DNA of 64,000 nucleotides, taken from NCBI RefSeq assembly GCF_023935105.1, contig NZ_CP096040.1:2108001-2172000 (forward strand), given 5' to 3'. The position numbers and the translations under genes are program-made. The DNA comes from Caulobacter segnis. GTDB taxonomy: Bacteria > Pseudomonadota > Alphaproteobacteria > Caulobacterales > Caulobacteraceae. Shown piece after piece: positions 1-64,000 of the stretch (its first letter is position 1; each line of letters begins with the position of its first letter). Below the pieces are notes generated by a model. The model was given only the letters and a program-made list of their open reading frames with translations, was not told the origin of the DNA and searched no databases.

Positions 1-112
1 GTCGATCCACATGGGTTCGGGCACCGCCAACTACACCTTCATCTGGGCGATGGGCGGCGAGAACCTCGACTACACCGACATGAACGTGCTGGACATCTGC
101 CAGCTGAAGTAG
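1..112 (+). CDS. kduI: 5-dehydro-4-deoxy-D-glucuronate isomerase, C-terminal end
   Basis: Only the last 36 residues lie in the window, in the frame that starts at base 2 and stops at TAG 110-112. The peptide contains [21 protein letters not shown], closely matching the KduI C-terminus, where similar residues (IHSG...NYTFIWGM.GEN) close the cupin fold. KduI isomerises 5-keto-4-deoxyuronate to 3-deoxy-D-glycero-2,5-hexodiulosonate in pectin and alginate breakdown. The kduD gene follows about 150 bp downstream on the same strand, as in classical kduID pairs, which supports the call. The N-terminus is outside the window. Confidence 0.85.
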
Positions 113-138
113 GGGCTTTGGCCCACGTCCGTTTTGGC

Positions 139-242
139 TGTCATCCCGGCCGAAGCGAAGCGTAGAGCCGGGACTCAGGGACCACCGCCCTAAGCGTGGT
201 GCCTGGGTCCCGGATAGCCTCTTCGAGGCTTCCGGGATGACA
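139..242. repeat. 104-bp palindromic dispersed repeat, copy 1
   Basis: The element is bounded by perfect 11-bp inverted ends (TGTCATCCCGG and CCGGGATGACA) and has further internal complementarity. A copy of the same length lies in opposite orientation at 39340-39443 and a shortened 68-bp copy at 20950-21017. It fills the kduI-kduD gap. No coding capacity is apparent. It resembles REP/MITE-like intergenic elements. Confidence 0.85.
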
Positions 243-265
243 CGAATTTTGGACAGGAACTGAAA

Positions 266-1021
266 ATGGCCAATCCGTTCAGCCTCGAAGGCAAGGTCGC
301 GCTCGTCACCGGCGCCAACACCGGGATCGGGCAGGGGATCGCCATCGCCCTGGCCGCCGCCGGCGCGGACATCGCCGCCGCGGGCCGCAGCGAGCCGACC
401 GAAACCCAGAAGGCCGTCGAGGCCCTGGGCCGCAAGTTCCTGTCGATCAAGGCCGACTTCGGCTCGATCGAGCCCGTCCAGCGCGTGGTCGACGAGACCG
501 TCGCCGCGTTCGGCAAGGTCGACATCCTGGTCAACAATGCCGGCATCATCCGTCGCGCCGACTCGATCGAGTTCAGCGAAGCCGATTGGGACGCGGTGAT
601 GGACACCAACCTGAAGGTGGTCTTCTTCCTGACCCAGGCCTTCGCCAAGCAGGCGCTGAAGCAGGGGGGCGGCAAGGTGATCAATATCGCCAGCCTGCTC
701 TCGTTCCAGGGCGGTATCCGCGTCCCATCGTACACGGCCGCCAAGTCGGGCCTGGCTGGCCTGACCAAGATCCTGGCCAACGAGTGGGCGACCAAGGGGA
801 TCAACGTCAACGCTATCGCCCCCGGCTATTTCGACACCAACAACACCGAGGCCCTGCGCGCCGACCAGGACCGCAACGCGGCCATCCTGGCCCGCATCCC
901 GGCCGGCCGCTGGGGCCGCCCGGAGGACATCGGCGGCGCCGCCGTGTTCCTGGCTTCGTCGGCCGCGGACTATGTCCAGGGCATTACCTTGCCCGTCGAT
1001 GGTGGCTGGCTGGCCCGCTAG
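266..1021 (+). CDS. kduD: 2-dehydro-3-deoxy-D-gluconate 5-dehydrogenase (SDR)
   Basis: This 251-residue classical short-chain dehydrogenase has the cofactor motif TGANTGIG at residues 15-22, an NNAGI motif near 90, and a catalytic Tyr156/Lys160 pair in YTAAK. Length and sequence (start MANPFSLEGKVALVTG, end LPVDGGWLAR) match KduD. It reduces 3-deoxy-D-glycero-2,5-hexodiulosonate to 2-keto-3-deoxygluconate with NAD(P)H in the cytoplasm. The kduI end lies just upstream, and the kinase and aldolase that consume the product lie 4 kb downstream. The ATG at 266 follows AGGAACTGAAA, a reasonable ribosome binding site. Confidence 0.92.
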   Translation: MANPFSLEGKVALVTGANTGIGQGIAIALAAAGADIAAAGRSEPTETQKAVEALGRKFLSIKADFGSIEPVQRVVDETVAAFGKVDILVNNAGIIRRADSIEFSEADWDAVMDTNLKVVFFLTQAFAKQALKQGGGKVINIASLLSFQGGIRVPSYTAAKSGLAGLTKILANEWATKGINVNAIAPGYFDTNNTEALRADQDRNAAILARIPAGRWGRPEDIGGAAVFLASSAADYVQGITLPVDGGWLAR

Positions 1022-1120
1022 CGAAAAGAAAACGCGCAAAAATTGGATGGTAGCGCAACCATCGTGCCGGGCGGGTTTTCCCGTCCGGTGAAGCGCGCTA
1101 GAGGGCGCCGCAGCGTTAGC

Positions 1121-1177
1121 GCCCCGGAACGATACTGGAGCGTGGACGCCTTCTCGTGATCCATTCCAGTACGGGGC
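1121..1177 (+). promoter_or_regulatory. Long hairpin in the ppc leader
   Basis: GCCCCG (1121-1126) and TACTGGA (1133-1139) pair with TCCAGTA (1165-1171) and CGGGGC (1172-1177), giving a two-part stem with a 6-nt asymmetric bulge. It ends about 30 bp before the ppc start codon. A role in mRNA stability or translation is only inferred. Confidence 0.35.
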
Positions 1178-1207
1178 GATCGCTGTCGTCGCCCCTGGAG
1201 TCCGCGC

Positions 1208-3937
1208 ATGCGCAATCCGGCCCTGTCGATCGACGTCGACCGTCCGACCAGCCGCCACGTCCGCCAGAACGCCAATCTGCTCAGTGACCTGCTGATCGAG
1301 GCGATTACCTATCTGGAAGGCGAGGAGGCGGCCGCCTTGGTGGCCAAGGCGCGCATGGCGGCGTCGCGCGAGGACGTGGCCAACGGCGACGCGCCGGTGC
1401 TGGACCACCTGTTCGCCAACCTCTCGACCGACCAGGCCGTGTTCCTGGCCCGCGCCTTCGCCAGCCACTCGCTGCTGGCCAATATCGGCGAGGACGTCGC
1501 CGGCCGCCGCCGCCACGCCGAGGTCGACGCCCAGCCGGGCGACGAGCGCCCCCGCACCCTGGTCGACGCCGTCCGCGTCCTGAAGGACCACGGCAAGACC
1601 GACGCCGAGCTGGCCAAGATCTTCGCGGCCATGAACGTCGTGCCGGTGCTGACCGCCCACCCCACCGAGGTGCGTCGCCGCAGCATGGTCGATCGCGAGA
1701 CTGAGATCTCGCGCCTGATGGCGCTGCGCCGTCACCATCTGCCGCCGGACCTGGACGCCGAGATCCGCGAGGGTCTGTTCCGCGAGATCGCCCTGATGTG
1801 GCGGACGCGCCTGTACCGTCCCGAGCGGATCACCGTGAAGGACGAGATCCGCAACGCCCTGTCGATCGTCCGCACCTCGATCCTGCCGGCGATCATCGAC
1901 CTGTATGGCGACTGGACCGGGAAGATCGGGCAACACGGCCATCTGGCGCCGCTGCTCAAGATGGGCTCGTGGCTGGGCGGCGACCGCGACGGCCACCCCG
2001 GCGTCAACGGCGACACCCTCAAGCTGGCTTTCGCCAGCCAGTCGCGGGTGATCCTGGACTGGTACGCCGGCGAGGTGCGCAAGCTGTGGTCGAACCTGGC
2101 CGTTTCGACGGCCTATACGCCGGTCTCCGAGGAACTGCTGGCCCTGGCCGCCCAGACCAAGGACCCTTCGGTCCACCGCCTGGACGAACCGTATCGCCTG
2201 GCCCTGGAGCTGATCTTCGACCGGCTGACGGCCGTGTCCCAGAAGCTGACCGGCCAGCCGGTCGCCTTCGCCAACGGCGACACCGACGTCGAGCCCTACG
2301 GCCATCCGGACGCCTTCGTCGCCGATCTGGGCGTCATTATCGACAGCCTGGAGCGCAACGGCGGCGAGCGCCTGGTCGGCTCGGCCCTGCGCACCCTGGT
2401 CGAGGTGGCCAAGGCCTGCGGCTTCCACCTGATGAGCCTGGACCTGCGCCAGAACGCCGACGTCCACGAGCGGACCCTGGACGAGCTGTTCCGGCGGGCC
2501 GGCACGGGCGCGGCGTACCTGAAGCTGGACGAGGACGCCCGCTGCAAGGTGCTGATCGAGGAGCTGTCGCACCAGCGCCCCCTGGTCTCGCCGTTCACCG
2601 CCTACAGCGAGGAGACCGCCAAGGAGCTGGCCACCATGGAGGCGGCCGCCCAGGCGGTGCGCGACTACGGCCATGGCTGCATCGGCGCGTACATCATTTC
2701 GAAGTCGGCGACCCTGTCCGACATCCTCGAGCCGCTGGTGCTGCTCAAGCAGGTCGGCCTGGTCTGGGGCGGGGCCGCGCCGCGCGCCTCGGTCAAGATC
2801 GCGCCGCTGTTCGAGACCATCGGCGACCTGGAGAACGGCCCGGCCGTGCTGCGCCAGTGGCTGGAGCTGCCGCTGGCCCGGACCATCCTGGGCGATCGGC
2901 CGGTGCAGGAAATCATGCTCGGCTACTCGGACAGCAACAAGGACGGCGGCTATGTCGCCAGCCGGCGGGGCGTGGCGCGGGGCGCCTCGGCCCTGGCGTT
3001 CGAGGCCGACCGAATGGGCGTGGGCCTGCAGCTGTTCCACGGCCGCGGCGGCAGCGTCGGACGCGGCGGCGGTCCGGCCGCCGAGGCCGTGCTGGCCCAG
3101 CCGGCCGGCACCGTCCAGGGCCGCATCCGCATGACCGAGCAGGGCGAGATGATCGCCCGCCGCTTCGGCGACCAGCCCACCGCCCGCCGCAACCTCGACG
3201 GCCTGGCCGCCGCCGTGCTGATGTCCAGCGAGCGCCCGGTCAATCAGCTCGACCCCAAGGTCGAGGCGGCCATGACCGCCCTGGCCGAGGCCTCGTTCCA
3301 CGGCTTCCGGGCCCTGGTCTATGACGACCCGGCCTTCGAGGACTTCTTCTGGTCGGTCACCCCGATCAGCGAGATCGTGGGCCTCAACATCGGCAGCCGT
3401 CCGGCCAGCCGCACCGCCAGCCGCAAGATCGAGGACCTGCGGGCCATCCCGTGGGTGTTCAGCTGGTCGCAGGCCCGCTTCATGCTGCCGGGCTGGTACG
3501 GCTTCGCCTCGGGCGTCGAGCGGGCCGGCCTGTCGGTCGAGCAGCTGCGCGACTTGGCCGGGAACTTCGACTTCTTCGCGTCCCTGCTGTCCAACATGGA
3601 GCTGGCCCTGGCCCAGAGCCACATGGGCATCGCCGCCCGCTACGTCGGCCTGTCGCCCGATAAGGTCGACGCCGCGCGGATCTTCGCGACCATCCAGCGT
3701 GAGCACGAGGCCGCCTCGGGCCTGGCCCTGGCCATCCGGGGCGGTTCGGCCTTGCTGGACAACCAGCCCGATCTGGCCGAGTCGGTGGCCCTGGCCGGCC
3801 GCTCGGTCGATCCGCTGAACCACCTGCAGCTGGAGCTGTTGTCGCGCCGCCGGGCAGGGGACCAGGACGAGGAACTGCGCCTGGCCATCCAGCTGACCGT
3901 GGCGGGCATCGCGGCGGGCCTGCGGAATACGGGCTGA
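1208..3937 (+). CDS. ppc: Phosphoenolpyruvate carboxylase
   Basis: This 909-residue protein has the usual length and all hallmark motifs of bacterial PEPC: catalytic His151 in VLTAHPTEVRRRS, GSWLGGDRDGHPGVN, the glycine loop FHGRGGSVGRGGGP near residue 615, and the C-terminal GLRNTG that approximates the invariant QNTG end. The enzyme converts PEP and bicarbonate to oxaloacetate to refill the TCA cycle. It stands as a single gene between kduD and the KDPG aldolase operon. A bicarbonate transporter and carbonic anhydrase lie far away at 62-64 kb. The ATG at 1208 is preceded by a weak GGAG about 10 bp upstream. Confidence 0.97.
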   Translation: MRNPALSIDVDRPTSRHVRQNANLLSDLLIEAITYLEGEEAAALVAKARMAASREDVANGDAPVLDHLFANLSTDQAVFLARAFASHSLLANIGEDVAGRRRHAEVDAQPGDERPRTLVDAVRVLKDHGKTDAELAKIFAAMNVVPVLTAHPTEVRRRSMVDRETEISRLMALRRHHLPPDLDAEIREGLFREIALMWRTRLYRPERITVKDEIRNALSIVRTSILPAIIDLYGDWTGKIGQHGHLAPLLKMGSWLGGDRDGHPGVNGDTLKLAFASQSRVILDWYAGEVRKLWSNLAVSTAYTPVSEELLALAAQTKDPSVHRLDEPYRLALELIFDRLTAVSQKLTGQPVAFANGDTDVEPYGHPDAFVADLGVIIDSLERNGGERLVGSALRTLVEVAKACGFHLMSLDLRQNADVHERTLDELFRRAGTGAAYLKLDEDARCKVLIEELSHQRPLVSPFTAYSEETAKELATMEAAAQAVRDYGHGCIGAYIISKSATLSDILEPLVLLKQVGLVWGGAAPRASVKIAPLFETIGDLENGPAVLRQWLELPLARTILGDRPVQEIMLGYSDSNKDGGYVASRRGVARGASALAFEADRMGVGLQLFHGRGGSVGRGGGPAAEAVLAQPAGTVQGRIRMTEQGEMIARRFGDQPTARRNLDGLAAAVLMSSERPVNQLDPKVEAAMTALAEASFHGFRALVYDDPAFEDFFWSVTPISEIVGLNIGSRPASRTASRKIEDLRAIPWVFSWSQARFMLPGWYGFASGVERAGLSVEQLRDLAGNFDFFASLLSNMELALAQSHMGIAARYVGLSPDKVDAARIFATIQREHEAASGLALAIRGGSALLDNQPDLAESVALAGRSVDPLNHLQLELLSRRRAGDQDEELRLAIQLTVAGIAAGLRNTG

Positions 3938-3957
3938 TCGGGCCCTGACCTTCTAAC

Positions 3958-4083
3958 CGTCTCCCCGGCGAAAGCCGGGGTCCAGATCGAACCCGGAGCT
4001 TTTGACACGCTGGCGGGGGCGCATCTCGGATCGCTCAAAACCGATCCGGATGAATCCGGGCCCCGGCTTTCGCCGGGGAAACG
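3958..4083. repeat. Palindromic intergenic repeat (CCCCGGCGAAAGCCGGGG family)
   Basis: The two 26-bp arms at 3958-3983 and 4058-4083 are reverse complements at 24 of 26 positions, and each is itself a hairpin (CCCCGGC GAAA GCCGGGG). The core recurs, degenerate, at 23475-23500 and 37681-37730. Placed just after ppc, it could also end or protect that transcript. Confidence 0.8.
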
Positions 4084-4198
4084 GGGAGGGGTGCTGGGGC
4101 GGAAATATCCAAACCTGATGAATTTCAAAGTCTTGCTGGCCGCCAAAACCAGGCGCCACGGCGCTTGCGTGAGGCGGCGGTTTCTGATTATCTGCGCA

Positions 4199-4256
4199 TG
4201 ACACCGGTGGCGAAGTGGCTTGGCCACTTTCCCGGTTTCCGGTGACACCGGTGTCA
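4199..4256. promoter_or_regulatory. Paired palindromic operators upstream of the KDPG aldolase operon
   Basis: TGACACCGGTGTCA at 4243-4256 is a perfect 14-bp palindrome. A second copy at 4199-4212 (TGACACCGGTGGCG) matches 12 of 14 positions. The two start 44 bp apart, roughly four helical turns, which suits cooperative binding. The shape is typical of LacI-type operators. The regulator is not in the window, so its identity is unknown. A 12-of-14 copy precedes the hydratase/MFS genes at 20434-20447. Confidence 0.65.
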
Positions 4257-4293
4257 TAACGTTTCGGATTCAGCGTTGTGGTTGGTCCGTCTC

Positions 4294-4364
4294 GTTTGCG
4301 GCTCTTTGAGCTCGCTCCTGCGCAAACTTTTGGGGCGTCGGGGAAATCCGACGCCCTCAATTTT
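4294..4364 (+). promoter_or_regulatory. Leader hairpins with terminator-like element
   Basis: Within the 372-bp gap between the operators and the aldolase start, GTTTGCG (4294-4300) pairs with CGCAAAC (4321-4327). Next GGGCGTCGG (4333-4341) pairs with CCGACGCCC (4348-4356) over a 6-nt loop, followed by TCAATTTT. The second hairpin looks like an intrinsic terminator on the plus strand but sits upstream of the operon. It could be an attenuator or end a short upstream RNA. The rest of the leader to 4628 has no convincing open frame. Confidence 0.45.
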
Positions 4365-4628
4365 GCGCTCCGGGGCGTACCCGAAGCGCCGACGGAAAGA
4401 GGTTCGGGGAAGGAAGCGACGACCAGAGACTTCGCGCGACGGGCCGGCGACCGGCCGTGACGCGCGCGCCCGCGGAACGCTTAGTTTGACGTTGCGGCAA
4501 GCCCGGTATGGCGCCGGCGCGCAACGCGGTCTAAGGGAACGCCCTGAGCCACTACCGGCGAAATATTGCGCGCGCGGCGGCCCCAAAAGCCATCCGCGCA
4601 AGAACGATCCTTCGGGAAGGAGTTTAAG

Positions 4629-5303
4629 ATGGTGAAAGACCGTATGGCGGTGCTGACCGCCCTGATGGACCAGGGCGTGATCCCGGTGTTCTACCACCCG
4701 GACGTCGAGGTCTGTAAGGCCGTGATCCAGGCCTGCGCCGACGGCGGCGCGCCCTGCATCGAGTTCACCAACCGCGGCGACTTCGCCAGCCACGTCTTCT
4801 ACGAAGTGACCCGCTATTTCGCCGAGGCGGATCCGCGCGTGATCATGGGCGTGGGCTCGATCGTCGACGCCCCGACCGCCGGCATCTACATCGCCAACGG
4901 CGCCAAGTTCGTCGTCGGCCCGATCCTGAACGCCGACGTCGCCAAGGTCTGCAACCGCCGCAAGATCCCGTACTCGCCGGGCTGCGGTTCGGCCTCGGAA
5001 ATCTCGTACGCCGAAGAACTGGGCTGCGAGATCGTCAAGGTGTTCCCGGGTTCGTCGGTCGGCGGCCCCGATTTCGTCAAGGCGGTGCTGGGCCCGATGC
5101 CCTGGACCCGCATCATGCCGACGGGCGGCGTCGATCCGGACGAAGCCTCGGTCAAGAAGTGGTTCGGCGCGGGCATCGTCGCCGCCGGCATGGGCTCCAA
5201 GCTGATCACGCAAGAGCTGCTGGACGCCAAGGACTACGCGGGCATCACCAAGAAGGTCCGCGAGACGGTAGACCTGATCAAGAAGGTTCGTGGGAAGGCC
5301 TAA
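4629..5303 (+). CDS. eda: Bifunctional 4-hydroxy-2-oxoglutarate aldolase / KDPG aldolase
   Basis: The 224-residue protein belongs to the class I KDPG aldolase family. The Schiff-base Lys137 lies in EIVKVFPGSS, the catalytic Glu in PCIEFTNRG, and the phosphate loop in IMPTGGVDP. It cleaves 2-keto-3-deoxy-6-phosphogluconate to pyruvate and glyceraldehyde 3-phosphate. The ATG at 4629 was chosen because a strong GAAGGAG lies 8 bp upstream; an in-frame ATG 63 bp earlier has no such site. The kdgK gene follows after 6 bp, so the two form an operon and carry out consecutive steps. Paired operators lie about 370 bp upstream. Confidence 0.9.
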   Translation: MVKDRMAVLTALMDQGVIPVFYHPDVEVCKAVIQACADGGAPCIEFTNRGDFASHVFYEVTRYFAEADPRVIMGVGSIVDAPTAGIYIANGAKFVVGPILNADVAKVCNRRKIPYSPGCGSASEISYAEELGCEIVKVFPGSSVGGPDFVKAVLGPMPWTRIMPTGGVDPDEASVKKWFGAGIVAAGMGSKLITQELLDAKDYAGITKKVRETVDLIKKVRGKA

Positions 5304-5309
5304 GACCAA

Positions 5310-6416
5310 ATGACCGACAACATCCTCAACATCCGCCCGGCTTCGGAAACCAAGTGGGACTGCGCGTCCTTCGGTGAAGTGATGCTGCGCTTCGACCCGG
5401 GCTTCGGCCGGGTCCGCAACGCCCGTCAGTTCCAGGTCTGGGAAGGCGGCGGCGAGTACAACGTCGCCCGCGCCTTCAAGAAGTGCTGGGGCAAGCGCTC
5501 GACGGCCGTGACGGCCCTGCCGGTCAACGACCTGGGCTGGCTGGTCGAGGACCTGATGATGCAGGGTGGCGTCGACACCTCGCACGTCATCTGGCGCGAC
5601 TTCGACGGCCTGGGCCGCAACACCCGCGTCGGCCTGAACTTCACCGAGAAGGGCTTCGGCGTTCGTCCGGCTCTGGGCTGCTCGGACCGTGGTCACTCGG
5701 CCGCCTCGCAGATCCGCCCCGGTGAAGTGAACTGGGAAAAGCTGTTCGGCGAAGAAGGCGTGCGCTGGTTCCACACCGGCGGCATCTTCGCGGCCCTGGC
5801 CTCGAACACGGCCGAAGCCGTGATCGAAGCCGTCGAAGTGGCCCGCAAGTACGGCACCGTGATCTCCTACGACCTGAACTACCGCGCCTCGCTGTGGAAG
5901 TCTCAGGGCGGCAAGGAAGGCGCCCAGAAGGTCAACCGTCACATCGCCCAGTACGTCGACGTGATGATCGGCAACGAAGAAGACTTCACCGCCTGCCTGG
6001 GCTTTGAAGTCGAAGGCCTGGACGAGCACATCAGCGCGATCGACCCGGCCAACTTCAAGAAGATGATCCAGACGGCCGTGAAGGAGTTCCCGAACTTCAA
6101 GGTCGCCGCGACCACGCTGCGCAACGCCAAGACCGCCTCGGTCAACGACTGGTCGGCGATCCTGTACGCCGGCGGCGAGTTCTACGCCTCGATGATGCGT
6201 GAGAACCTCGAGATCTATGACCGCGTCGGCGGCGGCGATGGCTTCGCCTCGGGCCTGGCCTTCGGCTTCATGGAAGGCAAGGGCCCCCAGGCCGCCGTCG
6301 AGTACGGCGCGGCTCACGGCGCCCTGGCCATGACCACCCCGGGCGACACCTCGATGGTGCGCCAGGCGGAAGTCGAGGCCGTGATGAAGGGCAAGGGCGC
6401 GCGGGTCATCCGCTAA
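5310..6416 (+). CDS. kdgK: 2-dehydro-3-deoxygluconokinase (PfkB family)
   Basis: This 368-residue sugar kinase has the N-terminal PfkB substrate region (FGEVMLRFDPG) and the C-terminal anion-hole motif VGGGDGFASG with catalytic Asp310. It phosphorylates 2-keto-3-deoxygluconate to KDPG. It is cotranscribed with the aldolase 6 bp upstream, so the pair turns the KduI/KduD product into pyruvate and triose phosphate. It is slightly longer than typical KdgK (about 310-340 residues) because of an insertion around residues 115-145. An intrinsic terminator follows 26 bp after the stop. Confidence 0.9.
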   Translation: MTDNILNIRPASETKWDCASFGEVMLRFDPGFGRVRNARQFQVWEGGGEYNVARAFKKCWGKRSTAVTALPVNDLGWLVEDLMMQGGVDTSHVIWRDFDGLGRNTRVGLNFTEKGFGVRPALGCSDRGHSAASQIRPGEVNWEKLFGEEGVRWFHTGGIFAALASNTAEAVIEAVEVARKYGTVISYDLNYRASLWKSQGGKEGAQKVNRHIAQYVDVMIGNEEDFTACLGFEVEGLDEHISAIDPANFKKMIQTAVKEFPNFKVAATTLRNAKTASVNDWSAILYAGGEFYASMMRENLEIYDRVGGGDGFASGLAFGFMEGKGPQAAVEYGAAHGALAMTTPGDTSMVRQAEVEAVMKGKGARVIR

Positions 6417-6684
6417 CCTCCTTTTCCCGGAAGAATGAGGAAAAGCCCTCGGTCGCAAGACCGGGGGCTTTTTCTTGGCCGAGGTTCTCGAGTGGCGGGC
6501 GGTAGGTCCCGTTGGTGATGTCCTGCTGGCGCTTCTGTTCGAGCAGTTCGGCGTAGCGCACGAACCGCCCAATGATCTTGTCCGCGAGCCAGCGCTTTGC
6601 GTGCTTGCGACGGCGGCTGGAGCGTGATTGGCCAGGGCGGTGCTTGGGGCGGGGATTTCGGGGCAGGGGCATGGCATCTTCCAA
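6406..6684 (-). CDS. Small basic hypothetical protein
   Basis: This 92-residue frame runs antisense into the last bases of kdgK and through the kdgK terminator. The middle, about residues 20-65, is rich in Arg and Lys and predicts amphipathic helix (KHAKRWLADKIIGRFVRYAEL), unlike a random shadow frame. The last 25 residues, read through the terminator, look arbitrary. A palindromic repeat begins at its start codon, and no good ribosome binding site is visible. The function is unknown and the gene may be spurious. Confidence 0.4.
   Translation of the reverse strand: MEDAMPLPRNPRPKHRPGQSRSSRRRKHAKRWLADKIIGRFVRYAELLEQKRQQDITNGTYRPPLENLGQEKAPGLATEGFSSFFREKEVSG
6442..6474 (+). terminator. Intrinsic terminator of the aldolase-kdgK operon
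   Basis: AAAGCCCTCGGTC (6442-6454), a GCAA tetraloop and GACCGGGGGCTTT (6459-6471) form a 13-bp stem with one G-U pair, followed by TTT. Confidence 0.85.
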
Positions 6685-6800
6685 ATCCTCCCCCAGCGGG
6701 GGAGGTGGCGCGAAGCGCCGGAGGGGGAAGTCCGCCGAACTTGCCGCTTCCCCCTCCGTCGCCCGTTCGGGTCGACACCTCCCCCGCTGGGGGGAGGATT
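6684..6800. repeat. Palindromic GC-rich intergenic repeat
   Basis: The outer arms at 6684-6707 and 6776-6800 are reverse complements apart from one base insertion. An inner pair GGAGGGGGAAG (6720-6730) and CTTCCCCCTCC (6747-6757) is perfect. The whole 117-bp unit can fold into a long cruciform. It has no coding potential. Confidence 0.8.
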
Positions 6801-7264
6801 GAGGAGGGCGTGCCGAAGCGACCCGACGGCGGACCGTGGGAAGTGGGGAGGGATGCGGAGCGCCGGGCCACGCCCGGAGTTCTGTGTGTGTTGATACCGT
6901 TTCGACGCAGATCGACGCTCCGCGCGGTCGTTTTCCGTCAGCGTCCCGTCAGGTGGCCCTGTTCAGGCCTTACCGGGACCCGGGCCTCCGAGTTTCCTCG
7001 GAAGTCCGAAGGTCGAAGAGGGCGGATCAATACTGATCAGGACAGACCCTTTTACCTCCAACCACGCCGACGGCGGGCGGGTCTGGCCAGCAACCAGATC
7101 CCCGGACCGTTCGAGTATCCCCCTCGAACCTGTCCCCGCTCGACCGCCCCCCAAAGCCGCGAAGGTCGCTGGCCGCGCGCCCTCCCCAGTGCTTCGAGGT
7201 GAGAGCAGGATAGGGCGGGTTCTAGGGCGGGGGACAAAGAGCGGTGAATGCTCGTGCCGTCCAT
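6801..7264. other. Unassigned intergenic stretch with compact hairpins
   Basis: No frame here shows protein-like composition on either strand. Several short perfect hairpins occur in about 150 bp: CCGAG/CTCGG (6988-6992/6997-7001), GATCA/TGATC (7025-7029/7034-7038) and GTTCGAG/CTCGAAC (7109-7115/7123-7129). They could belong to a structured RNA, but tests by eye against RNase P, tmRNA, SRP and 6S RNA hallmarks failed. Confidence 0.4.
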
Positions 7265-7446
7265 CTCCCTCTCCCTTGGGAGAGGGCGGGGCCCATGCGC
7301 AGCGGTGGGAGGGTGAGGGGAAAAGCCCCGACCGATAAAATCTCAGAGCGTTCAGCGGCTTGCGCGGCCTGGAAGACCGGCTTCGCTTAAGCCCTCACCC
7401 TTCCACCGCTGCGCGGCGGGCCCCGCCCTCTCTCAAAGAGAGAGGG
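7265..7446. repeat. 182-bp inverted-repeat element
   Basis: Arms of about 56 bp at 7265-7320 and 7391-7446 are near reverse complements; both carry CCCTCTC, the GGGCGGGGCCC block, GCGCAGCGGT and GGGTGAGGG in mirrored order. The 70-bp centre is non-coding. A fragment with the same CCTTCTCCC...GGGAGAAGG style lies at 31251-31273. Confidence 0.75.
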
Positions 7447-7479
7447 ATTTATGCCCGTCCTCCGACGAGTATATCCCCG

Positions 7480-8160
7480 CTACTTCGTCGAGAAGCTCAG
7501 CCCCGACGGCATCGCCGGGACCCCGTCGGTCGAAGCGAAGTTCCTGTGGTTGGCGCTGTTGAAGCCGATCCAGTAGGCGCGGCCGGGCGCCAGCCGGCAG
7601 GTCATCGAGAAGCTGCGGCGGTCGGCCGACTGGACCGGCTTGCCGTCACAGGGCGGGGTGCTGGCCGCGTCGCGGTTCACGAAGGACCAACTGGCCCGCA
7701 TTGGCCGGTCGAAGGTGACCTTCAGGGTCAGCGGTCCGGACGGCGCGACCGCGCCGGCGGAGGGATAGGTCTCGACCACGCGCGGCGGCCCTTGTGGCGC
7801 GGCTTGGCCCGACAGGGCTAGGGCGGTAAAGCCGCCGATCAGGGACGCCAGGACGATCATCGCGAGAACTCCAAGGAGGACGGGCCAGCCCAGCCGGACG
7901 GCCTGGGGCATGACGGCCATGTTTCGGATCCGGGTCGCCCCGGCCACCCCGATTTTCTCGTCACGATTTTCTTGGGCGACCCGCCGCGCCAGCTCGCGGC
8001 TGCTGCCCACGCCGGTCTTGCGACGGGCCTCGCGCAGTCGCTCATTGACCGCGCCCTCGGTGGTCCCCAAGGCGTTGGCGGCGCTCTTGGCCGTGTGGCC
8101 TTCCGCCAGCAACAACAGGGCCTGGCGCTCAGCGTCGGACAGCCGCGAGAGGTCCGGCAT
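7480..8160 (-). CDS. Membrane-anchored LuxR-type HTH protein with extracytoplasmic Ig-like domain
   Basis: The protein has 226 residues. Residues 1-60 form a GerE/LuxR-type helix-turn-helix (LSDAERQALLLLAEGHTAKSAANALGTT). Residues about 91-118 are one transmembrane segment (WPVLLGVLAMIVLASLIGG). The remainder starts PRVVETYPSAGAVAPSGPL and resembles an SbsA-type Ig-like fold, probably periplasmic. This is the layout of a one-component transmembrane regulator, with no phosphorelay domain. The start at 8160 overlaps the stop of the DUF1244 gene (TGATG), so the two are translationally coupled. The signal and targets are unknown. Confidence 0.75.
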   Translation of the reverse strand: MPDLSRLSDAERQALLLLAEGHTAKSAANALGTTEGAVNERLREARRKTGVGSSRELARRVAQENRDEKIGVAGATRIRNMAVMPQAVRLGWPVLLGVLAMIVLASLIGGFTALALSGQAAPQGPPRVVETYPSAGAVAPSGPLTLKVTFDRPMRASWSFVNRDAASTPPCDGKPVQSADRRSFSMTCRLAPGRAYWIGFNSANHRNFASTDGVPAMPSGLSFSTK

Positions 8161-8468
8161 CAGGCCTCGCCGCGCAGCGTCTTGTTCAGCGCCACGCTGG
8201 CCTCCATCCGGGCCAGTTGCTCGGGCGTGGCCGGGGTCTGGTGCTTGGCCTTCCACTCGGCCTGCGGCATGCCGTAGATCGCCTCGCGGGCCTGGTCCTT
8301 GGTCAGGGCGCCGTCCGAGGCCTCCTCGACCCAGTCGGCCAGGCAGTTGCGGCAGAAGCCGGCCAGGCCCATCAGGTCGACGTTCTGGGCGTCGGCGCGC
8401 ATCCGCAGGTGCTGGACCAGGCGGCGGAAAGCGGCGGCGGCGTGGCGGTCTTCGATGTCGATGGTCAT
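8160..8468 (-). CDS. DUF1244 family protein
   Basis: This small 102-residue protein matches the DUF1244 family, with the diagnostic AAFRRLVQHLRMRADAQNVD and GFCRNCLADW. The two cysteines in CRNC could bind a metal. Family function is not established. It is the first gene of a two-gene operon with the membrane HTH protein, which it overlaps by a few bases. A divergent hydrolase gene lies about 100 bp upstream. Confidence 0.85.
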   Translation of the reverse strand: MTIDIEDRHAAAAFRRLVQHLRMRADAQNVDLMGLAGFCRNCLADWVEEASDGALTKDQAREAIYGMPQAEWKAKHQTPATPEQLARMEASVALNKTLRGEA

Positions 8469-8570
8469 GGCGTTTCGCTCGGGGCTTCACTCGGATTGGG
8501 GCCGTATTTCCTCTAGAGACTAAGGCGACGCGGCGCGAGAGTGCGCGGCCTCACCCGACAGGATTCGATC

Positions 8571-9656
8571 ATGGACTTCTCGCGGCTTCGCACGACCAGC
8601 AAGGTCACCAACGAGTGGACCTATCCGCAAGGGGCGCCCCTTCGCACCGGCTGGCTGCGGGTCGATACGGCGCCCGACCACGAGCTCTACTGGGAGGAAT
8701 ACGGCCGCGCCGACGGCGAGCCGGTGATGTTCCTGCACGGCGGTCCCGGCGGGGCCTGCGCGCCGGTGATGTCGCGCTTCTTCGATCCAGACCGCTACCG
8801 CGTGATCCTGTTCGACCAGCGCGGCTGCGGCAAGAGCCGCCCGACCGTCGCCGCCGACGGTCCGGAAAAGGCCCTGGCCCACAACACCACCGACCACCTG
8901 GTCTCCGACATCAACGCCCTGCGCGACGCGCTGGGCATCGGCGGCAAGATGCATGTGTTCGGCGGCAGCTGGGGCAGCACGCTGGCGCTGGTCTATGCGA
9001 TCCGGAACCCCGAAAAGGTGGCCTCGCTGATCCTGCGCGGCATCTTCCTGGGGTCCAAGGAAGACCTGCTCTACATGTACCAGGGCAACGCCGCGACGTT
9101 CGCCGAGCAGCCCTACGCCTTGACCGAGCCGGGCGCCTACATCGCCTATCCCGATGAATGGAAGGCCTTCGTCGAGGTCATCGACCCGGCCCGGCGCAGC
9201 GACATGATGGGGGCCTACAAGGCGATCTTCGACATGGTCCCGGCCTCCGACGCCGAGCGCGCCCGCCAGCTGGAGGCGGCCCTGGCCTGGTCGGTCTGGG
9301 AGGGGACGATCTCGAACATGATCCCGGCCGACGAGGACGCGGGCAAGTTCGGCGAGGCCGAGTTCGCCCTGTGCTTCGCCCAGATCGAGGCGCACTTCTT
9401 CGCCAACGACCTGTTCCTGAAGGCCAACGAGATCACCGACGGGGTCGGGGCGCTGAAGGGCGTTCCAGTCCACATCGTCCATGGCCGCTTCGACCAGGTC
9501 TGCCCGCTGACGCAGGCCTCGCGGCTGGTCCAGGCCCTGGAGGCCGCGGGCATGCCGCCGGCGACCTACGTCCGCACAGACGCCGGCCACAGCGCCATGG
9601 AGGCCCAGACGGTCCTGGCGCTGACGGCGATCATGGACGGGCTGCCCCCGATCTAG
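8571..9656 (+). CDS. Alpha/beta hydrolase, proline iminopeptidase family
   Basis: The 361-residue protein has the peptidase S33 features: oxyanion motif HGGPGGAC, nucleophile Ser133 in GGSWGS, catalytic Asp in GRFDQVCP and His in DAGHSAME. Family members release N-terminal proline from peptides in the cytoplasm. It is about 40 residues longer than typical prolyl aminopeptidases. The ATG at 8571 was preferred over an in-frame GTG at 8541, since the homologous region begins near RTGWLRVD; neither start has a strong ribosome binding site. It stands alone, divergent from the DUF1244 operon. Confidence 0.88.
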   Translation: MDFSRLRTTSKVTNEWTYPQGAPLRTGWLRVDTAPDHELYWEEYGRADGEPVMFLHGGPGGACAPVMSRFFDPDRYRVILFDQRGCGKSRPTVAADGPEKALAHNTTDHLVSDINALRDALGIGGKMHVFGGSWGSTLALVYAIRNPEKVASLILRGIFLGSKEDLLYMYQGNAATFAEQPYALTEPGAYIAYPDEWKAFVEVIDPARRSDMMGAYKAIFDMVPASDAERARQLEAALAWSVWEGTISNMIPADEDAGKFGEAEFALCFAQIEAHFFANDLFLKANEITDGVGALKGVPVHIVHGRFDQVCPLTQASRLVQALEAAGMPPATYVRTDAGHSAMEAQTVLALTAIMDGLPPI

Positions 9657-9756
9657 CGGCGTCTCCGAACCGGGCATCACGATCGCGCGCCTGACGGAAC
9701 GGCCCGGGCCAGTCCCGGGTTGAACCGTCATGGATCAATCGTGCGAGGTCACGAAG

Positions 9757-10485
9757 ATGTCGTCGCCAGTTCAAAGGCTGTCCGTGGCCGTGCTGGCGCT
9801 GTGCGTGGGAATGGGGACGGCCGACGCGGCGCTGGCGGGGAAGCAGCAGAAGGACGCGCCCACGAAGGAGGCGCCCAAGGTTCCCCAGACCTCGGCCGAG
9901 GCCAATACCGACAATCTGGGCTCGGCCGTCGTCGCGCCGCTGCGCGACATCAACGTCGTGCGCTCGCAGATCCCCGACCTGCTGAAGCAGGCCGTGGCGG
10001 ACCCCTATACGCCCCCCAAGCCGGGCTGCGAGCCTCTGAAGGCCGAGATCGACAATCTCGACGCCGTGTTGGGCGACGACTACGACGACCCCAAGGACGA
10101 CAACAAGGGCGAGAGCCTCTCCAAGCCGGTCCTGGGCGTGGTGGCCAGCACCATCACCGATGTCATCCCCATGCGCGGCTGGGTCCGCCGCCTGACCGGG
10201 GCCGAGCGCCACGACCAGCAGGTGCGCGACGCGATCAAGGCCGGCTTCGTGCGGCGCGGCTATCTGAAGGGCCTCTACAACGCCGGCACCTGCAAGGGGA
10301 ACCGCACGGTGTTCGTGGCCGCAAAGCCCGTGCCCAAGCCGGTGTTCGTGGCCGCCGAGCCGGCCCCGCCGGTCCTGGTGGCGGCGACCGCCGCGCAAGC
10401 GCAAGCGCCCGTGCCCGTCGCCGCGCCGCTGGCGCCGTTCACCACCTTGCACGTCGCGACGTCGGACACGGCGGGCGTGCCGTAG
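9757..10485 (+). CDS. Secreted hypothetical protein with Pro/Ala/Val-rich tail
   Basis: The product of 242 residues starts with a clear signal peptide (SSPVQRLSVAVLALCVGMGTADAALA). The mature N-terminal two thirds contain a conserved-looking segment around LRDINVVRSQIPDLLKQAVADPY and WVRRLTGAERHDQQVRDAI. The C-terminal third is low-complexity, with repeated VFVAAKPVPKP / VFVAAEPAPP. The ATG at 9757 has GAGG 9 bp upstream and starts the signal peptide cleanly; an ATG at 9730 would add nine charged residues. A GGAAC box lies at 9696-9700 but its -10 partner is poor. The function is not recognised. Confidence 0.7.
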   Translation: MSSPVQRLSVAVLALCVGMGTADAALAGKQQKDAPTKEAPKVPQTSAEANTDNLGSAVVAPLRDINVVRSQIPDLLKQAVADPYTPPKPGCEPLKAEIDNLDAVLGDDYDDPKDDNKGESLSKPVLGVVASTITDVIPMRGWVRRLTGAERHDQQVRDAIKAGFVRRGYLKGLYNAGTCKGNRTVFVAAKPVPKPVFVAAEPAPPVLVAATAAQAQAPVPVAAPLAPFTTLHVATSDTAGVP

Positions 10486-10496
10486 GTCGCGGCGTT

Positions 10497-11012
10497 CTAG
10501 CCCCGCACGAAGATGTTGCGCAGCCACTGGCTGCCGGCCCTGGCGGCCTGGCCCCAGTCTTCCTCGTCGTCCAGGGCTTCGGGCTTGTAGCCGATCGGGT
10601 TGAACACCTTCAGGCGCGGGACCTTGGCGAAGGCGGCCGTGTCGCGGGTGGCCAAGGTCAGGCCGTGCTCCAAGGCAGTGGCGGCCAGCAGGGCGTCGCG
10701 GCTGTCGGCCAGGGGCACGTGGGCTCGGCGGCGCACGACGGCGGCGTCGATCGCCAGGATCCGCCCTTCGAAGGCGGGGATGACGCGGTTGTCCAGCCAG
10801 TCGCGCAGGGCCAGGCCGCCATTGCGGTCCTTGGGGGCTCTGTCCTTGCGATCGGCGCGGGCGACGGCGGTCTCCAGCTCCAGCAGGGTCAGGGCCGAGA
10901 CGAACAGGCTCGAGCGCGTGGCCTTGGCGGCCCAGGCCGCCAGCCCCGCGTCCGCGCCACCGGCCTTGGCGTTGCGCAGCTCGAAGACGATGTCGGTGTC
11001 CAGAAGGTGCAT
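10497..11012 (-). CDS. vapC: VapC-type PIN-domain ribonuclease toxin
   Basis: This 171-residue PIN-domain protein has the conserved acidic residues in HLLDTDIVFELRN, LLELETAV and DALLAATALEHG...ATRDTAAF, expected to bind Mg2+ for RNA cleavage. The ATG at 11012 overlaps the stop of the upstream antitoxin gene (TGATG), which fixes the start over an in-frame ATG at 11036. It is longer than most VapCs (about 130-140 residues), with an extra C-terminal segment rich in Trp and Glu. The toxin role is inferred from family and arrangement. Confidence 0.87.
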   Translation of the reverse strand: MHLLDTDIVFELRNAKAGGADAGLAAWAAKATRSSLFVSALTLLELETAVARADRKDRAPKDRNGGLALRDWLDNRVIPAFEGRILAIDAAVVRRRAHVPLADSRDALLAATALEHGLTLATRDTAAFAKVPRLKVFNPIGYKPEALDDEEDWGQAARAGSQWLRNIFVRG

Positions 11013-11260
11013 CAGGGCTGGCTCCGGCGGTCCCATGTGTCGGCCTGGCGGGAGGCGTCCAGGTCCACGGCGGGCAGGCCGGGCATGGCCAGCAGGTCGA
11101 CGATTGTTTCGGTCTGGCCGATCAGCCGGCGATAGGTCTCCACGCTCATCAGCACGTGGGTCGGGCGGCCGCGGTCGGTGACGAACACCGGCTCGATTCT
11201 GGCCGCGCGTTTGGCCTGGCTGACATCCTGGTTGAACTCGCGACTGGTGACGATCTTCAT
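11012..11260 (-). CDS. Phd/YefM-type antitoxin
   Basis: The 82-residue protein begins MKIVTSREFNQDVSQAKRAA and continues with PVFVTDRGRPTHVLMSVETYRRL, the typical Phd/YefM fold that dimerises and binds the operator. The C-terminal part (about residues 55-82) should wrap the PIN toxin. It is first in the operon and translationally coupled to the toxin. Antitoxin autorepression is likely through the inverted repeat at 11321-11338. Confidence 0.87.
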   Translation of the reverse strand: MKIVTSREFNQDVSQAKRAARIEPVFVTDRGRPTHVLMSVETYRRLIGQTETIVDLLAMPGLPAVDLDASRQADTWDRRSQP

Positions 11261-11320
11261 CCGCGTCTTCTCCGGCCGCCCGAAAGCGAGCTCCTGCAGC
11301 CTACGCTGACAGGGCTGTCT

Positions 11321-11338
11321 TGTAGGTACGTTACTACA
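11321..11338. promoter_or_regulatory. Inverted repeat upstream of the toxin-antitoxin operon
   Basis: TGTAG (11321-11325) and CTACA (11334-11338) flank an 8-bp spacer centred on ACGT, 60 bp upstream of the antitoxin ATG. It is a plausible autoregulatory operator. It also lies about 155 bp before the divergent antiporter start. Confidence 0.45.
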
Positions 11339-11493
11339 TAGTGTCGTTCCGGCAACAGATAATTGGCCAACGAAAACAATCGACTGACAAGGTTGTCAAA
11401 AACGCGTTCGACGCATTGCGCTCGCATCGTTTTCCTGCGCGGCATGGGGGCAAGGCGCAAAGCCAAGACGACATCATTAGGGGGCTCAAGACA

Positions 11494-12858
11494 GTGTCAG
11501 ACCTACTCGCGCAGACGATGGCCGTAGCGAGCGACCTGCTGAACAAGCACGGGCCGGCCACGCAGGCTGCCGCGAAAAGCTTCTCGCCGACCGACTTTTC
11601 CGTGCACTTCTTCCTGCAGCTGGCCGTGATCGTGCTGGCTTGCCGCGTGGTCGGCTGGCTGGGCCAGAAGCTGCTGAAGCAGCCCCAGGTGGTCGGCGAG
11701 ATGATCGCCGGCGTGGTGCTGGGCCCGTCGCTGCTGGGCCTGCTGTGGCCCGACCTGCAGGCCGCGATCTTCCCCAAGGAGACCAAGAACATGCTGTATG
11801 TCGGCGCCCAGTTGGGCGTGGGCCTCTACATGTTCATGGTCGGCACCAGCTTCCAGGCGGGCCACTTCAAGGCCAAGGCCAAGAGCGCCATGAGCGTGTC
11901 GTTCGCCGGCATCGCCGCGCCGTTCGTCATCGCCGCCATCATCACCCCGTTCCTGCTGAAGGTTCCGGGCCTGTTCGCCCCGAGTATCACCCAGGCCAAC
12001 GCGACCCTGTTCATGGGCGCCTGCATCGCCCTGACCGCCTTCCCGATGCTGGCCCGGATCATCAACGAGCGCGGCCTGGCCAAGACCTCGCTGGGCACGC
12101 TGTCCCTGACCGCCGGCGCCTTCGATGACGCGGTGTCGTGGTGCGTGCTGGCCCTGGTGCTGGCGACGTTCGGCGGTGGCCCCGGCGTTGCGGGCCTGGC
12201 CATCGGCGGCGGCCTGCTGTGGGTGCTGTTCGTCACCACGATGGGCCCGAAGATCCTGGCCCCGCTGGGCCGCATGGTCGAGCGCGACGGCGAGATGACC
12301 ACCTCGACCCTGGCCCTGGTGATCCTGGCCTTCTGCGTCTCGGCCTTCCTGATGGACGCCGTGGGCATCCACGCCATCTTCGGCGGCTTCATCCTGGGCG
12401 TGGTCATGCCGCGTGGCCTGCTGGTCGAGGAACTGAAGAAGAAGGTCGAGCCGATCGCGGTGGTCCTGCTGCTGCCGATGTTCTTCACCTATTCGGGCCT
12501 CCACACCCGCATGGACATGGTCAATTCGCCCCAGCTGCTGCTGATCGCCCTGGGCGTGCTGGCGGCCTCGGTCCTGGCCAAGTGGGGCGCCTGCTACGTC
12601 GCCGCCCGCTTCACCGGCGAGAACCACCACACCGCCATGGGCATCGGCGCGCTGATGAACTCGCGCGGCCTGATGGAGCTGATCATCATCAATATCGGCC
12701 TGCAGAAGGGCATCATCGGCCCGACCCTGTTCTCGATGCTGGTGCTGATGGCGATCGTCACCACGGTGATGGCCAGCCCGCTGTTCGAGGTGGTCTACGG
12801 CAAGAAGGCCCGCGAGAGCGGCGAACTGGGCGCGGTCCCGGACGGCGCCCGAGCCTAG
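11494..12858 (+). CDS. Cation/proton antiporter (CPA2, KefB-like)
   Basis: This integral membrane protein of 454 residues has about 11-13 hydrophobic segments. CPA2 hallmarks are the early LKQPQVVGEMIAGVVLGPSLLG and the GAFDDAVSW core, where the paired acidic residues carry ions. It likely exchanges K+ or Na+ for H+ at the inner membrane. There is no C-terminal TrkA-N domain, unlike KefB/KefC. The GTG at 11494 was chosen because AGGGGG lies 9 bp upstream; an upstream in-frame GTG at 11341 would add 51 basic, non-membrane residues. It ends in an intrinsic terminator. Confidence 0.85.
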   Translation: MSDLLAQTMAVASDLLNKHGPATQAAAKSFSPTDFSVHFFLQLAVIVLACRVVGWLGQKLLKQPQVVGEMIAGVVLGPSLLGLLWPDLQAAIFPKETKNMLYVGAQLGVGLYMFMVGTSFQAGHFKAKAKSAMSVSFAGIAAPFVIAAIITPFLLKVPGLFAPSITQANATLFMGACIALTAFPMLARIINERGLAKTSLGTLSLTAGAFDDAVSWCVLALVLATFGGGPGVAGLAIGGGLLWVLFVTTMGPKILAPLGRMVERDGEMTTSTLALVILAFCVSAFLMDAVGIHAIFGGFILGVVMPRGLLVEELKKKVEPIAVVLLLPMFFTYSGLHTRMDMVNSPQLLLIALGVLAASVLAKWGACYVAARFTGENHHTAMGIGALMNSRGLMELIIINIGLQKGIIGPTLFSMLVLMAIVTTVMASPLFEVVYGKKARESGELGAVPDGARA

Positions 12859-12883
12859 GATCCTCTTCAAGAGTCGCTTCCCT

Positions 12884-12909
12884 GGGCCCGCTTCGGCGGG
12901 TCCTTTTCT
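12884..12909 (+). terminator. Intrinsic terminator after the antiporter gene
   Basis: GGGCCCGC (12884-12891), a TTCG tetraloop and GCGGGTCC (12896-12903) are followed by TTTTCTTT. Confidence 0.85.
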
Positions 12910-13005
12910 TTGCGAGAGCGTCCGTTTCGGCGCGGTCCGGAAAAACCAAGATCCCATAGTGAAGTCAGTGGCTTAGCTCCGGATCGGAGTCGCCTTTCCG
13001 ACACA

Positions 13006-13031
13006 GGAACGTAAAGCCGTCGGCCCCCGTT
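13006..13031 (+). promoter_or_regulatory. EcfG-type (general stress sigma) promoter
   Basis: GGAAC at 13006-13010 and CGTT at 13028-13031 are separated by 17 bp, matching the alphaproteobacterial EcfG/SigT consensus GGAAC-N16/17-CGTT. It lies about 50 bp upstream of the start of the Gln-rich small protein. Confidence 0.6.
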
Positions 13032-13083
13032 TGCACCTCGCTCCGCCGCTTCGGCGAGGCCAATCACAGGGACGCAGACGACC

Positions 13084-13365
13084 ATGAACGAGAACCGCGA
13101 CAACCAGGGCCTGCAGCAGCAACCGAACGACGCCCAGCGTCAGCAAGCCGGTCAGCAGAACCAGCAAGGCGAAACCCGCCAGCCGCAACAGCAGCCCTCC
13201 AACCCGCAGCAGGCCCAGCCGGGTCAGCAGAACCAGCAAGCCGACCGTCGCCAAGGCGAAGGCGTCGAAGGCACGGACCAGGAGGGTCTGAACGACGGTG
13301 GCGTCACCGGTGGCAACGGCGACATCCGCCCGGACCGCACGGGCGACGGCGGCGCCGAGCGTTGA
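13084..13365 (+). CDS. Small glutamine-rich hydrophilic protein
   Basis: This 93-residue protein is almost wholly Gln, Asn, Gly, Pro, Arg and Asp and should be disordered. It contains two related units, AGQQNQQGETRQPQQQP and PGQQNQQADRRQGEG, so it probably grew by internal duplication. It has no signal peptide or membrane segment. An EcfG-type promoter upstream suggests stress induction. Hydrophilic, disordered stress proteins are common in this group, but no defined family was recognised. An intrinsic terminator follows directly, so it is a one-gene unit. Confidence 0.7.
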   Translation: MNENRDNQGLQQQPNDAQRQQAGQQNQQGETRQPQQQPSNPQQAQPGQQNQQADRRQGEGVEGTDQEGLNDGGVTGGNGDIRPDRTGDGGAER

Positions 13366-13374
13366 TCCAGGAAG

Positions 13375-13397
13375 GGGCCGCCATAGAGCGGCCCTTT
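13375..13397 (+). terminator. Intrinsic terminator of the Gln-rich protein gene
   Basis: GGGCCGC (13375-13381) and GCGGCCC (13388-13394) flank a 6-nt loop and are followed by TTTCTCTTTC. Confidence 0.8.
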
Positions 13398-13471
13398 CTC
13401 TTTCACGAAGCCGGCCTTTTCGCCTTACGCCCAGCCACTGGTCGACGCGGCGATAGCAAAAGCCAGACTTC

Positions 13472-13496
13472 GGGACCGCCGCATCGGCCCGCCGTT
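13472..13496 (+). promoter_or_regulatory. Possible EcfG-type promoter
   Basis: GGGAC (13472-13476), 16 bp, then CGTT (13493-13496): one mismatch from the EcfG consensus. It lies about 65 bp upstream of the 26-residue membrane protein. Confidence 0.35.
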
Positions 13497-13561
13497 CTTC
13501 CGCAATCAAGCATGGCCGCGCTCGGCGGTCGGGCTCTTCGCCAATCAGGGATGCTCAAGCG

Positions 13562-13642
13562 ATGCGATCGATCCTTCTGATGCTTCTCGGGGTGCCGCTT
13601 CCCCTCGTCCTGCTTCTCGCCTTCTGCACGCATCACTTCTAA
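13562..13642 (+). CDS. 26-residue membrane protein
   Basis: The frame ATG 13562 to TAA 13642 encodes a single hydrophobic helix with a short basic start and a terminal CTHHF tail (begins MRSILLMLLGVPLPLVLLL). This resembles a group of tiny alphaproteobacterial membrane proteins of the form M-R-x-I-L-L..GVPLP...HHF. The next gene starts 13 bp downstream, so the two probably form an operon. A possible EcfG-type promoter lies upstream. The function is unknown. Confidence 0.65.
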   Translation: MRSILLMLLGVPLPLVLLLAFCTHHF

Positions 13643-13655
13643 GGCGGATCCAGTC

Positions 13656-14225
13656 ATGTCCAACGGATCCGATTTCATGAGCCCCGACGTCGCGCCGGAC
13701 GAGACGCGGTCGGCGGTCAGCTGGGAGGCGATCCTGGCCGGCGCGGCGGCGACCGTCGCCGTGCTCTTCGTCCTGCTGTCGCTCTGCGCCGGGTTCGGCC
13801 TGAAGATGACCCCCCGCTGGCCGGGTGGCGTTTCGGCCGAGGACTTCACGCCGATCCTGGGCGCGGCCTTCGTGGCCTGCCAGATCCTGGCCAGCATGCT
13901 GGGCGGCTATCTGGCCGGCCGCCTGCGGACCAAGTGGCTGCACGTTCACGACCACGAGGTCCATTTCCGCGACACCGCCCATGGTCTTCTGGCCTGGGCC
14001 GCGAGCGTCGTGGGCCTTCTGCTTCTGGGCGCCCTGGCGGCCCCGACCGGGCCCGCCGCCACGCCGGCTCCGGCGGACATGGTCCGGGCCGCTCATATTG
14101 GCGCGCAGCTCTCGCTGTTCCTGGGCATCGGCGCCCTGGCCAGCGCCTTCTCGGCCAGCGTCGCCGCGGCGATCGGCGGGATGCGGCGCGACGACATGCA
14201 CAAGCTGTATCGCACGCCGTCCTAG
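13656..14225 (+). CDS. Inner-membrane protein with four predicted helices
   Basis: The 189-residue protein has hydrophobic segments near residues 23-48 (EAILAGAAATVAVLFVLLSL), 67-88, 109-130 and 148-170. A short cytosolic loop HVHDHEVHFRDTAHG is rich in His and Asp. The pattern recalls a group of hypothetical alphaproteobacterial membrane proteins with no assigned role. It starts 13 bp after the 26-residue membrane protein, with AAGG upstream, so it is likely the second gene of that operon. It converges on the halogenase gene 20 bp downstream. Confidence 0.75.
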   Translation: MSNGSDFMSPDVAPDETRSAVSWEAILAGAAATVAVLFVLLSLCAGFGLKMTPRWPGGVSAEDFTPILGAAFVACQILASMLGGYLAGRLRTKWLHVHDHEVHFRDTAHGLLAWAASVVGLLLLGALAAPTGPAATPAPADMVRAAHIGAQLSLFLGIGALASAFSASVAAAIGGMRRDDMHKLYRTPS

Positions 14226-14245
14226 GCGGCGATCGCGCGAGGGCC

Positions 14246-15799
14246 TTACGCGCCCTCCAACGCCGTGTCGAAGCCGAACTGGTTGATCTGGGCGATCAGG
14301 TCGCGATGGCTGGGCAGGTCCTGGGTCGCCCGGTCGGCGAAGCCGCGGATCTTGGCGAACAGCCTGGCCGCCTCGGCCACGTCGGGAAACTCGCCGGCGC
14401 CGTCCGTCAGGTCGGTGCGAAAGCCCATGCCGTACAGAATGTACTGGTAGTTGAAGAAGGCGAAGGTCTCGAGATCGAGGATGAAGTCGAACCGCGCGGG
14501 CGGGCGATGGCGCCATTGCTCCAGGAGGTCGACCAGCCGTTCCGGGATCGAGGCCGGATCGGTGTTCTCGCGCCAGAACCGCTCGGGGCGCCGGCTGAGC
14601 GCGTAGTGCAGCTTCAGAAAGACGATGATGTTATCGTAGCGGGCCGTCATCAGCTCGTTGAAACGGCGCGCGGGGGCGCTGACCGGGCCCGAGTGCGGGA
14701 ACAGCTCGGCGATCATCGCCACCGCCGCCTCGATCAGTACGACGCCCGTCGACTCCAGCGGCTCCAGGAAACCAGCTGACAGGCCCACGGCCACGCAGTT
14801 CTTGATCCACTGCTTTTCGCGATAGCCGGCGTCGAAGGTGATCTTGCGCGTCTCGATCTCGGCGCCGCCGACATAGTCGCGCAGGATCGCCTCGGCGCGG
14901 TCGTCGTCGATGTGGTCGCTGGAATAGACGCAGCCGACGCCGCGGCCGTGGGCCAGGGCGATGTCCCAGGTCCAGCCGGCCTCGTGGGCGGTGGCGACCG
15001 TGTAGCTCTGGATCGGCGCGTCCGGCCGCTCGTAGGGCGCGCGGCAGGCCACGGCGCGGTCGGCGAACAGCACGCCGCGCGCCGACTTGAACGGTGAGCC
15101 CAGGGCCTTGCCGATCAGCTCGGCGCGGAAGCCGGTGCAATCGACATAGAGGTCGGCCGAGAGGTCGCCGTGTTCGGGAGAGACGACGTGGGCGATGGCG
15201 CCGGTCTCGTCCAGCACGGCTTCCGAGAGATTGCCGCGCAGATGCTTCACGCCCAGCTCGCGCGCCCGTTCGGCCAGCACCCCGGCCAGCTTGGCGGCGT
15301 CGAAGTGGTAGGCGTAGTTCAGCGGGCCGGCGAAATCGCTCTCGTGCGGGCGCTTTGGCGCGCGCTGGGCGTCGGCGACACGGGCCTGGATGGTGACGGC
15401 CTCAGCGAACGGCGCGCGGCCGGCCTCGTCCTGCAGCAGCCAGTAGGGGGCCAGGCTGGTCCCCTCGGTCGAGAACGGCGCCTCGAACGGGTGAAAGAAG
15501 CTGTGGCGGCGACCGTCATCGGGCGCGCGCGCCCAGTCGACGAACCGGATGCCCTGCTTGAAGGTCGCCGAGGTCTGGCGGATGAACGCCGCCTCGTCGA
15601 TCCCCAGGAAGCGCAGGGTGTTGCGGATGGTGGGGAAGGTGGCCTCGCCGACGCCGATAATCCCGATCTCGGGCGACTCCAGCAGGGTGATCTCCAGATG
15701 CGCCTGCTCGGCCACGCGCAGGGCCTTGGCCAGATAGGCGGCCGTCAGCCATCCGGCCGTGCCGCCGCCCACGATCAGGATGCTTCGCCTGCGTTGCAT
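14246..15799 (-). CDS. Flavin-dependent tryptophan halogenase family protein
   Basis: The 517-residue protein aligns throughout with the PrnA/RebH family. FAD binds at GGGTAGW (residues 11-17), the catalytic Lys81 lies in ATFKQGIRF, and Glu346 in SAGFLEPLES. The signature WxWxIP appears as WTWDIA (276-281), so the usual proline is missing. Family members halogenate tryptophan or related aromatics with FADH2, chloride or bromide and O2. No flavin reductase or biosynthetic cluster is adjacent. The substrate is unknown and a non-halogenating role cannot be excluded. Confidence 0.88.
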   Translation of the reverse strand: MQRRRSILIVGGGTAGWLTAAYLAKALRVAEQAHLEITLLESPEIGIIGVGEATFPTIRNTLRFLGIDEAAFIRQTSATFKQGIRFVDWARAPDDGRRHSFFHPFEAPFSTEGTSLAPYWLLQDEAGRAPFAEAVTIQARVADAQRAPKRPHESDFAGPLNYAYHFDAAKLAGVLAERARELGVKHLRGNLSEAVLDETGAIAHVVSPEHGDLSADLYVDCTGFRAELIGKALGSPFKSARGVLFADRAVACRAPYERPDAPIQSYTVATAHEAGWTWDIALAHGRGVGCVYSSDHIDDDRAEAILRDYVGGAEIETRKITFDAGYREKQWIKNCVAVGLSAGFLEPLESTGVVLIEAAVAMIAELFPHSGPVSAPARRFNELMTARYDNIIVFLKLHYALSRRPERFWRENTDPASIPERLVDLLEQWRHRPPARFDFILDLETFAFFNYQYILYGMGFRTDLTDGAGEFPDVAEAARLFAKIRGFADRATQDLPSHRDLIAQINQFGFDTALEGA

Positions 15800-15835
15800 G
15801 GGGGTTAGATAGCAGGGTTCGGCGAGGCGGTGGCT

Positions 15836-17074
15836 CTACTTCTTCGGCGTGATCTTGATCAGCTTGCCGTCGTCCTCGTCGGTGACGACGTAGATAGCGC
15901 CGTCCGGGCCGGCCACGACGTCGCGGACGCGGCCGCCGATGTCGGTGAACAGGCGCTCCTCGCCGACCACCTTGCCGTCCTTGAGCACCAGGCGGTCGAC
16001 GTGCTGCTCCTTCAGCGAGCCGATCAGCAGGCTATGCTTGAGGCCCGGGAAAAGGTCACTTTCGTAGAAGGCCATGCCCGAGGGCGCGATCACCGGATCC
16101 CAATAGTAGACCGGCTGCTCCAGGCCGTCCTTCTGGGTGATGCCGTCGCCGATCGGCTTGCCGGAATATTCCTCGCCATAGGTGATGGTGGCCCAGCCGT
16201 AGTTCTTGCCCGCCTCGGGATGGTTCAGCTCGTCGCCGCCCTTGGCGCCGTGCTCGACGGTCCACAGCTTGCCGTTGGGATCCAGGGCGGCGGCCTGCAG
16301 GTTGCGGTGGCCGTAGGACCAGATCTCGGGCTTGGCGCCGGGCGTGCTGACGAAGGGATTGTCGGACGGGATCGAGCCATCGGCGTTGGTCCGCACGACC
16401 TTGCCGAGGGTGGCGTCCAGCTTCTGGGCCTGGACGCGGCCTTCCGGGATCGAGCGCTCGCCGGTGGTGATGAATAGCTTGCCGTCCGGCGCGAAGACCA
16501 GGCGGCCGCCGAAGTGCAGGGCGCTGTCCATCTTGGGCGCCTGGCGCCAGATGACCTGGACGTTCTCCAGCTTCGGGTTCGGACCCAGGACCAGCTTGCC
16601 GCGCGCGGCGGCCGTGCCGTTCACCCCGCCTTCGGCCTCGGAGAAGGTCCAGTAGACGAGGCCGTTGCTGGCGTAGTTCGGATCGATGGCCACGCCCAGC
16701 AGGCCGCCCTGGCCCTCGGCGAACACGGCGGGCAGGCCGGCGACGGCTGGCGACAGCTTGCCGTCCTTGCCCAGCACCCGCAGGCGGCCGGCGCGCTCGG
16801 TGACCAGGATCTCACCCGAGGGCAGGAAGGCCAGGCCCCAAGGATGGTCGAGGCCGCTGGCCAGGGTCGTGTACTGGCCGACGGTGTGGGAGTTCAGGCC
16901 CGGGGCGCGGGTCTGGTTGGCGAAGGCGGGCTTCTGCTCGGGCGCGTTGGGCGGGCGGCTCTCGACGGGCGCGCCGGCCTGGCCGGGTTGGGCGCCAGGC
17001 TGGGCTGGGGCGGGACCACAGGCGACCAGGGCGGCGGCGAGGGCGGCGGAAGCGGCGAGCAGGGAGGGACGCAT
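15836..17074 (-). CDS. PQQ-dependent soluble sugar dehydrogenase, lipoprotein
   Basis: This 412-residue protein belongs to the glucose/sorbosone dehydrogenase family (YliI/Asd-like six-bladed propeller). Family motifs are [26 protein letters not shown] at residues about 75-100, [12 protein letters not shown], and the metal/PQQ-site region [24 protein letters not shown]. The N-terminus is a lipoprotein signal with lipobox LVAC followed by a Pro/Gln-rich linker. It would oxidise sugars outside the cytoplasm. ATG 17074 has AAGG 8 bp upstream, better than GTG 17080. The gene is downstream of the Gfo/Idh gene and may be read from it. Confidence 0.88.
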
Positions 17075-17185
17075 GGCCACGACCTTAAGCCGGTTTCCGT
17101 GACGGCGGCTACCCGGATTTAGGTCGCTAAATCGGCAGCTCGCGCCGCTCGTCGCTGGCCCGCCGGGCCAGTTCCAGCAGCGCCA

Positions 17186-18169
17186 TCACCCGCAGCGCCT
17201 GCTCGACGGGCACCGGGGAGGGGCGCCGTCGCGGATGGCGTCGCGGACGCCGGCGTAGAAGGTCCGATAGCCGGTGATCTCGGGGCGGACGTCGGTATGG
17301 ACCTGGACGTCGTTCTCGACCGTGGTCAGCACGCCATGGCGGCTGTCGCGGCCCCAGCCGGGCGCGCCGGGGGTCATGCCCGCCTTCAGCTGGGCCTCCT
17401 GCGGGTCGAGGCCGTGCTTGACGTAGCTGGCCTTGGTCCCGTGCACCGCCAGGCGCAGGTCGCTGGCGGCGGTCAGCAGGCTGCCGTGCAGGATCACCCG
17501 CAAGGTCGGGTAGCGCAGCAGGACGTGGAAATAGTCGTCGGCTTGCGCGCCCTCGCGCTGAATCCCGATGTCGGCGGCGATGGCCAGGGGCTCGCCGAAC
17601 AGCACCAGGGCCTGGTCCAGCAGGTGAGGGCCCAGGTCCATCCAGGCGCCGGCGCCCGGTCCGGCCCGCTCGCGCCAGCGGTCGCGGACCTGCGGGCGGA
17701 AGCGGTCGAAATGACTCTCGTACTGCACGACCTGGCCCAGGGTCCCGTCGGCGATCAGGCGCTGGAGCGTCTGGAAGTCGCTGTCCCAGCGGCGGTTGTG
17801 GAACACGGCCAACAGCTTGCCGGCGGTCTTGGCCGTTTCGGCCATTTCGCGCGCCTGCGCGAGGTCGAGGGCGAAGGGCTTGTCGACCACGACGGGCTTG
17901 CCCGCCCGCAAGGCGGCGATGGCCTGGGGCGCGTGCAGGGCGTTGGGCGTGGCGATGACGACCAGGTCGATGGCGGGATCGGCCAGCAAGGTCTCGAACG
18001 CGGCGACGACGCGGACCTGGGGCCAGTCGGCCGCCACCTTGGCCGGATCGCTGGAGACGACCGTATGCAGCGCCAGACCCGGCGTCGCGGCGATCAGCGG
18101 GGCGTGGAAGGTCTTGCCGACATAGCCATAGCCGACAAGAGCGACGTTCAGATCAGGAGCCGTGGTCAT
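17186..18169 (-). CDS. Gfo/Idh/MocA family oxidoreductase, C-terminus frameshifted
   Basis: The NAD(P)-binding Rossmann motif GYGYVGKTFHAPL begins at about residue 12, followed by ATPNALHAPQAIAALRAGKPVVVDKPFAL with the family's catalytic EKP/DKP-type lysine. The C-terminal fold continues to RDAIRDGAPP. There the frame switches to RCPSSRRCG and stops. In the +1 frame the sequence continues as a natural family end ([19 protein letters not shown]...) to a stop at 17127-17129. One base seems to be lost in the run at 17213-17224. The reaction is unknown; relatives oxidise sugars or inositols. Confidence 0.8.
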   Translation of the reverse strand: MTTAPDLNVALVGYGYVGKTFHAPLIAATPGLALHTVVSSDPAKVAADWPQVRVVAAFETLLADPAIDLVVIATPNALHAPQAIAALRAGKPVVVDKPFALDLAQAREMAETAKTAGKLLAVFHNRRWDSDFQTLQRLIADGTLGQVVQYESHFDRFRPQVRDRWRERAGPGAGAWMDLGPHLLDQALVLFGEPLAIAADIGIQREGAQADDYFHVLLRYPTLRVILHGSLLTAASDLRLAVHGTKASYVKHGLDPQEAQLKAGMTPGAPGWGRDSRHGVLTTVENDVQVHTDVRPEITGYRTFYAGVRDAIRDGAPPRCPSSRRCG

Positions 18170-18182
18170 GACCCCGTTCTAT

Positions 18183-18214
18183 ACGAAAAAGGCCGGGGAT
18201 TTCGCCCCGGCCTT
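18183..18214 (-). terminator. Intrinsic terminator after the MFS gene
   Basis: Read on the minus strand, GGCCGGGG and CCCCGGCC (18205-18212 and 18191-18198) flank a 6-nt loop and are followed by TTTTT. It separates the MFS/hydratase unit from the Gfo/Idh gene. Confidence 0.85.
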
Positions 18215-18237
18215 CGTCGTCTGGAAGATCGATCGTC

Positions 18238-19512
18238 CTAGATCGTCACCGGCTCCATCTTGGGCGTGAGCAGGTGGATGACCAGCAGGGCGATCAGATA
18301 GGCGCTGCCGGCGACGATGAAGATCGGGGTGTAGGTGCCGATCTGCTCCAGCACCTGGCCGATGTACTTCGAGAAGGCCATGCCGCCGAAGGCGCCCAGC
18401 ATGCCGCCGATGCCGACGACCGACCCGACCGCGCCGCGCGGGAAGACGTCCGACGGCAGGGTGTAGAGGTTGGCCGAGAAGCCCTGGTGGGCGGCGGTGG
18501 CGATACCGATGATCAGCACGGCCAGCCAGACGCTGTCTGCCTTGGCGGCGAACATCACCGGCACGGCCAGCAGGGCGCAGACCAGCATGGTCAGCTTGCG
18601 GGCCTTGTTGATGGTCGCGCCGTTCTTCATCAGGGTCGAGGACATCCAGCCGCCGGCGACCGAACCGACGTCTGACAGCAGGTAGATGGCGATCAGCGGC
18701 GGGCCGAACGACTTCAGGTCCAGGCCGTAGCGCTTGCCCAGGAAGTCCGGCAGCCAGAACAGGAACATCCACCAGATCGGGTCGATCAGGAACTTGCCCA
18801 GGGCGAAGGCCCAGGTCTCGCGCTTGGTCAGCAGCTTGGCCCAGCCGATCTTCTCGACGGGGTCGGCCGGATCCTGTTCGATATAGGCCAGTTCGGCCGC
18901 CGACAGGTTCTTGGCTTCACGCGGGCGGCGATAGACCAGCAGCCAGATCGGCAGCCAGACCAGGCCGGCGACGCCGGTGACGATGAAGGCCATCTGCCAG
19001 CCGAAGGCCAGCACGATGCCCGGCACGACCAGCGGGGTGACGATGGCGCCGATGTTGGTGCCGGCGTTGAACAGGCCGGTGGCGAAGGCGCGTTCCTTCT
19101 TGGGGAACCACTCGGCCACGGCCTTGATGCCGCCGGGGAAGCCGCCGGCCTCACCGATGCCCAGGCCCATGCGGGCGAAGACGAAGCCGCCGAAGCCGCG
19201 CGCGGCGGCGTGGGCGATGTGGGCGATCTGCCAGATCGCGAACGCGATGCCGAAGCCCCAGCGGGCCCCGATCTTGTCCATGATCTTGCCCCAGGCCAGG
19301 TACGCCACGGCGTAGGCCAGCTGGAAGTAGAACACGAGGTCGGCGTAGTGAGTCTCGTTCCAGCCGAATTCCTTCGACAGGTCCGCCTTCAGGAGGCCGA
19401 TCGTCTGGCGATCGACGTAGTTGATGACCATCGCCGCGAACAGCAGCGTGACGACCACCCAACGATACCGTCCTACTTTTTCGGACGGGGCGGGCGCTTT
19501 CGAAAAATCCAT
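18238..19512 (-). CDS. MFS transporter, hexuronate/anion-cation symporter type
   Basis: The 424-residue protein has 12 predicted membrane helices. The opening (YRWVVVTLLFAAMVINYVDRQTIGLLKADLSKEFGW) and the loop RMGLGIGEAGGFPGGIKAVAEWFPKKERAFATG are typical of the ExuT/GudP anion:cation symporter family. Substrate is likely a hexuronate or aldarate imported with H+. It lies 35 bp downstream of a hydratase gene, so the pair forms an operon. A variant of the operator found before the KDPG aldolase genes lies upstream of the pair, which fits uronate catabolism. Confidence 0.87.
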   Translation of the reverse strand: MDFSKAPAPSEKVGRYRWVVVTLLFAAMVINYVDRQTIGLLKADLSKEFGWNETHYADLVFYFQLAYAVAYLAWGKIMDKIGARWGFGIAFAIWQIAHIAHAAARGFGGFVFARMGLGIGEAGGFPGGIKAVAEWFPKKERAFATGLFNAGTNIGAIVTPLVVPGIVLAFGWQMAFIVTGVAGLVWLPIWLLVYRRPREAKNLSAAELAYIEQDPADPVEKIGWAKLLTKRETWAFALGKFLIDPIWWMFLFWLPDFLGKRYGLDLKSFGPPLIAIYLLSDVGSVAGGWMSSTLMKNGATINKARKLTMLVCALLAVPVMFAAKADSVWLAVLIIGIATAAHQGFSANLYTLPSDVFPRGAVGSVVGIGGMLGAFGGMAFSKYIGQVLEQIGTYTPIFIVAGSAYLIALLVIHLLTPKMEPVTI

Positions 19513-19547
19513 GGACGCCTTCCTTCCCCCTATTAGCGGGTCTTTTC

Positions 19548-20369
19548 TTATTTCGCCGGGACGGCGACGCAGTCCACGGTTCCGAACGGGCCGAAATCGA
19601 CGTGGGCCACGTCTCCGGCGACCACGTCGTGAATACCCGTGGTCGCGCCGGTGGTGACGATCTGACCCTTCTTCAGCGGCTTGCCGCGCGCGGCGACGGT
19701 TCCGAGCAGGAAGGCCAGGGCGGCCAGCGGAGAGCCCGGAATCGTGGCGGCGGTGGCCTTACCGACCGACTTGCCGTTGATGAAGGTCTCGACGGGCATA
19801 TCCTCCCAGGCGACATCGCGCCAGTTGGAAATGGCCTGACCAATGATCTGACCATCGTTGTTGCCGAAGTCCGACGCCACGACGGTGGGGCCCAGGGCGT
19901 TGATGGTGGCCAGCGGGCTGCCGGCGATCTCGACGCCGACCAGGAGGTCGCCGACGTATTCGGCGGCTTCCTCGGCGGTCCATTGGGTCTTGTCGGCCGG
20001 GGCGTCCTTGCCCAGGCGGATGATGAACTCGGCCTCGACGGCGCAGAAGCCGCCCGCGATGGCGCGGAATTCGTTCGGCGCGCCGACTTTGGCGTCCTGG
20101 ACCTTGGTCTTGAAGATGCAGCCGGCCAGGCGATCGGCGCTCAGGCGCTCACGGTGCTGCGGCGGCACCAGGCCGACCTTCCAGCCGACCAGTTCGTCTG
20201 GCCACAGGTCGATGGCGATATCCTGCACCGAATAGCCTTCGGCCATGCTCGAGGGAATCACGCCGCCCGGATAGCCGGGGACCGAAACACCCTCTTGGCG
20301 GGCCTTGACGAACTGGGGGGCGATGGCCGCGGGGGTGAAAACCACGCTGTCGGCCTCAGAAACGGTCAC
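19548..20369 (-). CDS. 2-keto-4-pentenoate hydratase family protein
   Basis: This 273-residue protein belongs to the fumarylacetoacetate hydrolase/MhpD superfamily. Recognisable parts are LVGWKVGLVPPQHRERL, the acidic metal-site region CAVEAEFIIRLGKD, and TTGATTGIHDVVAGDVAHVDFG. Relatives hydrate 2-keto-4-pentenoates or act on 2-keto-3-deoxy acids with Mg2+ or Mn2+. The start codon is GTG. Partner genes and operator suggest a sugar-acid substrate rather than an aromatic one, but this is inference. Confidence 0.8.
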   Translation of the reverse strand: MTVSEADSVVFTPAAIAPQFVKARQEGVSVPGYPGGVIPSSMAEGYSVQDIAIDLWPDELVGWKVGLVPPQHRERLSADRLAGCIFKTKVQDAKVGAPNEFRAIAGGFCAVEAEFIIRLGKDAPADKTQWTAEEAAEYVGDLLVGVEIAGSPLATINALGPTVVASDFGNNDGQIIGQAISNWRDVAWEDMPVETFINGKSVGKATAATIPGSPLAALAFLLGTVAARGKPLKKGQIVTTGATTGIHDVVAGDVAHVDFGPFGTVDCVAVPAK

Positions 20370-20433
20370 GCCGTGGATCCTCCCTCGAAATTCGGCACGG
20401 GTCCCGCTTGGCGGGGGTTGCCACGTCTCTAGT

Positions 20434-20447
20434 GGAAACCGGTGTCA
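20434..20447. promoter_or_regulatory. Operator variant upstream of hydratase-MFS operon
   Basis: GGAAACCGGTGTCA (minus strand TGACACCGGTTTCC) matches the perfect palindrome at 4243-4256 in 12 of 14 positions. It lies 65 bp upstream of the hydratase start codon. A shared repressor for both operons is inferred. Confidence 0.55.
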
Positions 20448-20555
20448 TTGACAATGAGCCCGTGAAGTCTGCGCGCGACGCGGCGAGCGGTCCGTATGGC
20501 TTGACACCTGTAATAGCGGGTATAGCGTCCCCGTTGAATTACGGACGTAAGCGTC

Positions 20556-20918
20556 ATGCACATCACCGCCGCCGAAGCCCACGTCATGGAAGCGCTCTGG
20601 CGCCGTCAGCCGCTGTCGGCCGACGATCTGGTCGCCGAGGTGGGCGCGTCCCAGCAATGGGGCGAGGCCACGGTCAAGACGCTGATCAATCGCCTCTTGA
20701 AGAAGAAGGCGATCAAGTCCGAGCGGGCCGAGGGCAAGCACGGCTATCGTCCGCTGATCGACCGCAGCGCCTATGTCCAGGCCGAGAGCCAGGGCCTGCT
20801 GGACCGCCTGTTCGACGGCCAACTGGCTCCGCTGATCAGCCACTTCGCCCAGCATCGCCCGCTGAAGGCCGACGAGGTGGCGCGGCTGAAGAAGCTGATC
20901 GACGAGATGGGCGAGTAG
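20556..20918 (+). CDS. BlaI/MecI-family transcriptional regulator
   Basis: The 120-residue protein carries the BlaI winged helix: ITAAEAHVMEALWRRQPLSADDLVAEV, then TVKTLINRLLKKKAIKSERAEGKHGYRP. The C-terminal half (QLAPLISHFAQHRPLKADEVARLKKLIDEM) is the dimerisation region. Members repress beta-lactamase or other genes and are cleaved when a BlaR1/M56 sensor is activated. No M56 peptidase gene is adjacent here. TTGACA (20501-20506) with a weak -10 near 20523 forms a likely promoter. Confidence 0.87.
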   Translation: MHITAAEAHVMEALWRRQPLSADDLVAEVGASQQWGEATVKTLINRLLKKKAIKSERAEGKHGYRPLIDRSAYVQAESQGLLDRLFDGQLAPLISHFAQHRPLKADEVARLKKLIDEMGE

Positions 20919-20949
20919 CTGAGGGTTATTCCTCAAAGCCAATAAATCG

Positions 20950-21017
20950 GTGTCATCCCGGCCGCACTGCGCCGGCCCCTGGGCCCCAGATAGCGCCGCG
21001 CGCTTCCGGGATGACAC
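20950..21017. repeat. 68-bp palindromic dispersed repeat, copy 2
   Basis: The ends GTGTCATCCCGG and CCGGGATGACAC are perfect inverted repeats. It is a shortened copy, in the same orientation, of the 104-bp element at 139-242. It lies between the convergent BlaI-like gene and otsA. Confidence 0.85.
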
Positions 21018-21041
21018 GGCTTTGCCCTTCTAGGAAAGGCC

Positions 21042-22531
<1,490 letters not shown>

Positions 22532-22535
<4 letters not shown>

Positions 22536-23332
22536 GCGCGCACCTTGGCCATGGGGGTGATCGAGGGCGCGCAGAGGTCTTCCAGCCAGCGGGCGACCGC
22601 GTCGGTGTCGGCCAGGTGATAGCGGGCCTGCGTCGGGCGGAGCTCGCCGACCAGCACGCCGAACCCACCCAGGCGGCGGGCGGCGACGAAGCCGTCCTCG
22701 TCGGTCAGGTCATCGCCGATGAATACCGGCGTCGCGCCCACGAACGGGGCCTCGCGCAGGAACGCCGTCACCGCCGCGCCCTTGTCGGCGCCCGGCGTGC
22801 GCAGCTCGGCCACCATGTCGCCCAGCTGCAGCACCAGCCCGGTGGCCTGGGACAGGCGCTCAGCCGCCTCGATCACCGCCTCGGCGCAGGCCGGCGCGTT
22901 GCGATAATGCAGGGCGACGGACAGGCCCTTGTCCTCGAACAGCAGGCCGCGCTCGCAATGGGCCAGCTCGACCAGGATGCGGCGGGCGTCGATCAGGCCC
23001 GGGTGAGGCTCGCGCGCGATCACCGCGCCGTCGGCCGTCCGGCGCACCAGGCCATGCACCGCGCCGATCGCGCGCACGCCGCCGTCCAGGATGTAGTCGA
23101 GATTGGGCAGGTCGCGGCCGCTGACCACGGCGACGCGGTTCTCGAAGGTCTCGCGCAGGCGGGCCAGCAGACGGGCCCGGCGTGGATCGGGACCCACGTC
23201 GTCCGGGCGCGGCATGATCGGGGCCAGGGTGCCGTCCAGGTCGAGAAACAGCGCCGCGCGACGCGGCAGGTCGAGGGGCGGGGGCGGGAAATCGACAGAT
23301 TCCAGGCGCGCGACCGGCTGAGCCACGGTCAT
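22532..23332 (-). CDS. otsB: Trehalose-6-phosphatase
   Basis: This 266-residue HAD-superfamily phosphatase has motif I LFLDLDGTLAPI, motif II VVSGRD, and the C-terminal FIGDDLTDEDGF that binds Mg2+. It dephosphorylates trehalose 6-phosphate. ATG 23332 was chosen because GAGGGGG lies 9 bp upstream; an in-frame start at 23437 would add 35 unrelated residues. It is the first gene of the otsB-otsA operon. A near-consensus EcfG promoter lies about 40-60 bp upstream. Confidence 0.93.
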
Positions 23333-23370
23333 GGCGAGAACCCCCTCATCAATAAGCAACATGCGCCAAG

Positions 23371-23395
23371 AACGCCGAACGGCCGGGTTCGATCC
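23371..23395 (-). promoter_or_regulatory. Possible EcfG-type promoter before otsB
   Basis: On the minus strand GGATC (23395-23391), a 16-bp spacer and CGTT (23374-23371) are one mismatch from GGAAC-N16-CGTT. General-stress control of ots genes is known in other alphaproteobacteria, which makes it plausible. Confidence 0.4.
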
Positions 23396-23509
23396 CGCGA
23401 TCAACTCAGGCTCACGGGTTTTTGCGCGGATGCCCAAGGGGCAGGCAGGGCGTCCAGTTCGCCGTCACCCCGCCGTCCCGGCTTTCGCCGGGGAGGCGGA
23501 GGCGGTTGG

Positions 23510-26470
23510 CTAAAACAAGAGCTTCCGCACGCTGAACTGCAGCACCCGTCCGCGCGGATCCAGGTAGTCCGGCTGATAGTTGACCGGAGTCACGCCGGTG
23601 GCGTCGCGCACCGTCTGCTGCTGGTCGAACAGGTTGTTGACCGACAGGGTCAGGCGCGTGCCCCGCAGGATGGGGTGCTTCTGGACAAGCTCACGCCGCA
23701 CGCCCAGGTCGGCGAACAGGCGCAGGTTGACCGTCGCCAGGCTGGAGAAGTCCAGATCCGTCGACGCGCCGCCGGTCCCCGCCGCCACGTGCGTGCCGCT
23801 GGTCCAGTTGGCCGACAGGCGCGCGCCCAGGCCGTAGCGCGTGATCCCCGCCTGGGCTTCGACCTCGTTGCGGGCCTGGCCGCCGCCCGAGCCGATCACG
23901 TCGCCGTTCAGCAGGTCCAGGGTCGGGACGCCGTCGGCGATGGTGACCTTTTCCTTCAGGTGGATGGTGTGGAACAGCGCGAGCTGCAGGCGCGTGGCGC
24001 GAGGATTGCCGCCGCCGCCTCGACCCCCGAAGCCGCCGCCGAAGCCGCGTCCGCCGCCGCCGGGACCGCCGAAGCCCTGGCCGCCGCCACGCGGGCCGTC
24101 GCCGCCGAAACCGGGCGAGGGACGTGGAGCGTCGTCGCCCGCGGCCGGCGTCTGGTTCTGGGCCTGCTGCTGGGTATTGGGATCGGTGCTGGTCTCGGTA
24201 GGCGGTTGCGGCGCGCGGTTGTCGTCGCCGCCGCGGTTGTCGCCAGAAGACGAAGACGAGGGCGCGCGGCGCAGCAGCTCGGCGCCGGGCGGCTGGTCGC
24301 CACCTTGGCGTCCGCGCCAGCCGCCGGCCGGTGGGGGCGGGGTCTTGCCGATCTGGCGCGAGAAGTTGAAGCCCCAGCGGATCTGCTCGCTCTCGCGCTT
24401 GGCGAAATTGACCGCGCGGGTGTCTATGCGGGTCAGGTTGCCGTCCGCGTCGCGGGTGAAGCGGTCGGGGAAGGCCGCCTCGACCGCCGCCGTGGCGGCC
24501 GGGAAGCCGGCGACCGGATTGTCGATCCGCACCCGGCTGTAGTTGGCGGTCAGCGACAGGCCCTGGACCTTCTCGGGCTTCCAGGTTGCGCCGAAGCGCA
24601 GGACGTTGCGGGTTTCGCCCTTCAGGTCGGCATTGCCGCCGCTGATCCGCGTGACGTCCACGGTCTGGCCGCGCACATAGTCGAAGATCTGGGCGTTCGG
24701 GGTGGTGATCAGCGGATTGCCCAGCTGGGCCAGGCTGGGGGCGTTCTCCTGGCGGGTGGCCGAGACGATGAAGCTGACCGGCTTGACCGGCGACCAGTTC
24801 ACGCCGCCGCCGATCGTGGTCAGGGTCCCGAAGTCCGAAACCTGGCGCACGGCCAGGTTCAGGTTGGTCGAGAGGTCGCCGATCCCGGCCCGCACGCCCT
24901 TGCGGCGGCTGGCCAGGGGCAGGTCGAAGCTGACCTGGGCGGTGGCGTCGCCACGCGACTGCTCGCTGTCGCTCTCGACGCCCGAGCGGATCGAGGTCCC
25001 GTCCAGGCGCGAGCCGCTGACGCCCAGCTTGAGGGTCGAGGAGAGATCGCCGGCACGGAACTTGGCCAGGGCGCCGTTGGCGACGAACTGCAGGTCGGCG
25101 CTGTCGGTGGTCGAGCGCGCCCGATCGGTGTTGAGAGAAAGACCGGTCAGCGGCGAGAACGGGTTCAGCGTCGGGTCCAGCGCGGTGAGGCGGCTCTGGA
25201 CGGCCGTGAGGTCGACACCCCGATCGGTCTCCGTCTTGTTGATCGCGTGGTCGTAGTTTCCGGTCAGCGACAGCCGCAGATCCTCGGTGTCGCGGTTCAG
25301 GGTGAAGCCCAGGTGGCCCGACAGATTGCGCGAGGTCTGGCCCAGGGCGTCTCGGTCGCCCAGATAGCGGAAGAGCGCCACGTCCTGGCCGAACGGCGAA
25401 TAAGGGTCGGCGGCCGGGATGATCAGGCGCGCGCGGGCCGGGCCCAGCAGCGAGTCGCTCTGCGACGCTGTCGCGCCCAGGTTCAGCGTCGCCGAGACGT
25501 TGTCGAGGATGTAGCGGTTGGTGACGCTGTTGATCGACACCTGCCGGCTGCGGGGCAGCAGGGTGCGGTAGTCGGTGATGTCGCTGGCGTTGGCCTGGTT
25601 CGCGCTCGGCAGGAAGGCGGAAAGGCCGGGCGCGCCGCTGGCCGCCGAGGCCGGGACGCCCGCGACCGTCACCGGCGCGCCGGCCAGGGCGCTGAGCGCG
25701 GTCAGGTCGCCGCCGAGCGGGGCGATGTTGCCGGTGAAGTCGTAGAGGCCGCTGTTGGTGCGGCTGACCAGGTCGCGGTCGCTTTCCAGCAGCTGGTCGC
25801 TGTTCTGGACCTTGATCGCCAGGTTGCTGCGGCCCTGACGGTTCAGGCGCAGCTGGCTCCAGTTCAACTGCTCGCTTGTCTGGCCGCCCTCCATGGGGCC
25901 ACCGACCGAGGCGTCCACGGTCCGGGCGCGGAAGCGCTGGCGCAGCACGATGTTCACGACCTTCTGGTCGGCCGAGTAGCCGTACTTCAGGGCCACTTCC
26001 TCGGGCAGGATCTCGACCCGCTGGATGGCCTCGGTCGGGATGTCGCGGATCTCGCCCTGGCCCGAGATGCGCCGGCCGTTCAACAGCACCACGGGATCGC
26101 CGCCCAGGCCGCTGGTGGTCTGGGGCGTCAATTCGGTGAGCAGGTCGTCGATCGACGAGACGCCGAACGAGCGGACGTCGGCGGCGCTGAAGGTCTCTTC
26201 CGGCGGGATGTCGCCCAGCACCGCGCCGAACGGCTTGCCGCTGGCCGTGATGGTGACGGCCTCGACCTCGGTGTCGAGGTCCTCGGGCGTCACGGGCTTG
26301 GGAGCGGCTGGCGGGGTCGCCGGCTTGGTGGCGGCCTTCGTCGCGGGCTGGGGCGTGACCTGCGCGGGGGCTTGAGGCGCCGTCGGGACGGTCGGCCTGG
26401 TCTCCTGCGCATGGGCGGCGCCGGTCGCGACGCAGCCGAGAACACCGACCAAGGCCAGTTTGCGGCTCAC
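23510..26470 (-). CDS. TonB-dependent receptor with Gly/Pro-rich insertion
   Basis: The protein of about 986 residues has a signal peptide ending AAHAQ and a Pro/Ala/Thr-rich spacer to residue 65. A plug domain with VVLLNGRRISGQGEIRDIPTEAIQRVEILPEEVALKYGYSADQKVVNIVLR follows, then a beta-barrel. Between about residues 695 and 835 there is an unusual low-complexity insertion: PPPP, poly-Ser, many Gln/Asn/Thr, then repeated GFGG and RGGGG. The substrate is unknown; the otsBA and GH15 neighbours suggest a glycan. The start is taken as GTG 26470, with TTG 26473 also possible; GGAG precedes both. Confidence 0.85.
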   Translation of the reverse strand: MSRKLALVGVLGCVATGAAHAQETRPTVPTAPQAPAQVTPQPATKAATKPATPPAAPKPVTPEDLDTEVEAVTITASGKPFGAVLGDIPPEETFSAADVRSFGVSSIDDLLTELTPQTTSGLGGDPVVLLNGRRISGQGEIRDIPTEAIQRVEILPEEVALKYGYSADQKVVNIVLRQRFRARTVDASVGGPMEGGQTSEQLNWSQLRLNRQGRSNLAIKVQNSDQLLESDRDLVSRTNSGLYDFTGNIAPLGGDLTALSALAGAPVTVAGVPASAASGAPGLSAFLPSANQANASDITDYRTLLPRSRQVSINSVTNRYILDNVSATLNLGATASQSDSLLGPARARLIIPAADPYSPFGQDVALFRYLGDRDALGQTSRNLSGHLGFTLNRDTEDLRLSLTGNYDHAINKTETDRGVDLTAVQSRLTALDPTLNPFSPLTGLSLNTDRARSTTDSADLQFVANGALAKFRAGDLSSTLKLGVSGSRLDGTSIRSGVESDSEQSRGDATAQVSFDLPLASRRKGVRAGIGDLSTNLNLAVRQVSDFGTLTTIGGGVNWSPVKPVSFIVSATRQENAPSLAQLGNPLITTPNAQIFDYVRGQTVDVTRISGGNADLKGETRNVLRFGATWKPEKVQGLSLTANYSRVRIDNPVAGFPAATAAVEAAFPDRFTRDADGNLTRIDTRAVNFAKRESEQIRWGFNFSRQIGKTPPPPAGGWRGRQGGDQPPGAELLRRAPSSSSSGDNRGGDDNRAPQPPTETSTDPNTQQQAQNQTPAAGDDAPRPSPGFGGDGPRGGGQGFGGPGGGGRGFGGGFGGRGGGGNPRATRLQLALFHTIHLKEKVTIADGVPTLDLLNGDVIGSGGGQARNEVEAQAGITRYGLGARLSANWTSGTHVAAGTGGASTDLDFSSLATVNLRLFADLGVRRELVQKHPILRGTRLTLSVNNLFDQQQTVRDATGVTPVNYQPDYLDPRGRVLQFSVRKLLF

Positions 26471-26578
26471 CAAAGAGCTTCTCCGATTTCGAAATGTCCC
26501 AAGGGCGCTGTTGCCCGCGCGTTGTAACGCGGAGATTTCACAATTTGCCCAGTTCGCAACATCGGTGGCGCGCGTGGC

Positions 26579-28390
26579 CTAACGCACCGAGGTCCACGGA
26601 CGACTCAGCAGCACCGCGCAGTTGATCAGCCCGACCAGGGAGTAGGTCTGCGGATAGTTACCCCACAGCTCCCCGTCGGCGAAGCCGATGTCCTCGGACA
26701 GCAGGCCCGCGCCGGTGCGGCGCGACAGCATGTCCTCGAACAGCTCGCGGGCTTCCTCGGTGCGGCCCGACAGGTGCAAGGCCTCGATCAGCCAGAAGGT
26801 GCAGATGTTGAACGCCGTCTGCGGCGAGCCGAAGTCGTCGGGAATGGCGTAGCGCAGCAGGTACGCGCCGCGCCGCAGGCCATCCTCGATCGCCTTGAGG
26901 GTGGCGACGTTGCGCGGATCGTCGGGCTTGTGGAAGCGCAGGTCGACCAGCTGCAGCAGGGACGCGTCCAGCTCGTCACCCTCGAAGGTGGCGGCGAAGC
27001 GGCCCAGCTCCGCGTTCCAGGCGCGGTCCTCGATGACCTTGCGGACCTGGGCGGCGCGACCGTTCCACAGCGCGGCCTTGTCGGTCAGGCCCAGCTTCTC
27101 GGCGGCGTTGCCCAGGCGGTCGCAGGCCGCCCAGCACATGGCCGAGGAATAGGTGTGGACATTGGCGCGGCCGCGGAACTCCCACAGGCTGGCGTCGGGC
27201 TGGTCGTGCAGCTGGAAGGCCCGCTCGCCCACCGGCTCCAGAGCCTCGAAGTCCTCGACCGTGGCCGGACGCAGCAGGCGCTCGTCGAAGAAGGCCTGCA
27301 CCGTCGACAGGATGATCTGGCCGTAGACGTCGTTCTGGATGTGCTCGAACGCCTGGTTGCCGACCCGCACCGGCCCCATGCCGCGATAGCCAGGCAGGTC
27401 GGGGGCGAAGCGCTCGGTCAGCACCTCCTCGAAGCCCACCCCGAACAGCGGCTGGATGTGACCGCCGCCGGCCCGATCGACGATGTTGCGCAGATAGCCC
27501 AGATAGTTCTCCAGGATGTCGACCGCGCCCAGCCGGTTCAGGGCCTGGACCACGTAATAGGCGTCGCGCAGCCAGCAGTAGCGGTAGTCCCAGTTGCGGC
27601 CGCTGTCGGCGTGCTCGGGGATCGAGGTGGTCAAGGCCGCGACGATGGCCCCGGTCTCCTCGTGCATGCACAGCTTCAGAGTGATGGCCGCGCGGATCAC
27701 CGCCGTCTGATAGTCCAGCGGCACGGCCAGGCCGCGCACCCAGTGCTTCCAGTAGCCTTCCGTCTCGCGCAGCATCCGCTCGCAGGTGGCGCCGATATTG
27801 GCGTCGAAGCCCTCGTCCGCGCCCAGGAACATGGCGATCGGCCGCTCCAGCCGAAACGGGCGCTCCTCCAGGATGTGCGAGACCGGCGCGTCTGTGGAGA
27901 GGCGCAGGGTCATGTCCGAGCACAGGTAGCGGATGTGGTTCGAGCCCGAGGTGTGCTCGGCGACCTTGGCCCCCCAGCCGGCCGTGGGGCGCAGGCGCAG
28001 GGTCACACGCGCCACCCCGGTGATCGGCCGGATCAGGCGGATGAAGGCGGTGGGCCGGAAGGTGCGGCCGAACTGCAGGTAGCGTGGGGCGAAGTCGATG
28101 ATCTCGATCCGGGCGCCGTCCTCGTCGGCGATCTCGGTGCGCAGGATCGGCGTGTTGCGGATGTAGCCCTGGCGCACCTCGGCGCGGCGGTCTACCTGGA
28201 CCTCCCAAAGGCCCTTGGCCGCGTCGCCCTGGGGATCGGCGTCGTCCAGCAGGGCGCTGAACACCGGATCGGAATCGACGCGCGGCGCGCAGCCCCAGAC
28301 GAACCGGCCTTCGGTGTCGATCAGGGCGCTGACCGCGCAATTGCCGATCGGGAACAGATCGAGCGTTTTCTTGTGCAAGCTTTCACCCAT
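26579..28390 (-). CDS. Glycoside hydrolase family 15, probable trehalase-like
   Basis: The 603-residue protein has the N-terminal super-sandwich domain (PIGNCAVSALIDTEGRFVWGC) and an (alpha/alpha)6 GH15 catalytic domain. It carries NWDYRYCWLRDAYYVVQAL and the distal GLLSEDIGFADGELWGNYPQ, which corresponds to the catalytic base region. GH15 includes glucoamylases and the actinobacterial trehalases. No signal peptide is present, so it is cytoplasmic. Neighbouring otsBA genes favour trehalose or another alpha-glucoside as substrate. The ATG at 28390 is followed by ESLHKKTLDLFPIG, typical for the family. Confidence 0.85.
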   Translation of the reverse strand: MGESLHKKTLDLFPIGNCAVSALIDTEGRFVWGCAPRVDSDPVFSALLDDADPQGDAAKGLWEVQVDRRAEVRQGYIRNTPILRTEIADEDGARIEIIDFAPRYLQFGRTFRPTAFIRLIRPITGVARVTLRLRPTAGWGAKVAEHTSGSNHIRYLCSDMTLRLSTDAPVSHILEERPFRLERPIAMFLGADEGFDANIGATCERMLRETEGYWKHWVRGLAVPLDYQTAVIRAAITLKLCMHEETGAIVAALTTSIPEHADSGRNWDYRYCWLRDAYYVVQALNRLGAVDILENYLGYLRNIVDRAGGGHIQPLFGVGFEEVLTERFAPDLPGYRGMGPVRVGNQAFEHIQNDVYGQIILSTVQAFFDERLLRPATVEDFEALEPVGERAFQLHDQPDASLWEFRGRANVHTYSSAMCWAACDRLGNAAEKLGLTDKAALWNGRAAQVRKVIEDRAWNAELGRFAATFEGDELDASLLQLVDLRFHKPDDPRNVATLKAIEDGLRRGAYLLRYAIPDDFGSPQTAFNICTFWLIEALHLSGRTEEARELFEDMLSRRTGAGLLSEDIGFADGELWGNYPQTYSLVGLINCAVLLSRPWTSVR

Positions 28391-28603
28391 GGAGATGCGG
28401 CGTGCGAGCGCTGGAGCGCGCTCCTCGTTTTGAGTGAAACCGACACTGTGGCTCGCGGGTTCCTGTTCTTGAAAAACGTCTTCGCGAGGCGAGGGTAGGG
28501 CTCGCCCCTTCCGTTGTCCGCGTTGACGCGAGCGGCCTCAACGGCCATCTGGAATCCTTGACGCGGCCGGCGCCGCGCGTGTGTGGCGGGCTTTTCGACG
28601 GTG

Positions 28604-30076
28604 ATGCGAGTTACGAGACCCTGCGGCGTCCTGGCGGCGGCGATCAGCCTTCTGTCCCTGGTTCCCGCGCAGGCCCAGTCGCAGCGTCCGCCCGTGGCCG
28701 CCAAAACCACCCCGCAACAGGCGGTCCCCGTCGTGCCGGCGGCGCCCGCGCCCGTTCAGCCGGACCTTTCCGCCGTCCAACTGCGCGCCGACCAGACCGA
28801 GCTTCTGCGCCGCGTGCTGGGCGAGGCCTCGACCCACGGCTTCGACACCAAGACCTTCGCGCCGGAAAAGGCGACCACGCAGGCTCAGCTGATCAGCCTG
28901 ACCCTGGCCTACGCCAAGGCCGTGCACAGCGGCCGCCTGCCCGTCAGTGCGTTCATGACCGAATGGGGCCTGCGCCCCGCGCCCTACGATCCGGCGGTCG
29001 ACTTCGTCGCCGCCGTCCAGCAGGACCGTCTGGCCGCCTGGCTGGACAGCCTGCCGCCGCCCTATACCGGTTACCAGACCCTGCGCACGGGCCTGGCGAC
29101 CTACCGCGCCATCGCCGCCAAGGGTGGTTGGAAGCCGCTGGTCCCGACAGGGGAGGCTCCGAAGGAGGGCGAGACGGGCCCCCGCATCGCGGCGCTGGCC
29201 GCGCGCCTGGCGGCCGAGGATCCGACGGTCGTTGTCGGCTCCGCGCCGGTCTTCGACGCGACCCTTATCCAGGCCGTGCAGCGGGCCCAGAAGCGCTTTG
29301 GCCTCAATCCGGACGGCGTCGTCGGCCGGGGGACGCTCGAGGCGCTGAACACGCCCGTCGAGCAGCGCATCGACCAGATCGTCGCCAACATGGAGCGCTG
29401 GCGCTGGCTGCCCCAGACCCTGCCGGCCGAGCGGATCCAGGTGAACGTGGCCGCGGCCATCCTGTCGGTATTCCATCAGGATACCCCGACCCTGACCATG
29501 CGCGCGGTCACAGGTCGTCCCGGCGACGAGACGCCGATGCTGTCGTCTATGATCCATTCGATCGTGCTGAACCCGCCGTGGAACGTGCCGTCCTCGATCG
29601 CCACCAAGGAGCTGTGGCCCAAGGAGAAGGCCAGCCCGGGCTATCTGAGCCGCAACGACTTCATCGTCATCCCGACCGGCGACGGCGGCTCGCGTCTTCA
29701 GCAGAAGGCCGGCCCCAAGGCGGCCCTGGGGCAGGTGAAGTTCGACTTCAACAATCCCTATGGCGTCTATCTGCACGACACGCCCAGCCGCTCGAAGTTC
29801 GACAGCTTCAGCCGGCTGGCCAGCCACGGCTGCGTGCGGCTGCAAAAGCCGATCGAGCTGGCCAAGGCGCTGATGGAGGGTGATCCGACCTGGACGCCCG
29901 AAAAGATCGACGAAACCCTGGCCTCGGGCGACACCGTGCGGGCCAAGCTGCCCCAGCAGATCGCGGTCTTCTTGCTGTATTGGACGGCCTATGTGACCCC
30001 AGACGGGCAGGTCAACTTCCGCCAGGATCCGTATGGCTGGGATCGTGAGCTCGTGCAGCGGATTGCCGCACTTTGA
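28604..30076 (+). CDS. Periplasmic L,D-transpeptidase (YcbB-like)
   Basis: A signal peptide (MRVTRPCGVLAAAISLLSLVPAQA) is followed by a scaffold domain and a peptidoglycan-binding helix bundle (LIQAVQRAQKRFGLNPDGVVGRGTLEAL). The YkuD catalytic domain ends in SHGCVRLQKP with nucleophile Cys410. Length (490 residues) fits LdtD/YcbB enzymes, which form 3-3 crosslinks or attach proteins to peptidoglycan. ATG 28604 was chosen over GTG 28583 because it begins the signal peptide. A DUF882 protein follows 72 bp downstream, a common pair in alphaproteobacteria. Confidence 0.92.
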   Translation: MRVTRPCGVLAAAISLLSLVPAQAQSQRPPVAAKTTPQQAVPVVPAAPAPVQPDLSAVQLRADQTELLRRVLGEASTHGFDTKTFAPEKATTQAQLISLTLAYAKAVHSGRLPVSAFMTEWGLRPAPYDPAVDFVAAVQQDRLAAWLDSLPPPYTGYQTLRTGLATYRAIAAKGGWKPLVPTGEAPKEGETGPRIAALAARLAAEDPTVVVGSAPVFDATLIQAVQRAQKRFGLNPDGVVGRGTLEALNTPVEQRIDQIVANMERWRWLPQTLPAERIQVNVAAAILSVFHQDTPTLTMRAVTGRPGDETPMLSSMIHSIVLNPPWNVPSSIATKELWPKEKASPGYLSRNDFIVIPTGDGGSRLQQKAGPKAALGQVKFDFNNPYGVYLHDTPSRSKFDSFSRLASHGCVRLQKPIELAKALMEGDPTWTPEKIDETLASGDTVRAKLPQQIAVFLLYWTAYVTPDGQVNFRQDPYGWDRELVQRIAAL

Positions 30077-30148
30077 CCCGGCTCAGCTTGCTTTCTTAAC
30101 GTCTATGGGGTGTCCTGCCGCCACTTCAGTGTCGGGTAAGGCGTACTC

Positions 30149-30802
30149 ATGCATCGACGTAAGCTGCTTCAGTGGGGGCTGAGCGCTGTTGGGGCCGGAC
30201 TTGTTCCGCTGGCCGCCGCACGCGCCGACGATGACATCATCGGCGCTATTCTGCAGGGAAAACATCCGAACGCGCCGGTGGTTCCCGCCGCGCCGCCGGT
30301 CGGTCTGAGACCGACTCCAGTCGAGACCTTCGCCGCCCAGCCGGCGGTCGAGCCGAAGTGGGTCAAGCTGCGCAACATCCACACGGACGAGAAGCTGGAA
30401 GCCGTCTACTGGGAGAACGGCGAGTACGTTCCCGACGCGGTCACGGCCCTGAACCACGTGCTGCGCGACTATCGCAACGACGAGGTCCACCCGATCGACC
30501 CAGGCCTCTACGACATCCTGGGCAAGATCGCCGAGAAGACCCAGACCAAGGCGCACTTCCAGGTGATCTCCGGCTATCGTTCGCCCGCGACCAACCGGAT
30601 GCTGTCCGAACGCAGCGGCGAGGTCGCCCGGCACAGCCTGCACATGGACGGCAAGGCCATGGACATCTACTTGGAAGACATCTCCCTGCAGGAGATCCGG
30701 GCCGAGGCTCTGGGGCTGCAGCTGGGCGGCGTCGGCTACTATCCCAAGAGCCGCTTCGTCCATGTCGACGTCGGTCGCGTCCGCGCGTGGTCCGGGACCT
30801 GA
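30149..30802 (+). CDS. DUF882/YcbK-like peptidase M15 family protein
   Basis: The 217-residue protein begins with a twin-arginine-like leader (MHRRKLLQWGLSAVGAG). It has the M15/DUF882 zinc-site pattern: SGYRSPATNRML, HMDGKAMDIYL and FVHVDVGRVRAW. Family relatives act on peptidoglycan stem peptides or are thought to. Its position after an L,D-transpeptidase supports a cell-wall role. The ATG at 30149 has GTAAGGC upstream and the start is fixed by the leader. Confidence 0.87.
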   Translation: MHRRKLLQWGLSAVGAGLVPLAAARADDDIIGAILQGKHPNAPVVPAAPPVGLRPTPVETFAAQPAVEPKWVKLRNIHTDEKLEAVYWENGEYVPDAVTALNHVLRDYRNDEVHPIDPGLYDILGKIAEKTQTKAHFQVISGYRSPATNRMLSERSGEVARHSLHMDGKAMDIYLEDISLQEIRAEALGLQLGGVGYYPKSRFVHVDVGRVRAWSGT

Positions 30803-30898
30803 CCTTTTCCGTTGGCGCGCGTAACCAAGCGCCCGTCGCGACGTTTAGACCCTGAGAGCCGGCGCGATCGGTCTTCGCGTCGCAGGGAGGTTGGTCAT

Positions 30899-31243
30899 AT
30901 GAGCGAGCGTCGTCGAAATCCGTTCGGCTGGATCGTGCTGGGCTTCGTCGTCGGCGTGCTGTCGGCGTTCGGCGCCATGGCGTTCCTCACCCCCAGCCAG
31001 GACGAGTACGAAAGCCATCCGATCGCGATCGCGACCGCCGCCGATGACGCGGCGATCGAGGCCATGGACGCCGCGCCGGCCGCCCCTCGGCCCGCCCCGC
31101 GCAAGATCGAGATCTCCGCGCCGGCGCCCGCCGATCCCGTGGCCGCGCCCAAGCCCGAACCGGCCGTGGCGACGTCCAAGGACCTGGATCCCCAGGTCGC
31201 CGACGACGCGGCCGCGGCGGGGATGACCTCGCGGGCGCAGTAA
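30899..31243 (+). CDS. Single-pass membrane protein with Pro/Ala-rich tail
   Basis: This 114-residue protein has a short basic start and one transmembrane helix at about residues 9-30 (WIVLGFVVGVLSAFGAMAFL). A long acidic, Pro/Ala-rich periplasmic tail follows. ATG 30899 has GGGAGG 9 bp upstream. It follows the cell-wall genes at 28604-30802 on the same strand. No family was recognised; it may tether or space envelope proteins. Confidence 0.65.
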   Translation: MSERRRNPFGWIVLGFVVGVLSAFGAMAFLTPSQDEYESHPIAIATAADDAAIEAMDAAPAAPRPAPRKIEISAPAPADPVAAPKPEPAVATSKDLDPQVADDAAAAGMTSRAQ

Positions 31244-31250
31244 AGTCTTC

Positions 31251-31273
31251 CCTTCTCCCGCAAGGGGAGAAGG
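31251..31273. repeat. Short hairpin, fragment of the GGGAGA repeat family
   Basis: CCTTCTCCC (31251-31259) pairs with GGGAGAAGG (31265-31273) over GCAAG. It resembles the ends of the element at 7265-7446. No U-tract follows. Confidence 0.5.
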
Positions 31274-31362
31274 AGAGGGCGCGAGCATCCATCCACAGCC
31301 TGCTGCCACCAAGCTGGCGGCAGGGCGGGCGCAGTTTCCTTGGAGGTTCAAGGAGCTGCGTA

Positions 31363-31722
31363 TTGACGATCAAGGGAAGCTGTTGCTGCGGCGGCGTGCG
31401 GTTCGAGCTGTTCGAGCCGCCGCTGATGATGGGAACCTGCCACTGCTCGCGCTGCCGCAAGGCCGGATCCGGCGTCTACGCCTATGTCCGGGCCGAGGCG
31501 TTTCACTGGCTGGCGGGCAGGGACCTCGTGGTTCGCTACCAGCCCAGGCCGCCCATGCGGTTCAACCGCAGCTTCTGCCGACGCTGCGGCACGTCGCTGG
31601 GCGATCCGGACAGCGGCCGCATCCTGGCCATCGCTGCCAGCTGCCTGGACGATGACCCTGGCGTCCGCGTGGCCTTCGAGGAGTACGGGCCCGACGCGCC
31701 GCCCTGGGAGAAACCGGCATAG
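31363..31722 (+). CDS. GFA/CENP-V family zinc-binding protein
   Basis: The 119-residue protein matches the glutathione-dependent formaldehyde-activating (GFA) fold. Zinc ligands appear in SCCCGGVRFELF, TCHCSRCRKAGSG and SFCRRCGTSLG. The natural reaction of most members is unknown. The start is a TTG at 31363, supported by AAGGAG 8 bp upstream and by the conserved beginning KGSCCCGG. It is convergent with pstS. Confidence 0.87.
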   Translation: MTIKGSCCCGGVRFELFEPPLMMGTCHCSRCRKAGSGVYAYVRAEAFHWLAGRDLVVRYQPRPPMRFNRSFCRRCGTSLGDPDSGRILAIAASCLDDDPGVRVAFEEYGPDAPPWEKPA

Positions 31723-31725
31723 AAA

Positions 31726-31751
31726 AAGGCGGTGGTCGAGACCACCGCCTT
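31726..31751 (-). terminator. Intrinsic terminator of pstS
   Basis: AAGGCGGTGGT (31726-31736) and ACCACCGCCTT (31741-31751) form a perfect 11-bp stem over a CGAG loop. On the minus strand it is followed by TTT. Confidence 0.85.
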
Positions 31752-31779
31752 CTCCGAACTCAAAGCGCGGAAGGGTCTC

Positions 31780-32820
31780 TTATTCCTTCGGCGCGGGCAT
31801 GGCCGGCAGGGCGCCCGCCTTGCCCTTCATCGCCTGGTGCTGGGCCGGGGGCAGCGGGATCAGGCCGCGGCCTTGCAGGTAGCCGCCACGACCCGTCGCG
31901 GCGTCCGAGACGAACTCGGTGACGAATTCCTTCAGGCCCGGCGTCACGCCGACCTGGGACTTCTTCACGTAGATGTACAGCGAGCGCGACAGCGGATACT
32001 GGCCGCTGGCGATGGTCGCCGGGGTCGGCTTCACGCCGTTGACCGAGGCGCCCTTGATGCGCGAGGCGTTCTCTTCCAGGAACGAGAAGCCGAACACGCC
32101 CAGGGCGTTCGGGGTCTTCTCGATCGTGCCGACGATGGCGTTGTCGTTCTCGCCGGCGTCGACCCAGCCGCCGTCGGTGCGCATCGGCGAGACGGTGGCC
32201 TTGAACTTCTTCTCGTCGTCGGCCTTCAGCTTGGCCAGGGTCGGCAGCTTGGCGGCGCCGCCTTCCATGGCCAGTTCGACGAAGGCGTCACGGGTGCCCG
32301 AGGTGGGCGGCGGGCCGTAGGCCAGGATGCGGGCCTTGGGCAGGCCTTGGCCGACCTCGTTCCAGTTCTTGTAGGGTTGCTTGACGATCTGGCCGCCGCG
32401 CAGGCTCTGGTCGGCCAGGCCCAGGTACAGCTGCTCGAGCTTGAAGTTGAAGTCCGGGCCCTGCTTGTCGACCGCCACGACGATGCCGTCGAAGCCGATC
32501 TTGAGCTCGACGATGTCCTTCACGCCGGCCTTCTGGCAGGCCTGGAATTCGGACTTCTTCATCGGGCGCGAGGCGTTGGCGATGTCGGGGAACTTCTCGC
32601 CCGTGCCGCCGCAGAACATCTTGATGCCGCCGCCCGTGCCCAGGCTTTCCACCTTCGGCGACTTCTTGCCGGTCTTCTTCGAGAAGTTCTCGGCGACGCG
32701 GGTCGAGAAGGGGAACACGGTCGAGGAGCCAGCGGCCCAGACATAGTCGCGGGCCGCGTGAGCCTGGTCGGCGACGGCGAGCAAGGCGACGGTGGCGACC
32801 GCGCCGATGAGCTTGTTCAT
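31780..32820 (-). CDS. pstS: Phosphate ABC transporter substrate-binding protein
   Basis: The 346-residue periplasmic protein has a signal peptide ending ADQAHA. It carries the phosphate-site motifs AAGSSTVFPFSTRVAE, TGGGIKMFCGGTGEKFPDIANASRPMK and PPPTSGTRDAFVEL of the PstS subfamily that includes C. crescentus PstS. It delivers phosphate to the PstCAB importer, which is not in the window. Three Pho-box half-sites lie 64-92 bp upstream of the start, so PhoB activates it under phosphate starvation. A terminator follows its stop, so it is transcribed alone. Confidence 0.93.
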   Translation of the reverse strand: MNKLIGAVATVALLAVADQAHAARDYVWAAGSSTVFPFSTRVAENFSKKTGKKSPKVESLGTGGGIKMFCGGTGEKFPDIANASRPMKKSEFQACQKAGVKDIVELKIGFDGIVVAVDKQGPDFNFKLEQLYLGLADQSLRGGQIVKQPYKNWNEVGQGLPKARILAYGPPPTSGTRDAFVELAMEGGAAKLPTLAKLKADDEKKFKATVSPMRTDGGWVDAGENDNAIVGTIEKTPNALGVFGFSFLEENASRIKGASVNGVKPTPATIASGQYPLSRSLYIYVKKSQVGVTPGLKEFVTEFVSDAATGRGGYLQGRGLIPLPPAQHQAMKGKAGALPAMPAPKE

Positions 32821-32883
32821 GTCGTCAAAATCCTGTGTCGTCCGGTGACGGGGGCAACATGCCGGACCGATGCCCGGGCTTTT

Positions 32884-32912
32884 GTCACAGATCGAAGACA
32901 GTTTTACGACAG
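32884..32912 (-). promoter_or_regulatory. Pho box with three PhoB half-sites before pstS
   Basis: On the minus strand CTGTCGT, CTGTCTT and CTGTGAC occur at exact 11-bp intervals (32912-32906, 32901-32895, 32890-32884). This matches the tandem PhoB consensus CTGTCAT-N4-CTGTCAT. Confidence 0.8.
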
Positions 32913-32936
32913 CATCCGTGGGCGGATGAATGTCGG

Positions 32937-33284
32937 TTAGGCGACGGTCAGAGCCTTTTCGATCGGCCGCGCCAGGACCACGCCCTTCGGACCGTCGACG
33001 ATCGGGCGATTGACCAGGATCGGATGCGCGACCATCGCCGCCAGGATCGCCCCCTCGGTGGCGTCCGGCTTCAGCAGGCCCAGGTCCTCGGCGGGCGTGC
33101 CGCGCTCGCGAAGCAGGCCCCTCAGGTCGGTGTCGGAGCGCTTGACCAGGTCCAGCAACTGCTCGCGGGTCCATCCGGTCTTCAGGTACTCGACCACCAC
33201 CGGGTTCAGCCCCGCCTCCTGCAGCAGGGCGACCGTCTTGGCCGAGGTGGTGCATTTGGGGTTGTGATAGACGGTGACGGCCAT
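32937..33284 (-). CDS. arsC: Arsenate reductase (ArsC, glutaredoxin type)
   Basis: This 115-residue ArsC/Spx-fold protein has the catalytic Cys11 in YHNPKCTTSAKT and the late arsenate-site segment ILVNRPIVDGPKGVVLARP, where the Arg residues bind the oxyanion. It reduces arsenate to arsenite with glutathione/glutaredoxin. It sits directly upstream of the Pho-controlled pstS gene on the same strand. The link makes sense because arsenate enters through phosphate uptake. No arsR or arsenite pump is next to it. Confidence 0.92.
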   Translation of the reverse strand: MAVTVYHNPKCTTSAKTVALLQEAGLNPVVVEYLKTGWTREQLLDLVKRSDTDLRGLLRERGTPAEDLGLLKPDATEGAILAAMVAHPILVNRPIVDGPKGVVLARPIEKALTVA

Positions 33285-33413
33285 GGCGGAGCTCCTGGAC
33301 AGGCGGCCGGTTTAGGCGGGCCCGCGCCGGGCGTCGATGCGTCCCGCCGAAAAATCTTCGTCTCGATGGTGTGCGTGACGGGGCGATGTGCGTCATGACT
33401 GTCGAGAGCAGTC

Positions 33414-33935
33414 ATGAGGAAAGCCGTGGGGCAGCAGAAGCCACACGATCTGCGAGGTCTGGATCGGCGCTACAGGCCAGCGCTGATGGCCTTCTTCATG
33501 CGCCGGGCGGCCAGCCACGGCGACGCCGAGGACATGACCCAGGAGCTGTTCGCCAAGCTGGCGCGGGTCGAGGACCCGGGCATGGCCAACGCCGACGCCT
33601 ACATCTTTCAGATGGCCGCCAACCTGTTGCGCGATCGCCAGCGGCGTGAGCGGGTGCGGGCCAATTACCGCGCCACGCTGGCGGCCGGCGATCCCGTCGA
33701 CCTGGAGCCGCTGGATCCGGCCCGCATCCTGCAGGCGCGCGAAGATCTGGGCGAGGTGTCGCGGATTCTGCGCGAACTGCCCGAGCGCACGCGGGCGATC
33801 TTCCTGCTCTATCGCCTGGAAGGCATGAAGCAGGCCGAGCTCGCCACGCTGTACGGCATGACGACCAGCGGCGTGCAAAAACACATCCTCAAGGCCATGG
33901 GCCACCTGACGCGACGCCTGAGGGCGAGCCCATGA
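33414..33935 (+). CDS. FecI-type ECF sigma factor
   Basis: The 173-residue sigma factor has region 2 (ALMAFFMRRAASHGDAEDMTQELFAKLARVEDP) and region 4 (RELPERTRAIFLLYRLEGMKQAELATLYGMTTSGVQKHI). Its end overlaps the FecR-like gene by 4 bp and a STN-type TonB receptor follows: a complete FecI-FecR-FecA set. Binding of a ligand to the receptor should free the sigma factor through FecR and switch on the receptor gene. ATG 33414 fits with the AGCAGTCATGAGG context, although no strong ribosome binding site is seen. Confidence 0.92.
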   Translation: MRKAVGQQKPHDLRGLDRRYRPALMAFFMRRAASHGDAEDMTQELFAKLARVEDPGMANADAYIFQMAANLLRDRQRRERVRANYRATLAAGDPVDLEPLDPARILQAREDLGEVSRILRELPERTRAIFLLYRLEGMKQAELATLYGMTTSGVQKHILKAMGHLTRRLRASP

Positions 33936-35032
33936 GCGACCCAATGGACGAGATGTTCGACAACAAGCTGGATCTCGCCGCGGACGCCGCCGCCGAATGG
34001 TGCGTGCGCCTGTCGGAGGGAGATCTGTCGCCCGCCGAGCAGCAGGCCCTGGACGCCTGGTTCGCCGCCGATCCGGTCCATCGCGAACTGCTGGACGACG
34101 CCGTCGCCGCCTGGCGGGCGGTGGACCAGCAAGCGTCGCTGCCCGGCATGATTGCCTTGCGCGGCGAGGCGCTGAACGACCTGCGCCGCGCTCAGCACCG
34201 ACAATGGAGCCGCAAGCCCGGCCGTCGCCTGGCCGTCTGGAGCGCCGCCGCGGCGGTGGTCGCGGCCGTGGCCCTGGGCGGTGTCCTGACCTGGCGTGCC
34301 AGCCTGCCGGACGTCTATCGCACCACCGAGGGCGAGCGGCGGATCGTCGAGTTGGCCGACGGCTCGCGCGCCTCGCTGGACGCCGACACCGTGCTGAAGG
34401 TCCGCTACGACGGCGACCGGCGGCGGCTGTGGCTGGAGCAGGGGCGCGCCAAGTTCGCCGTGGCAAAGGATCCGCTACGGCCGTTCTCTGTCGCGGCCGG
34501 GGGCAAGCTGGTGGTGGCCACCGGCACGACCTTCAGTGTCGAGCGCGTCGCCGACCAGATGCGGGTCGTGCTGTACGAGGGCCATGTCGCCGTGCTGGAC
34601 GGGGAGGGCGCCAAGGGGCGTCCGCCGCCGCTGCTGCGCGTGAACGGCGCGCCGACCGAGAAGGCGCTGACGCCCGATCACGAGCTGGTCGCCCAGATCC
34701 ATTCCGAGGCGGCCTCGGTCGCCCCCACCGATTCCGCCCGCGCCGGCGCCTGGGAGACCGGGCAGCTGGTGTTCCAGGACGAGCCCATGAGCCTGGCCGT
34801 CGAGCGGGTCAACCGCTACGCCCGCGACAAGCTGCGGATCGGCGATCCGACGGTGGCCAATCTGCGGATCAGCGGCGTCTTCACATCGGGCGACACCCGC
34901 GCCTTCATCGACGGCGTCACGGCGGTGTTGCCCGTCCGCGCCGTCAGCGGGCAGGGCGGCGAGACCGTCCTGCGCGCGTTCCAGCGCCAGCCAAAAAACT
35001 TGACCGACGGTGGTGTGTCCTCGGGAGAGTGA
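33932..35032 (+). CDS. FecR-like anti-sigma regulator
   Basis: This 366-residue protein has an N-terminal cytoplasmic DUF4880 domain (AAAEWCVRLSEGDLSPAEQQALDAWFAADPVHRELLDDAVAAW), one transmembrane helix near residues 94-115, and a periplasmic FecR domain (YRTTEGERRIVELADGSRASLDADT). The C-terminal part should touch the STN domain of the receptor encoded next. It binds and controls the upstream sigma factor. It overlaps the sigma gene by 4 bp, so the two are coupled. Confidence 0.92.
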   Translation: MSDPMDEMFDNKLDLAADAAAEWCVRLSEGDLSPAEQQALDAWFAADPVHRELLDDAVAAWRAVDQQASLPGMIALRGEALNDLRRAQHRQWSRKPGRRLAVWSAAAAVVAAVALGGVLTWRASLPDVYRTTEGERRIVELADGSRASLDADTVLKVRYDGDRRRLWLEQGRAKFAVAKDPLRPFSVAAGGKLVVATGTTFSVERVADQMRVVLYEGHVAVLDGEGAKGRPPPLLRVNGAPTEKALTPDHELVAQIHSEAASVAPTDSARAGAWETGQLVFQDEPMSLAVERVNRYARDKLRIGDPTVANLRISGVFTSGDTRAFIDGVTAVLPVRAVSGQGGETVLRAFQRQPKNLTDGGVSSGE

Positions 35033-35092
35033 GGCGTCTCACTTACCGAAAAGCGCCGAGACGACAGAACAAGCGGCGCGAGGGAGGGACGT

Positions 35093-37660
35093 ATGAGCAA
35101 GTCTTCCAAGCAACCCTGGCTGCTGGGCGCCTCGGCGGCCGTGCTGGTGGCTCTGGCCGCGCCGGGCGTTGTCCAGGCGCAGGCGCGCGGCGAGCAGAGC
35201 TTCGATATTCCGGCCCAGGACCTGGCCGGCGCCCTGCGCGCCTTCGGCCAGGCCTCGGGCAGGCAACTGGCCTTTGACGAGAGTCTGGCGCGAGGTAAGC
35301 GCGCGCCGCGGCTGAAGGGCGCGTTCACGGCGGACGAGGGTCTCTCGCGCCTGCTGGCCGGTTCGAACCTGATGGTCCAGCCCACCGCCAGCGGCGTCTA
35401 CGCCATCCGCGAGCGCCCTCTGCTGGTCAGCGCCAGCGCCGCCGGCCAGGCCGCCGCGCCCGCCACGGCCGTAGAGCAAAGTCGTCCGGAAGAACCCGCG
35501 CAGGTCGAGGAAGTGATCGTCGTCGGCACCCCCGGCGGCGCGGGCATCGACAAGCTGTCGGCCAGCTTCGCGGTCACCACCGTCAACGCACAGGACATCC
35601 TGAAGGCCTCGCCCAAGAGCAGCGCCGAGCTGCTGAGCCTGGTCCCCGGCGTCTGGGTCGAGACCTCGGGCGGGGTGGCCGGCGCCAACGTCTTCGTGCG
35701 CGGCTTTCCAGCCACCGGCGACGCCGAGTTCCTGACCATCCAGCTGCAGGGCTCGCCGATCTATCCGCCCTCGACCCTGTCGTTCCTGGAGAACTCGTCG
35801 ATCTTCCGCGTCGACGAGACGATCTCGCGGATGGAGGCCCTGCGCGGCGGGCCCAACCCGATCTTCTCGAACGGCCAGCCGGGCCTGACGACCAACTTCA
35901 TGCTCAAGGAGGGCGGCGAGGAGACCAAGGGCCTGGTCAAGGCCACCACCTCCGACTACGGCCTGCGCCGGGTCGACGGCGTGGTCAGCGGCAAGCTGGC
36001 CGACGACCTCTTCTTCATGGCTGGCGGCTACGTGACCCGCTCGCCCGGGATCCGCGACACCCAGTTCGACAGCGAGAAGGGCCAGCAGTTCACGGTTAAC
36101 CTGACCAAGCGGCTGGAGCGCGGCAAGGTCAACTTCTACGCCCGCTTCACCGACGACCACGGGGCCTGGTACCTGCCGTTCGCGATCAATGTGCCGGGCG
36201 TCGACAAGGGCGAGTACACCCAGCTGGGCGAGCTGTCGCGCCAGCAGACCCTGCAGGTCAACGCCGATGGCCGCACTCGCGACTTCGACCTGGCCCATGG
36301 TCGGGGCTGGAAGGGTTATGTGGCGGGCGGCAGCTTCGAGCACGAGTTCGGCGACGGTTGGACGGTGCGCGACCGCTTCAGCTTCACCAAGGGCGACGCC
36401 GACACCTACGGCCTGGTGCCCGACGGCGGCGCGGTGACGGCCAGCTCGGTCGCCTCGGTGATCGGCGGGCCGGTCCGCACGCGCGGCGGGACGACCCTGG
36501 GCAGCGGCGACTACGTCCAGAACTGGGGCGCGTGGATCGTCGAGAAGGACATCGAGGCCTTCGTCAACGACTTCAGCGTCAACAAGACGATCGGCGGCCA
36601 CTCGATCTCGGCCGGCTATTACGCCTCCAGCTTCTCGTCGGACGACTTCTGGACCATCGGCAACTTCAAGCCCATGCAGGTCAAGGCCAACGGCGACTAC
36701 CTGGCGGCCAATGTCAGCTGCGCCAACCTGGCGACGGCGGGCAGCGGCTCGGGCTGCTGGGCCTACGGCTTGACCTCGAACGGCGACGGCAAGGTCAACG
36801 CCTTCTACCTGGCCGACTCCTGGCAGATCATCGAGCCGCTGCGCCTGGACGTCGGCGTGCGCCGCGAGAAGTTCGAGACCGACTACGTGGTCGACGACGG
36901 CAATGGCTATCCGGACGGCCTTGCGCTGAGGACGACCGACTACAGTCAGTCAAAGACCTCGTACACGGTCGGCCTGAACTATGACCTGAACGAGATGTCC
37001 GGCGTGTTCGCCCGCTATTCCAAGGGCTTCAAGTTCCCCAGCTTCGACAACTTCCGCGAAAACCTGACCGACACCCTCAGCGTCAAGCAGTACGAGCTGG
37101 GCTACAAACTGCGCTCGGGGCCGTTCGAGCTGTACGCCACCGGCTTCGCCAACAGCTTCGACGGGGCCAAGTTCGCCGACGTCGGCGGCACGCTGGAGAC
37201 CAATTCCAACAAGGCGCGCGGCATCGAGCTGGACGGCCGCTGGCGCTCGGACTTCGGCTTGTCGCTGTCCCTGAACGGCACGCTGCAGAAGACCGAGATC
37301 AAGACGTCCTCGATCGCGGCCAACAAGGGCAACAGCGCCCAGCGCCAGCCCAACTGGCAGATCCGCTTCACGCCCAGCTACGACGTGCGGCTGGGCCAGG
37401 TGGCGACCACCCTCTATGGCACGGTCAGCGCCGTCGACGATCGCTGGGGCGACAACGCCAACACCCAGAAACTCAACGGCTACACCAAGGTGGATCTGGG
37501 GGCGATCTTCAACGTCGGCGACTTCAGCGTCCAGGTCGCGGCCGACAATCTGACGAACAGCCATGGGCTGACCGAGGGGGATCCGCGTTCCACCAGCGGC
37601 GCCAACGCTCGCCCGATCCTGGGCCGGTCAGTGCGGTTGTCGGTGGGTTACAACTTTTAG
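35093..37660 (+). CDS. TonB-dependent transducer/receptor with STN domain
   Basis: The 855-residue outer-membrane protein has a signal peptide ending VVQAQA. A secretin/TonB short N-terminal domain spans about residues 35-110 (FDIPAQDLAGALRAFGQASGRQLAF). The TonB box and plug domain (EEVIVVGTPG) and a 22-strand barrel ending in LSVGYNF follow. The STN domain marks it as a signalling receptor acting through FecR/FecI. Siderophore receptors have this design, but the adjacent periplasmic trehalase suggests a sugar ligand. The start follows a GGGAGGGACG ribosome binding site. Confidence 0.92.
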   Translation: MSKSSKQPWLLGASAAVLVALAAPGVVQAQARGEQSFDIPAQDLAGALRAFGQASGRQLAFDESLARGKRAPRLKGAFTADEGLSRLLAGSNLMVQPTASGVYAIRERPLLVSASAAGQAAAPATAVEQSRPEEPAQVEEVIVVGTPGGAGIDKLSASFAVTTVNAQDILKASPKSSAELLSLVPGVWVETSGGVAGANVFVRGFPATGDAEFLTIQLQGSPIYPPSTLSFLENSSIFRVDETISRMEALRGGPNPIFSNGQPGLTTNFMLKEGGEETKGLVKATTSDYGLRRVDGVVSGKLADDLFFMAGGYVTRSPGIRDTQFDSEKGQQFTVNLTKRLERGKVNFYARFTDDHGAWYLPFAINVPGVDKGEYTQLGELSRQQTLQVNADGRTRDFDLAHGRGWKGYVAGGSFEHEFGDGWTVRDRFSFTKGDADTYGLVPDGGAVTASSVASVIGGPVRTRGGTTLGSGDYVQNWGAWIVEKDIEAFVNDFSVNKTIGGHSISAGYYASSFSSDDFWTIGNFKPMQVKANGDYLAANVSCANLATAGSGSGCWAYGLTSNGDGKVNAFYLADSWQIIEPLRLDVGVRREKFETDYVVDDGNGYPDGLALRTTDYSQSKTSYTVGLNYDLNEMSGVFARYSKGFKFPSFDNFRENLTDTLSVKQYELGYKLRSGPFELYATGFANSFDGAKFADVGGTLETNSNKARGIELDGRWRSDFGLSLSLNGTLQKTEIKTSSIAANKGNSAQRQPNWQIRFTPSYDVRLGQVATTLYGTVSAVDDRWGDNANTQKLNGYTKVDLGAIFNVGDFSVQVAADNLTNSHGLTEGDPRSTSGANARPILGRSVRLSVGYNF

Positions 37661-37680
37661 TATATAGCTCAATATTCCGA

Positions 37681-37730
37681 TCTCCCCGGCGCCACGGTCA
37701 CGCTTCGCGCGTAAACGTTGGCCGGGGAGA
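37681..37730. repeat. Inverted repeat between receptor and trehalase
   Basis: TCTCCCCGGC (37681-37690) and GCCGGGGAGA (37721-37730) are perfect 10-bp arms over a 30-bp loop. The sequence is a degenerate member of the CCCCGGCGAAAGCCGGGG family at 3958-4083. It may act as a partial terminator or 3' end stabiliser for the receptor mRNA. Confidence 0.6.
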
Positions 37731-37765
37731 CGGTTGATGAAGCTTGGTTGAGTTTGAGGTGTCCC

Positions 37766-39325
37766 ATGGTCCGCCTGTTCGCCGCGACGCTCGCCGCCCT
37801 GACCCTGGCTTCGGCCGCTCGGGCGGAGGACGCGGCGAAGGTCCCGACGCCGGCGGACACCTATCAGGAGCTGTTCCACCAGGTTCAGACCCGGCGGATC
37901 TTCCCGGACGGCAAGACCTTCGTCGACGCGGTTCCCCGACGCGCGCCGGCCAAGATCATGGCCGACTACCGCGCCCACGCCCGGTTCAGCGACGCCGAAC
38001 TGAAGCGCTTCGTGCGCGCCAACTTCATCGTGCCGCAGGCGGGCGCGGCGCCGAAGCCGACAGCCAAGCGTACGGCGCTCAAGGCTCACATCGCCGGCCT
38101 GTGGCCGCACCTGACCCGGCCGCCCGTAAAGCCCGTGGCCGGCGGTTCGGCCCTGGCCATGGCCAAGCCCTTCGTCGTGCCCGGCGGGCGCTTCCGCGAA
38201 ATCTACTATTGGGACAGCTACTTCACGATGCTGGGCCTGAAGGCCGACGGACGCGACGATCTCGTGGACAACATGATCGACGATTTCGGCGGCCTGATCG
38301 AGACCTACGGCCATATCCCCAACGGCGCCCGTACCTACTATCTCAGCCGCTCGCAGCCGCCGTTCTTTTACGCCATGGTCGGTCTGTCCGCCGCCACCGA
38401 TCCCAAGACGATCAAGGCGCGGGTCGACCTCATGCGCCGCGAGCACGCCTTCTGGATGGACGGGAGCGACGACCTCAAGCCGGGCGAGGCTCATCGCCGC
38501 GTGGTGGCCATGGCCGACGGCGGCGTGCTGAACCGCTATTGGGACGACCGCGCCACGCCGCGCGACGAGTCGTATCGCGAAGACCTCGAGACGGCGGCCA
38601 AGAGCCAGCGGTCGCCGGCCGAGGTGTTCCGCGACCTGCGGGCCGGGGCCGAGAGCGGCTGGGACTTCTCGTCGCGCTGGATGGCCGACGGGCGGAGCCT
38701 GGCCACGATCCAGACCACCTCGATCGTCCCCGTGGACCTCAACAGCCTGATGTTCGGCCTGGAAAAGGCGATTTCGGCCGGCTGCGCCCAGCTGGCCGAC
38801 GCCGACTGCGTGCGCGAGTTCGAAGGCCGGGCCACCGCGCGGGCCGAGGCGATCGACTTCTATCTCTGGGACGCGGCCAAGGGCGCCTATCTGGACTACC
38901 AGTGGACGACGGGGCAGCGCCTGGACCATCTCAGCGCGGCGACCTTCTATCCATTGTTCGTCGGCGCGACCGACGAGCACAAGGCCCATGTCGTGGCCCA
39001 GAAGGCCTGGGACGAACTGCTGGCCCCCGGCGGCCTGCGCACCACCACGGTCCGCACCGGCCAGCAGTGGGACACGCCCAACGGCTGGGCGCCCTTGCAG
39101 TGGGTGGCCGTGTCGGGCCTGCGCCGCTATGGCGAGGACGCCCTGGCGGCCGAGATCGCCAAGCGTTGGCTGGCCACGGTGACGCGTGAATACAAGGCCA
39201 GCGGCAAGATGCTTGAGAAATACGACGTCGAGGAAGCAAAGGCCGGCGGAGGCGGGGAGTATCCCACCCAGGACGGCTTCGGCTGGACCAACGGCGTCAC
39301 GCGGGCGCTGATGGAGATGAAGTAG
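37766..39325 (+). CDS. treA: Periplasmic alpha,alpha-trehalase (GH37)
   Basis: The 519-residue protein has a signal peptide ending SAARAED. Both GH37 signatures are present: PGGRFREIYYWDSYFTMLGL near residue 135 and QWDTPNGWAPLQW near 435. It cleaves trehalose to two glucoses in the periplasm. ATG 37766 begins the signal peptide and was preferred over an upstream in-frame start at 37718. It lies 105 bp after the STN receptor, on the same strand, suggesting trehalose capture and digestion as one unit. A repeat element follows. Confidence 0.93.
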   Translation: MVRLFAATLAALTLASAARAEDAAKVPTPADTYQELFHQVQTRRIFPDGKTFVDAVPRRAPAKIMADYRAHARFSDAELKRFVRANFIVPQAGAAPKPTAKRTALKAHIAGLWPHLTRPPVKPVAGGSALAMAKPFVVPGGRFREIYYWDSYFTMLGLKADGRDDLVDNMIDDFGGLIETYGHIPNGARTYYLSRSQPPFFYAMVGLSAATDPKTIKARVDLMRREHAFWMDGSDDLKPGEAHRRVVAMADGGVLNRYWDDRATPRDESYREDLETAAKSQRSPAEVFRDLRAGAESGWDFSSRWMADGRSLATIQTTSIVPVDLNSLMFGLEKAISAGCAQLADADCVREFEGRATARAEAIDFYLWDAAKGAYLDYQWTTGQRLDHLSAATFYPLFVGATDEHKAHVVAQKAWDELLAPGGLRTTTVRTGQQWDTPNGWAPLQWVAVSGLRRYGEDALAAEIAKRWLATVTREYKASGKMLEKYDVEEAKAGGGGEYPTQDGFGWTNGVTRALMEMK

Positions 39326-39339
39326 GAACGCCCCTCACA

Positions 39340-39443
39340 TGTCATCCCGGAAGCCTCGAAGAGGCTATCCGGGGCCCAGGGGCCAAGCGCAGTGCGGCCG
39401 CCCCTGGGTCCCGGCTCTCCGCTGCGCTACGGCCGGGATGACA
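39340..39443. repeat. 104-bp palindromic dispersed repeat, copy 3 (inverted)
   Basis: It has the same 11-bp ends and length as the copy at 139-242 but lies in the opposite orientation; about 80% of positions agree after reversal by eye. It lies between the convergent trehalase and TonB receptor genes. Confidence 0.85.
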
Positions 39444-39457
39444 CGTGATTTGGACGC

Positions 39458-41788
39458 CTAGAACTCGAAGCTGAGCGTGCCGAACACCTGGCGCGGGGCC
39501 GAGGCGTGGAACACCAGGATGCTCCCGGTGGCGTCGTCCGGCGCGAAGACGCTGCTGTCGAAGTTCGAGGCGTAGCGCTTGTTGGTCAGGTTGGTGACGT
39601 TCAGCGACGCCTTGGCGCCCTTCATGAAGCTGGCGCTGTCAAAGCGGTAGGCCAGGCCCAGGTCGAACAGGGTGACGCCGGCGAAGCTCTGGTCGTTGGT
39701 GTAGGTGTAGTAGCGGCGGCCCGTATACTTGCCCTGCAGCGAGGCAGAGAAGCCGCCCTGTTTCAGGGTCAGCACGCTGGCGAACATCTGCTTGGGCGTG
39801 TCGACCTGCTGCTTGCCCTTGGTCTGCTTGATCACGCAGGTGGTCGTGCACCAGTTCAGGTCTTCATCGTAGGTCGACTTGTTGTACGAGGCCGAATTGT
39901 ACCAGTTCAGCCACGACAGCGGCTTCCACAGCACGCCGATCTCGGCGCCCTTGCTGGTGACGCTGCCGGCGTTGTGGAAGGAGTTGCCGCAGCCGGGGTT
40001 CTGCTGCTGGTTGGTCGGGCAGGGGTTGTACTGCAGCAGGCGGTTGTTGAAGTCGACCTCGTAGGCCGAGACCGACAGCTGCACCTTGTCGCCGACATAG
40101 CGGTAGCCGGCGTCGAAGCTCTTGGAGGTCTCGGGCTTCAGGTATCGGCCTTGGGCGTCCCAGACGGCCTGCGACACCGATTGCGGGCCCAGTTTGAAGC
40201 CGCCCTGGAACATGGCCATGTTCTCGGCGTAGCTGGCGAACACCTCGTGGCCCTGGGCGATCCGCCAGCGCACGCCGGCTTCCGGCAGGAAGCTGTCCGA
40301 GGCCTTCAGCGAGCCGGTGGCGAACTGGGTGGACGCCGCCGCGGCGGCCTTGGCGATGCCGGGCAGGGCGCGGGCGTTCGACTTGGCGTTGGTGCTCTTG
40401 AAGCCGAAGTCGATGCTCAGCGCATCGTTCAGCAGGGTGATGGTGTCCTGCACGTAGAACTGCTGGGTGTTCCAGTCGGTCTTTTGCACCCACTGGGCGG
40501 TGTTCGGCTGGCCGTCCAGATATTGGGCCAGGCTGAAGGGGCCGGTGACGTTGGTCCAGATGTAGCGCGCGGCGCTGCTGGTGTTCTGCTCCAGCCACAG
40601 GCCGGCCTGGATGTGGTTGAAGCCCACGGTCCAGGCGACGCTGGCGACCACGCCGTCGCGCTCGATCGTGTAGCGGGTGTCGCGGATCTGGACGGGCAGG
40701 TCGTCCGAGGTGTCGGTCGTGCCCTGGTTCGACAGGCCGGTGATGAAGTTGTTGCCCGCGCCCTTGTCGGTGTGGCGATAGACCTGCAGGTGGGTCTTCA
40801 ACGTCGACGTCACGTCGAAATCGCCGGCGATGTAGAACAGGTCGTCGTTACGCAGGATCTGGCCGTTGGTGAAGGTGACGTCGGCCAGCTTCTCGGGCGC
40901 GGTCGAGGTCACGCACTTGGAGGCCAGCGACGCCACCGAGCAGGCCGCGCGGCTGACATAGGCGTCCCAATTCGGCGCGTAGCCGCCCCAGTCCCAGCCC
41001 AGGCGGTTCAGCATGTCCTTGGACAGATAGGCGTCATCGGCCTGGTTGGTGCGCGACAGATCGACGAAGGCGGTCAGCTGGCCGCGCTCGCCCTTGTAGG
41101 TGACCTTGCCGTTGAACTGCTTGCCGGTCGACTTGTTGTAGGCCGGCTGGTTCACGAACAGGTCCTGTTGGGCGTAGTGGCCCGACAGATAGGCCGACCA
41201 GCCGTTGTGCTCGCCGGTGTCGAAACGCAGGAACGTGCGGTAGGTGTCCTCGCTGCCGAAGCTTTGGCTGACCGACAGGCCCATGTCCTTCTTCGGGTCG
41301 CTGGACACATAGATCAGCGCGCCGCCCAGGTTGCTGGTCGAGGGGATGCCCAGGCCCGCGATGCCGGTCGCCAGGTCGGCGCGGCCCAGGTTCTCGGAGA
41401 TCAGCGCGCGGCTGATCGTCAGGCCGTTGTAGTTGTTGTAGGCGCCGTCACCCAGCGGCATGCCGTCCAGGCTGTAGCCCAGGTGGGTGGTGTTGAAGCC
41501 GCGCACCTGCAGCGACAGCGACTGTTCGTTGACGCCCAGGGCGTCGATCGACTGGGCGCTGACGCCCGGTAGGAAGTTCAGGGCCTTCTGCACGCTGGTC
41601 CCCGGCGGCAGGGTTTCCAGGCTGGACGGGACGAGGGTCGAGACCGACCGGGTCTGGCCGCTGCCGACGATGACGACGGCGTCCAGTTCGGTGTTGTCGG
41701 CCGGCGCCGGCGCGTCGGCGGCCTGGGCTTGGCCGGCGAGCATGAGGCAGGCGGCGATGGCCACCGCGCTGGCGGATCTGAGCAGCAT
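39458..41788 (-). CDS. TonB-dependent receptor
   Basis: The 776-residue receptor has a signal peptide (LLRSASAVAIAACLMLAGQAQA), a TonB-box-like ELDAVVIVGSGQTR and a plug domain with LSLQVRGFNTTHLGYSLDGMPLGDG. The barrel ends with GTLSFEF. It has no STN domain. Its gene is divergent from a phytase-like esterase gene, and the shared 190-bp gap carries Pho-box-like half-sites. A role in uptake of a phosphorylated or phosphate-linked compound is possible but not shown. Confidence 0.9.
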   Translation of the reverse strand: MLLRSASAVAIAACLMLAGQAQAADAPAPADNTELDAVVIVGSGQTRSVSTLVPSSLETLPPGTSVQKALNFLPGVSAQSIDALGVNEQSLSLQVRGFNTTHLGYSLDGMPLGDGAYNNYNGLTISRALISENLGRADLATGIAGLGIPSTSNLGGALIYVSSDPKKDMGLSVSQSFGSEDTYRTFLRFDTGEHNGWSAYLSGHYAQQDLFVNQPAYNKSTGKQFNGKVTYKGERGQLTAFVDLSRTNQADDAYLSKDMLNRLGWDWGGYAPNWDAYVSRAACSVASLASKCVTSTAPEKLADVTFTNGQILRNDDLFYIAGDFDVTSTLKTHLQVYRHTDKGAGNNFITGLSNQGTTDTSDDLPVQIRDTRYTIERDGVVASVAWTVGFNHIQAGLWLEQNTSSAARYIWTNVTGPFSLAQYLDGQPNTAQWVQKTDWNTQQFYVQDTITLLNDALSIDFGFKSTNAKSNARALPGIAKAAAAASTQFATGSLKASDSFLPEAGVRWRIAQGHEVFASYAENMAMFQGGFKLGPQSVSQAVWDAQGRYLKPETSKSFDAGYRYVGDKVQLSVSAYEVDFNNRLLQYNPCPTNQQQNPGCGNSFHNAGSVTSKGAEIGVLWKPLSWLNWYNSASYNKSTYDEDLNWCTTTCVIKQTKGKQQVDTPKQMFASVLTLKQGGFSASLQGKYTGRRYYTYTNDQSFAGVTLFDLGLAYRFDSASFMKGAKASLNVTNLTNKRYASNFDSSVFAPDDATGSILVFHASAPRQVFGTLSFEF

Positions 41789-41873
41789 GCGGATATCCCC
41801 CGATATCGAGCGCCTCGCAGATTCGCGTCAGGGCGCCGTTCGTTTGTGAGCGCCGCGTCTATTCCACATGTCG

Positions 41874-41902
41874 ATGACAGTTCCGCTTCATTCACATGAC
41901 GC
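41874..41902 (-). promoter_or_regulatory. Possible Pho box between receptor and phytase-like gene
   Basis: On the minus strand GCGTCAT (41902-41896) and CTGTCAT (41880-41874) are 22 bp apart, two 11-bp PhoB steps, with a weak half-site between. The match is partial. Confidence 0.35.
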
Positions 41903-41982
41903 TGAATGTCACGAAACCTACGCAGTCCCTCCCTATGAGCCGCGAAGTCCAAGGAACACTCAGCATCCTTCAAGGAGCCTAC

Positions 41983-43467
41983 ATGCCGCGCCGTCGCCTC
42001 GCCGGAATCGTCGCGGGTCTCGCCGCCCTGGCCCTGGCGGCCGGAGCTTCCGCCCAGAGCGCGACCTACACGACGCCGCACTGGGACAAGACGCCGGGCG
42101 ATGTCACGGTCCAGTTTGGCGGCAAGACCTATGTCAACCACGGCCTGGTCGCCGTGGGCTGGGTGCCGGCGGCGACGCGCGACTTCGCGGGCGAGACCCT
42201 GGGCTCGTTCTCGAGCATGGCGCTGTCGGACTGGAAGCGGAACGCCGATGGCTCATACGCCGGGACCCTGCGCACCCTGCCGGACCGCGGGCCCAACAAT
42301 GTCGGGCCGTTCAAGAGCACGACCGACTACGCCAACCGCGTCCACCAGCACGCCATCCGGCTGGTTCCCGGCAAGGGCCTGACGATCACCCCGACCGGCG
42401 GCTTCCTGCTGAAGGACCAGACCGGCCAGCCGTTCACCGGCATGGACCCGGGCGCGAACGTCGTCGAGCGCGGCGGGGTCCGCTATCCGTCGCCCGTGAG
42501 CGGCGAGGGGGCGGGCAAGCTCAGCCTGGACAGCGAGGCGATCGCCTATCTTTCTGACGGGCGCTTCTATGTCTCGGACGAGTACGCGGCGGGGATCTAC
42601 CTGTTCGACCGGATGGGCAAGCTGACGGGCGCGATCCAGACCGTTCCGGCATTGCTGCCGATGAAGAAGGGCGTCCTGAACTTCGGGGCCGAGAAGGCGC
42701 CGGACCAGGGCCGCCGCAACAACCAGGGCCTGGAGGCGCTGACCATCAGCCCGGACGGCAAACGCCTGATCGCCGTGCTGCAGAGCGCGACCATGCAGGA
42801 CCAGGGCGCCAGCGCCGCCACCCGCAACAACACCCGCGTGCTGGTCTATGACATCAGCCAAACCAAGCTGCCCAAGGCCCCGATCGGCCACTATGTCCTG
42901 CAGCTGCCCACCGTGCGCGAAGCCGGCGACGGCCAGCCGGCCGATGTCGCCGCCGCCCAGTCCGAAGCCGTGGCGCTGAGCGACACGCGCCTGCTGGTCC
43001 TGGCCCGCGACGGCAATGGGCGTGGCAAGGGCACGGCCAACGCCCCGGTCTACAAGAGCATCCTGCTGGTCGATCTGGCGGGCGCCACCAACCTGGCCGG
43101 CACGCCGTACGAGCAGGCCGCCAAGCCGATCGCCAAGGACGGCCTCCTGAACCCCGACATCAAGCCGGCCGCCCAGGCCGAGCTGGTCAACATCCTCAAT
43201 CCCGTCCAACTGGGTCGGTTCGGGATCGACCTGTCGGTCGAGCCGTCGACCCCGACCAGCCTGCCCGAGAAGATCGAGGCCATGGCCATCGGCTCGGCCT
43301 TCGACAAGACCGGCGACGTCTTCCTGCTGGTGGGCTCGGACAACGACTTCGCCACGGGCAAGGGCCACGTCAACGGCCAGGACTTCGACGCCTCGCTGCA
43401 TGGCGAGACCGGGACCGGCGACAACGACAATCTGGTGCTGGTCTACCGGCTCTCCCTGCCGAAGTAA
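41983..43467 (+). CDS. Phytase-like esterase (PF13449-type), secreted
   Basis: The 494-residue secreted protein has a signal peptide ending AAGASAQS. The propeller-like fold carries the repeated segments ALSDWKRNADGSYAGTLRTLPDRGPN, SEAIAYLSDGRFYVSDEYAAGIYLFDRMG and GLEALTISPDGKRLIAVLQSA of the family called esterase-like activity of phytase. Such proteins may hydrolyse phosphate esters, though activity is proved for few. ATG 41983 has AAGGAG 6 bp upstream and starts the signal peptide. It is divergent from a TonB receptor gene. Confidence 0.87.
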   Translation: MPRRRLAGIVAGLAALALAAGASAQSATYTTPHWDKTPGDVTVQFGGKTYVNHGLVAVGWVPAATRDFAGETLGSFSSMALSDWKRNADGSYAGTLRTLPDRGPNNVGPFKSTTDYANRVHQHAIRLVPGKGLTITPTGGFLLKDQTGQPFTGMDPGANVVERGGVRYPSPVSGEGAGKLSLDSEAIAYLSDGRFYVSDEYAAGIYLFDRMGKLTGAIQTVPALLPMKKGVLNFGAEKAPDQGRRNNQGLEALTISPDGKRLIAVLQSATMQDQGASAATRNNTRVLVYDISQTKLPKAPIGHYVLQLPTVREAGDGQPADVAAAQSEAVALSDTRLLVLARDGNGRGKGTANAPVYKSILLVDLAGATNLAGTPYEQAAKPIAKDGLLNPDIKPAAQAELVNILNPVQLGRFGIDLSVEPSTPTSLPEKIEAMAIGSAFDKTGDVFLLVGSDNDFATGKGHVNGQDFDASLHGETGTGDNDNLVLVYRLSLPK

Positions 43468-43525
43468 GCTTGACTCCCGGAGCGGACGCCGCCTACCGGC
43501 GGGGCATGTATTCAGGGAGTTTCTC

Positions 43526-43930
43526 TTGACCGTCCTGCGCGAGGCCGACGACGCGGCGGCGGTGGTCGTCTGCAACACCTGCCGCTTCTCCGCCGAGGAG
43601 CGCGAGACGCCGGACGGCGTGCGCGGCGGGTCGCTGCTGGCGGCGGCGCTGCGCGAGATCGCGCCCGGAACCGGCGTGGCGATCCAGGAGATGCCCTGTC
43701 TGTTCAACTGCACCCAGCACTGCTCGATACACCTGCGGGCTCCGGGCAAGATCGGCTATGTGCTGGGCCGGTTCGAGCCGACGCCGGAGGCCGCGCGAGC
43801 CATATTGGACTACGCGGTCGCCTACGCCGCCAGCGCCGAGGGCGTGGTGCCCTACCGCCAGTGGCCCGAGGGCGTGAAGGGCCACTTCATCGTCCGCGTG
43901 CCGCCGGCGGGGAAGCTGGTCGCGGACTAG
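43526..43930 (+). CDS. DUF1636 family metal-binding protein
   Basis: The 134-residue protein matches DUF1636: VVVCNTCRFSAEE at the N-terminus, then MPCLFNCTQHCSIHLRAPGKIGYVLGRFEP. The cysteines suggest an Fe-S or zinc site. Family function is not established; some members lie near cobalamin genes, which is not the case here. The start is taken as TTG 43526 because AGGGAG lies about 7 bp upstream and the frame has no nearby ATG. It overlaps the 3' end of the convergent molybdenum enzyme gene by 4 bp. Confidence 0.8.
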   Translation: MTVLREADDAAAVVVCNTCRFSAEERETPDGVRGGSLLAAALREIAPGTGVAIQEMPCLFNCTQHCSIHLRAPGKIGYVLGRFEPTPEAARAILDYAVAYAASAEGVVPYRQWPEGVKGHFIVRVPPAGKLVAD

Positions 43931-46125
43931 GCCAGGGTCGGCATCTTCTCCAGCAGCTTGTCCAGCGTGACCGGATAGTCGCGCACCCGCACGCCGGTGG
44001 CGTTGTAGATGGCGTTGGCCACCGCCGCGCCAACCCCGCAGATGCCCAGCTCGCCCACGCCCTTGGCCTTCATCGGCGAGGACATCGGGTCGGTCTCGTC
44101 CAGGAAGATCACCTCCTGGTGCGGGATGTCGGCGTGGACCGGCACCTCGTAGCCGGCCAGGTCGTGGTTGACGAAGAAACCCAGCCGCTTGTCGACGACC
44201 AGTTCCTCCATCAGGGCCGCGCCGACCCCCATGGTCATCGCCCCGATCACCTGGCTGCGGGCGGACTTCGGGTTGAGGATCCGGCCGGCCGCGCAGACCG
44301 CCAGCATCCGGCGGATGCGGATTTCGGCGGTGGCGCTGTCGACCGCCACCTCGACGAAATGGCCGCCGAAGGTCGACTGCTGATGGGTCCTGGCGAGGTC
44401 GCCATACTCCATGATGTCCTCGGCGACGACCGGTCCGGCGGACGCGGCCTGGGCCAGGGGCAGGCTCTGGTTGCCGACCTTGACGCGGCCGTCCGAGAAC
44501 GCGGCGGTCGCCGGATCTAGGCCCAGCTTCGTCGCCACCGCCTCGCGCAGCTTGACGCAGGCCGCGTAGACGCCGGCCGTCGCGCTGTTGGCGCCCCACT
44601 GACCGCCCGAGCCGGCCGAGACCGGGAAGGTCGAGTCGCCCAGCTTCACCGTCACCTGGCGCAGCGGCACGCCCATCATCTCGGCGGCGGTCTGGGCGAT
44701 GATCGTGTAGCTGCCGGTGCCGATGTCGGTCATGTCGGTCTCGACCACGATCTGGCCGGTGGTCTCCAGCCGCACGCGAGCGGCCGACTTCATGACCAGG
44801 TTGTTGCGGAACGCCGCCGCCACGCCCAGGCCGACCAGCCAGCGGCCGTCACGGACCTGGCCCGGACGCGGGTCGCGCTGGGCCCAGCCGAACCGGTCGG
44901 CGCCGGTGCGCAGGCATTCGACCAGCTGGCGCTGCGAGAAGGGGCGGCCGGGCTTTTCCGGATCGACCTGGGTGTCGTTGAGGACGCGAAGCTCGATCGG
45001 ATCCATGGCCAGCGTCTCGGCCAGTTCGTCGATCGCCACCTCCAGCGCCATCAGGCCCGGCGCCTCGCCCGGCGCGCGCATGGCGTTGCCTTCGGGCAGG
45101 TCCAGCGTCGCCAGCTTCATCTTCATCATGCGGTTGGCGCCGGCGTAGAGCAGCCGCGTCTGCTGGGTGGCCGTCTCGGGGCCGCCGCCGGGCAGGTCGC
45201 CCGACCAGCTCTCATGGCCGATGGCGGTGATCCTGCCCTCGCGCGTCGCGCCGATCCGGATGCGCTGGATGGTGGCCGGACGGTGGGTGGTGTTGTTGAA
45301 CATCAGCGGCCGCTGCAGGGCGACCTTGACCGGACGCCCGGCGGCCTTGGCCCCCAGGGCGGCCATGATCGCGTCGGCCCGCACGAACAGCTTCCCGCCG
45401 AAGCCGCCGCCGATATAGGGCGAAACCAGGCGGACCTTGTCCTTCGGGATCCCCAGGGTCTTGGCGACGTCGCCACGACCCCAGGCGACCATCTGGTTGG
45501 CGGTCCAGACCGTCAGCTTGTCGCCCTGCCAGGCGGCGATGGTCGCGTGCGGCTCCATCATGGCGTGGGCCTGGTCGGGGGTCGTGTAGGTCTGGTCCAG
45601 CTTGACCGGCGCCTCGGCGAAGGCCTTGTCGAAGTCGCCGATCGCGGTGTCGGGATTGCTCTTGCCGACGGGCGGCGCGCCGTCCTTGGCCGAGGCCAGG
45701 TCGAAGGCGCCTGGCGCGCGGGCGTAGTCGACCTTGATCAGGGCGGCGGCCGCGCGGGCCTGCTCGAAGGTCTCGGCGACCACGACTGCGACGGCCTGGT
45801 GGTAGTGCTGGATCTCCGGCCCGCCCAACAGGTCGGCGGTGTTGAAGTCGCCCTTGGTCAGCTTTCCGGCGTTCTGCGCCGTAACGATGGCCAACACCCC
45901 GGGCGCGGCCTTGGCGCGGCTGAGGTCCATGGCCGTGATCCGGCCCTTGGCGATCGCCGAGCCCAGGATGTAGCCGTAGGCGACGCCGGTCAGGGCGTCG
46001 TGGCGCTCATAGGCGTAGGGCGCGGTCCCGGTGGTCTTCAGCGGACCGTCGATGCGGTCGGTGGGCTTGCCGACCACCTTCAGCTGGTCGATCGGATTGG
46101 TCGTGGCGGGCGTGTCGAACTTCAT
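43927..46125 (-). CDS. Molybdopterin-binding large subunit, xanthine dehydrogenase/aldehyde oxidase family
   Basis: This 732-residue subunit has YIGGGFGGKLFVRADAIMA, the Q- and R-containing cofactor loops, and the catalytic Glu region GVGELGICGVGAAVANAIYNATG. It matches PaoC-type subunits of periplasmic aldehyde oxidoreductases. It starts 4 bp after the FAD subunit gene. The three-gene order 2Fe-2S, FAD, Mo is that of paoABC. It oxidises aldehydes or N-heterocycles; the exact substrate is unknown. No XdhC-like maturation gene is nearby. Confidence 0.93.
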   Translation of the reverse strand: MKFDTPATTNPIDQLKVVGKPTDRIDGPLKTTGTAPYAYERHDALTGVAYGYILGSAIAKGRITAMDLSRAKAAPGVLAIVTAQNAGKLTKGDFNTADLLGGPEIQHYHQAVAVVVAETFEQARAAAALIKVDYARAPGAFDLASAKDGAPPVGKSNPDTAIGDFDKAFAEAPVKLDQTYTTPDQAHAMMEPHATIAAWQGDKLTVWTANQMVAWGRGDVAKTLGIPKDKVRLVSPYIGGGFGGKLFVRADAIMAALGAKAAGRPVKVALQRPLMFNNTTHRPATIQRIRIGATREGRITAIGHESWSGDLPGGGPETATQQTRLLYAGANRMMKMKLATLDLPEGNAMRAPGEAPGLMALEVAIDELAETLAMDPIELRVLNDTQVDPEKPGRPFSQRQLVECLRTGADRFGWAQRDPRPGQVRDGRWLVGLGVAAAFRNNLVMKSAARVRLETTGQIVVETDMTDIGTGSYTIIAQTAAEMMGVPLRQVTVKLGDSTFPVSAGSGGQWGANSATAGVYAACVKLREAVATKLGLDPATAAFSDGRVKVGNQSLPLAQAASAGPVVAEDIMEYGDLARTHQQSTFGGHFVEVAVDSATAEIRIRRMLAVCAAGRILNPKSARSQVIGAMTMGVGAALMEELVVDKRLGFFVNHDLAGYEVPVHADIPHQEVIFLDETDPMSSPMKAKGVGELGICGVGAAVANAIYNATGVRVRDYPVTLDKLLEKMPTLA

Positions 46126-46129
46126 CGGA

Positions 46130-47080
46130 TCAGCTCCGCGCCTCTGCCATCGCCGCGCCCAGGGCGCGTTCGGCCAGGGTCAGCTTGAAGGCGTTCTGGG
46201 GCGTCGTCTTGGCGCCGGCCAGCAGGGTCTCGGCGACGGCCTTGGCGCCGCGCGGCAGGGCGCTCTCAGCCGCTTCGACCCGCCAGGGCTTGTGGGCCAC
46301 GCCGCCCAGGGCCACGCGGCCCGAGCCATCCTCGTGCAGGACGGTCGCCACCGAGACGAGGGCGAAGGCGTACGAGGCCCGGTCGCGGACCTTGTGATAG
46401 GCGTGCCGGCCGCCGACCGGCTTTGGCAGGGTGACGGCGGTGATCAGCTCGCCGGGCGCGAGCGCCGTTTCGAGGTGCGGGGTGTTCCCCGGCAGGCGGT
46501 GGAACTCGGCGATCGGGATGGTCCGCGTCGCGCCGTCAGGACGGACGGTCTCGACGCCGGCGTCCAGCACCCGCATGGCCACGGCCATGTCGCTGGGGTG
46601 AGTGGCGATGCAGGCCTCGCTGGTCCCCAGCACCGCGTGCGAGCGGGTGAAGCCGCCGATCGCCGAGCAGCCCGCGCCGGGGGTGCGCTTATTGCAGGGC
46701 ATGTTGGTGTCGTAGAAGTACGGGCAGCGGGTCCGTTGCAGCAGGTTGCCGGCGGTGGTGGCCTTGTTGCGCAGCTGGCCCGAGGCGCCGGCCAGCAGGG
46801 CGCGCGAGAGGACGCCGTAGTCCTTGCGCACCCGCTTGTCGGCGGCCAGGTCGGTGTTGCGCACCAGCGCCCCGATGCGCAGGCCACCGTCCTTGGTCGG
46901 CGCGATCTGGTCCAGCTTCAGGCCGTTGACGTCGACGAGGCGGCGCGGCGTCTCGATCTCCAACTTCATCAAATCGAGCAGGTTGGTGCCGCCGGCGATG
47001 AACTTGGCGTTCGGATCGCGAGCGACGGCCGCGGCCGCCTCGGCCGGCGTGCGGGCGCGTTCGTAGGCGAAGGCCTTCAT
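46130..47080 (-). CDS. FAD-binding medium subunit, xanthine dehydrogenase family
   Basis: The 316-residue subunit has the FAD motif [16 protein letters not shown] and [20 protein letters not shown]. The cysteine cluster [20 protein letters not shown] matches the extra 4Fe-4S site of PaoB-type subunits. Electrons would pass from the Mo site through the clusters to FAD. The ATG at 47080 overlaps the stop of the 2Fe-2S gene by 4 bp. Confidence 0.92.
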
Positions 47081-47736
47081 GCGCGGTTCCCCTTCGCCCG
47101 CTCTCCCTTGGCCAGGCCGCCCGCGACCTCGGCGATCGCCTCGACGATGTTGGAATAGGCTCCGCAGCGACAGATGTTGCCGCTCATCCGCTCCCGGAGT
47201 TCGGCCTCGGTCAGCTTGGGATCGTCGGTCAGGTCGGCGGTGACGTGGCTGGGGACGCCGGCCTTGATCTCTTCCAGGACCGCCTTGGCCGAGCAGATCT
47301 GGCCCGGCGTGCAGTAGCCGCACTGATAGCCGTCGTGCTTGACGAAGGCGGCCTGCAGCGGGTGCAGCCTGTCCGGCGTGCCCAGGCCCTCGATCGTGGT
47401 GACCGCGTCGCCCTCGTGCATCACCGCCAGGGTCAGGCACGAATTGATCCGCCGGCCGTCGACGATGACCGTGCAGGCGCCGCACTGGCCGTGGTCGCAG
47501 CCCTTCTTGACGCCGGTCAGCTTCAGGTGCTCGCGCAGGGCGTCCAGCAGGGTGGTGCGGGTGTCGAGCTCCAGGCTGCGTTTCTGGCCGTTCACGGTGA
47601 AGGCCACCCGCGCCAGGTGCGGCGCATCGGTCGGGACGGCGCCGGCCGGACTGGGCGCGCTGGCGACCGCCGCCGACGCCGCGCCGGCGGCCATCAGATC
47701 GCGCCTCGACAGACTGAGGTGTTGTTGGTCGGCCAT
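47077..47736 (-). CDS. 2Fe-2S small subunit with Tat signal, xanthine dehydrogenase family
   Basis: The 219-residue subunit begins with a twin-arginine signal ([21 protein letters not shown]), so the complex is exported folded to the periplasm, like PaoA. Plant-type 2Fe-2S ligands lie in [12 protein letters not shown] and INSC, and the second cluster in CGYCTPGQI and [12 protein letters not shown] 47736 has AGAGGA upstream and starts the Tat signal; the longer in-frame start at 47889 would bury it. Confidence 0.93.
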
Positions 47737-47869
47737 GCCATCCTCTTCGTCCTCCGGCTTCGCGCCGGCTATTAAGCGGCCTAGCGTTCCGGTGGTTGCG
47801 CCGCGCGCATCGGCCAACAGGGTAGGCGGCGAGCGTGGGGGTCGATTAGGGGGCGTTTGTTTCATGACC

Positions 47870-47888
47870 TGATGAGCGCAGCTCATCA
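47870..47888. promoter_or_regulatory. Inverted repeat in the divergent promoter region
   Basis: TGATGAGC (47870-47877) and GCTCATCA (47881-47888) are perfect arms around GCA. It lies 134 bp before the molybdenum enzyme operon and 160 bp before the glycosidase. A regulator site is likely but unassigned. Confidence 0.45.
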
Positions 47889-47930
47889 ATTAGACCCTAT
47901 CGCGTTCCATGGCGGGGTCTTGCCTTTAAG

Positions 47931-47950
47931 ATTTGATATCGATATCAAAT
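47931..47950. promoter_or_regulatory. 20-bp palindromic operator upstream of the polyuronate genes
   Basis: ATTTGATATCGATATCAAAT is a perfect 20-bp palindrome, 100 bp upstream of the glycosidase start. Its 14-bp core TGATATCGATATCA recurs with two changes before the TonB receptor gene at 49547-49560. The AT-rich operator stands out in this GC-rich DNA. The regulator is not in the window. Confidence 0.7.
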
Positions 47951-48049
47951 ATAAGGTTCGAGATCCGGGGGCGCCTCTCACAGGGGGCGGCGAACCGGGC
48001 GGGGAAGGGCGATCGGCGACGCGTCGCGCCCGGTTGGAGGAAGCCGCCG

Positions 48050-49465
48050 ATGGGCCATGTCACGCCAAGAACGCTATGGCCGAGCCTGGCTCTCGCCTTG
48101 GCCTTGGGCGGCGCCCATGAGGCGTCGGCCGGGACGTTGGACGTCTATCCGACCCCGCCGGGCGTGCTGCAATACGCCATGCACAACGACACCTTCACGG
48201 TGCGGGTGCGCCAGCCGGGCGGGCCCTGGCGCGACCTCTTCGAGTATGACGTCAAGATCGACGCCGACGGCCCCAGCAACGCCTCGGTCGTGCAGTTCGA
48301 CTTCGAGGGGCCGGTCGAGATCGGCGTCCGCAAGAACAACGGCGACTTCCACCGTGTCGAGGTCCGTCCCGCCCACAACGCGATCAAGCCCACGGTCCGC
48401 GATGACATCGTCACCTTCATCCTCGACAAGCCACAGAACCTGTCGGTCGAGTTCGACGGCGACCGGCTGCACAACCTGCACATCTTCGCCGGCGCGCCGA
48501 TCCCCCGGCCCGCGCCGGGCCCCGACGTGGTGATCTACGAGGCCGGCCTGCACAAGCCGCCGGCCGGCGAGCAGTACTTCCCGGTCGCCTCGGGCCAGAC
48601 GATCTGGCTGGCGCCCGGCGCCATCCTGCAGGGCCTGTTCAAGCCCGAGAAGGTCGAGAATGTTCGCATCATCGGCCGGGGCATCATTGACCGACCAGCC
48701 GACCAGCTGGTCGTCCAGGACTCGCGGAACGTGCTGGTCGAGGGGCTGACCTTCCTGACGCCCAAGCACGGCACGATCGCCTGCGCCTCGTCCAGCCAGG
48801 TGAAGTTCCGGGACATCAAGACGCTGAGCAACGGGGCCTGGTCGGACGGGATCAACGTCTTCGCCTGCCAGGACGTCACCGTCGAACGGGCCTTCATCCG
48901 TACCTCGGACGACAGCGTGGCGATCTACGCCACCCGCAAGTCCGGGACTGGCGACACGCGCGCGGTGTGGGTGCGCCAGTCGGTGTTCTGGCCGGACGTG
49001 GCCCATGCCGTGTTCATCGGCCTGCATGGCGACACCGACAAGCGCAACCTGGTCGAGGACATCCGCTTCGAGGACATCGACGTCCTGGGTCTGGACGAGG
49101 ACGATCCCGAGTACCAGGGCGTCCTGGCGATCAGCGCCGGCGACAGCAACACGGTGCGGAACATCGTCTTCGACGGCGTGCGGGTCGAGCAGATCGAGGA
49201 GGGCAAGCTGTTCAACGTGCGGACCGTGTTCAACGCCAAGTACGGCACGAGCCCCGGCCTGCTGGTCGACGGCGTCCATTTCCGAAACATCAGCTTCACC
49301 GGCGCCGGCTGGGCCAGTCCCTCGACGATCTCGGGCTACGCCCCCGACCGGCCGGTGCGCAATGTCTCGTTCGAGAACGTGACGATCGCCGGGCGACGGC
49401 TGAAGGGCCCCGATCCGGCGGTGATCGAGATCGGGCCCAATGTCGACGGCGTGACCTTCAAATAG
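48050..49465 (+). CDS. Secreted beta-helix glycosidase (GH28/GH49-like)
   Basis: The 471-residue protein has a signal peptide ending GGAHEASA. An N-terminal beta-sandwich comes before a right-handed beta-helix built of repeats such as VENVRIIGRGIIDRP, RNVLVEGLTFLT and QVKFRDIKTLSNG. The SDGINVFACQDVTVERAFIRTSDDSVAIY block contains paired acidic residues where GH28 and GH49 enzymes have catalytic Asp. The GH28 RIK motif is absent, so polygalacturonase activity is not certain. ATG 48050 has TTGGAGG upstream. It opens the polyuronate cluster. Confidence 0.8.
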   Translation: MGHVTPRTLWPSLALALALGGAHEASAGTLDVYPTPPGVLQYAMHNDTFTVRVRQPGGPWRDLFEYDVKIDADGPSNASVVQFDFEGPVEIGVRKNNGDFHRVEVRPAHNAIKPTVRDDIVTFILDKPQNLSVEFDGDRLHNLHIFAGAPIPRPAPGPDVVIYEAGLHKPPAGEQYFPVASGQTIWLAPGAILQGLFKPEKVENVRIIGRGIIDRPADQLVVQDSRNVLVEGLTFLTPKHGTIACASSSQVKFRDIKTLSNGAWSDGINVFACQDVTVERAFIRTSDDSVAIYATRKSGTGDTRAVWVRQSVFWPDVAHAVFIGLHGDTDKRNLVEDIRFEDIDVLGLDEDDPEYQGVLAISAGDSNTVRNIVFDGVRVEQIEEGKLFNVRTVFNAKYGTSPGLLVDGVHFRNISFTGAGWASPSTISGYAPDRPVRNVSFENVTIAGRRLKGPDPAVIEIGPNVDGVTFK

Positions 49466-49546
49466 TTCGATATCACACGTATATCGCTGAAATACATGGG
49501 GAAAATCGTACTGGCGCGAATCTCGTTGACAGATTTTGAAAGTGAC

Positions 49547-49560
49547 TGGTATCGATAACA
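49547..49560. promoter_or_regulatory. Operator variant before the TonB receptor
   Basis: TGGTATCGATAACA matches the core palindrome at 47934-47947 in 12 of 14 bases, 105 bp upstream of the receptor start. A further inverted repeat CGATAT/ATATCG lies at 49468-49473 and 49481-49486. Confidence 0.55.
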
Positions 49561-49664
49561 ACAAGGCGCTCGAACCTTGTTCGAGGGCTCAAAACGACAA
49601 TGCGGTCGGCAAGCAGGCTCGACGCTGGTCGAGACCGGACCGAAGTCCGAAGGGGAGGTTTAGG

Positions 49665-52541
49665 ATGGGTGCTCACAGCCCGCGGCGCGGCCGCATCCGC
49701 GCTTTGCAAGTTTCTCACATGGCCCTGGTCCTGGCCGCCGGCGCGCTGACGGCGACCGCCGCGCACGCCCAGACGGCTCCGGCGGCGACTGCCCCGGCAG
49801 AAACCGAAACGACCGCCGTCGACACGGTCATCGTCACCGGCGTCATGGCGGGCACGGTCGCCAAGAAGGCCAATGTCTCGTTCTCGGTGATCACCGAGGA
49901 CGACATGTCCAAGTTCACCCCGATCAGCGCCGACGACATGCTGCGCGACATGCCCGGCGTGGTGGTCGAGTCCAATGACGGTGTCGCCCGCAACGAGGTC
50001 TTCACGCGCGGCATGACCATCGGCACCGGCGCGAACACCTCGGGCTACTTCTGGTCCACGATCCTGGAGGACGGCCTGCCGGTCGTGCCGTTCAAGTTCA
50101 GCGGCTTCCAGGACGGCTATTTCTATCGCGCCGATATCTCGACCAGCCGGGTGGAGTCGGTGCGCGGCGGTTCGTCGGCCACCGGCGTGACCACCTCGGT
50201 GGGCGCGACCTTCAACTACATCACCGGTCCGGTGAGGCCGGGCGGCGTCATCCAGACCCGGATCGGTTTCGAGGGCGACGACCTGCACCTGTCGTGGAAG
50301 CAGGTCGATGGCGCCTATGGCTGGGTCAACAAGGCGGGCGACTTCGGCGTCGGTCTCAGCGGCTTCTACCGCCGGTCCAACGGCCAGGTGAAGCCGGGCT
50401 GGGACCTGAACCACGGCGGCCAGTTCAAGGTGAACCTGTACAAGGACTACACCGGCGCCAACGGCTCCGGCTCGTTCAATGTCGTCCTCAAGCATCTGGA
50501 CGACACCAACGCCGAACTGACCACGTTCCAGCAGCCGACCTACGGCTACGAGAATCCGCAGGAGATCCCCGGCTTCGGCCGCGACGTGAACCTGTTCATG
50601 AACGGCGGCAAGCAGACCGTGCCGAACTACTTCAAGGACGGCACGCACACGCTCGATCCGTCGGACGGCTATCGCTACAAGCAGGACGCCGTCTCGCTGA
50701 GCTGGCGCCACGACACCGACGGGCCCTGGAGCTTCACCGGCGCGGCGCGCATCCAGAAGTCGACCTATCGCGGCCAGTCCTACAAGCCGCAGGGCCTGGC
50801 CTCGCTGGCCTCGGCGGCGGCGACGCGCGAGCGCTTCGGCCTGAATATCAACAACCTGGACCGCACGCCGGGCTACTACCAGTTCTACAACGCCGCCGGC
50901 CAGATGGTCGCCAGCGTGGCCAACAACATCAACGGCTCGCAGCTGGGCGCCAACTACCGCACTGGCGCGGCCTGCCCGAAGGTGACGGCGACGACCTTCC
51001 AGGCCGCCGGCCTGTGCATCGTCTCCAACACCCTGCCCAACCGCGACATCGACATGCGCGGCGGCGTGGTCACGGCCACCATCCCCAGCGCGGACGGGAC
51101 CTACAACTCCGGCACGGTCCCGGTCGACTCCGCCTCGAAGGACCTGATCCTGCTGACCCGCGCCGAGGACAACTACCGCGCCTCCGACGACTACATGGGC
51201 AACTTCACGGCCACCTATCGCGGCGCGAACTACAGCTTCAACGCCGGCCTCTACGTTTCGCGCTCCAGCCAGAAGAACGACAACTGGGCCAACGGCCTGG
51301 GCGTCTCCGCCTGGGCCGACGGCCAGGTCCAGAACCTGGACGTCAAGTACGTGACCAGCACTGGGACGAGCTATCAGCTGACCGACGCCGGCGGCTGGGG
51401 CTCGTACGGTTCGGGCCTGTTCACCACCGTCTCGCAGCGGGCCAAGATCCGCGAGATCTCGCCCTATGTCGGGGCCAGCTGGTCGCCAGGCAAATGGGAC
51501 TTCAACGGCAGCGCCAAGTACCAGCGCTTCGACGCCAAGACCTATTCGGAGACCTGGGACACCCGCAATGCCGGCGCGGCCTCGTTGACCAATGGCGGCC
51601 TGGATGGCGATCCGCTGACCGTCTACGACAACGTCTACATGACCAAGACCGCGGCCAAGGTGATCACGGCCGACAAGCACGTGAACAAACTCGATTACAG
51701 TGTCGCCGTCGGCTACAATTTCAGCGACAAGCACAAGGTCTATTACCGCTGGACCGACGCCAAGCAGCCGGCGGCCGGCGTGATCAACCGCTACTCGACC
51801 GCGGCGACCCTGGTGCGCCCGCTGGGCCCGACCGCCTTCATCAAAGGCCACGAGCTGGCCTATACGTTCGGCGATCGCAAGTTCAACGGCCAGATCACCT
51901 ACTTCTACCAGAACTTCGCCGTGAACGATTACCCGACGGCGGTCGACAAGGACAACGTCTCGACCTACCTGCTGCCCGAGAACTTCAACAAGTACTTCAC
52001 GCGCGGCGTCGAGGCCTGGGCCAAGTGGCGGGTCACCAAGGACCTGGAATGGAGCCCGTCGGTCACCTACCTGAACGGCAAGACGACCGAGGCCTACACC
52101 TGGCTGAACACCGGCGCGAACGGCCTGGGCGCGGACGATGACGTGTTGCGCGTCGACGCCGGCATCCTGGCCCGCTCGCCGCAGTGGACCATCAGCAACA
52201 CGCTGTCCTACCGCTGGGGGAACTTCCGCTTCAACGCCCGTCACCGCTGGATGGACGTGCGCAAGCTGAACAGCAACGCCCTCGATAAGCGCTATCTGCC
52301 CAAGCAGGACAACCTGGACATCTCGGGCCAGTACTCGGGCTTCTCGAAGACCCAGATCACCCTGGATGTCCGCAACGTCCTGAACAAGCAGTACATCTCG
52401 GCCTACGATCCGATGATCAGCAGCAACCTGCCGACCAACGTCCAAGTCTACGACATCGTCGCCCAGCTGCCGGAGTCGGGCTACCTGCTCAAGCGCAACG
52501 CCCCGCGTTCGGTCTGGCTGACCGTCCGCAAGGAGTTCTAG
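49665..52541 (+). CDS. TonB-dependent receptor, likely oligouronide
   Basis: The 958-residue receptor has a signal peptide ending TAAHAQ and a TonB-box-like VDTVIVTGV. The plug domain (SFSVITEDDMSKFTPISADDMLRDMPGVVVESNDGVARNEVFTRGM) leads to a long barrel ending WLTVRKEF. It has no STN domain. ATG 49665 has AGGGGAGG upstream. The enclosing cluster of beta-helix glycosidase and uronate lyase suggests it imports oligouronides, and its operator is shared with the upstream glycosidase. Confidence 0.9.
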   Translation: MGAHSPRRGRIRALQVSHMALVLAAGALTATAAHAQTAPAATAPAETETTAVDTVIVTGVMAGTVAKKANVSFSVITEDDMSKFTPISADDMLRDMPGVVVESNDGVARNEVFTRGMTIGTGANTSGYFWSTILEDGLPVVPFKFSGFQDGYFYRADISTSRVESVRGGSSATGVTTSVGATFNYITGPVRPGGVIQTRIGFEGDDLHLSWKQVDGAYGWVNKAGDFGVGLSGFYRRSNGQVKPGWDLNHGGQFKVNLYKDYTGANGSGSFNVVLKHLDDTNAELTTFQQPTYGYENPQEIPGFGRDVNLFMNGGKQTVPNYFKDGTHTLDPSDGYRYKQDAVSLSWRHDTDGPWSFTGAARIQKSTYRGQSYKPQGLASLASAAATRERFGLNINNLDRTPGYYQFYNAAGQMVASVANNINGSQLGANYRTGAACPKVTATTFQAAGLCIVSNTLPNRDIDMRGGVVTATIPSADGTYNSGTVPVDSASKDLILLTRAEDNYRASDDYMGNFTATYRGANYSFNAGLYVSRSSQKNDNWANGLGVSAWADGQVQNLDVKYVTSTGTSYQLTDAGGWGSYGSGLFTTVSQRAKIREISPYVGASWSPGKWDFNGSAKYQRFDAKTYSETWDTRNAGAASLTNGGLDGDPLTVYDNVYMTKTAAKVITADKHVNKLDYSVAVGYNFSDKHKVYYRWTDAKQPAAGVINRYSTAATLVRPLGPTAFIKGHELAYTFGDRKFNGQITYFYQNFAVNDYPTAVDKDNVSTYLLPENFNKYFTRGVEAWAKWRVTKDLEWSPSVTYLNGKTTEAYTWLNTGANGLGADDDVLRVDAGILARSPQWTISNTLSYRWGNFRFNARHRWMDVRKLNSNALDKRYLPKQDNLDISGQYSGFSKTQITLDVRNVLNKQYISAYDPMISSNLPTNVQVYDIVAQLPESGYLLKRNAPRSVWLTVRKEF

Positions 52542-52561
52542 AGCGCGGGAAGGGGGCGGCG

Positions 52562-53224
52562 ATGAGCAACGATCATGATCTGCGGCTCGTCGCGCCCTTC
52601 AGTCCGACGATCATCAAGGCGACCATGCCGCCCGCGGTGGTCGAGGCCCTCAACGCGCGGGCCGACGCCATCGTGGCCCGTCAGGACGAGGTCGCGGCCC
52701 GCGACTGGTCCAGTCACCTGGCCGGCGCGGTCAGCACCGAGATCCGCTTCACCGACGTGATCGGTGAAATGCCGGACCTGACCGACTTCCTCTACGACGT
52801 GGCGCGGACCTACAGCTATCGCTGCGAGAACGCCTTGATGCACTTCAGCGACTACCAGCGGACCGAGGAGCTGGCCGACAAGACGCTGCGCATCGAGATC
52901 AAGGAAGGCTGGGTGAACGACATGGTCGCCGGCGACTACAACCCGGCCCACTTCCACCAGGGCTGCCTCTACAGCAGCGTTGGTTTTCTAAGAATACCAG
53001 AGGGTTACGAGCGGGAATTCCGGGCCGACAAGGCCCGCCAGAACACCGCCGGCTGCCTGCAGTTCATCGACAGCCGCAGCGCCGTGGGGGTCAAGAACCT
53101 GTTCACGGTCAAGCCCGTGGTCGGGGACTTCTACCTGTGGCCGTCGTGGATGCTGCACTGCGTCTACCCGTTCAAGAGCCCCGGCGTGCGCCGGTCGATC
53201 GCCGTCAACCTGGCCTTGGCCTGA
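52562..53224 (+). CDS. Putative Fe(II)/2-oxoglutarate-type oxygenase
   Basis: The 220-residue protein fits the putative 2OG-Fe(II) oxygenase family also known as TIGR02466. The HxD/E...H site is plausible in YNPAHFHQGCLYSSV and WMLHCVYPF, and RRSIAVNLAL gives the 2OG-binding Arg. It lies 21 bp after the TonB receptor and 22 bp before the lyase gene, so it belongs to the operon. Such genes often accompany carbohydrate TonB receptors in Caulobacter relatives, but their substrate is not known. Confidence 0.75.
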   Translation: MSNDHDLRLVAPFSPTIIKATMPPAVVEALNARADAIVARQDEVAARDWSSHLAGAVSTEIRFTDVIGEMPDLTDFLYDVARTYSYRCENALMHFSDYQRTEELADKTLRIEIKEGWVNDMVAGDYNPAHFHQGCLYSSVGFLRIPEGYEREFRADKARQNTAGCLQFIDSRSAVGVKNLFTVKPVVGDFYLWPSWMLHCVYPFKSPGVRRSIAVNLALA

Positions 53225-53245
53225 AGAAGAGTTCGGAGAAGACGC

Positions 53246-55543
53246 GTGAAGAGCCTCGCCAAGGTTTCCTGCCTCGCCCTGATGGCCGCCGTCCTGCTGG
53301 GCGGCGCGGCTCAAGCCCAGACCCTGCGCGGGGGGCATCCCTACCTGACCTTCAGCGACCGGCACGTCGCTCAGTTCAAGCAGCGGGTGGCCGAGGATCC
53401 CAAGGCCCGCGACGCCTGGACCAAGACGCGCGCCGAGGCCGATGCGGTGCTCGTGAAAAAGCCCGCCAACGACCGCGAGCTGAACGCGGCCCTAATGCGC
53501 CTGGCGCTGACCTACCGCATGACCGGCGAGCGCAAGTACGCCGACCGGGCCAAGGCGCTGCTGGACATCTATGCGGGGCGCGCCAACTGGGTGACCGACA
53601 AGCCGCTGCTGGCCCGCTCGCCGGTCTGGAACTCGGATCTCGGCATGGGGACCAGCGCCTACGTCTTCGGCCTGACCTACGACGCCATCCACGACGCCCT
53701 GACCCCGGCCGAGCGCGACCGCCTGGCTCAGGGGCTGGTCAAGGGCGCGATCAAGCCGATCCTGAACGACTGGGTCGACGGCGAGCAGCGGATCCACAGC
53801 CTGGACACCATGGGCCACAACTGGTTCAGCCACATCGTGTTCGGAGCCGGCGTAGCGGCCATCGCGGTCAAGACCGACGTTCCCCAGGCCGACGCCTGGG
53901 TGCGCCGGATCGACGAGGCGGCCGAGGAATGGGCCAACTACGACGGCAGCGCCATCGAGACCAAGCCCCAGCACTTCGCCGCCAACGGGGCCTTCGTCGA
54001 GAGCATCAACTACGCCGATTTCGCGGCCGAGGGCTATCTGCGCTTCCGCCGCGCCTGGCTGGACGCCTTCAAGGAAAAGCCGGCCGCGACGCCGCGCCTG
54101 GCGGGCCTTGCCGACTACTTCATCCAGAACCTCTACCCGACCGAGACGGGGGCGCTGTCGACCAATTTCGGCGACGGTAATCCCACCGCCAGCGGGGCCA
54201 GCGCCATTGCCCAGCTGTGGGCGGACGGCGAGCAGCCGGCGCGTAACCTCTGGTACCTCGACACCGTCCGGACCAATCCCAACCAGGACGTCTTCGCCGA
54301 GCCAGAGAACCTGGTGCAGTGGCCGTCGGCCAAAGCGCGGGCGGGCGTCGGGAAGGGGCCCGGCCTCCCGATCAGCTGGATCGACAAGGACCTCGGCGCG
54401 GCGACCCTGCGCTCGTCCTGGGCCCCGAACGCCACCTTCCTGGCGCTGCGCTCGGGCTTCACCTGGAACCACAACCACGCCGACGCGGGCAGCTTCATCC
54501 TTTGGCACAAGGGCAAGCAGTTGCTGATCGACTCCGGCAACAGCAGCTACGCCCGGCCGGAATACGACGGCTACTACCGCCAGAGCGTGGCCCACAACGT
54601 CGTCACCCTGAACGGCCAGGCCGAGCCCGCTTCGAACACCTACAACGGCTCGCACTTCGTCGGGCGGGTGGACCACTTGGTCGACGCCGGCGACCTGCGG
54701 TTCGTGTGGGCCGACGCCACGGGGCCGAACGCCAGGACCTTCGAGCGCAAGTACCGCAGCTTCCTGTGGATCGGCGACACCATACTGGTCATCGACGATC
54801 TCAAGGGCTGGGAGCCCGGGCAGTTCGAATGGCTGCTGCACTACGAGGGCGAGGCCAAGCGCCAGGGGCAGGTGATCACCGTCAAGAACGGCGACGCCGA
54901 GGTCGCCGTGCGGCCGCTGTTCCCGCAGACCCTGCCGGATGGCGGCCTGTTCACCGACTATCCCGAGCTGCTGCGCATGGCCGAGGGCCGGGGCCTGAAG
55001 GACCACGCGCCCGACGAAGCCCAGCCCTATCTGCGCCTGCAGGCGCCGGGCGTGACCGACCGCACCAAGTTCGTGGTCGCCCTGACGCCCAACGGTGGGA
55101 CGCCGGCGCCGCGCATCGAACGGGTCGAGACCCAGGACTACCTGCTGGTCCGCATTCACCAGAAGGGTGAGGTCACCGAGGTCTATTTCAACCTGCTGGC
55201 CGATGGCCGCATCCGCCATCGCAACGCCAACGCCGTGCTGGGCGGCTGGGAGACCGACGCCTACATCCTGGTCCTGACCTATCCCGAAGGCGGAAGCGCC
55301 CAGAAGCCCCGGCGCTGGTTCGTGGCCGACGGCAGCTATCTGCGCCGCGACGGCAAGGTCGAGCTGGACTCGCTGTCCAAGGCCTTCGTGGTCAAGCAAG
55401 GGGGCGAGGCCAGCATCGAGGGCCAGCCGACCTATGCGGTCCGGCTGGCCTGCGACGGGGCGCGGTCGATCAAGGTCGACGGCGCGGCCAAGGCCTGCGA
55501 GCGCGACGTGGCGCTGGTCAGGCGGTCGCCGCCGCCGCGCTAG
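53246..55543 (+). CDS. Alginate lyase / heparinase II-III family polysaccharide lyase
   Basis: The 765-residue secreted protein has a signal peptide ending AAQAQ. An N-terminal alginate_lyase (alpha/alpha toroid) domain at about residues 60-340 contains LDTMGHNWFSHIVFG. A heparinase II/III beta-sandwich follows with SGFTWNHNHADAGSFILWHKGKQLLIDSG. This layout is that of PL17/PL15-like exolyases, which release unsaturated uronates that become KDG and feed the KduI/KduD/KdgK route. The start is GTG 53246 with GGAGAAG upstream. The last 26 bp overlap the convergent histidine kinase gene. Confidence 0.88.
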   Translation: MKSLAKVSCLALMAAVLLGGAAQAQTLRGGHPYLTFSDRHVAQFKQRVAEDPKARDAWTKTRAEADAVLVKKPANDRELNAALMRLALTYRMTGERKYADRAKALLDIYAGRANWVTDKPLLARSPVWNSDLGMGTSAYVFGLTYDAIHDALTPAERDRLAQGLVKGAIKPILNDWVDGEQRIHSLDTMGHNWFSHIVFGAGVAAIAVKTDVPQADAWVRRIDEAAEEWANYDGSAIETKPQHFAANGAFVESINYADFAAEGYLRFRRAWLDAFKEKPAATPRLAGLADYFIQNLYPTETGALSTNFGDGNPTASGASAIAQLWADGEQPARNLWYLDTVRTNPNQDVFAEPENLVQWPSAKARAGVGKGPGLPISWIDKDLGAATLRSSWAPNATFLALRSGFTWNHNHADAGSFILWHKGKQLLIDSGNSSYARPEYDGYYRQSVAHNVVTLNGQAEPASNTYNGSHFVGRVDHLVDAGDLRFVWADATGPNARTFERKYRSFLWIGDTILVIDDLKGWEPGQFEWLLHYEGEAKRQGQVITVKNGDAEVAVRPLFPQTLPDGGLFTDYPELLRMAEGRGLKDHAPDEAQPYLRLQAPGVTDRTKFVVALTPNGGTPAPRIERVETQDYLLVRIHQKGEVTEVYFNLLADGRIRHRNANAVLGGWETDAYILVLTYPEGGSAQKPRRWFVADGSYLRRDGKVELDSLSKAFVVKQGGEASIEGQPTYAVRLACDGARSIKVDGAAKACERDVALVRRSPPPR

Positions 55544-57446
55544 CGGATCGCCGCGGCTTGCTGATCGGCAGCACCAGGGCCAGGTTCGCGCCGCGCGCCG
55601 ACGGCTCCCACAGGATGGCGCCGCCGATCGCCTCGGCGCGGCGCAGCTGATTGGTCAGGCCCCGGCCGCCACGGGCGGGCAGGGTCGGATCGAAGCCTCG
55701 GCCGTCGTCCTGCACCCGCACCAGCACCTGGTCGCCCTCGGCGCGGACCGAGACGGTGACCTGGCGGGCCCCGGAGTGCTTGAGGATATTGGCGAAGGCC
55801 TCCTGCAGGATGCGCAGGATGTGCAGGGCGTGGCGCTGATCCAGCCACTCCAGGGGCGGGGCCTCGCCGGCGTCCCACGACAGCTTGACGCCCGCCGCTT
55901 CCAGGCGCGGCTGCAGGCGGAAGCGCAGGGTGGCCAGCAGCAGCACCAGGTCGGTCTCGACCGGCTCCATCGAGTCGATCGTCAGCTTCAGGTCGTCGAT
56001 GCAGCCGCGCAGGATGCCGACGGCGTCCAGGTCGGCGGCGCGGTCGCCCTCGAAGGCCCGCAGGGCGCCGACCAGGGTCGAGCCCAGGCCGTCGTGCATG
56101 TCCTGCATCAGCCGCTGGCGCTCCTGGTGCAGCAGCTCGCGGCGTTCGACCTCGCGCAGCTTGGCGTGGCTGGCGGTCAGCTCGGCCTCGCGCTGGGCCA
56201 GGCGCTGGGCCAGGTCGGCCTTGGCCCGGGTCGCCACCTCCAGCGCCTCGAGGTAGTGGCTGAGCATGATGTACCAGAACAGCAGGGTGAACCCGACGCC
56301 GGTGAAGTTGGTCAGGTACACGCTCTCGATGTTGACCAGGTTCTGCTGCAGGGACAGGTCATAGACCCCGACCACGATCGTGATCAGGCACCAGGTCGAC
56401 AGCATCAGCGCCAGGCGCGACTGGGCTTTCAGCGCCTCGCGGATGCCGTTCAGCGACACCACCAGCCCCAGGACCAGCATGTTGGCGTAGATCGGTCCGG
56501 CGATCAGCGTGGGGTCCAGCAGGCCCGGCAGGGTGGCTATGGTCCATCCGCCCCCCACGATCAGGATCGCGCCGGTCAGTCGCGGCTGCCGCGCGCGATG
56601 CAGCTCGGCGCCGAACAGGTGCAGCGTCAGGATCATCCAGAAGGTCGAGTCGACGGTGATCCAGCCGAACCAGGCGTCGGAGATGAACAGCGGCTCGACC
56701 CCGACGAAGGTGTGCAGCATGCGCAGGAAGCACGCCGCCGAGGTCAGGAAATAAAGGCCGTAGATCCGCTCGGCCCGCCGGCTGAACCAGACGAACAGCG
56801 CAAACACCCCCGTGACCAGGAACGCCAGGGCCGAGAAGGCCGGCAGGCGCACCTGGAAGAAGTCGCGGACGTAGTAGCGCGGGGCCAGTTGCAGGTAGTC
56901 GCCGATCCAGACCGACGAGAAAGCGCCGCCGATGCCGCGCACGTGCTGCAACCGCAGGTCCAGCCGCGCGGGCGGGTGCGAGGCGGTCGTGCGGGGCAGG
57001 GCGATCCACAAGGGCTGGTTGGTGCCGTTCCACTGCAGGTTGGCGTGCGACTGGTAGACCATTCGGCCGTCGGCATAGATCGCGAGCGTGCCGTCCGACT
57101 TCCAGCGCGGGATGTAGAGATACAGCTGCCGGCCGTCGTCGGGCAGCGGCGAGACCTTCAGCGCGTACCAGGTGACCTGGGTCGCGATGTGCTCGGGCGC
57201 CTTCTGGGCGCTGGGCGCCCACAGCGGCGCGGTGCTGTACGGCAGCTGGACGCTGGCGCCCGCCGGGACGCCGGCGCTGGTCGGCGGCGGCGGCTGGTAG
57301 CCGACCGTGGCGAAGGTGATCCGTGTCGCGGCCGTGATCCGCTCGCCGCCGCCAAGCCCCTGGATGATGAACGCCAGGACGACGGTGATCAGCGCCGCCG
57401 CGACCCAGGCCGCCCTGACGGCCCAGGCGCGCCTAGAGGAGGCCAT
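55518..57446 (-). CDS. Sensor histidine kinase, NarX/DegS type with 7TM sensor
   Basis: The 642-residue kinase has one N-terminal helix, a periplasmic domain of about 180 residues (YALKVSPLPDDGRQLYLYIPRW) and seven further membrane helices (about residues 205-400), as in 7TMR-DISM sensors. A coiled coil and the HisKA_3 motif QRLMQDMHDGLGSTLVGAL follow. The HATPase_c domain has ILQEAFANILKHS and DDGRGFDP. The gene overlaps the upstream response regulator by 14 bp, so the pair is one operon. The stimulus is unknown. Confidence 0.9.
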   Translation of the reverse strand: MASSRRAWAVRAAWVAAALITVVLAFIIQGLGGGERITAATRITFATVGYQPPPPTSAGVPAGASVQLPYSTAPLWAPSAQKAPEHIATQVTWYALKVSPLPDDGRQLYLYIPRWKSDGTLAIYADGRMVYQSHANLQWNGTNQPLWIALPRTTASHPPARLDLRLQHVRGIGGAFSSVWIGDYLQLAPRYYVRDFFQVRLPAFSALAFLVTGVFALFVWFSRRAERIYGLYFLTSAACFLRMLHTFVGVEPLFISDAWFGWITVDSTFWMILTLHLFGAELHRARQPRLTGAILIVGGGWTIATLPGLLDPTLIAGPIYANMLVLGLVVSLNGIREALKAQSRLALMLSTWCLITIVVGVYDLSLQQNLVNIESVYLTNFTGVGFTLLFWYIMLSHYLEALEVATRAKADLAQRLAQREAELTASHAKLREVERRELLHQERQRLMQDMHDGLGSTLVGALRAFEGDRAADLDAVGILRGCIDDLKLTIDSMEPVETDLVLLLATLRFRLQPRLEAAGVKLSWDAGEAPPLEWLDQRHALHILRILQEAFANILKHSGARQVTVSVRAEGDQVLVRVQDDGRGFDPTLPARGGRGLTNQLRRAEAIGGAILWEPSARGANLALVLPISKPRRSASAAAATA

Positions 57447-58128
57447 AGGCGCGCGCCTCGAACACGGCCTCGGTCTTCGAGCGGACTTCCAGCTTGGCGT
57501 AGATGCGCCGCACGAAGGTCAGCACCGTGTTGCGCGACACGCCCATCAATTCGGCGATTTCCTCGAACGAGAAGCCGCGGGTGATCAGCTGCAGCGTCTC
57601 CTTCTCGCGCTCGGAGAGGCTGGGAACGCCGGACTTGTCGATCGCCTCGCCGTTGGCGGCGCCGTCCACGGCGGGCTTCTCGTCGGGACGGAAGCGCATC
57701 AGCACCTGGCGGGCGATGCGGGGACTGATCGGGCTGCCGCCACCGTGCAGGACGCGGATGTCCTGGGCGATGGTCGGCAAGGGGCTGTCCTTGAGCAGAT
57801 AGCCACTGGCCCCGGCCTCGATCGAGGCGATCACGTGCCGCTCGTCGGCGAAGGTGGTGGCGACCATGATCGCGCAGCCCGGCCAGCGGGCGTTGGCCTC
57901 GCCGATGATCTCGATGCCCGAGCCGTCGGGCAGGCCCAGGTCCACCACCAGCACGTCGGCCGGCGGACCGGCCAGCATGGCCCGCGCCTCGGCGGCCGTG
58001 GCCGCGACGCCGACCATCAGGAGGTCCGGCGCGGCGGCCAGGGCGGTCCGGAAGGCCTCCTGGAACGCGGCGTCGTCCTCGACCAAGACCACCTTCAGCG
58101 GCGTCGACGACGCGGCCTCGCTGCTCAT
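57433..58128 (-). CDS. NarL/LuxR-family response regulator
   Basis: The 231-residue protein has a receiver domain (VVLVEDDAAFQEAF, phospho-acceptor Asp in VLVVDLGLPDGSG, switch Lys in GYLLKDSPL). A LuxR HTH follows (LSEREKETLQLITRGFSFEEIAELMGVSRNTV). ATG 58128 begins the receiver; the longer in-frame start at 58248 would add a low-quality 40-residue extension. It is the partner of the overlapping histidine kinase. Targets cannot be told from the sequence. Confidence 0.92.
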   Translation of the reverse strand: MSSEAASSTPLKVVLVEDDAAFQEAFRTALAAAPDLLMVGVAATAAEARAMLAGPPADVLVVDLGLPDGSGIEIIGEANARWPGCAIMVATTFADERHVIASIEAGASGYLLKDSPLPTIAQDIRVLHGGGSPISPRIARQVLMRFRPDEKPAVDGAANGEAIDKSGVPSLSEREKETLQLITRGFSFEEIAELMGVSRNTVLTFVRRIYAKLEVRSKTEAVFEARAYGLL

Positions 58129-58392
58129 TTCACTTCCCCGTCCCCCGACGAAACCCTTGCGCCGAAAGGCATCGCAGACCTTGCCAGGGTCGGCGTCATC
58201 ACATCTTGCGACAGGCCCGACATTGCTCCGCCGTCCCGCTCGCGGCAACTAGACCGTGTCGCGGACCGAAGAGCAACGGTTCGCGGAGGGCTCACGCAGG
58301 TGGGGCGTAACAAGGGGAAGGGGCGTCGAACCAGTACGGCGCTCCTTCCTCTGGCTCGCCTGTTCGAGCAGGGCCGATACACGGGGAACGTC

Positions 58393-59151
58393 ATGGGGAC
58401 CGAATTCAGCGCGGACACGAACGTCCGACCGCTGTCGTCCATCCGGGATTCCGAACCCCGCGCCCGTCGCCAGGACCACGCGGGCCCCGCCACCGTCACG
58501 CGGCTCGCCGAGCACCGGACGGTCGGCCTCGCGCCGCCACCGGTCTTCTTCGCCTCGCGCATGGTCGCCGAGGGACGCGGGACCAGGGTCGTCGAATACT
58601 GCGTGGTCGACATCCTCGGGGCCGTGAAGCTGATGGTCACCGTGACGTGGAACGCCGAGCCCTCGCGCCCCGGAACGTGGACGCCGACCAGTCCGGCCCT
58701 GGCCGCCGTGCTGCTGATCGGCCAGCTCTTCAGGCGCTGCCGGGTGGTCGTCGCGCGCCATCTCGAGGACGAGACCCTGCAACCGCTGCAGACGGGCGCG
58801 CTCGATCTGGACCTGATCGAAATGGGCGACATCCTAGACCGTCATGACGCGGGCCAGGCGGCGAGCGGCCTGGACGGACAGATCGAGCGGCTGCGCGCCG
58901 ACGCCGCGCGGCCCGACAACGCCCATGGCGACGCGCTGCTGCTGAAGGCCTGCTGGAGCCTTGTCGATGCGCATCTGCGCGGTCGCCGTCAGATCCCCAC
59001 GGGGTTCAGGCCCTTGCCGCGAACCGACATTCCCTTCCAGCCCATCGGCTGGATCCGGACCGACGCGCGCGCCCTCGTCTGGTGGCTGGGCGCGGCGCTG
59101 CTGATCCAGATCTGCGTCTCCAGCGCGCTGTGGCTGCTTCCGGGCGGCTGA
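58393..59151 (+). CDS. Hypothetical protein with C-terminal membrane anchor
   Basis: The 252-residue protein has a long soluble part and a single hydrophobic helix at the very C-terminus (WWLGAALLIQICVSSALWLLPGG), so it looks tail-anchored. The middle has the regular patterns VVEYCVVDILGAVKLMVTV and LAAVLLIGQLFRRCRVVVARHL. No family was recognised. ATG 58393 is preceded by ACGGGGAACG, a moderate ribosome binding site. The gene is divergent from the two-component genes and convergent, 3 bp apart, with the PBP gene. Confidence 0.65.
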   Translation: MGTEFSADTNVRPLSSIRDSEPRARRQDHAGPATVTRLAEHRTVGLAPPPVFFASRMVAEGRGTRVVEYCVVDILGAVKLMVTVTWNAEPSRPGTWTPTSPALAAVLLIGQLFRRCRVVVARHLEDETLQPLQTGALDLDLIEMGDILDRHDAGQAASGLDGQIERLRADAARPDNAHGDALLLKACWSLVDAHLRGRRQIPTGFRPLPRTDIPFQPIGWIRTDARALVWWLGAALLIQICVSSALWLLPGG

Positions 59152-59154
59152 GGC

Positions 59155-61275
59155 CTAGGGGCGAGGCTCTGGCGGCGGCGGGGCCTGCGGTACGCCGCTG
59201 TTCGGGGCGGGCGGTTCGGTCGGCGCGGGCGCCGGCGTCAGCGGAGCCACGGGCAGGCCGTCGGGGCCGATCTCGCCTTCCAGCGGCAGGCCCAGGTCGT
59301 CCAGCGGATCCTCCTCGATCACCGGGGCGACCTGGCGGTTCAGGGCGGCCAGCATGAAGGCCTTCCAGATCTTGGCGGGTTCGCCGCCGCCGACCACGCC
59401 GTTCATCGAGCTGTTGTCGTCGTTGCCGACCCAGACGCCCACCACCAGGTCGTCAACGTAACCGACGAACAGGGCGTCGTGATAGTCCTGGGTAGTGCCG
59501 GTCTTGCCGTAAGCGCCCTGAATGGCCGCCTCCAGGCCCGTGCCGCGATGGGTGGCCGAGCGCAGCAGGTCGCGCATGCCGGCCAGGACCTTGGGGTCGT
59601 AGGCGGTGGTCTTGGGCTTCTGGAAGCTGTCCAGAGCGTGCGGCGTGATCGGGTATTCCCCGGCCGCGATCGAGGCGTAGGCCGCCGTCAGGCGGGTCAG
59701 GCTCATCGAGCCGGTGCCCAGCGCCATGGTCAGGTCGTCGGGGATCTTCTCGGTGACGCCCAGCTGACGGGCGACCTTGATCACCTTGGCGGGCCCCAGG
59801 TCGTGGGCCAGGCGCACGGCCGCTACGTTCGACGAGGCGGCGAAGGCGCTGATCAGCGGGATCTCGCGGTCGCGATACTTGCCCTCGTGGTTCTTGGGCG
59901 TGTAGCCGCTGACCTGCACGGGCGTGTCGAGGATCGGGCTGGTGGTGGTCATGCCCGACTGCAGGGCCGCCAGATAGACGAACAGCTTGAACGACGACCC
60001 CGGCTGGCGTTCGCCGTCGGCGCGGTTGAACTGGCTGGTCTTGTAGTCGCGGCCGCCGACCATGGCGACGACGCTGCCGTCCTTGCGCATGGCCACCAGG
60101 GCGCCCTGGGTGATGTTCAGGACCTTGCCGTCGCGTTCGATGAAGTCGTTGAGGATCCGCTCGGCCTTTTCCTGCATCTCGGGATCCAGCGTCGTCTTGA
60201 CGATGGTCTCGCCGTAACGGGCCCCGATGGAGGCGCGGGCCTGGGGCAGGGCCCAGTCGGCGAAGTACGAGCCGGTGGGCAGCTTGTCGGGATTTTCGAT
60301 CGCCGAGACGTCGCCGACGGCGTCGGCCTGGGCCTGGGTGATGGTCTTGGTCTCGACCATGGCGCCCAGCACCACGCGCATGCGCTCGCGGGCGCCGTCG
60401 ATGTTGCTGGTCGGGGCCAGGCGCGAGGGCGCCTTGACCAGACCGGCCAGCATGGCGGCCTCGCCGATCGACAGCTGTTCGGGCTGCTTGCCGAAATAGT
60501 GCCGGGCCGCGGCGCGCAGGCCGAAGGCGCCGTCGCCGAAATAGACCGACGACAGGTAGCGCGACAGGATCTCGGTCTTGGTCAGCCGGGCTTCCAGATA
60601 GACCGCGATCATCGCCTCCTGCGCCTTGCGGCGCAGATTGCGGTCGCTGCTGAGGAAGGCGTTCTTGGCCAGCTGTTGGGTGATGGTGGAGCCACCTTCC
60701 GAGACGCCGCCGGCCTGGGCGTTCTTGCCCAGAGCCCGGGCGATCGCCTTGGGGTCGACGCCCATGTGGCTGTAGAAGCGGCGGTCCTCGATCGCGACGA
60801 AGGCGCCGGGCACATAGGCCGGCAGCTTGGCCACATCGATCGGGGCCTCCTTGTACGAGCCCCGGCGGGCGATCGGGGAGCCGTCGTTGGCGACCAGCAC
60901 GATGGCCGAGTTGTTCAGCGGCTCCAGGGCGCGGCTCAGCGGCAACGACCAGAAGAGCGAGGCGAAGGCGACGATCACCAGCACCACGGCGACGGCGGCG
61001 CCGATCAGCCAGGCCGGCCGCTTCCAGATCGGCGGCTTTTTCGGCCGCTCGGGCTCGGCCGGCGAGAGGGCGGCTTCCGGGACGGTCTCGACGGCCTCGG
61101 GCAGGTCGGTCTCGGCGGGTTCGGGCGGGGCGTCTTCCGGCAGGGTCTCGGGTTCCGGCGTCGTTTCCGGCAGGCCGGCGGCGTCCGTCATCGCCGCCCT
61201 GGCGCGCGGCTTGCGAGGCTTGGGTTCCGCCGGTGTTTCTGGGGCGGTGTCTTTCGGATCGTTGGGATCGGACAT
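59155..61275 (-). CDS. Class A penicillin-binding protein (PBP1A/1C-like)
   Basis: The 706-residue protein has an acidic, Pro/Glu-rich cytoplasmic tail to about residue 100 and one transmembrane helix. A GT51 transglycosylase domain follows (AIEDRRFYSHMGVDP with catalytic Glu, then GGSTITQQLAKN). The transpeptidase domain has PGSSFKLF (SxxK), SSN and KTGTT motifs, and the C-terminal tail is Pro-rich. It polymerises and crosslinks peptidoglycan. ATG 61275 was chosen; an upstream in-frame ATG at 61407 would extend the tail by 44 residues and lacks a ribosome binding site. Confidence 0.92.
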   Translation of the reverse strand: MSDPNDPKDTAPETPAEPKPRKPRARAAMTDAAGLPETTPEPETLPEDAPPEPAETDLPEAVETVPEAALSPAEPERPKKPPIWKRPAWLIGAAVAVVLVIVAFASLFWSLPLSRALEPLNNSAIVLVANDGSPIARRGSYKEAPIDVAKLPAYVPGAFVAIEDRRFYSHMGVDPKAIARALGKNAQAGGVSEGGSTITQQLAKNAFLSSDRNLRRKAQEAMIAVYLEARLTKTEILSRYLSSVYFGDGAFGLRAAARHYFGKQPEQLSIGEAAMLAGLVKAPSRLAPTSNIDGARERMRVVLGAMVETKTITQAQADAVGDVSAIENPDKLPTGSYFADWALPQARASIGARYGETIVKTTLDPEMQEKAERILNDFIERDGKVLNITQGALVAMRKDGSVVAMVGGRDYKTSQFNRADGERQPGSSFKLFVYLAALQSGMTTTSPILDTPVQVSGYTPKNHEGKYRDREIPLISAFAASSNVAAVRLAHDLGPAKVIKVARQLGVTEKIPDDLTMALGTGSMSLTRLTAAYASIAAGEYPITPHALDSFQKPKTTAYDPKVLAGMRDLLRSATHRGTGLEAAIQGAYGKTGTTQDYHDALFVGYVDDLVVGVWVGNDDNSSMNGVVGGGEPAKIWKAFMLAALNRQVAPVIEEDPLDDLGLPLEGEIGPDGLPVAPLTPAPAPTEPPAPNSGVPQAPPPPEPRP

Positions 61276-61414
61276 GAAACTCGGCGCTCGCTTCGGGCGC
61301 ACGCCCTCAACCGTCGTCGGGCTCATACCACAGGCCCGGAGCAAGCCAAGCGCGCCAAAAGGGAAGTTTTTCTCGCCGGACCCCTTGAACGCGATTTGTA
61401 CGATCATAGATAGC

Positions 61415-61503
61415 CCGTCGTGAGGCCGGATGGCCTCTGCCCTTCCTGGGCGTTTCCTCCCTAACTTCTCGAGCCCGGACGGTTTCGCCCGGGCTTTCTT
61501 TTT
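61415..61503 (+). ncRNA. Candidate small RNA with CU-rich loop and intrinsic terminator
   Basis: On the plus strand, GAGGCC/GGCCTC (61422-61427/61432-61437) and GCCC/GGGC (61439-61442/61448-61451) form two hairpins. An unpaired GTTTCCTCCCTAACTTCTC carrying an anti-Shine-Dalgarno-like CCTCCC (61456-61461) follows. A terminator AGCCCGG/CCGGGCT (61472-61478/61489-61495) then leads into TTTCTTTTT. The flanking genes run on the minus strand, so this terminator has no plus-strand gene to serve. TTGAAC at 61385-61390 could be a -35 box; the -10 is weak. The 5' end is a guess. Confidence 0.45.
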
Positions 61504-61509
61504 GCGCGT

Positions 61510-61920
61510 CTACTCGGCCGCGACCGAGACGCCGCCGAAACGCTGGGCGCGGGCGGCGCTTGAGCGCAGGTCCGAGAAGCTCTGGGCGACCAGGGGATAG
61601 TCGACGGGCAGGCCCCACTTGGCGCGGTATTGGTCGTCGGTGAGGCCCAGTTGGTTCAGGTGCCGGCGCAGCGAGCGATAGCGGCGGCCGTTCTCGAAGC
61701 TGATGATGGCGTCGGGCGTGACGCTGGCGGCGATCTCGGCGGCCGTCGGCGCGGAGACCGGCGTCGGCGTGGCGGCCGGGCCCGCGAAAACCGCCTCTAG
61801 CGCGGCGTAGGTGCGAGCGGCGAGGGCGGGCAGGTCATCGGACGAGACCGTGTTGTTGCTGAGATAGGCGCTCAAAACCTGGGCGGCGATCTCGGCGGCG
61901 CGTTCCTGAGCCTTGTTCAT
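61510..61920 (-). CDS. MucR/Ros-family regulator with degenerate zinc finger
   Basis: The 136-residue protein follows the MucR layout: helical N-terminus (AAEIAAQVLSAYLSNN), Ala/Pro linker, then VTPDAIISFENGRRYRSLRRHLNQLGLTDDQYRAKWGLPVDYPLVA. The zinc ligands of Ros (C-x2-C...H...H) are largely missing: Ser74 and Asn77 stand where cysteines are expected. His87 remains, but the second His is not evident. Zinc-less MucR-like proteins that still bind DNA are known, so it is probably a functional DNA-binding protein, though not proved. Confidence 0.88.
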   Translation of the reverse strand: MNKAQERAAEIAAQVLSAYLSNNTVSSDDLPALAARTYAALEAVFAGPAATPTPVSAPTAAEIAASVTPDAIISFENGRRYRSLRRHLNQLGLTDDQYRAKWGLPVDYPLVAQSFSDLRSSAARAQRFGGVSVAAE

Positions 61921-61941
61921 CGGGTTTCTCGGTGGGGTCGG

Positions 61942-61985
61942 AAAAAAGGCGCCCAGGAACGGCCGGGGAAGGGGCGTTCCTGGGC
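61942..61985 (-). terminator. Intrinsic terminator of the SulP-carbonic anhydrase operon
   Basis: On the minus strand GCCCAGGAACG (61985-61975) and CGTTCCTGGGC (61961-61951) form a perfect 11-bp stem over 13 nt, followed by GCCTTTTTT. Confidence 0.9.
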
Positions 61986-61998
61986 AGTGGCGGTGGGA

Positions 61999-63549
61999 TC
62001 AGTGCGCGCCGGCGGCTCGGAGGCGATCGCCGAAGGCGCAGGACGGGGGCAGCTCGACCTCGACCCCGGCCCTGGCCTTGCCCTTCAGCCAATCGCTGAG
62101 CGCCTCGGCGACGGTGTGGTCCAGGCTGGTCAGGCCGCGGGTGTCCAGGGTCACGCGACCGTTGTTCGGCGCGCTGTCCAGGACCTTGGCGATCTTGGGC
62201 AGCTGGACGAACGTGGCCGCGCCTTCCAGGCGGATCTCGCTCTCGTCGGGGCCCAGCTCGCGCTGGAACACGTTGAGGCGCATCTTCTTGAGGTTGGGGA
62301 CCAGCTCCAGCAGCGTCAGGGCCATGCCGACCAGCACGCCGGTCAGAAGGTCCGTGGCCACCACCATCACGAAGGTCGCGCCCCAGATCAGGGCGGGGAG
62401 CAGACCGTAGCGGGCGAACAGGTGACGCACGTGCTGCAGGCTGACCAGCTTCCAGCCCGTGACGACCAGGACGCCGGCCAGGGCCGCGCTGGGCACCATG
62501 CGCAGCAGCCAGGGCAGCAGGGCCACGAAGCCCAGGATCCAGACGCCATGCAGGATCGCCGACATGCGGCTCATGGCGCCGGCCTGGACGTTGGCCGAGC
62601 TGCGCACGATCACGCCGGTCATCGGCAGGGCGCCGACCAGGCCGCACAGCATGTTGCCGACGCCCTGGGCGCCAAGCTCCTTGTTGTACTTGGTGCGCTC
62701 GCCGTCATGCATGCGGTCGACGGCGGCCGCCGACAGCAGGGTCTCGGCCGAGGCGATGAAGGCCACCGCGATGGCGGTCACCAGCAGCATCGGATCCGAC
62801 ATCCGCGCGAAGTCGGCGACACCGGGGATGGCGATGGCGGCGGTGATCGATTCCGGCACCACGATCTTCTTGACGTCCAGCGCCAGGACGGTGGCCAAGA
62901 CGGTGCCGGCGACAACCCCCAAGAGCGCCCCGGGGACCAGTTTCAAGGCCTTGGGACGGAACTTCTCCCACAGCAGGATCGAGCCGATCGTGACCACGCC
63001 GACGGCCAGGGCGGCCTCGACCTGGGTGAGGGTCGCGAACTGCACGCCAGCCAGGGCGCCGGGGATGGCGGCCAGGTTCTGAAGGCCGTGGGCCTTGGGC
63101 GAGTCACCGAACAGGACGTGGAACTGGCCCGCCACGATCAGCACGCCGATGCCGGCCAGCATGCCGTGCACGACGGCCGGCGAGATGGCGCGGAACCAGT
63201 TGCCCAGCTTGGCGGCGCCGGCGATCAGTTGGATCAGGCCGGCGACGACCAGGATCGGGCCCAGCATGGACAGGCCGTGCTTGGCGACGATCTCGAAGAC
63301 GATGACCGCCAGGCCGGCGGCGGGGCCGCTGACCTGCAGGGGCGAACCGGCCAGGGCGCCGACGATGACGCCGCCGATGATGCCGGTGACCAGGCCGCGT
63401 TCGGCCGGCACGCCGGAGGCGACGGCGATGCCCATGCAGAGGGGCATCGCCACGAGGAAGACGACGATCGAGGCGATGAAGTCGCGCGGCAGGATCGTCG
63501 AGAACCCCGGCTTTTCGCCGGGGGCGGTGGAAGCGGCGGCCTGGGTCAT
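61999..63549 (-). CDS. SulP-family anion transporter, probable bicarbonate
   Basis: This 516-residue membrane protein has 10-14 predicted helices. The SulP signature region is VVFLVAMPLCMGIAVASGVPAERGLVTGIIGG, and it has ALPMTGVIVRSSANVQAGAMSRM. It ends in a C-terminal STAS domain (about residues 420-516). Its start overlaps the stop of a beta-carbonic anhydrase gene by 4 bp. This pairing is common for SulP members that move bicarbonate, so carbon supply for carboxylases such as PEPC is a reasonable role; sulfate transport is the alternative. Confidence 0.9.
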   Translation of the reverse strand: MTQAAASTAPGEKPGFSTILPRDFIASIVVFLVAMPLCMGIAVASGVPAERGLVTGIIGGVIVGALAGSPLQVSGPAAGLAVIVFEIVAKHGLSMLGPILVVAGLIQLIAGAAKLGNWFRAISPAVVHGMLAGIGVLIVAGQFHVLFGDSPKAHGLQNLAAIPGALAGVQFATLTQVEAALAVGVVTIGSILLWEKFRPKALKLVPGALLGVVAGTVLATVLALDVKKIVVPESITAAIAIPGVADFARMSDPMLLVTAIAVAFIASAETLLSAAAVDRMHDGERTKYNKELGAQGVGNMLCGLVGALPMTGVIVRSSANVQAGAMSRMSAILHGVWILGFVALLPWLLRMVPSAALAGVLVVTGWKLVSLQHVRHLFARYGLLPALIWGATFVMVVATDLLTGVLVGMALTLLELVPNLKKMRLNVFQRELGPDESEIRLEGAATFVQLPKIAKVLDSAPNNGRVTLDTRGLTSLDHTVAEALSDWLKGKARAGVEVELPPSCAFGDRLRAAGAH

Positions 63550-64000
63550 TCGGCGGCGATGCCCAGGTGATCGGCGGCGACCATGCGGCGGGCCGGACGC
63601 TGGGCGACCGGCAGCGGCGCGCCTTCGTAGACCTGCTCGAACTGGCCGGTGTCGCCGTTATAGGCCTGGATCTGGCCGGTCTCGATCTCGAAGAACCAGC
63701 CGTGCAGGGTCAGTTCGCCCCGGGCCATGGCCGACGCCACCGACGGGTGGGTGCGCAGATGATTGATCTGGACCACCACGTTTTCCAGCGACAGGGCGCG
63801 GGTGCGGCCGTGGTCGTCGAGGTGTCCGTAGCACGAGCACACCACGCTGTGGGCGGCGTGGGCGTGGCGCAGCCAGGCGGCGACGTTGGGCATCTTCTCC
63901 AGCGCCTCGGGATGCGAGAAGGCCTTCATGGCCCCGCAGTCCGAGTGGCCGCAGACGACGATGTCGCGCACGCCCAGCGCCATCACTGCGTACTCCACGG
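63546..64000 (-). CDS. Beta-carbonic anhydrase, partial (N-terminus cut)
   Basis: The visible 150 residues include the zinc-site HxxC in VVCGHSDCGAMKAF and the family patterns VVVQINHLRTHPSV and LHGWFFEIETGQIQAYN. The first zinc Cys and the dimer start lie beyond the window edge at 64000. It interconverts CO2 and bicarbonate. Its stop overlaps the start of the SulP transporter gene, so both are made together. The true start is not in view. Confidence 0.9.
   Translation of the reverse strand, partial: VEYAVMALGVRDIVVCGHSDCGAMKAFSHPEALEKMPNVAAWLRHAHAAHSVVCSCYGHLDDHGRTRALSLENVVVQINHLRTHPSVASAMARGELTLHGWFFEIETGQIQAYNGDTGQFEQVYEGAPLPVAQRPARRMVAADHLGIAAE

Follow-up and report, generated by a model that had tools for sequence, protein, structure and literature searches.

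A predicted αR8/MmgR small RNA gene, divergent from a penicillin-binding protein gene in Caulobacter segnis, with exact complementarity to CrfA

What does a plus-strand terminator serve when it lies between two genes that both run on the minus strand? This question is raised by a locus near one end of a 64,000-nucleotide stretch of the Caulobacter segnis genome (NZ_CP096040.1, positions 2,108,001 to 2,172,000; hereafter the window, in whose numbering positions are given unless a contig is named). An earlier note, made from the letters of the window alone, had proposed a regulatory small RNA (sRNA) with an anti-Shine-Dalgarno CCUCCC motif, a proposal that fits both the Rfam sRNA-family match and the promoter-like elements conserved among 20 orthologues described below. 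The two neighbours that it had named, mucR-like and penicillin-binding protein (PBP) genes, both on the minus strand, are borne out by Pfam, with the difference that the PBP gene is a constant companion and mucR a variable one, present in 5 of 20 loci:

59155..61275, minus strand: bifunctional penicillin-binding protein gene, the divergent neighbour (Pfam PF00912, PF00905)
61510..61920, minus strand: MucR/Ros-family regulator gene, convergent (PF05443)

A search of the whole window against Rfam placed a match to RF00519 (suhB/MmgR, αR8) at 61432-61510(+), with 58.1 bits against a gathering score of 41, an E value of 2.3e-9 (for the full window against every Rfam family), and an alignment that spans the full model, 1-77. 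At Rfam gathering scores, this is the sole match in the whole window; at relaxed thresholds, up to E 1, three further sRNA families appear at the same site, all below their own cut-offs. Besides the score at the site, the hairpins, seed, and terminator are conserved among the 20 orthologues. The window RNA is a further αR8/MmgR member in Caulobacter, that is, a well-supported sRNA gene of a kind already known, and it is very probably an Hfq-dependent, trans-acting sRNA (αR8/MmgR, Rfam suhB), a sibling of SisA-D with its own promoter, divergent from the PBP gene. Its parts are as follows:

61420..61503, plus strand: predicted sRNA transcript of about 84 nt, αR8/MmgR, Sis sibling (RF00519 match and GTGAG start; both ends predicted)
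61422..61437, plus strand: hairpin 1, GAGGCC-GGAU-GGCCUC (direct reading and fold)
61439..61451, plus strand: hairpin 2, GCCC-UUCCU-GGGC, the family's 5' helix (fold; Rfam consensus helix)
61453-61471, plus strand: open CU-rich stretch holding CCTCCC (direct reading; unpaired in the fold)
61453..61462, plus strand: seed UUUCCUCCCU, anti-Shine-Dalgarno core, equal to the published αR8 10-mer
61471..61503, plus strand: Rho-independent terminator with U-rich tail (stem AGCCCGG...CCGGGCT at 61472-61495, T-rich to 61503)

The structural reading in the earlier note holds throughout: its two hairpins can be read directly from the DNA (GAGGCC-GGAT-GGCCTC at 61422-61437 and GCCC-TTCCT-GGGC at 61439-61451), its single-stranded CCTCCC stretch (61453-61471) is open in a fold begun at 61418, and its plus-strand terminator has a stem at 61472-61495 followed by T-rich sequence to 61503. 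Folding of 61418-61503 gave exactly three hairpins with the CU-rich stretch unpaired, at -36.7 kcal/mol (z -3.08, with 2 of 200 shuffles as stable); when the terminator was left off (61418-61475), the two 5' hairpins showed no unusual stability (z -1.22, matched by 24 of 200 shuffles). When the fold was begun 38 nt further upstream, at 61380, a different best structure was obtained in which the seed is not unpaired, because upstream bases pair with the terminator; the three-hairpin anatomy therefore requires a start near 61418-61420. The arrangement expected of αR8, a single-stranded 10-nt core UUUCCUCCCU following a weak hairpin, is found in the fold from 61418, and the closing Rho-independent terminator is indicated by sequence, fold, and conservation, termination as such being predicted. 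A simple terminator scan did not list the terminator at 61471-61503, probably because the loop limit of that scan is 8 bases.

Upstream of the RNA, three short elements stand out:

61363..61371, plus strand: conserved A/T-rich element GAAGTTTTT, at about -57 to -49 (0.86 mean pairwise identity)
61385..61390, plus strand: -35-like TTGAAC of the predicted promoter (CTTGAA in 20 of 20 orthologues)
61405..61412, plus strand: -10-like CATAGATA, 14 nt after the -35 (CATA in 19 of 20 orthologues, the exception being G126)

The elements and spacing of TTGAAC-N14-CATAGATA agree with the housekeeping promoter consensus of Caulobacter; a simple scan of the region listed no sigma-70-type promoter. Conservation among the 20 orthologues is concentrated in blocks, with mean pairwise identities of 0.91 for CTTGAAC, 0.78 for the -10-like block (0.43 for the spacer), 0.79 for hairpin 1, 0.88 for hairpin 2, 0.96 for the seed, 0.82 for the terminator segment 61472-61496, and 0.88 for the U-rich tail, against only 0.40-0.53 for spacers and flanks at the locus. 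The GTGAG at the proposed start is kept in all 20. The outer five pairs of hairpin 1 form in every orthologue, with one outer pair changed on both sides in G156 (G-C to A-U), and its innermost pair is unformed in 8 of the 20; all four pairs of hairpin 2 are invariant, as are nine of the ten seed columns (the last one varies), and the seven terminator pairs examined are kept throughout. Blocks of this kind are what one would expect to see if the RNA is transcribed from a promoter of its own. The 20 orthologues give a weak covariation signal, most pairs being invariant: two pairs show two-sided change, a count reached by 33 of 500 shuffles, and the covariation score of the RNA is reached by 40 of 500. 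The A/T-rich GAAGTTTTT, with five of nine columns invariant between adjoining segments of 0.42-0.47 identity, may serve as an UP element, be bound by a regulator, or belong to the promoter of the PBP gene.

The orthologues themselves were defined through the PBP. A search of 75 genomes of the genus returned 20 loci (window included) at 80-100% identity, followed by a group at 72% or less. An RF00519 match of 42.4-60.9 bits lies beside the PBP start in 20 of 20 loci of the first group and in none of the 10 best loci of the next. The PBP start was taken as the ATG at 61275, from whose first residue 10 of the 20 orthologue loci align, and in these 10 the PBP lies 153-157 nt from the RNA model; a start at 61407, inside the predicted sRNA promoter, would give the longest PBP frame. 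On the other side, mucR adjoins the RNA in 5 of 20 loci, window included. Ten of 13 MucR loci were scanned with Rfam (L065, L067-L071, L073-L076), and the RNA was found only in L065; of the three outside that scan, two (L066 and L077) have the exact 10-mer next to mucR, and L072 lacks it. The loci L065, L066, and L077 overlap G192, G171, and G174 and are not independent of the 20 orthologues. In the window, the mucR stop codon starts at 61510, six bases past the U-rich tail of the sRNA, in convergent orientation (61495-61512), so that transcription running past the end of mucR would yield RNA antisense to the sRNA wherever mucR is present here, in 5 of 20 loci. Elsewhere in the window, a SulP-family sulfate permease gene adjoins a carbonic anhydrase gene on the minus strand (61999-63998).

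This layout raises the alternative that the RNA is mainly a local regulator, affecting the divergent PBP gene or acting as antisense to the 3' end of the convergent mucR transcript. The linkage to PBP in all 20 loci speaks for it, as does the mucR stop at 61510 facing the sRNA end at 61503, which makes read-through complementary to the sRNA; in addition, the calculated duplex energy with the mucR leader is equalled by only 15 of 300 shuffled sRNAs, a weak point, as the calculation ignores internal structure. However, a search of the 20 loci found no mucR next to the RNA in 15, pairing with the PBP leader is unremarkable (88 of 300 shuffles do as well, with the same weakness), and the exact 10-mer is common to three other copies of the RNA in the genome and the 14-nt stretch complementary to CrfA to all four. 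We therefore regard mainly local action as quite improbable. Less probable again is that the element is a mere terminator or a decaying family copy, no longer transcribed: siblings could be redundant, but the promoter-like elements and the proposed start are conserved among orthologues, nine of ten seed columns are invariant, and 58.1 bits lies well over the cut-off, as part of the 42.4-60.9 bits in the 20 orthologues. Least probable of all is membership of the αr15/AbcR family: CCNA_R0014, R0133, R0143, and R0157 of C. crescentus have been called αr15 homologues (PMC6561178), but R0133, R0143, and R0157 (SisB-D) are placed in αR8 (PMC12559287), RF00519 is the sole match over its gathering score, and no AbcR/αr15-named family occurs among the Rfam matches up to E 1, including the three sub-cut-off ones, although Rfam 15 may hold no such model.

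The trans-acting αR8 reading draws its functional content from C. crescentus, in which the αR8 RNAs SisA-D were recovered with Hfq and share a 10-mer, through which SisA represses mRNAs; carbon starvation induces the RNA CrfA, which pairs with the 10-mer and inactivates the Sis siblings, and SisA is lost upon CrfA induction (PMC12559287). Enrichment with Hfq is reported for R0157, R0014, R0143, and R0133 (Table 1 of PMC11005374), and gel shifts with Hfq for R157 and R133 (PMC6561178). SisB, SisC, and SisD are R0133, R0143, and R0157, respectively (PMC12559287), and taking PMC12559287 and PMC11005374 together, R0014 is SisA. Expression, Hfq binding, targets, and CrfA control of the window copy would, by homology, resemble those of SisA-D. 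The sRNA would then be transcribed from its own promoter, divergent from the PBP gene; by base-pairing to purine-rich Shine-Dalgarno regions, its seed UUUCCUCCCU would repress numerous mRNAs at the level of translation; the terminator and U-rich tail would keep it bound to Hfq; and on carbon exhaustion, a G/A-rich stem-loop of CrfA would anneal to the seed and adjoining flank, whereupon the sRNA would be lost.

The CrfA step of this scheme can be followed in the genome itself. A CrfA gene (RF01527, 160 bits) is present at C1:5328786-5328921(-), and an exact-match search identified its counterpart in the window RNA:

61448..61461, plus strand: GGGCGUUUCCUCCC, a 14-nt stretch exactly complementary to CrfA stem-loop 2

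In the window copy, seed and flank thus match CrfA stem-loop 2 as an exact complement over 14 nt, and all five αR8 copies of the genome have a common 14-nt match to CrfA. The published footprint of CrfA on SisA is G33-C45, while the protected stretch of CrfA is G49-C63 and the replaced residues are G49-G54 (PMC12559287). From the conserved sequence, we take the SisA footprint to be GGCGUUUCCUCCC; its 13-mer complement, GGGAGGAAACGCC, has exactly six genome sites, namely the five αR8 copies and CrfA. With two mismatches or fewer allowed, the CrfA-site 13-mer occurs at 156 places versus 119 for the backward control, so only exact 13-mer matches are telling. The complement within CrfA, GGGGAGGAAACGCCC, starts at model position 49, with a predicted loop at 49-54, in agreement with the published G49-C63 and G49-G54 provided that the Rfam model begins at the published start. 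Nine of the 20 orthologue genomes were compared for both RNAs, and in all nine the exact αR8-CrfA match is 14-15 nt long; CrfA is detected at E 0.001 in 134 of the 149 genomes sampled from the bacterial family (over the cut-off in 121). The match is thus exactly preserved wherever examined; for the window copy, pairing with CrfA is possible and preserved, and control by CrfA in the cell is what homology would predict.

The genome (one contig, 5,687,505 bases, 5.69 Mb) carries five RF00519 copies over the cut-off, four of which contain the exact 10-mer UUUCCUCCCU; the fifth, the lowest-scoring of them, at C1:4043941, differs in the last seed base. SisA lies next to an N-formylglutamate amidohydrolase (FGase) gene, and FGase matches occur here at C1:763101, 1330023, and 3509031, away from the window copy at 2169432, which is not SisA. 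The copy at C1:759694 is probably the SisA orthologue, because an FGase gene lies 3.3 kb away. Since C. crescentus has four reported copies and this genome five, one or more must be additional in this genome or have been lost from C. crescentus. Of the 149 genomes sampled from the bacterial family, 144 have RF00519 over its cut-off; in a class-wide search 44 of 96 genomes do, a count obtained with stricter filters in which many of the misses are small genomes. It is lower than suggested by the statement that αR8 is present in all Alphaproteobacteria except Rickettsiales (PMC12559287). In the out-of-class control genome Thermus composti, the RF00519 match falls below the cut-off. Copy number is higher in some genomes, with nine RF00519 matches at E 0.001 in G029 and seven in G251, not all of them over the cut-off, and with three matches within 600 bases of one contig in G233.

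Comparison with described systems places the window RNA within this family while setting some features apart. Like SisA-D of C. crescentus, it has the 10-mer UUUCCUCCCU after a weak hairpin and before a terminator, it is one of several dispersed copies, and its CrfA complement has the same numbering, whereas four copies are reported there (PMC12559287) and five occur here. MmgR of Sinorhizobium meliloti, which gives RF00519 its newer name, belongs to the same Rfam family and has the same 10-mer, but it is the sole copy in that organism, where it affects PHB storage, and the window RNA is one of five (PMC12559287). The suhB motif, as described in 2005 by Corbino et al., shares the short 5' helix, the unstructured conserved sequence, and the terminator, and was proposed to be an sRNA with its own promoter; four copies were counted in C. 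crescentus, without any characteristic gene neighbours (PMC1273637). The present copy differs in its linkage to a PBP gene across the sampled genomes that have a close PBP. The consulted portions of PMC2245857 and PMC3927594 add nothing further on the αR8 family. CrfA (RF01527) is itself not an αR8 member and is the predicted antagonist, or sponge, of the window RNA.

As regards targets, the exact seed complement AGGGAGGAAA has five genome sites, of which four are αR8 copies read backwards and one lies before a sulfatase open reading frame; the backward-pattern control gave two matches. This last site, Shine-Dalgarno-like and an exact seed complement, is at C1:2320807-2320816 (L131 1501-1517), 6 nt before the ATG, which makes the sulfatase frame a candidate target of the sRNA. 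Free duplex energies, calculated for CrfA and for the PBP, mucR, SulP, and sulfatase leaders, were dropped as uninformative, because they ignore internal structure and shuffled RNAs were as good or nearly so: the sRNA reached -68.9 against CrfA, with a shuffled mean of -57.5 and a best shuffle of -80.3, and shuffled sRNAs did as well in 36 of 300 cases for the sulfatase leader and in 132 of 300 for the SulP leader.

A further lead concerns the upstream regions of the siblings. Just upstream of the copy at C1:1798708 lies an operator-like palindrome, TGTTAGCGCTACCA (C1:1798674-1798687; L001 1467-1480), which probably resembles the Caulobacter xylose-regulon operator. With two mismatches or fewer, it occurs in 23 of 70 distinct αR8 upstream strings (from loci L001-L064 and L108-L127), whereas 200 shuffled patterns averaged 0.01 and never exceeded 1; the palindrome was noticed first and counted afterwards, and because the genomes that supplied the strings are related, the 23 occurrences are not independent of one another. 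The carriers do not include the window copy. Genome-wide, seven sites occur with at most one mismatch (one for the backward control). Besides the site at the C1:1798708 copy, there are six, which have as neighbours an arabinofuranosidase-type gene with an esterase, a LacI-family regulator with an FAA-hydrolase-fold gene, a GH3 glycosidase, an aldehyde dehydrogenase, a TonB-dependent receptor, and a GH35/42-type gene. On this pattern, the C1:1798708 copy may be controlled by xylose or pentose. Upstream of the C1:4043941 copy (L005), there is a perfect 14-bp palindrome, TGACAACGTTGTCA, presumably LacI-operator-like from its look. A narrow literature search found no report of LacI-controlled sibling sRNAs, and the conserved sugar-operator-like site upstream of a sibling αR8 copy may be new. 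A tentative picture, to which we give slightly less than even weight, is that the αR8 siblings form a multi-input hub with one seed and one sponge, CrfA, but each copy under a different sensor, such that xylose or a related sugar would switch the mRNA-silencing C1:1798708 copy directly and the conserved promoter-like region of the window copy would add another input.

That the family was already known, with five copies and the sponge CrfA in this genome, leads beyond what the earlier note had seen. The additions made here to an established family are the anatomy of this member, its PBP-linked orthologous group, the presence of CrfA with exact complementarity, and the lead on sibling-specific sugar control. 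A formerly unexplained terminator can now be given as a named regulator whose partner, CrfA, is open to testing beyond the model strain, and an αR8 copy is seen to accompany a cell-wall gene in 20 sampled genomes. If true, the sibling-specific operator-like sites would help explain why several near-identical sRNAs are retained.
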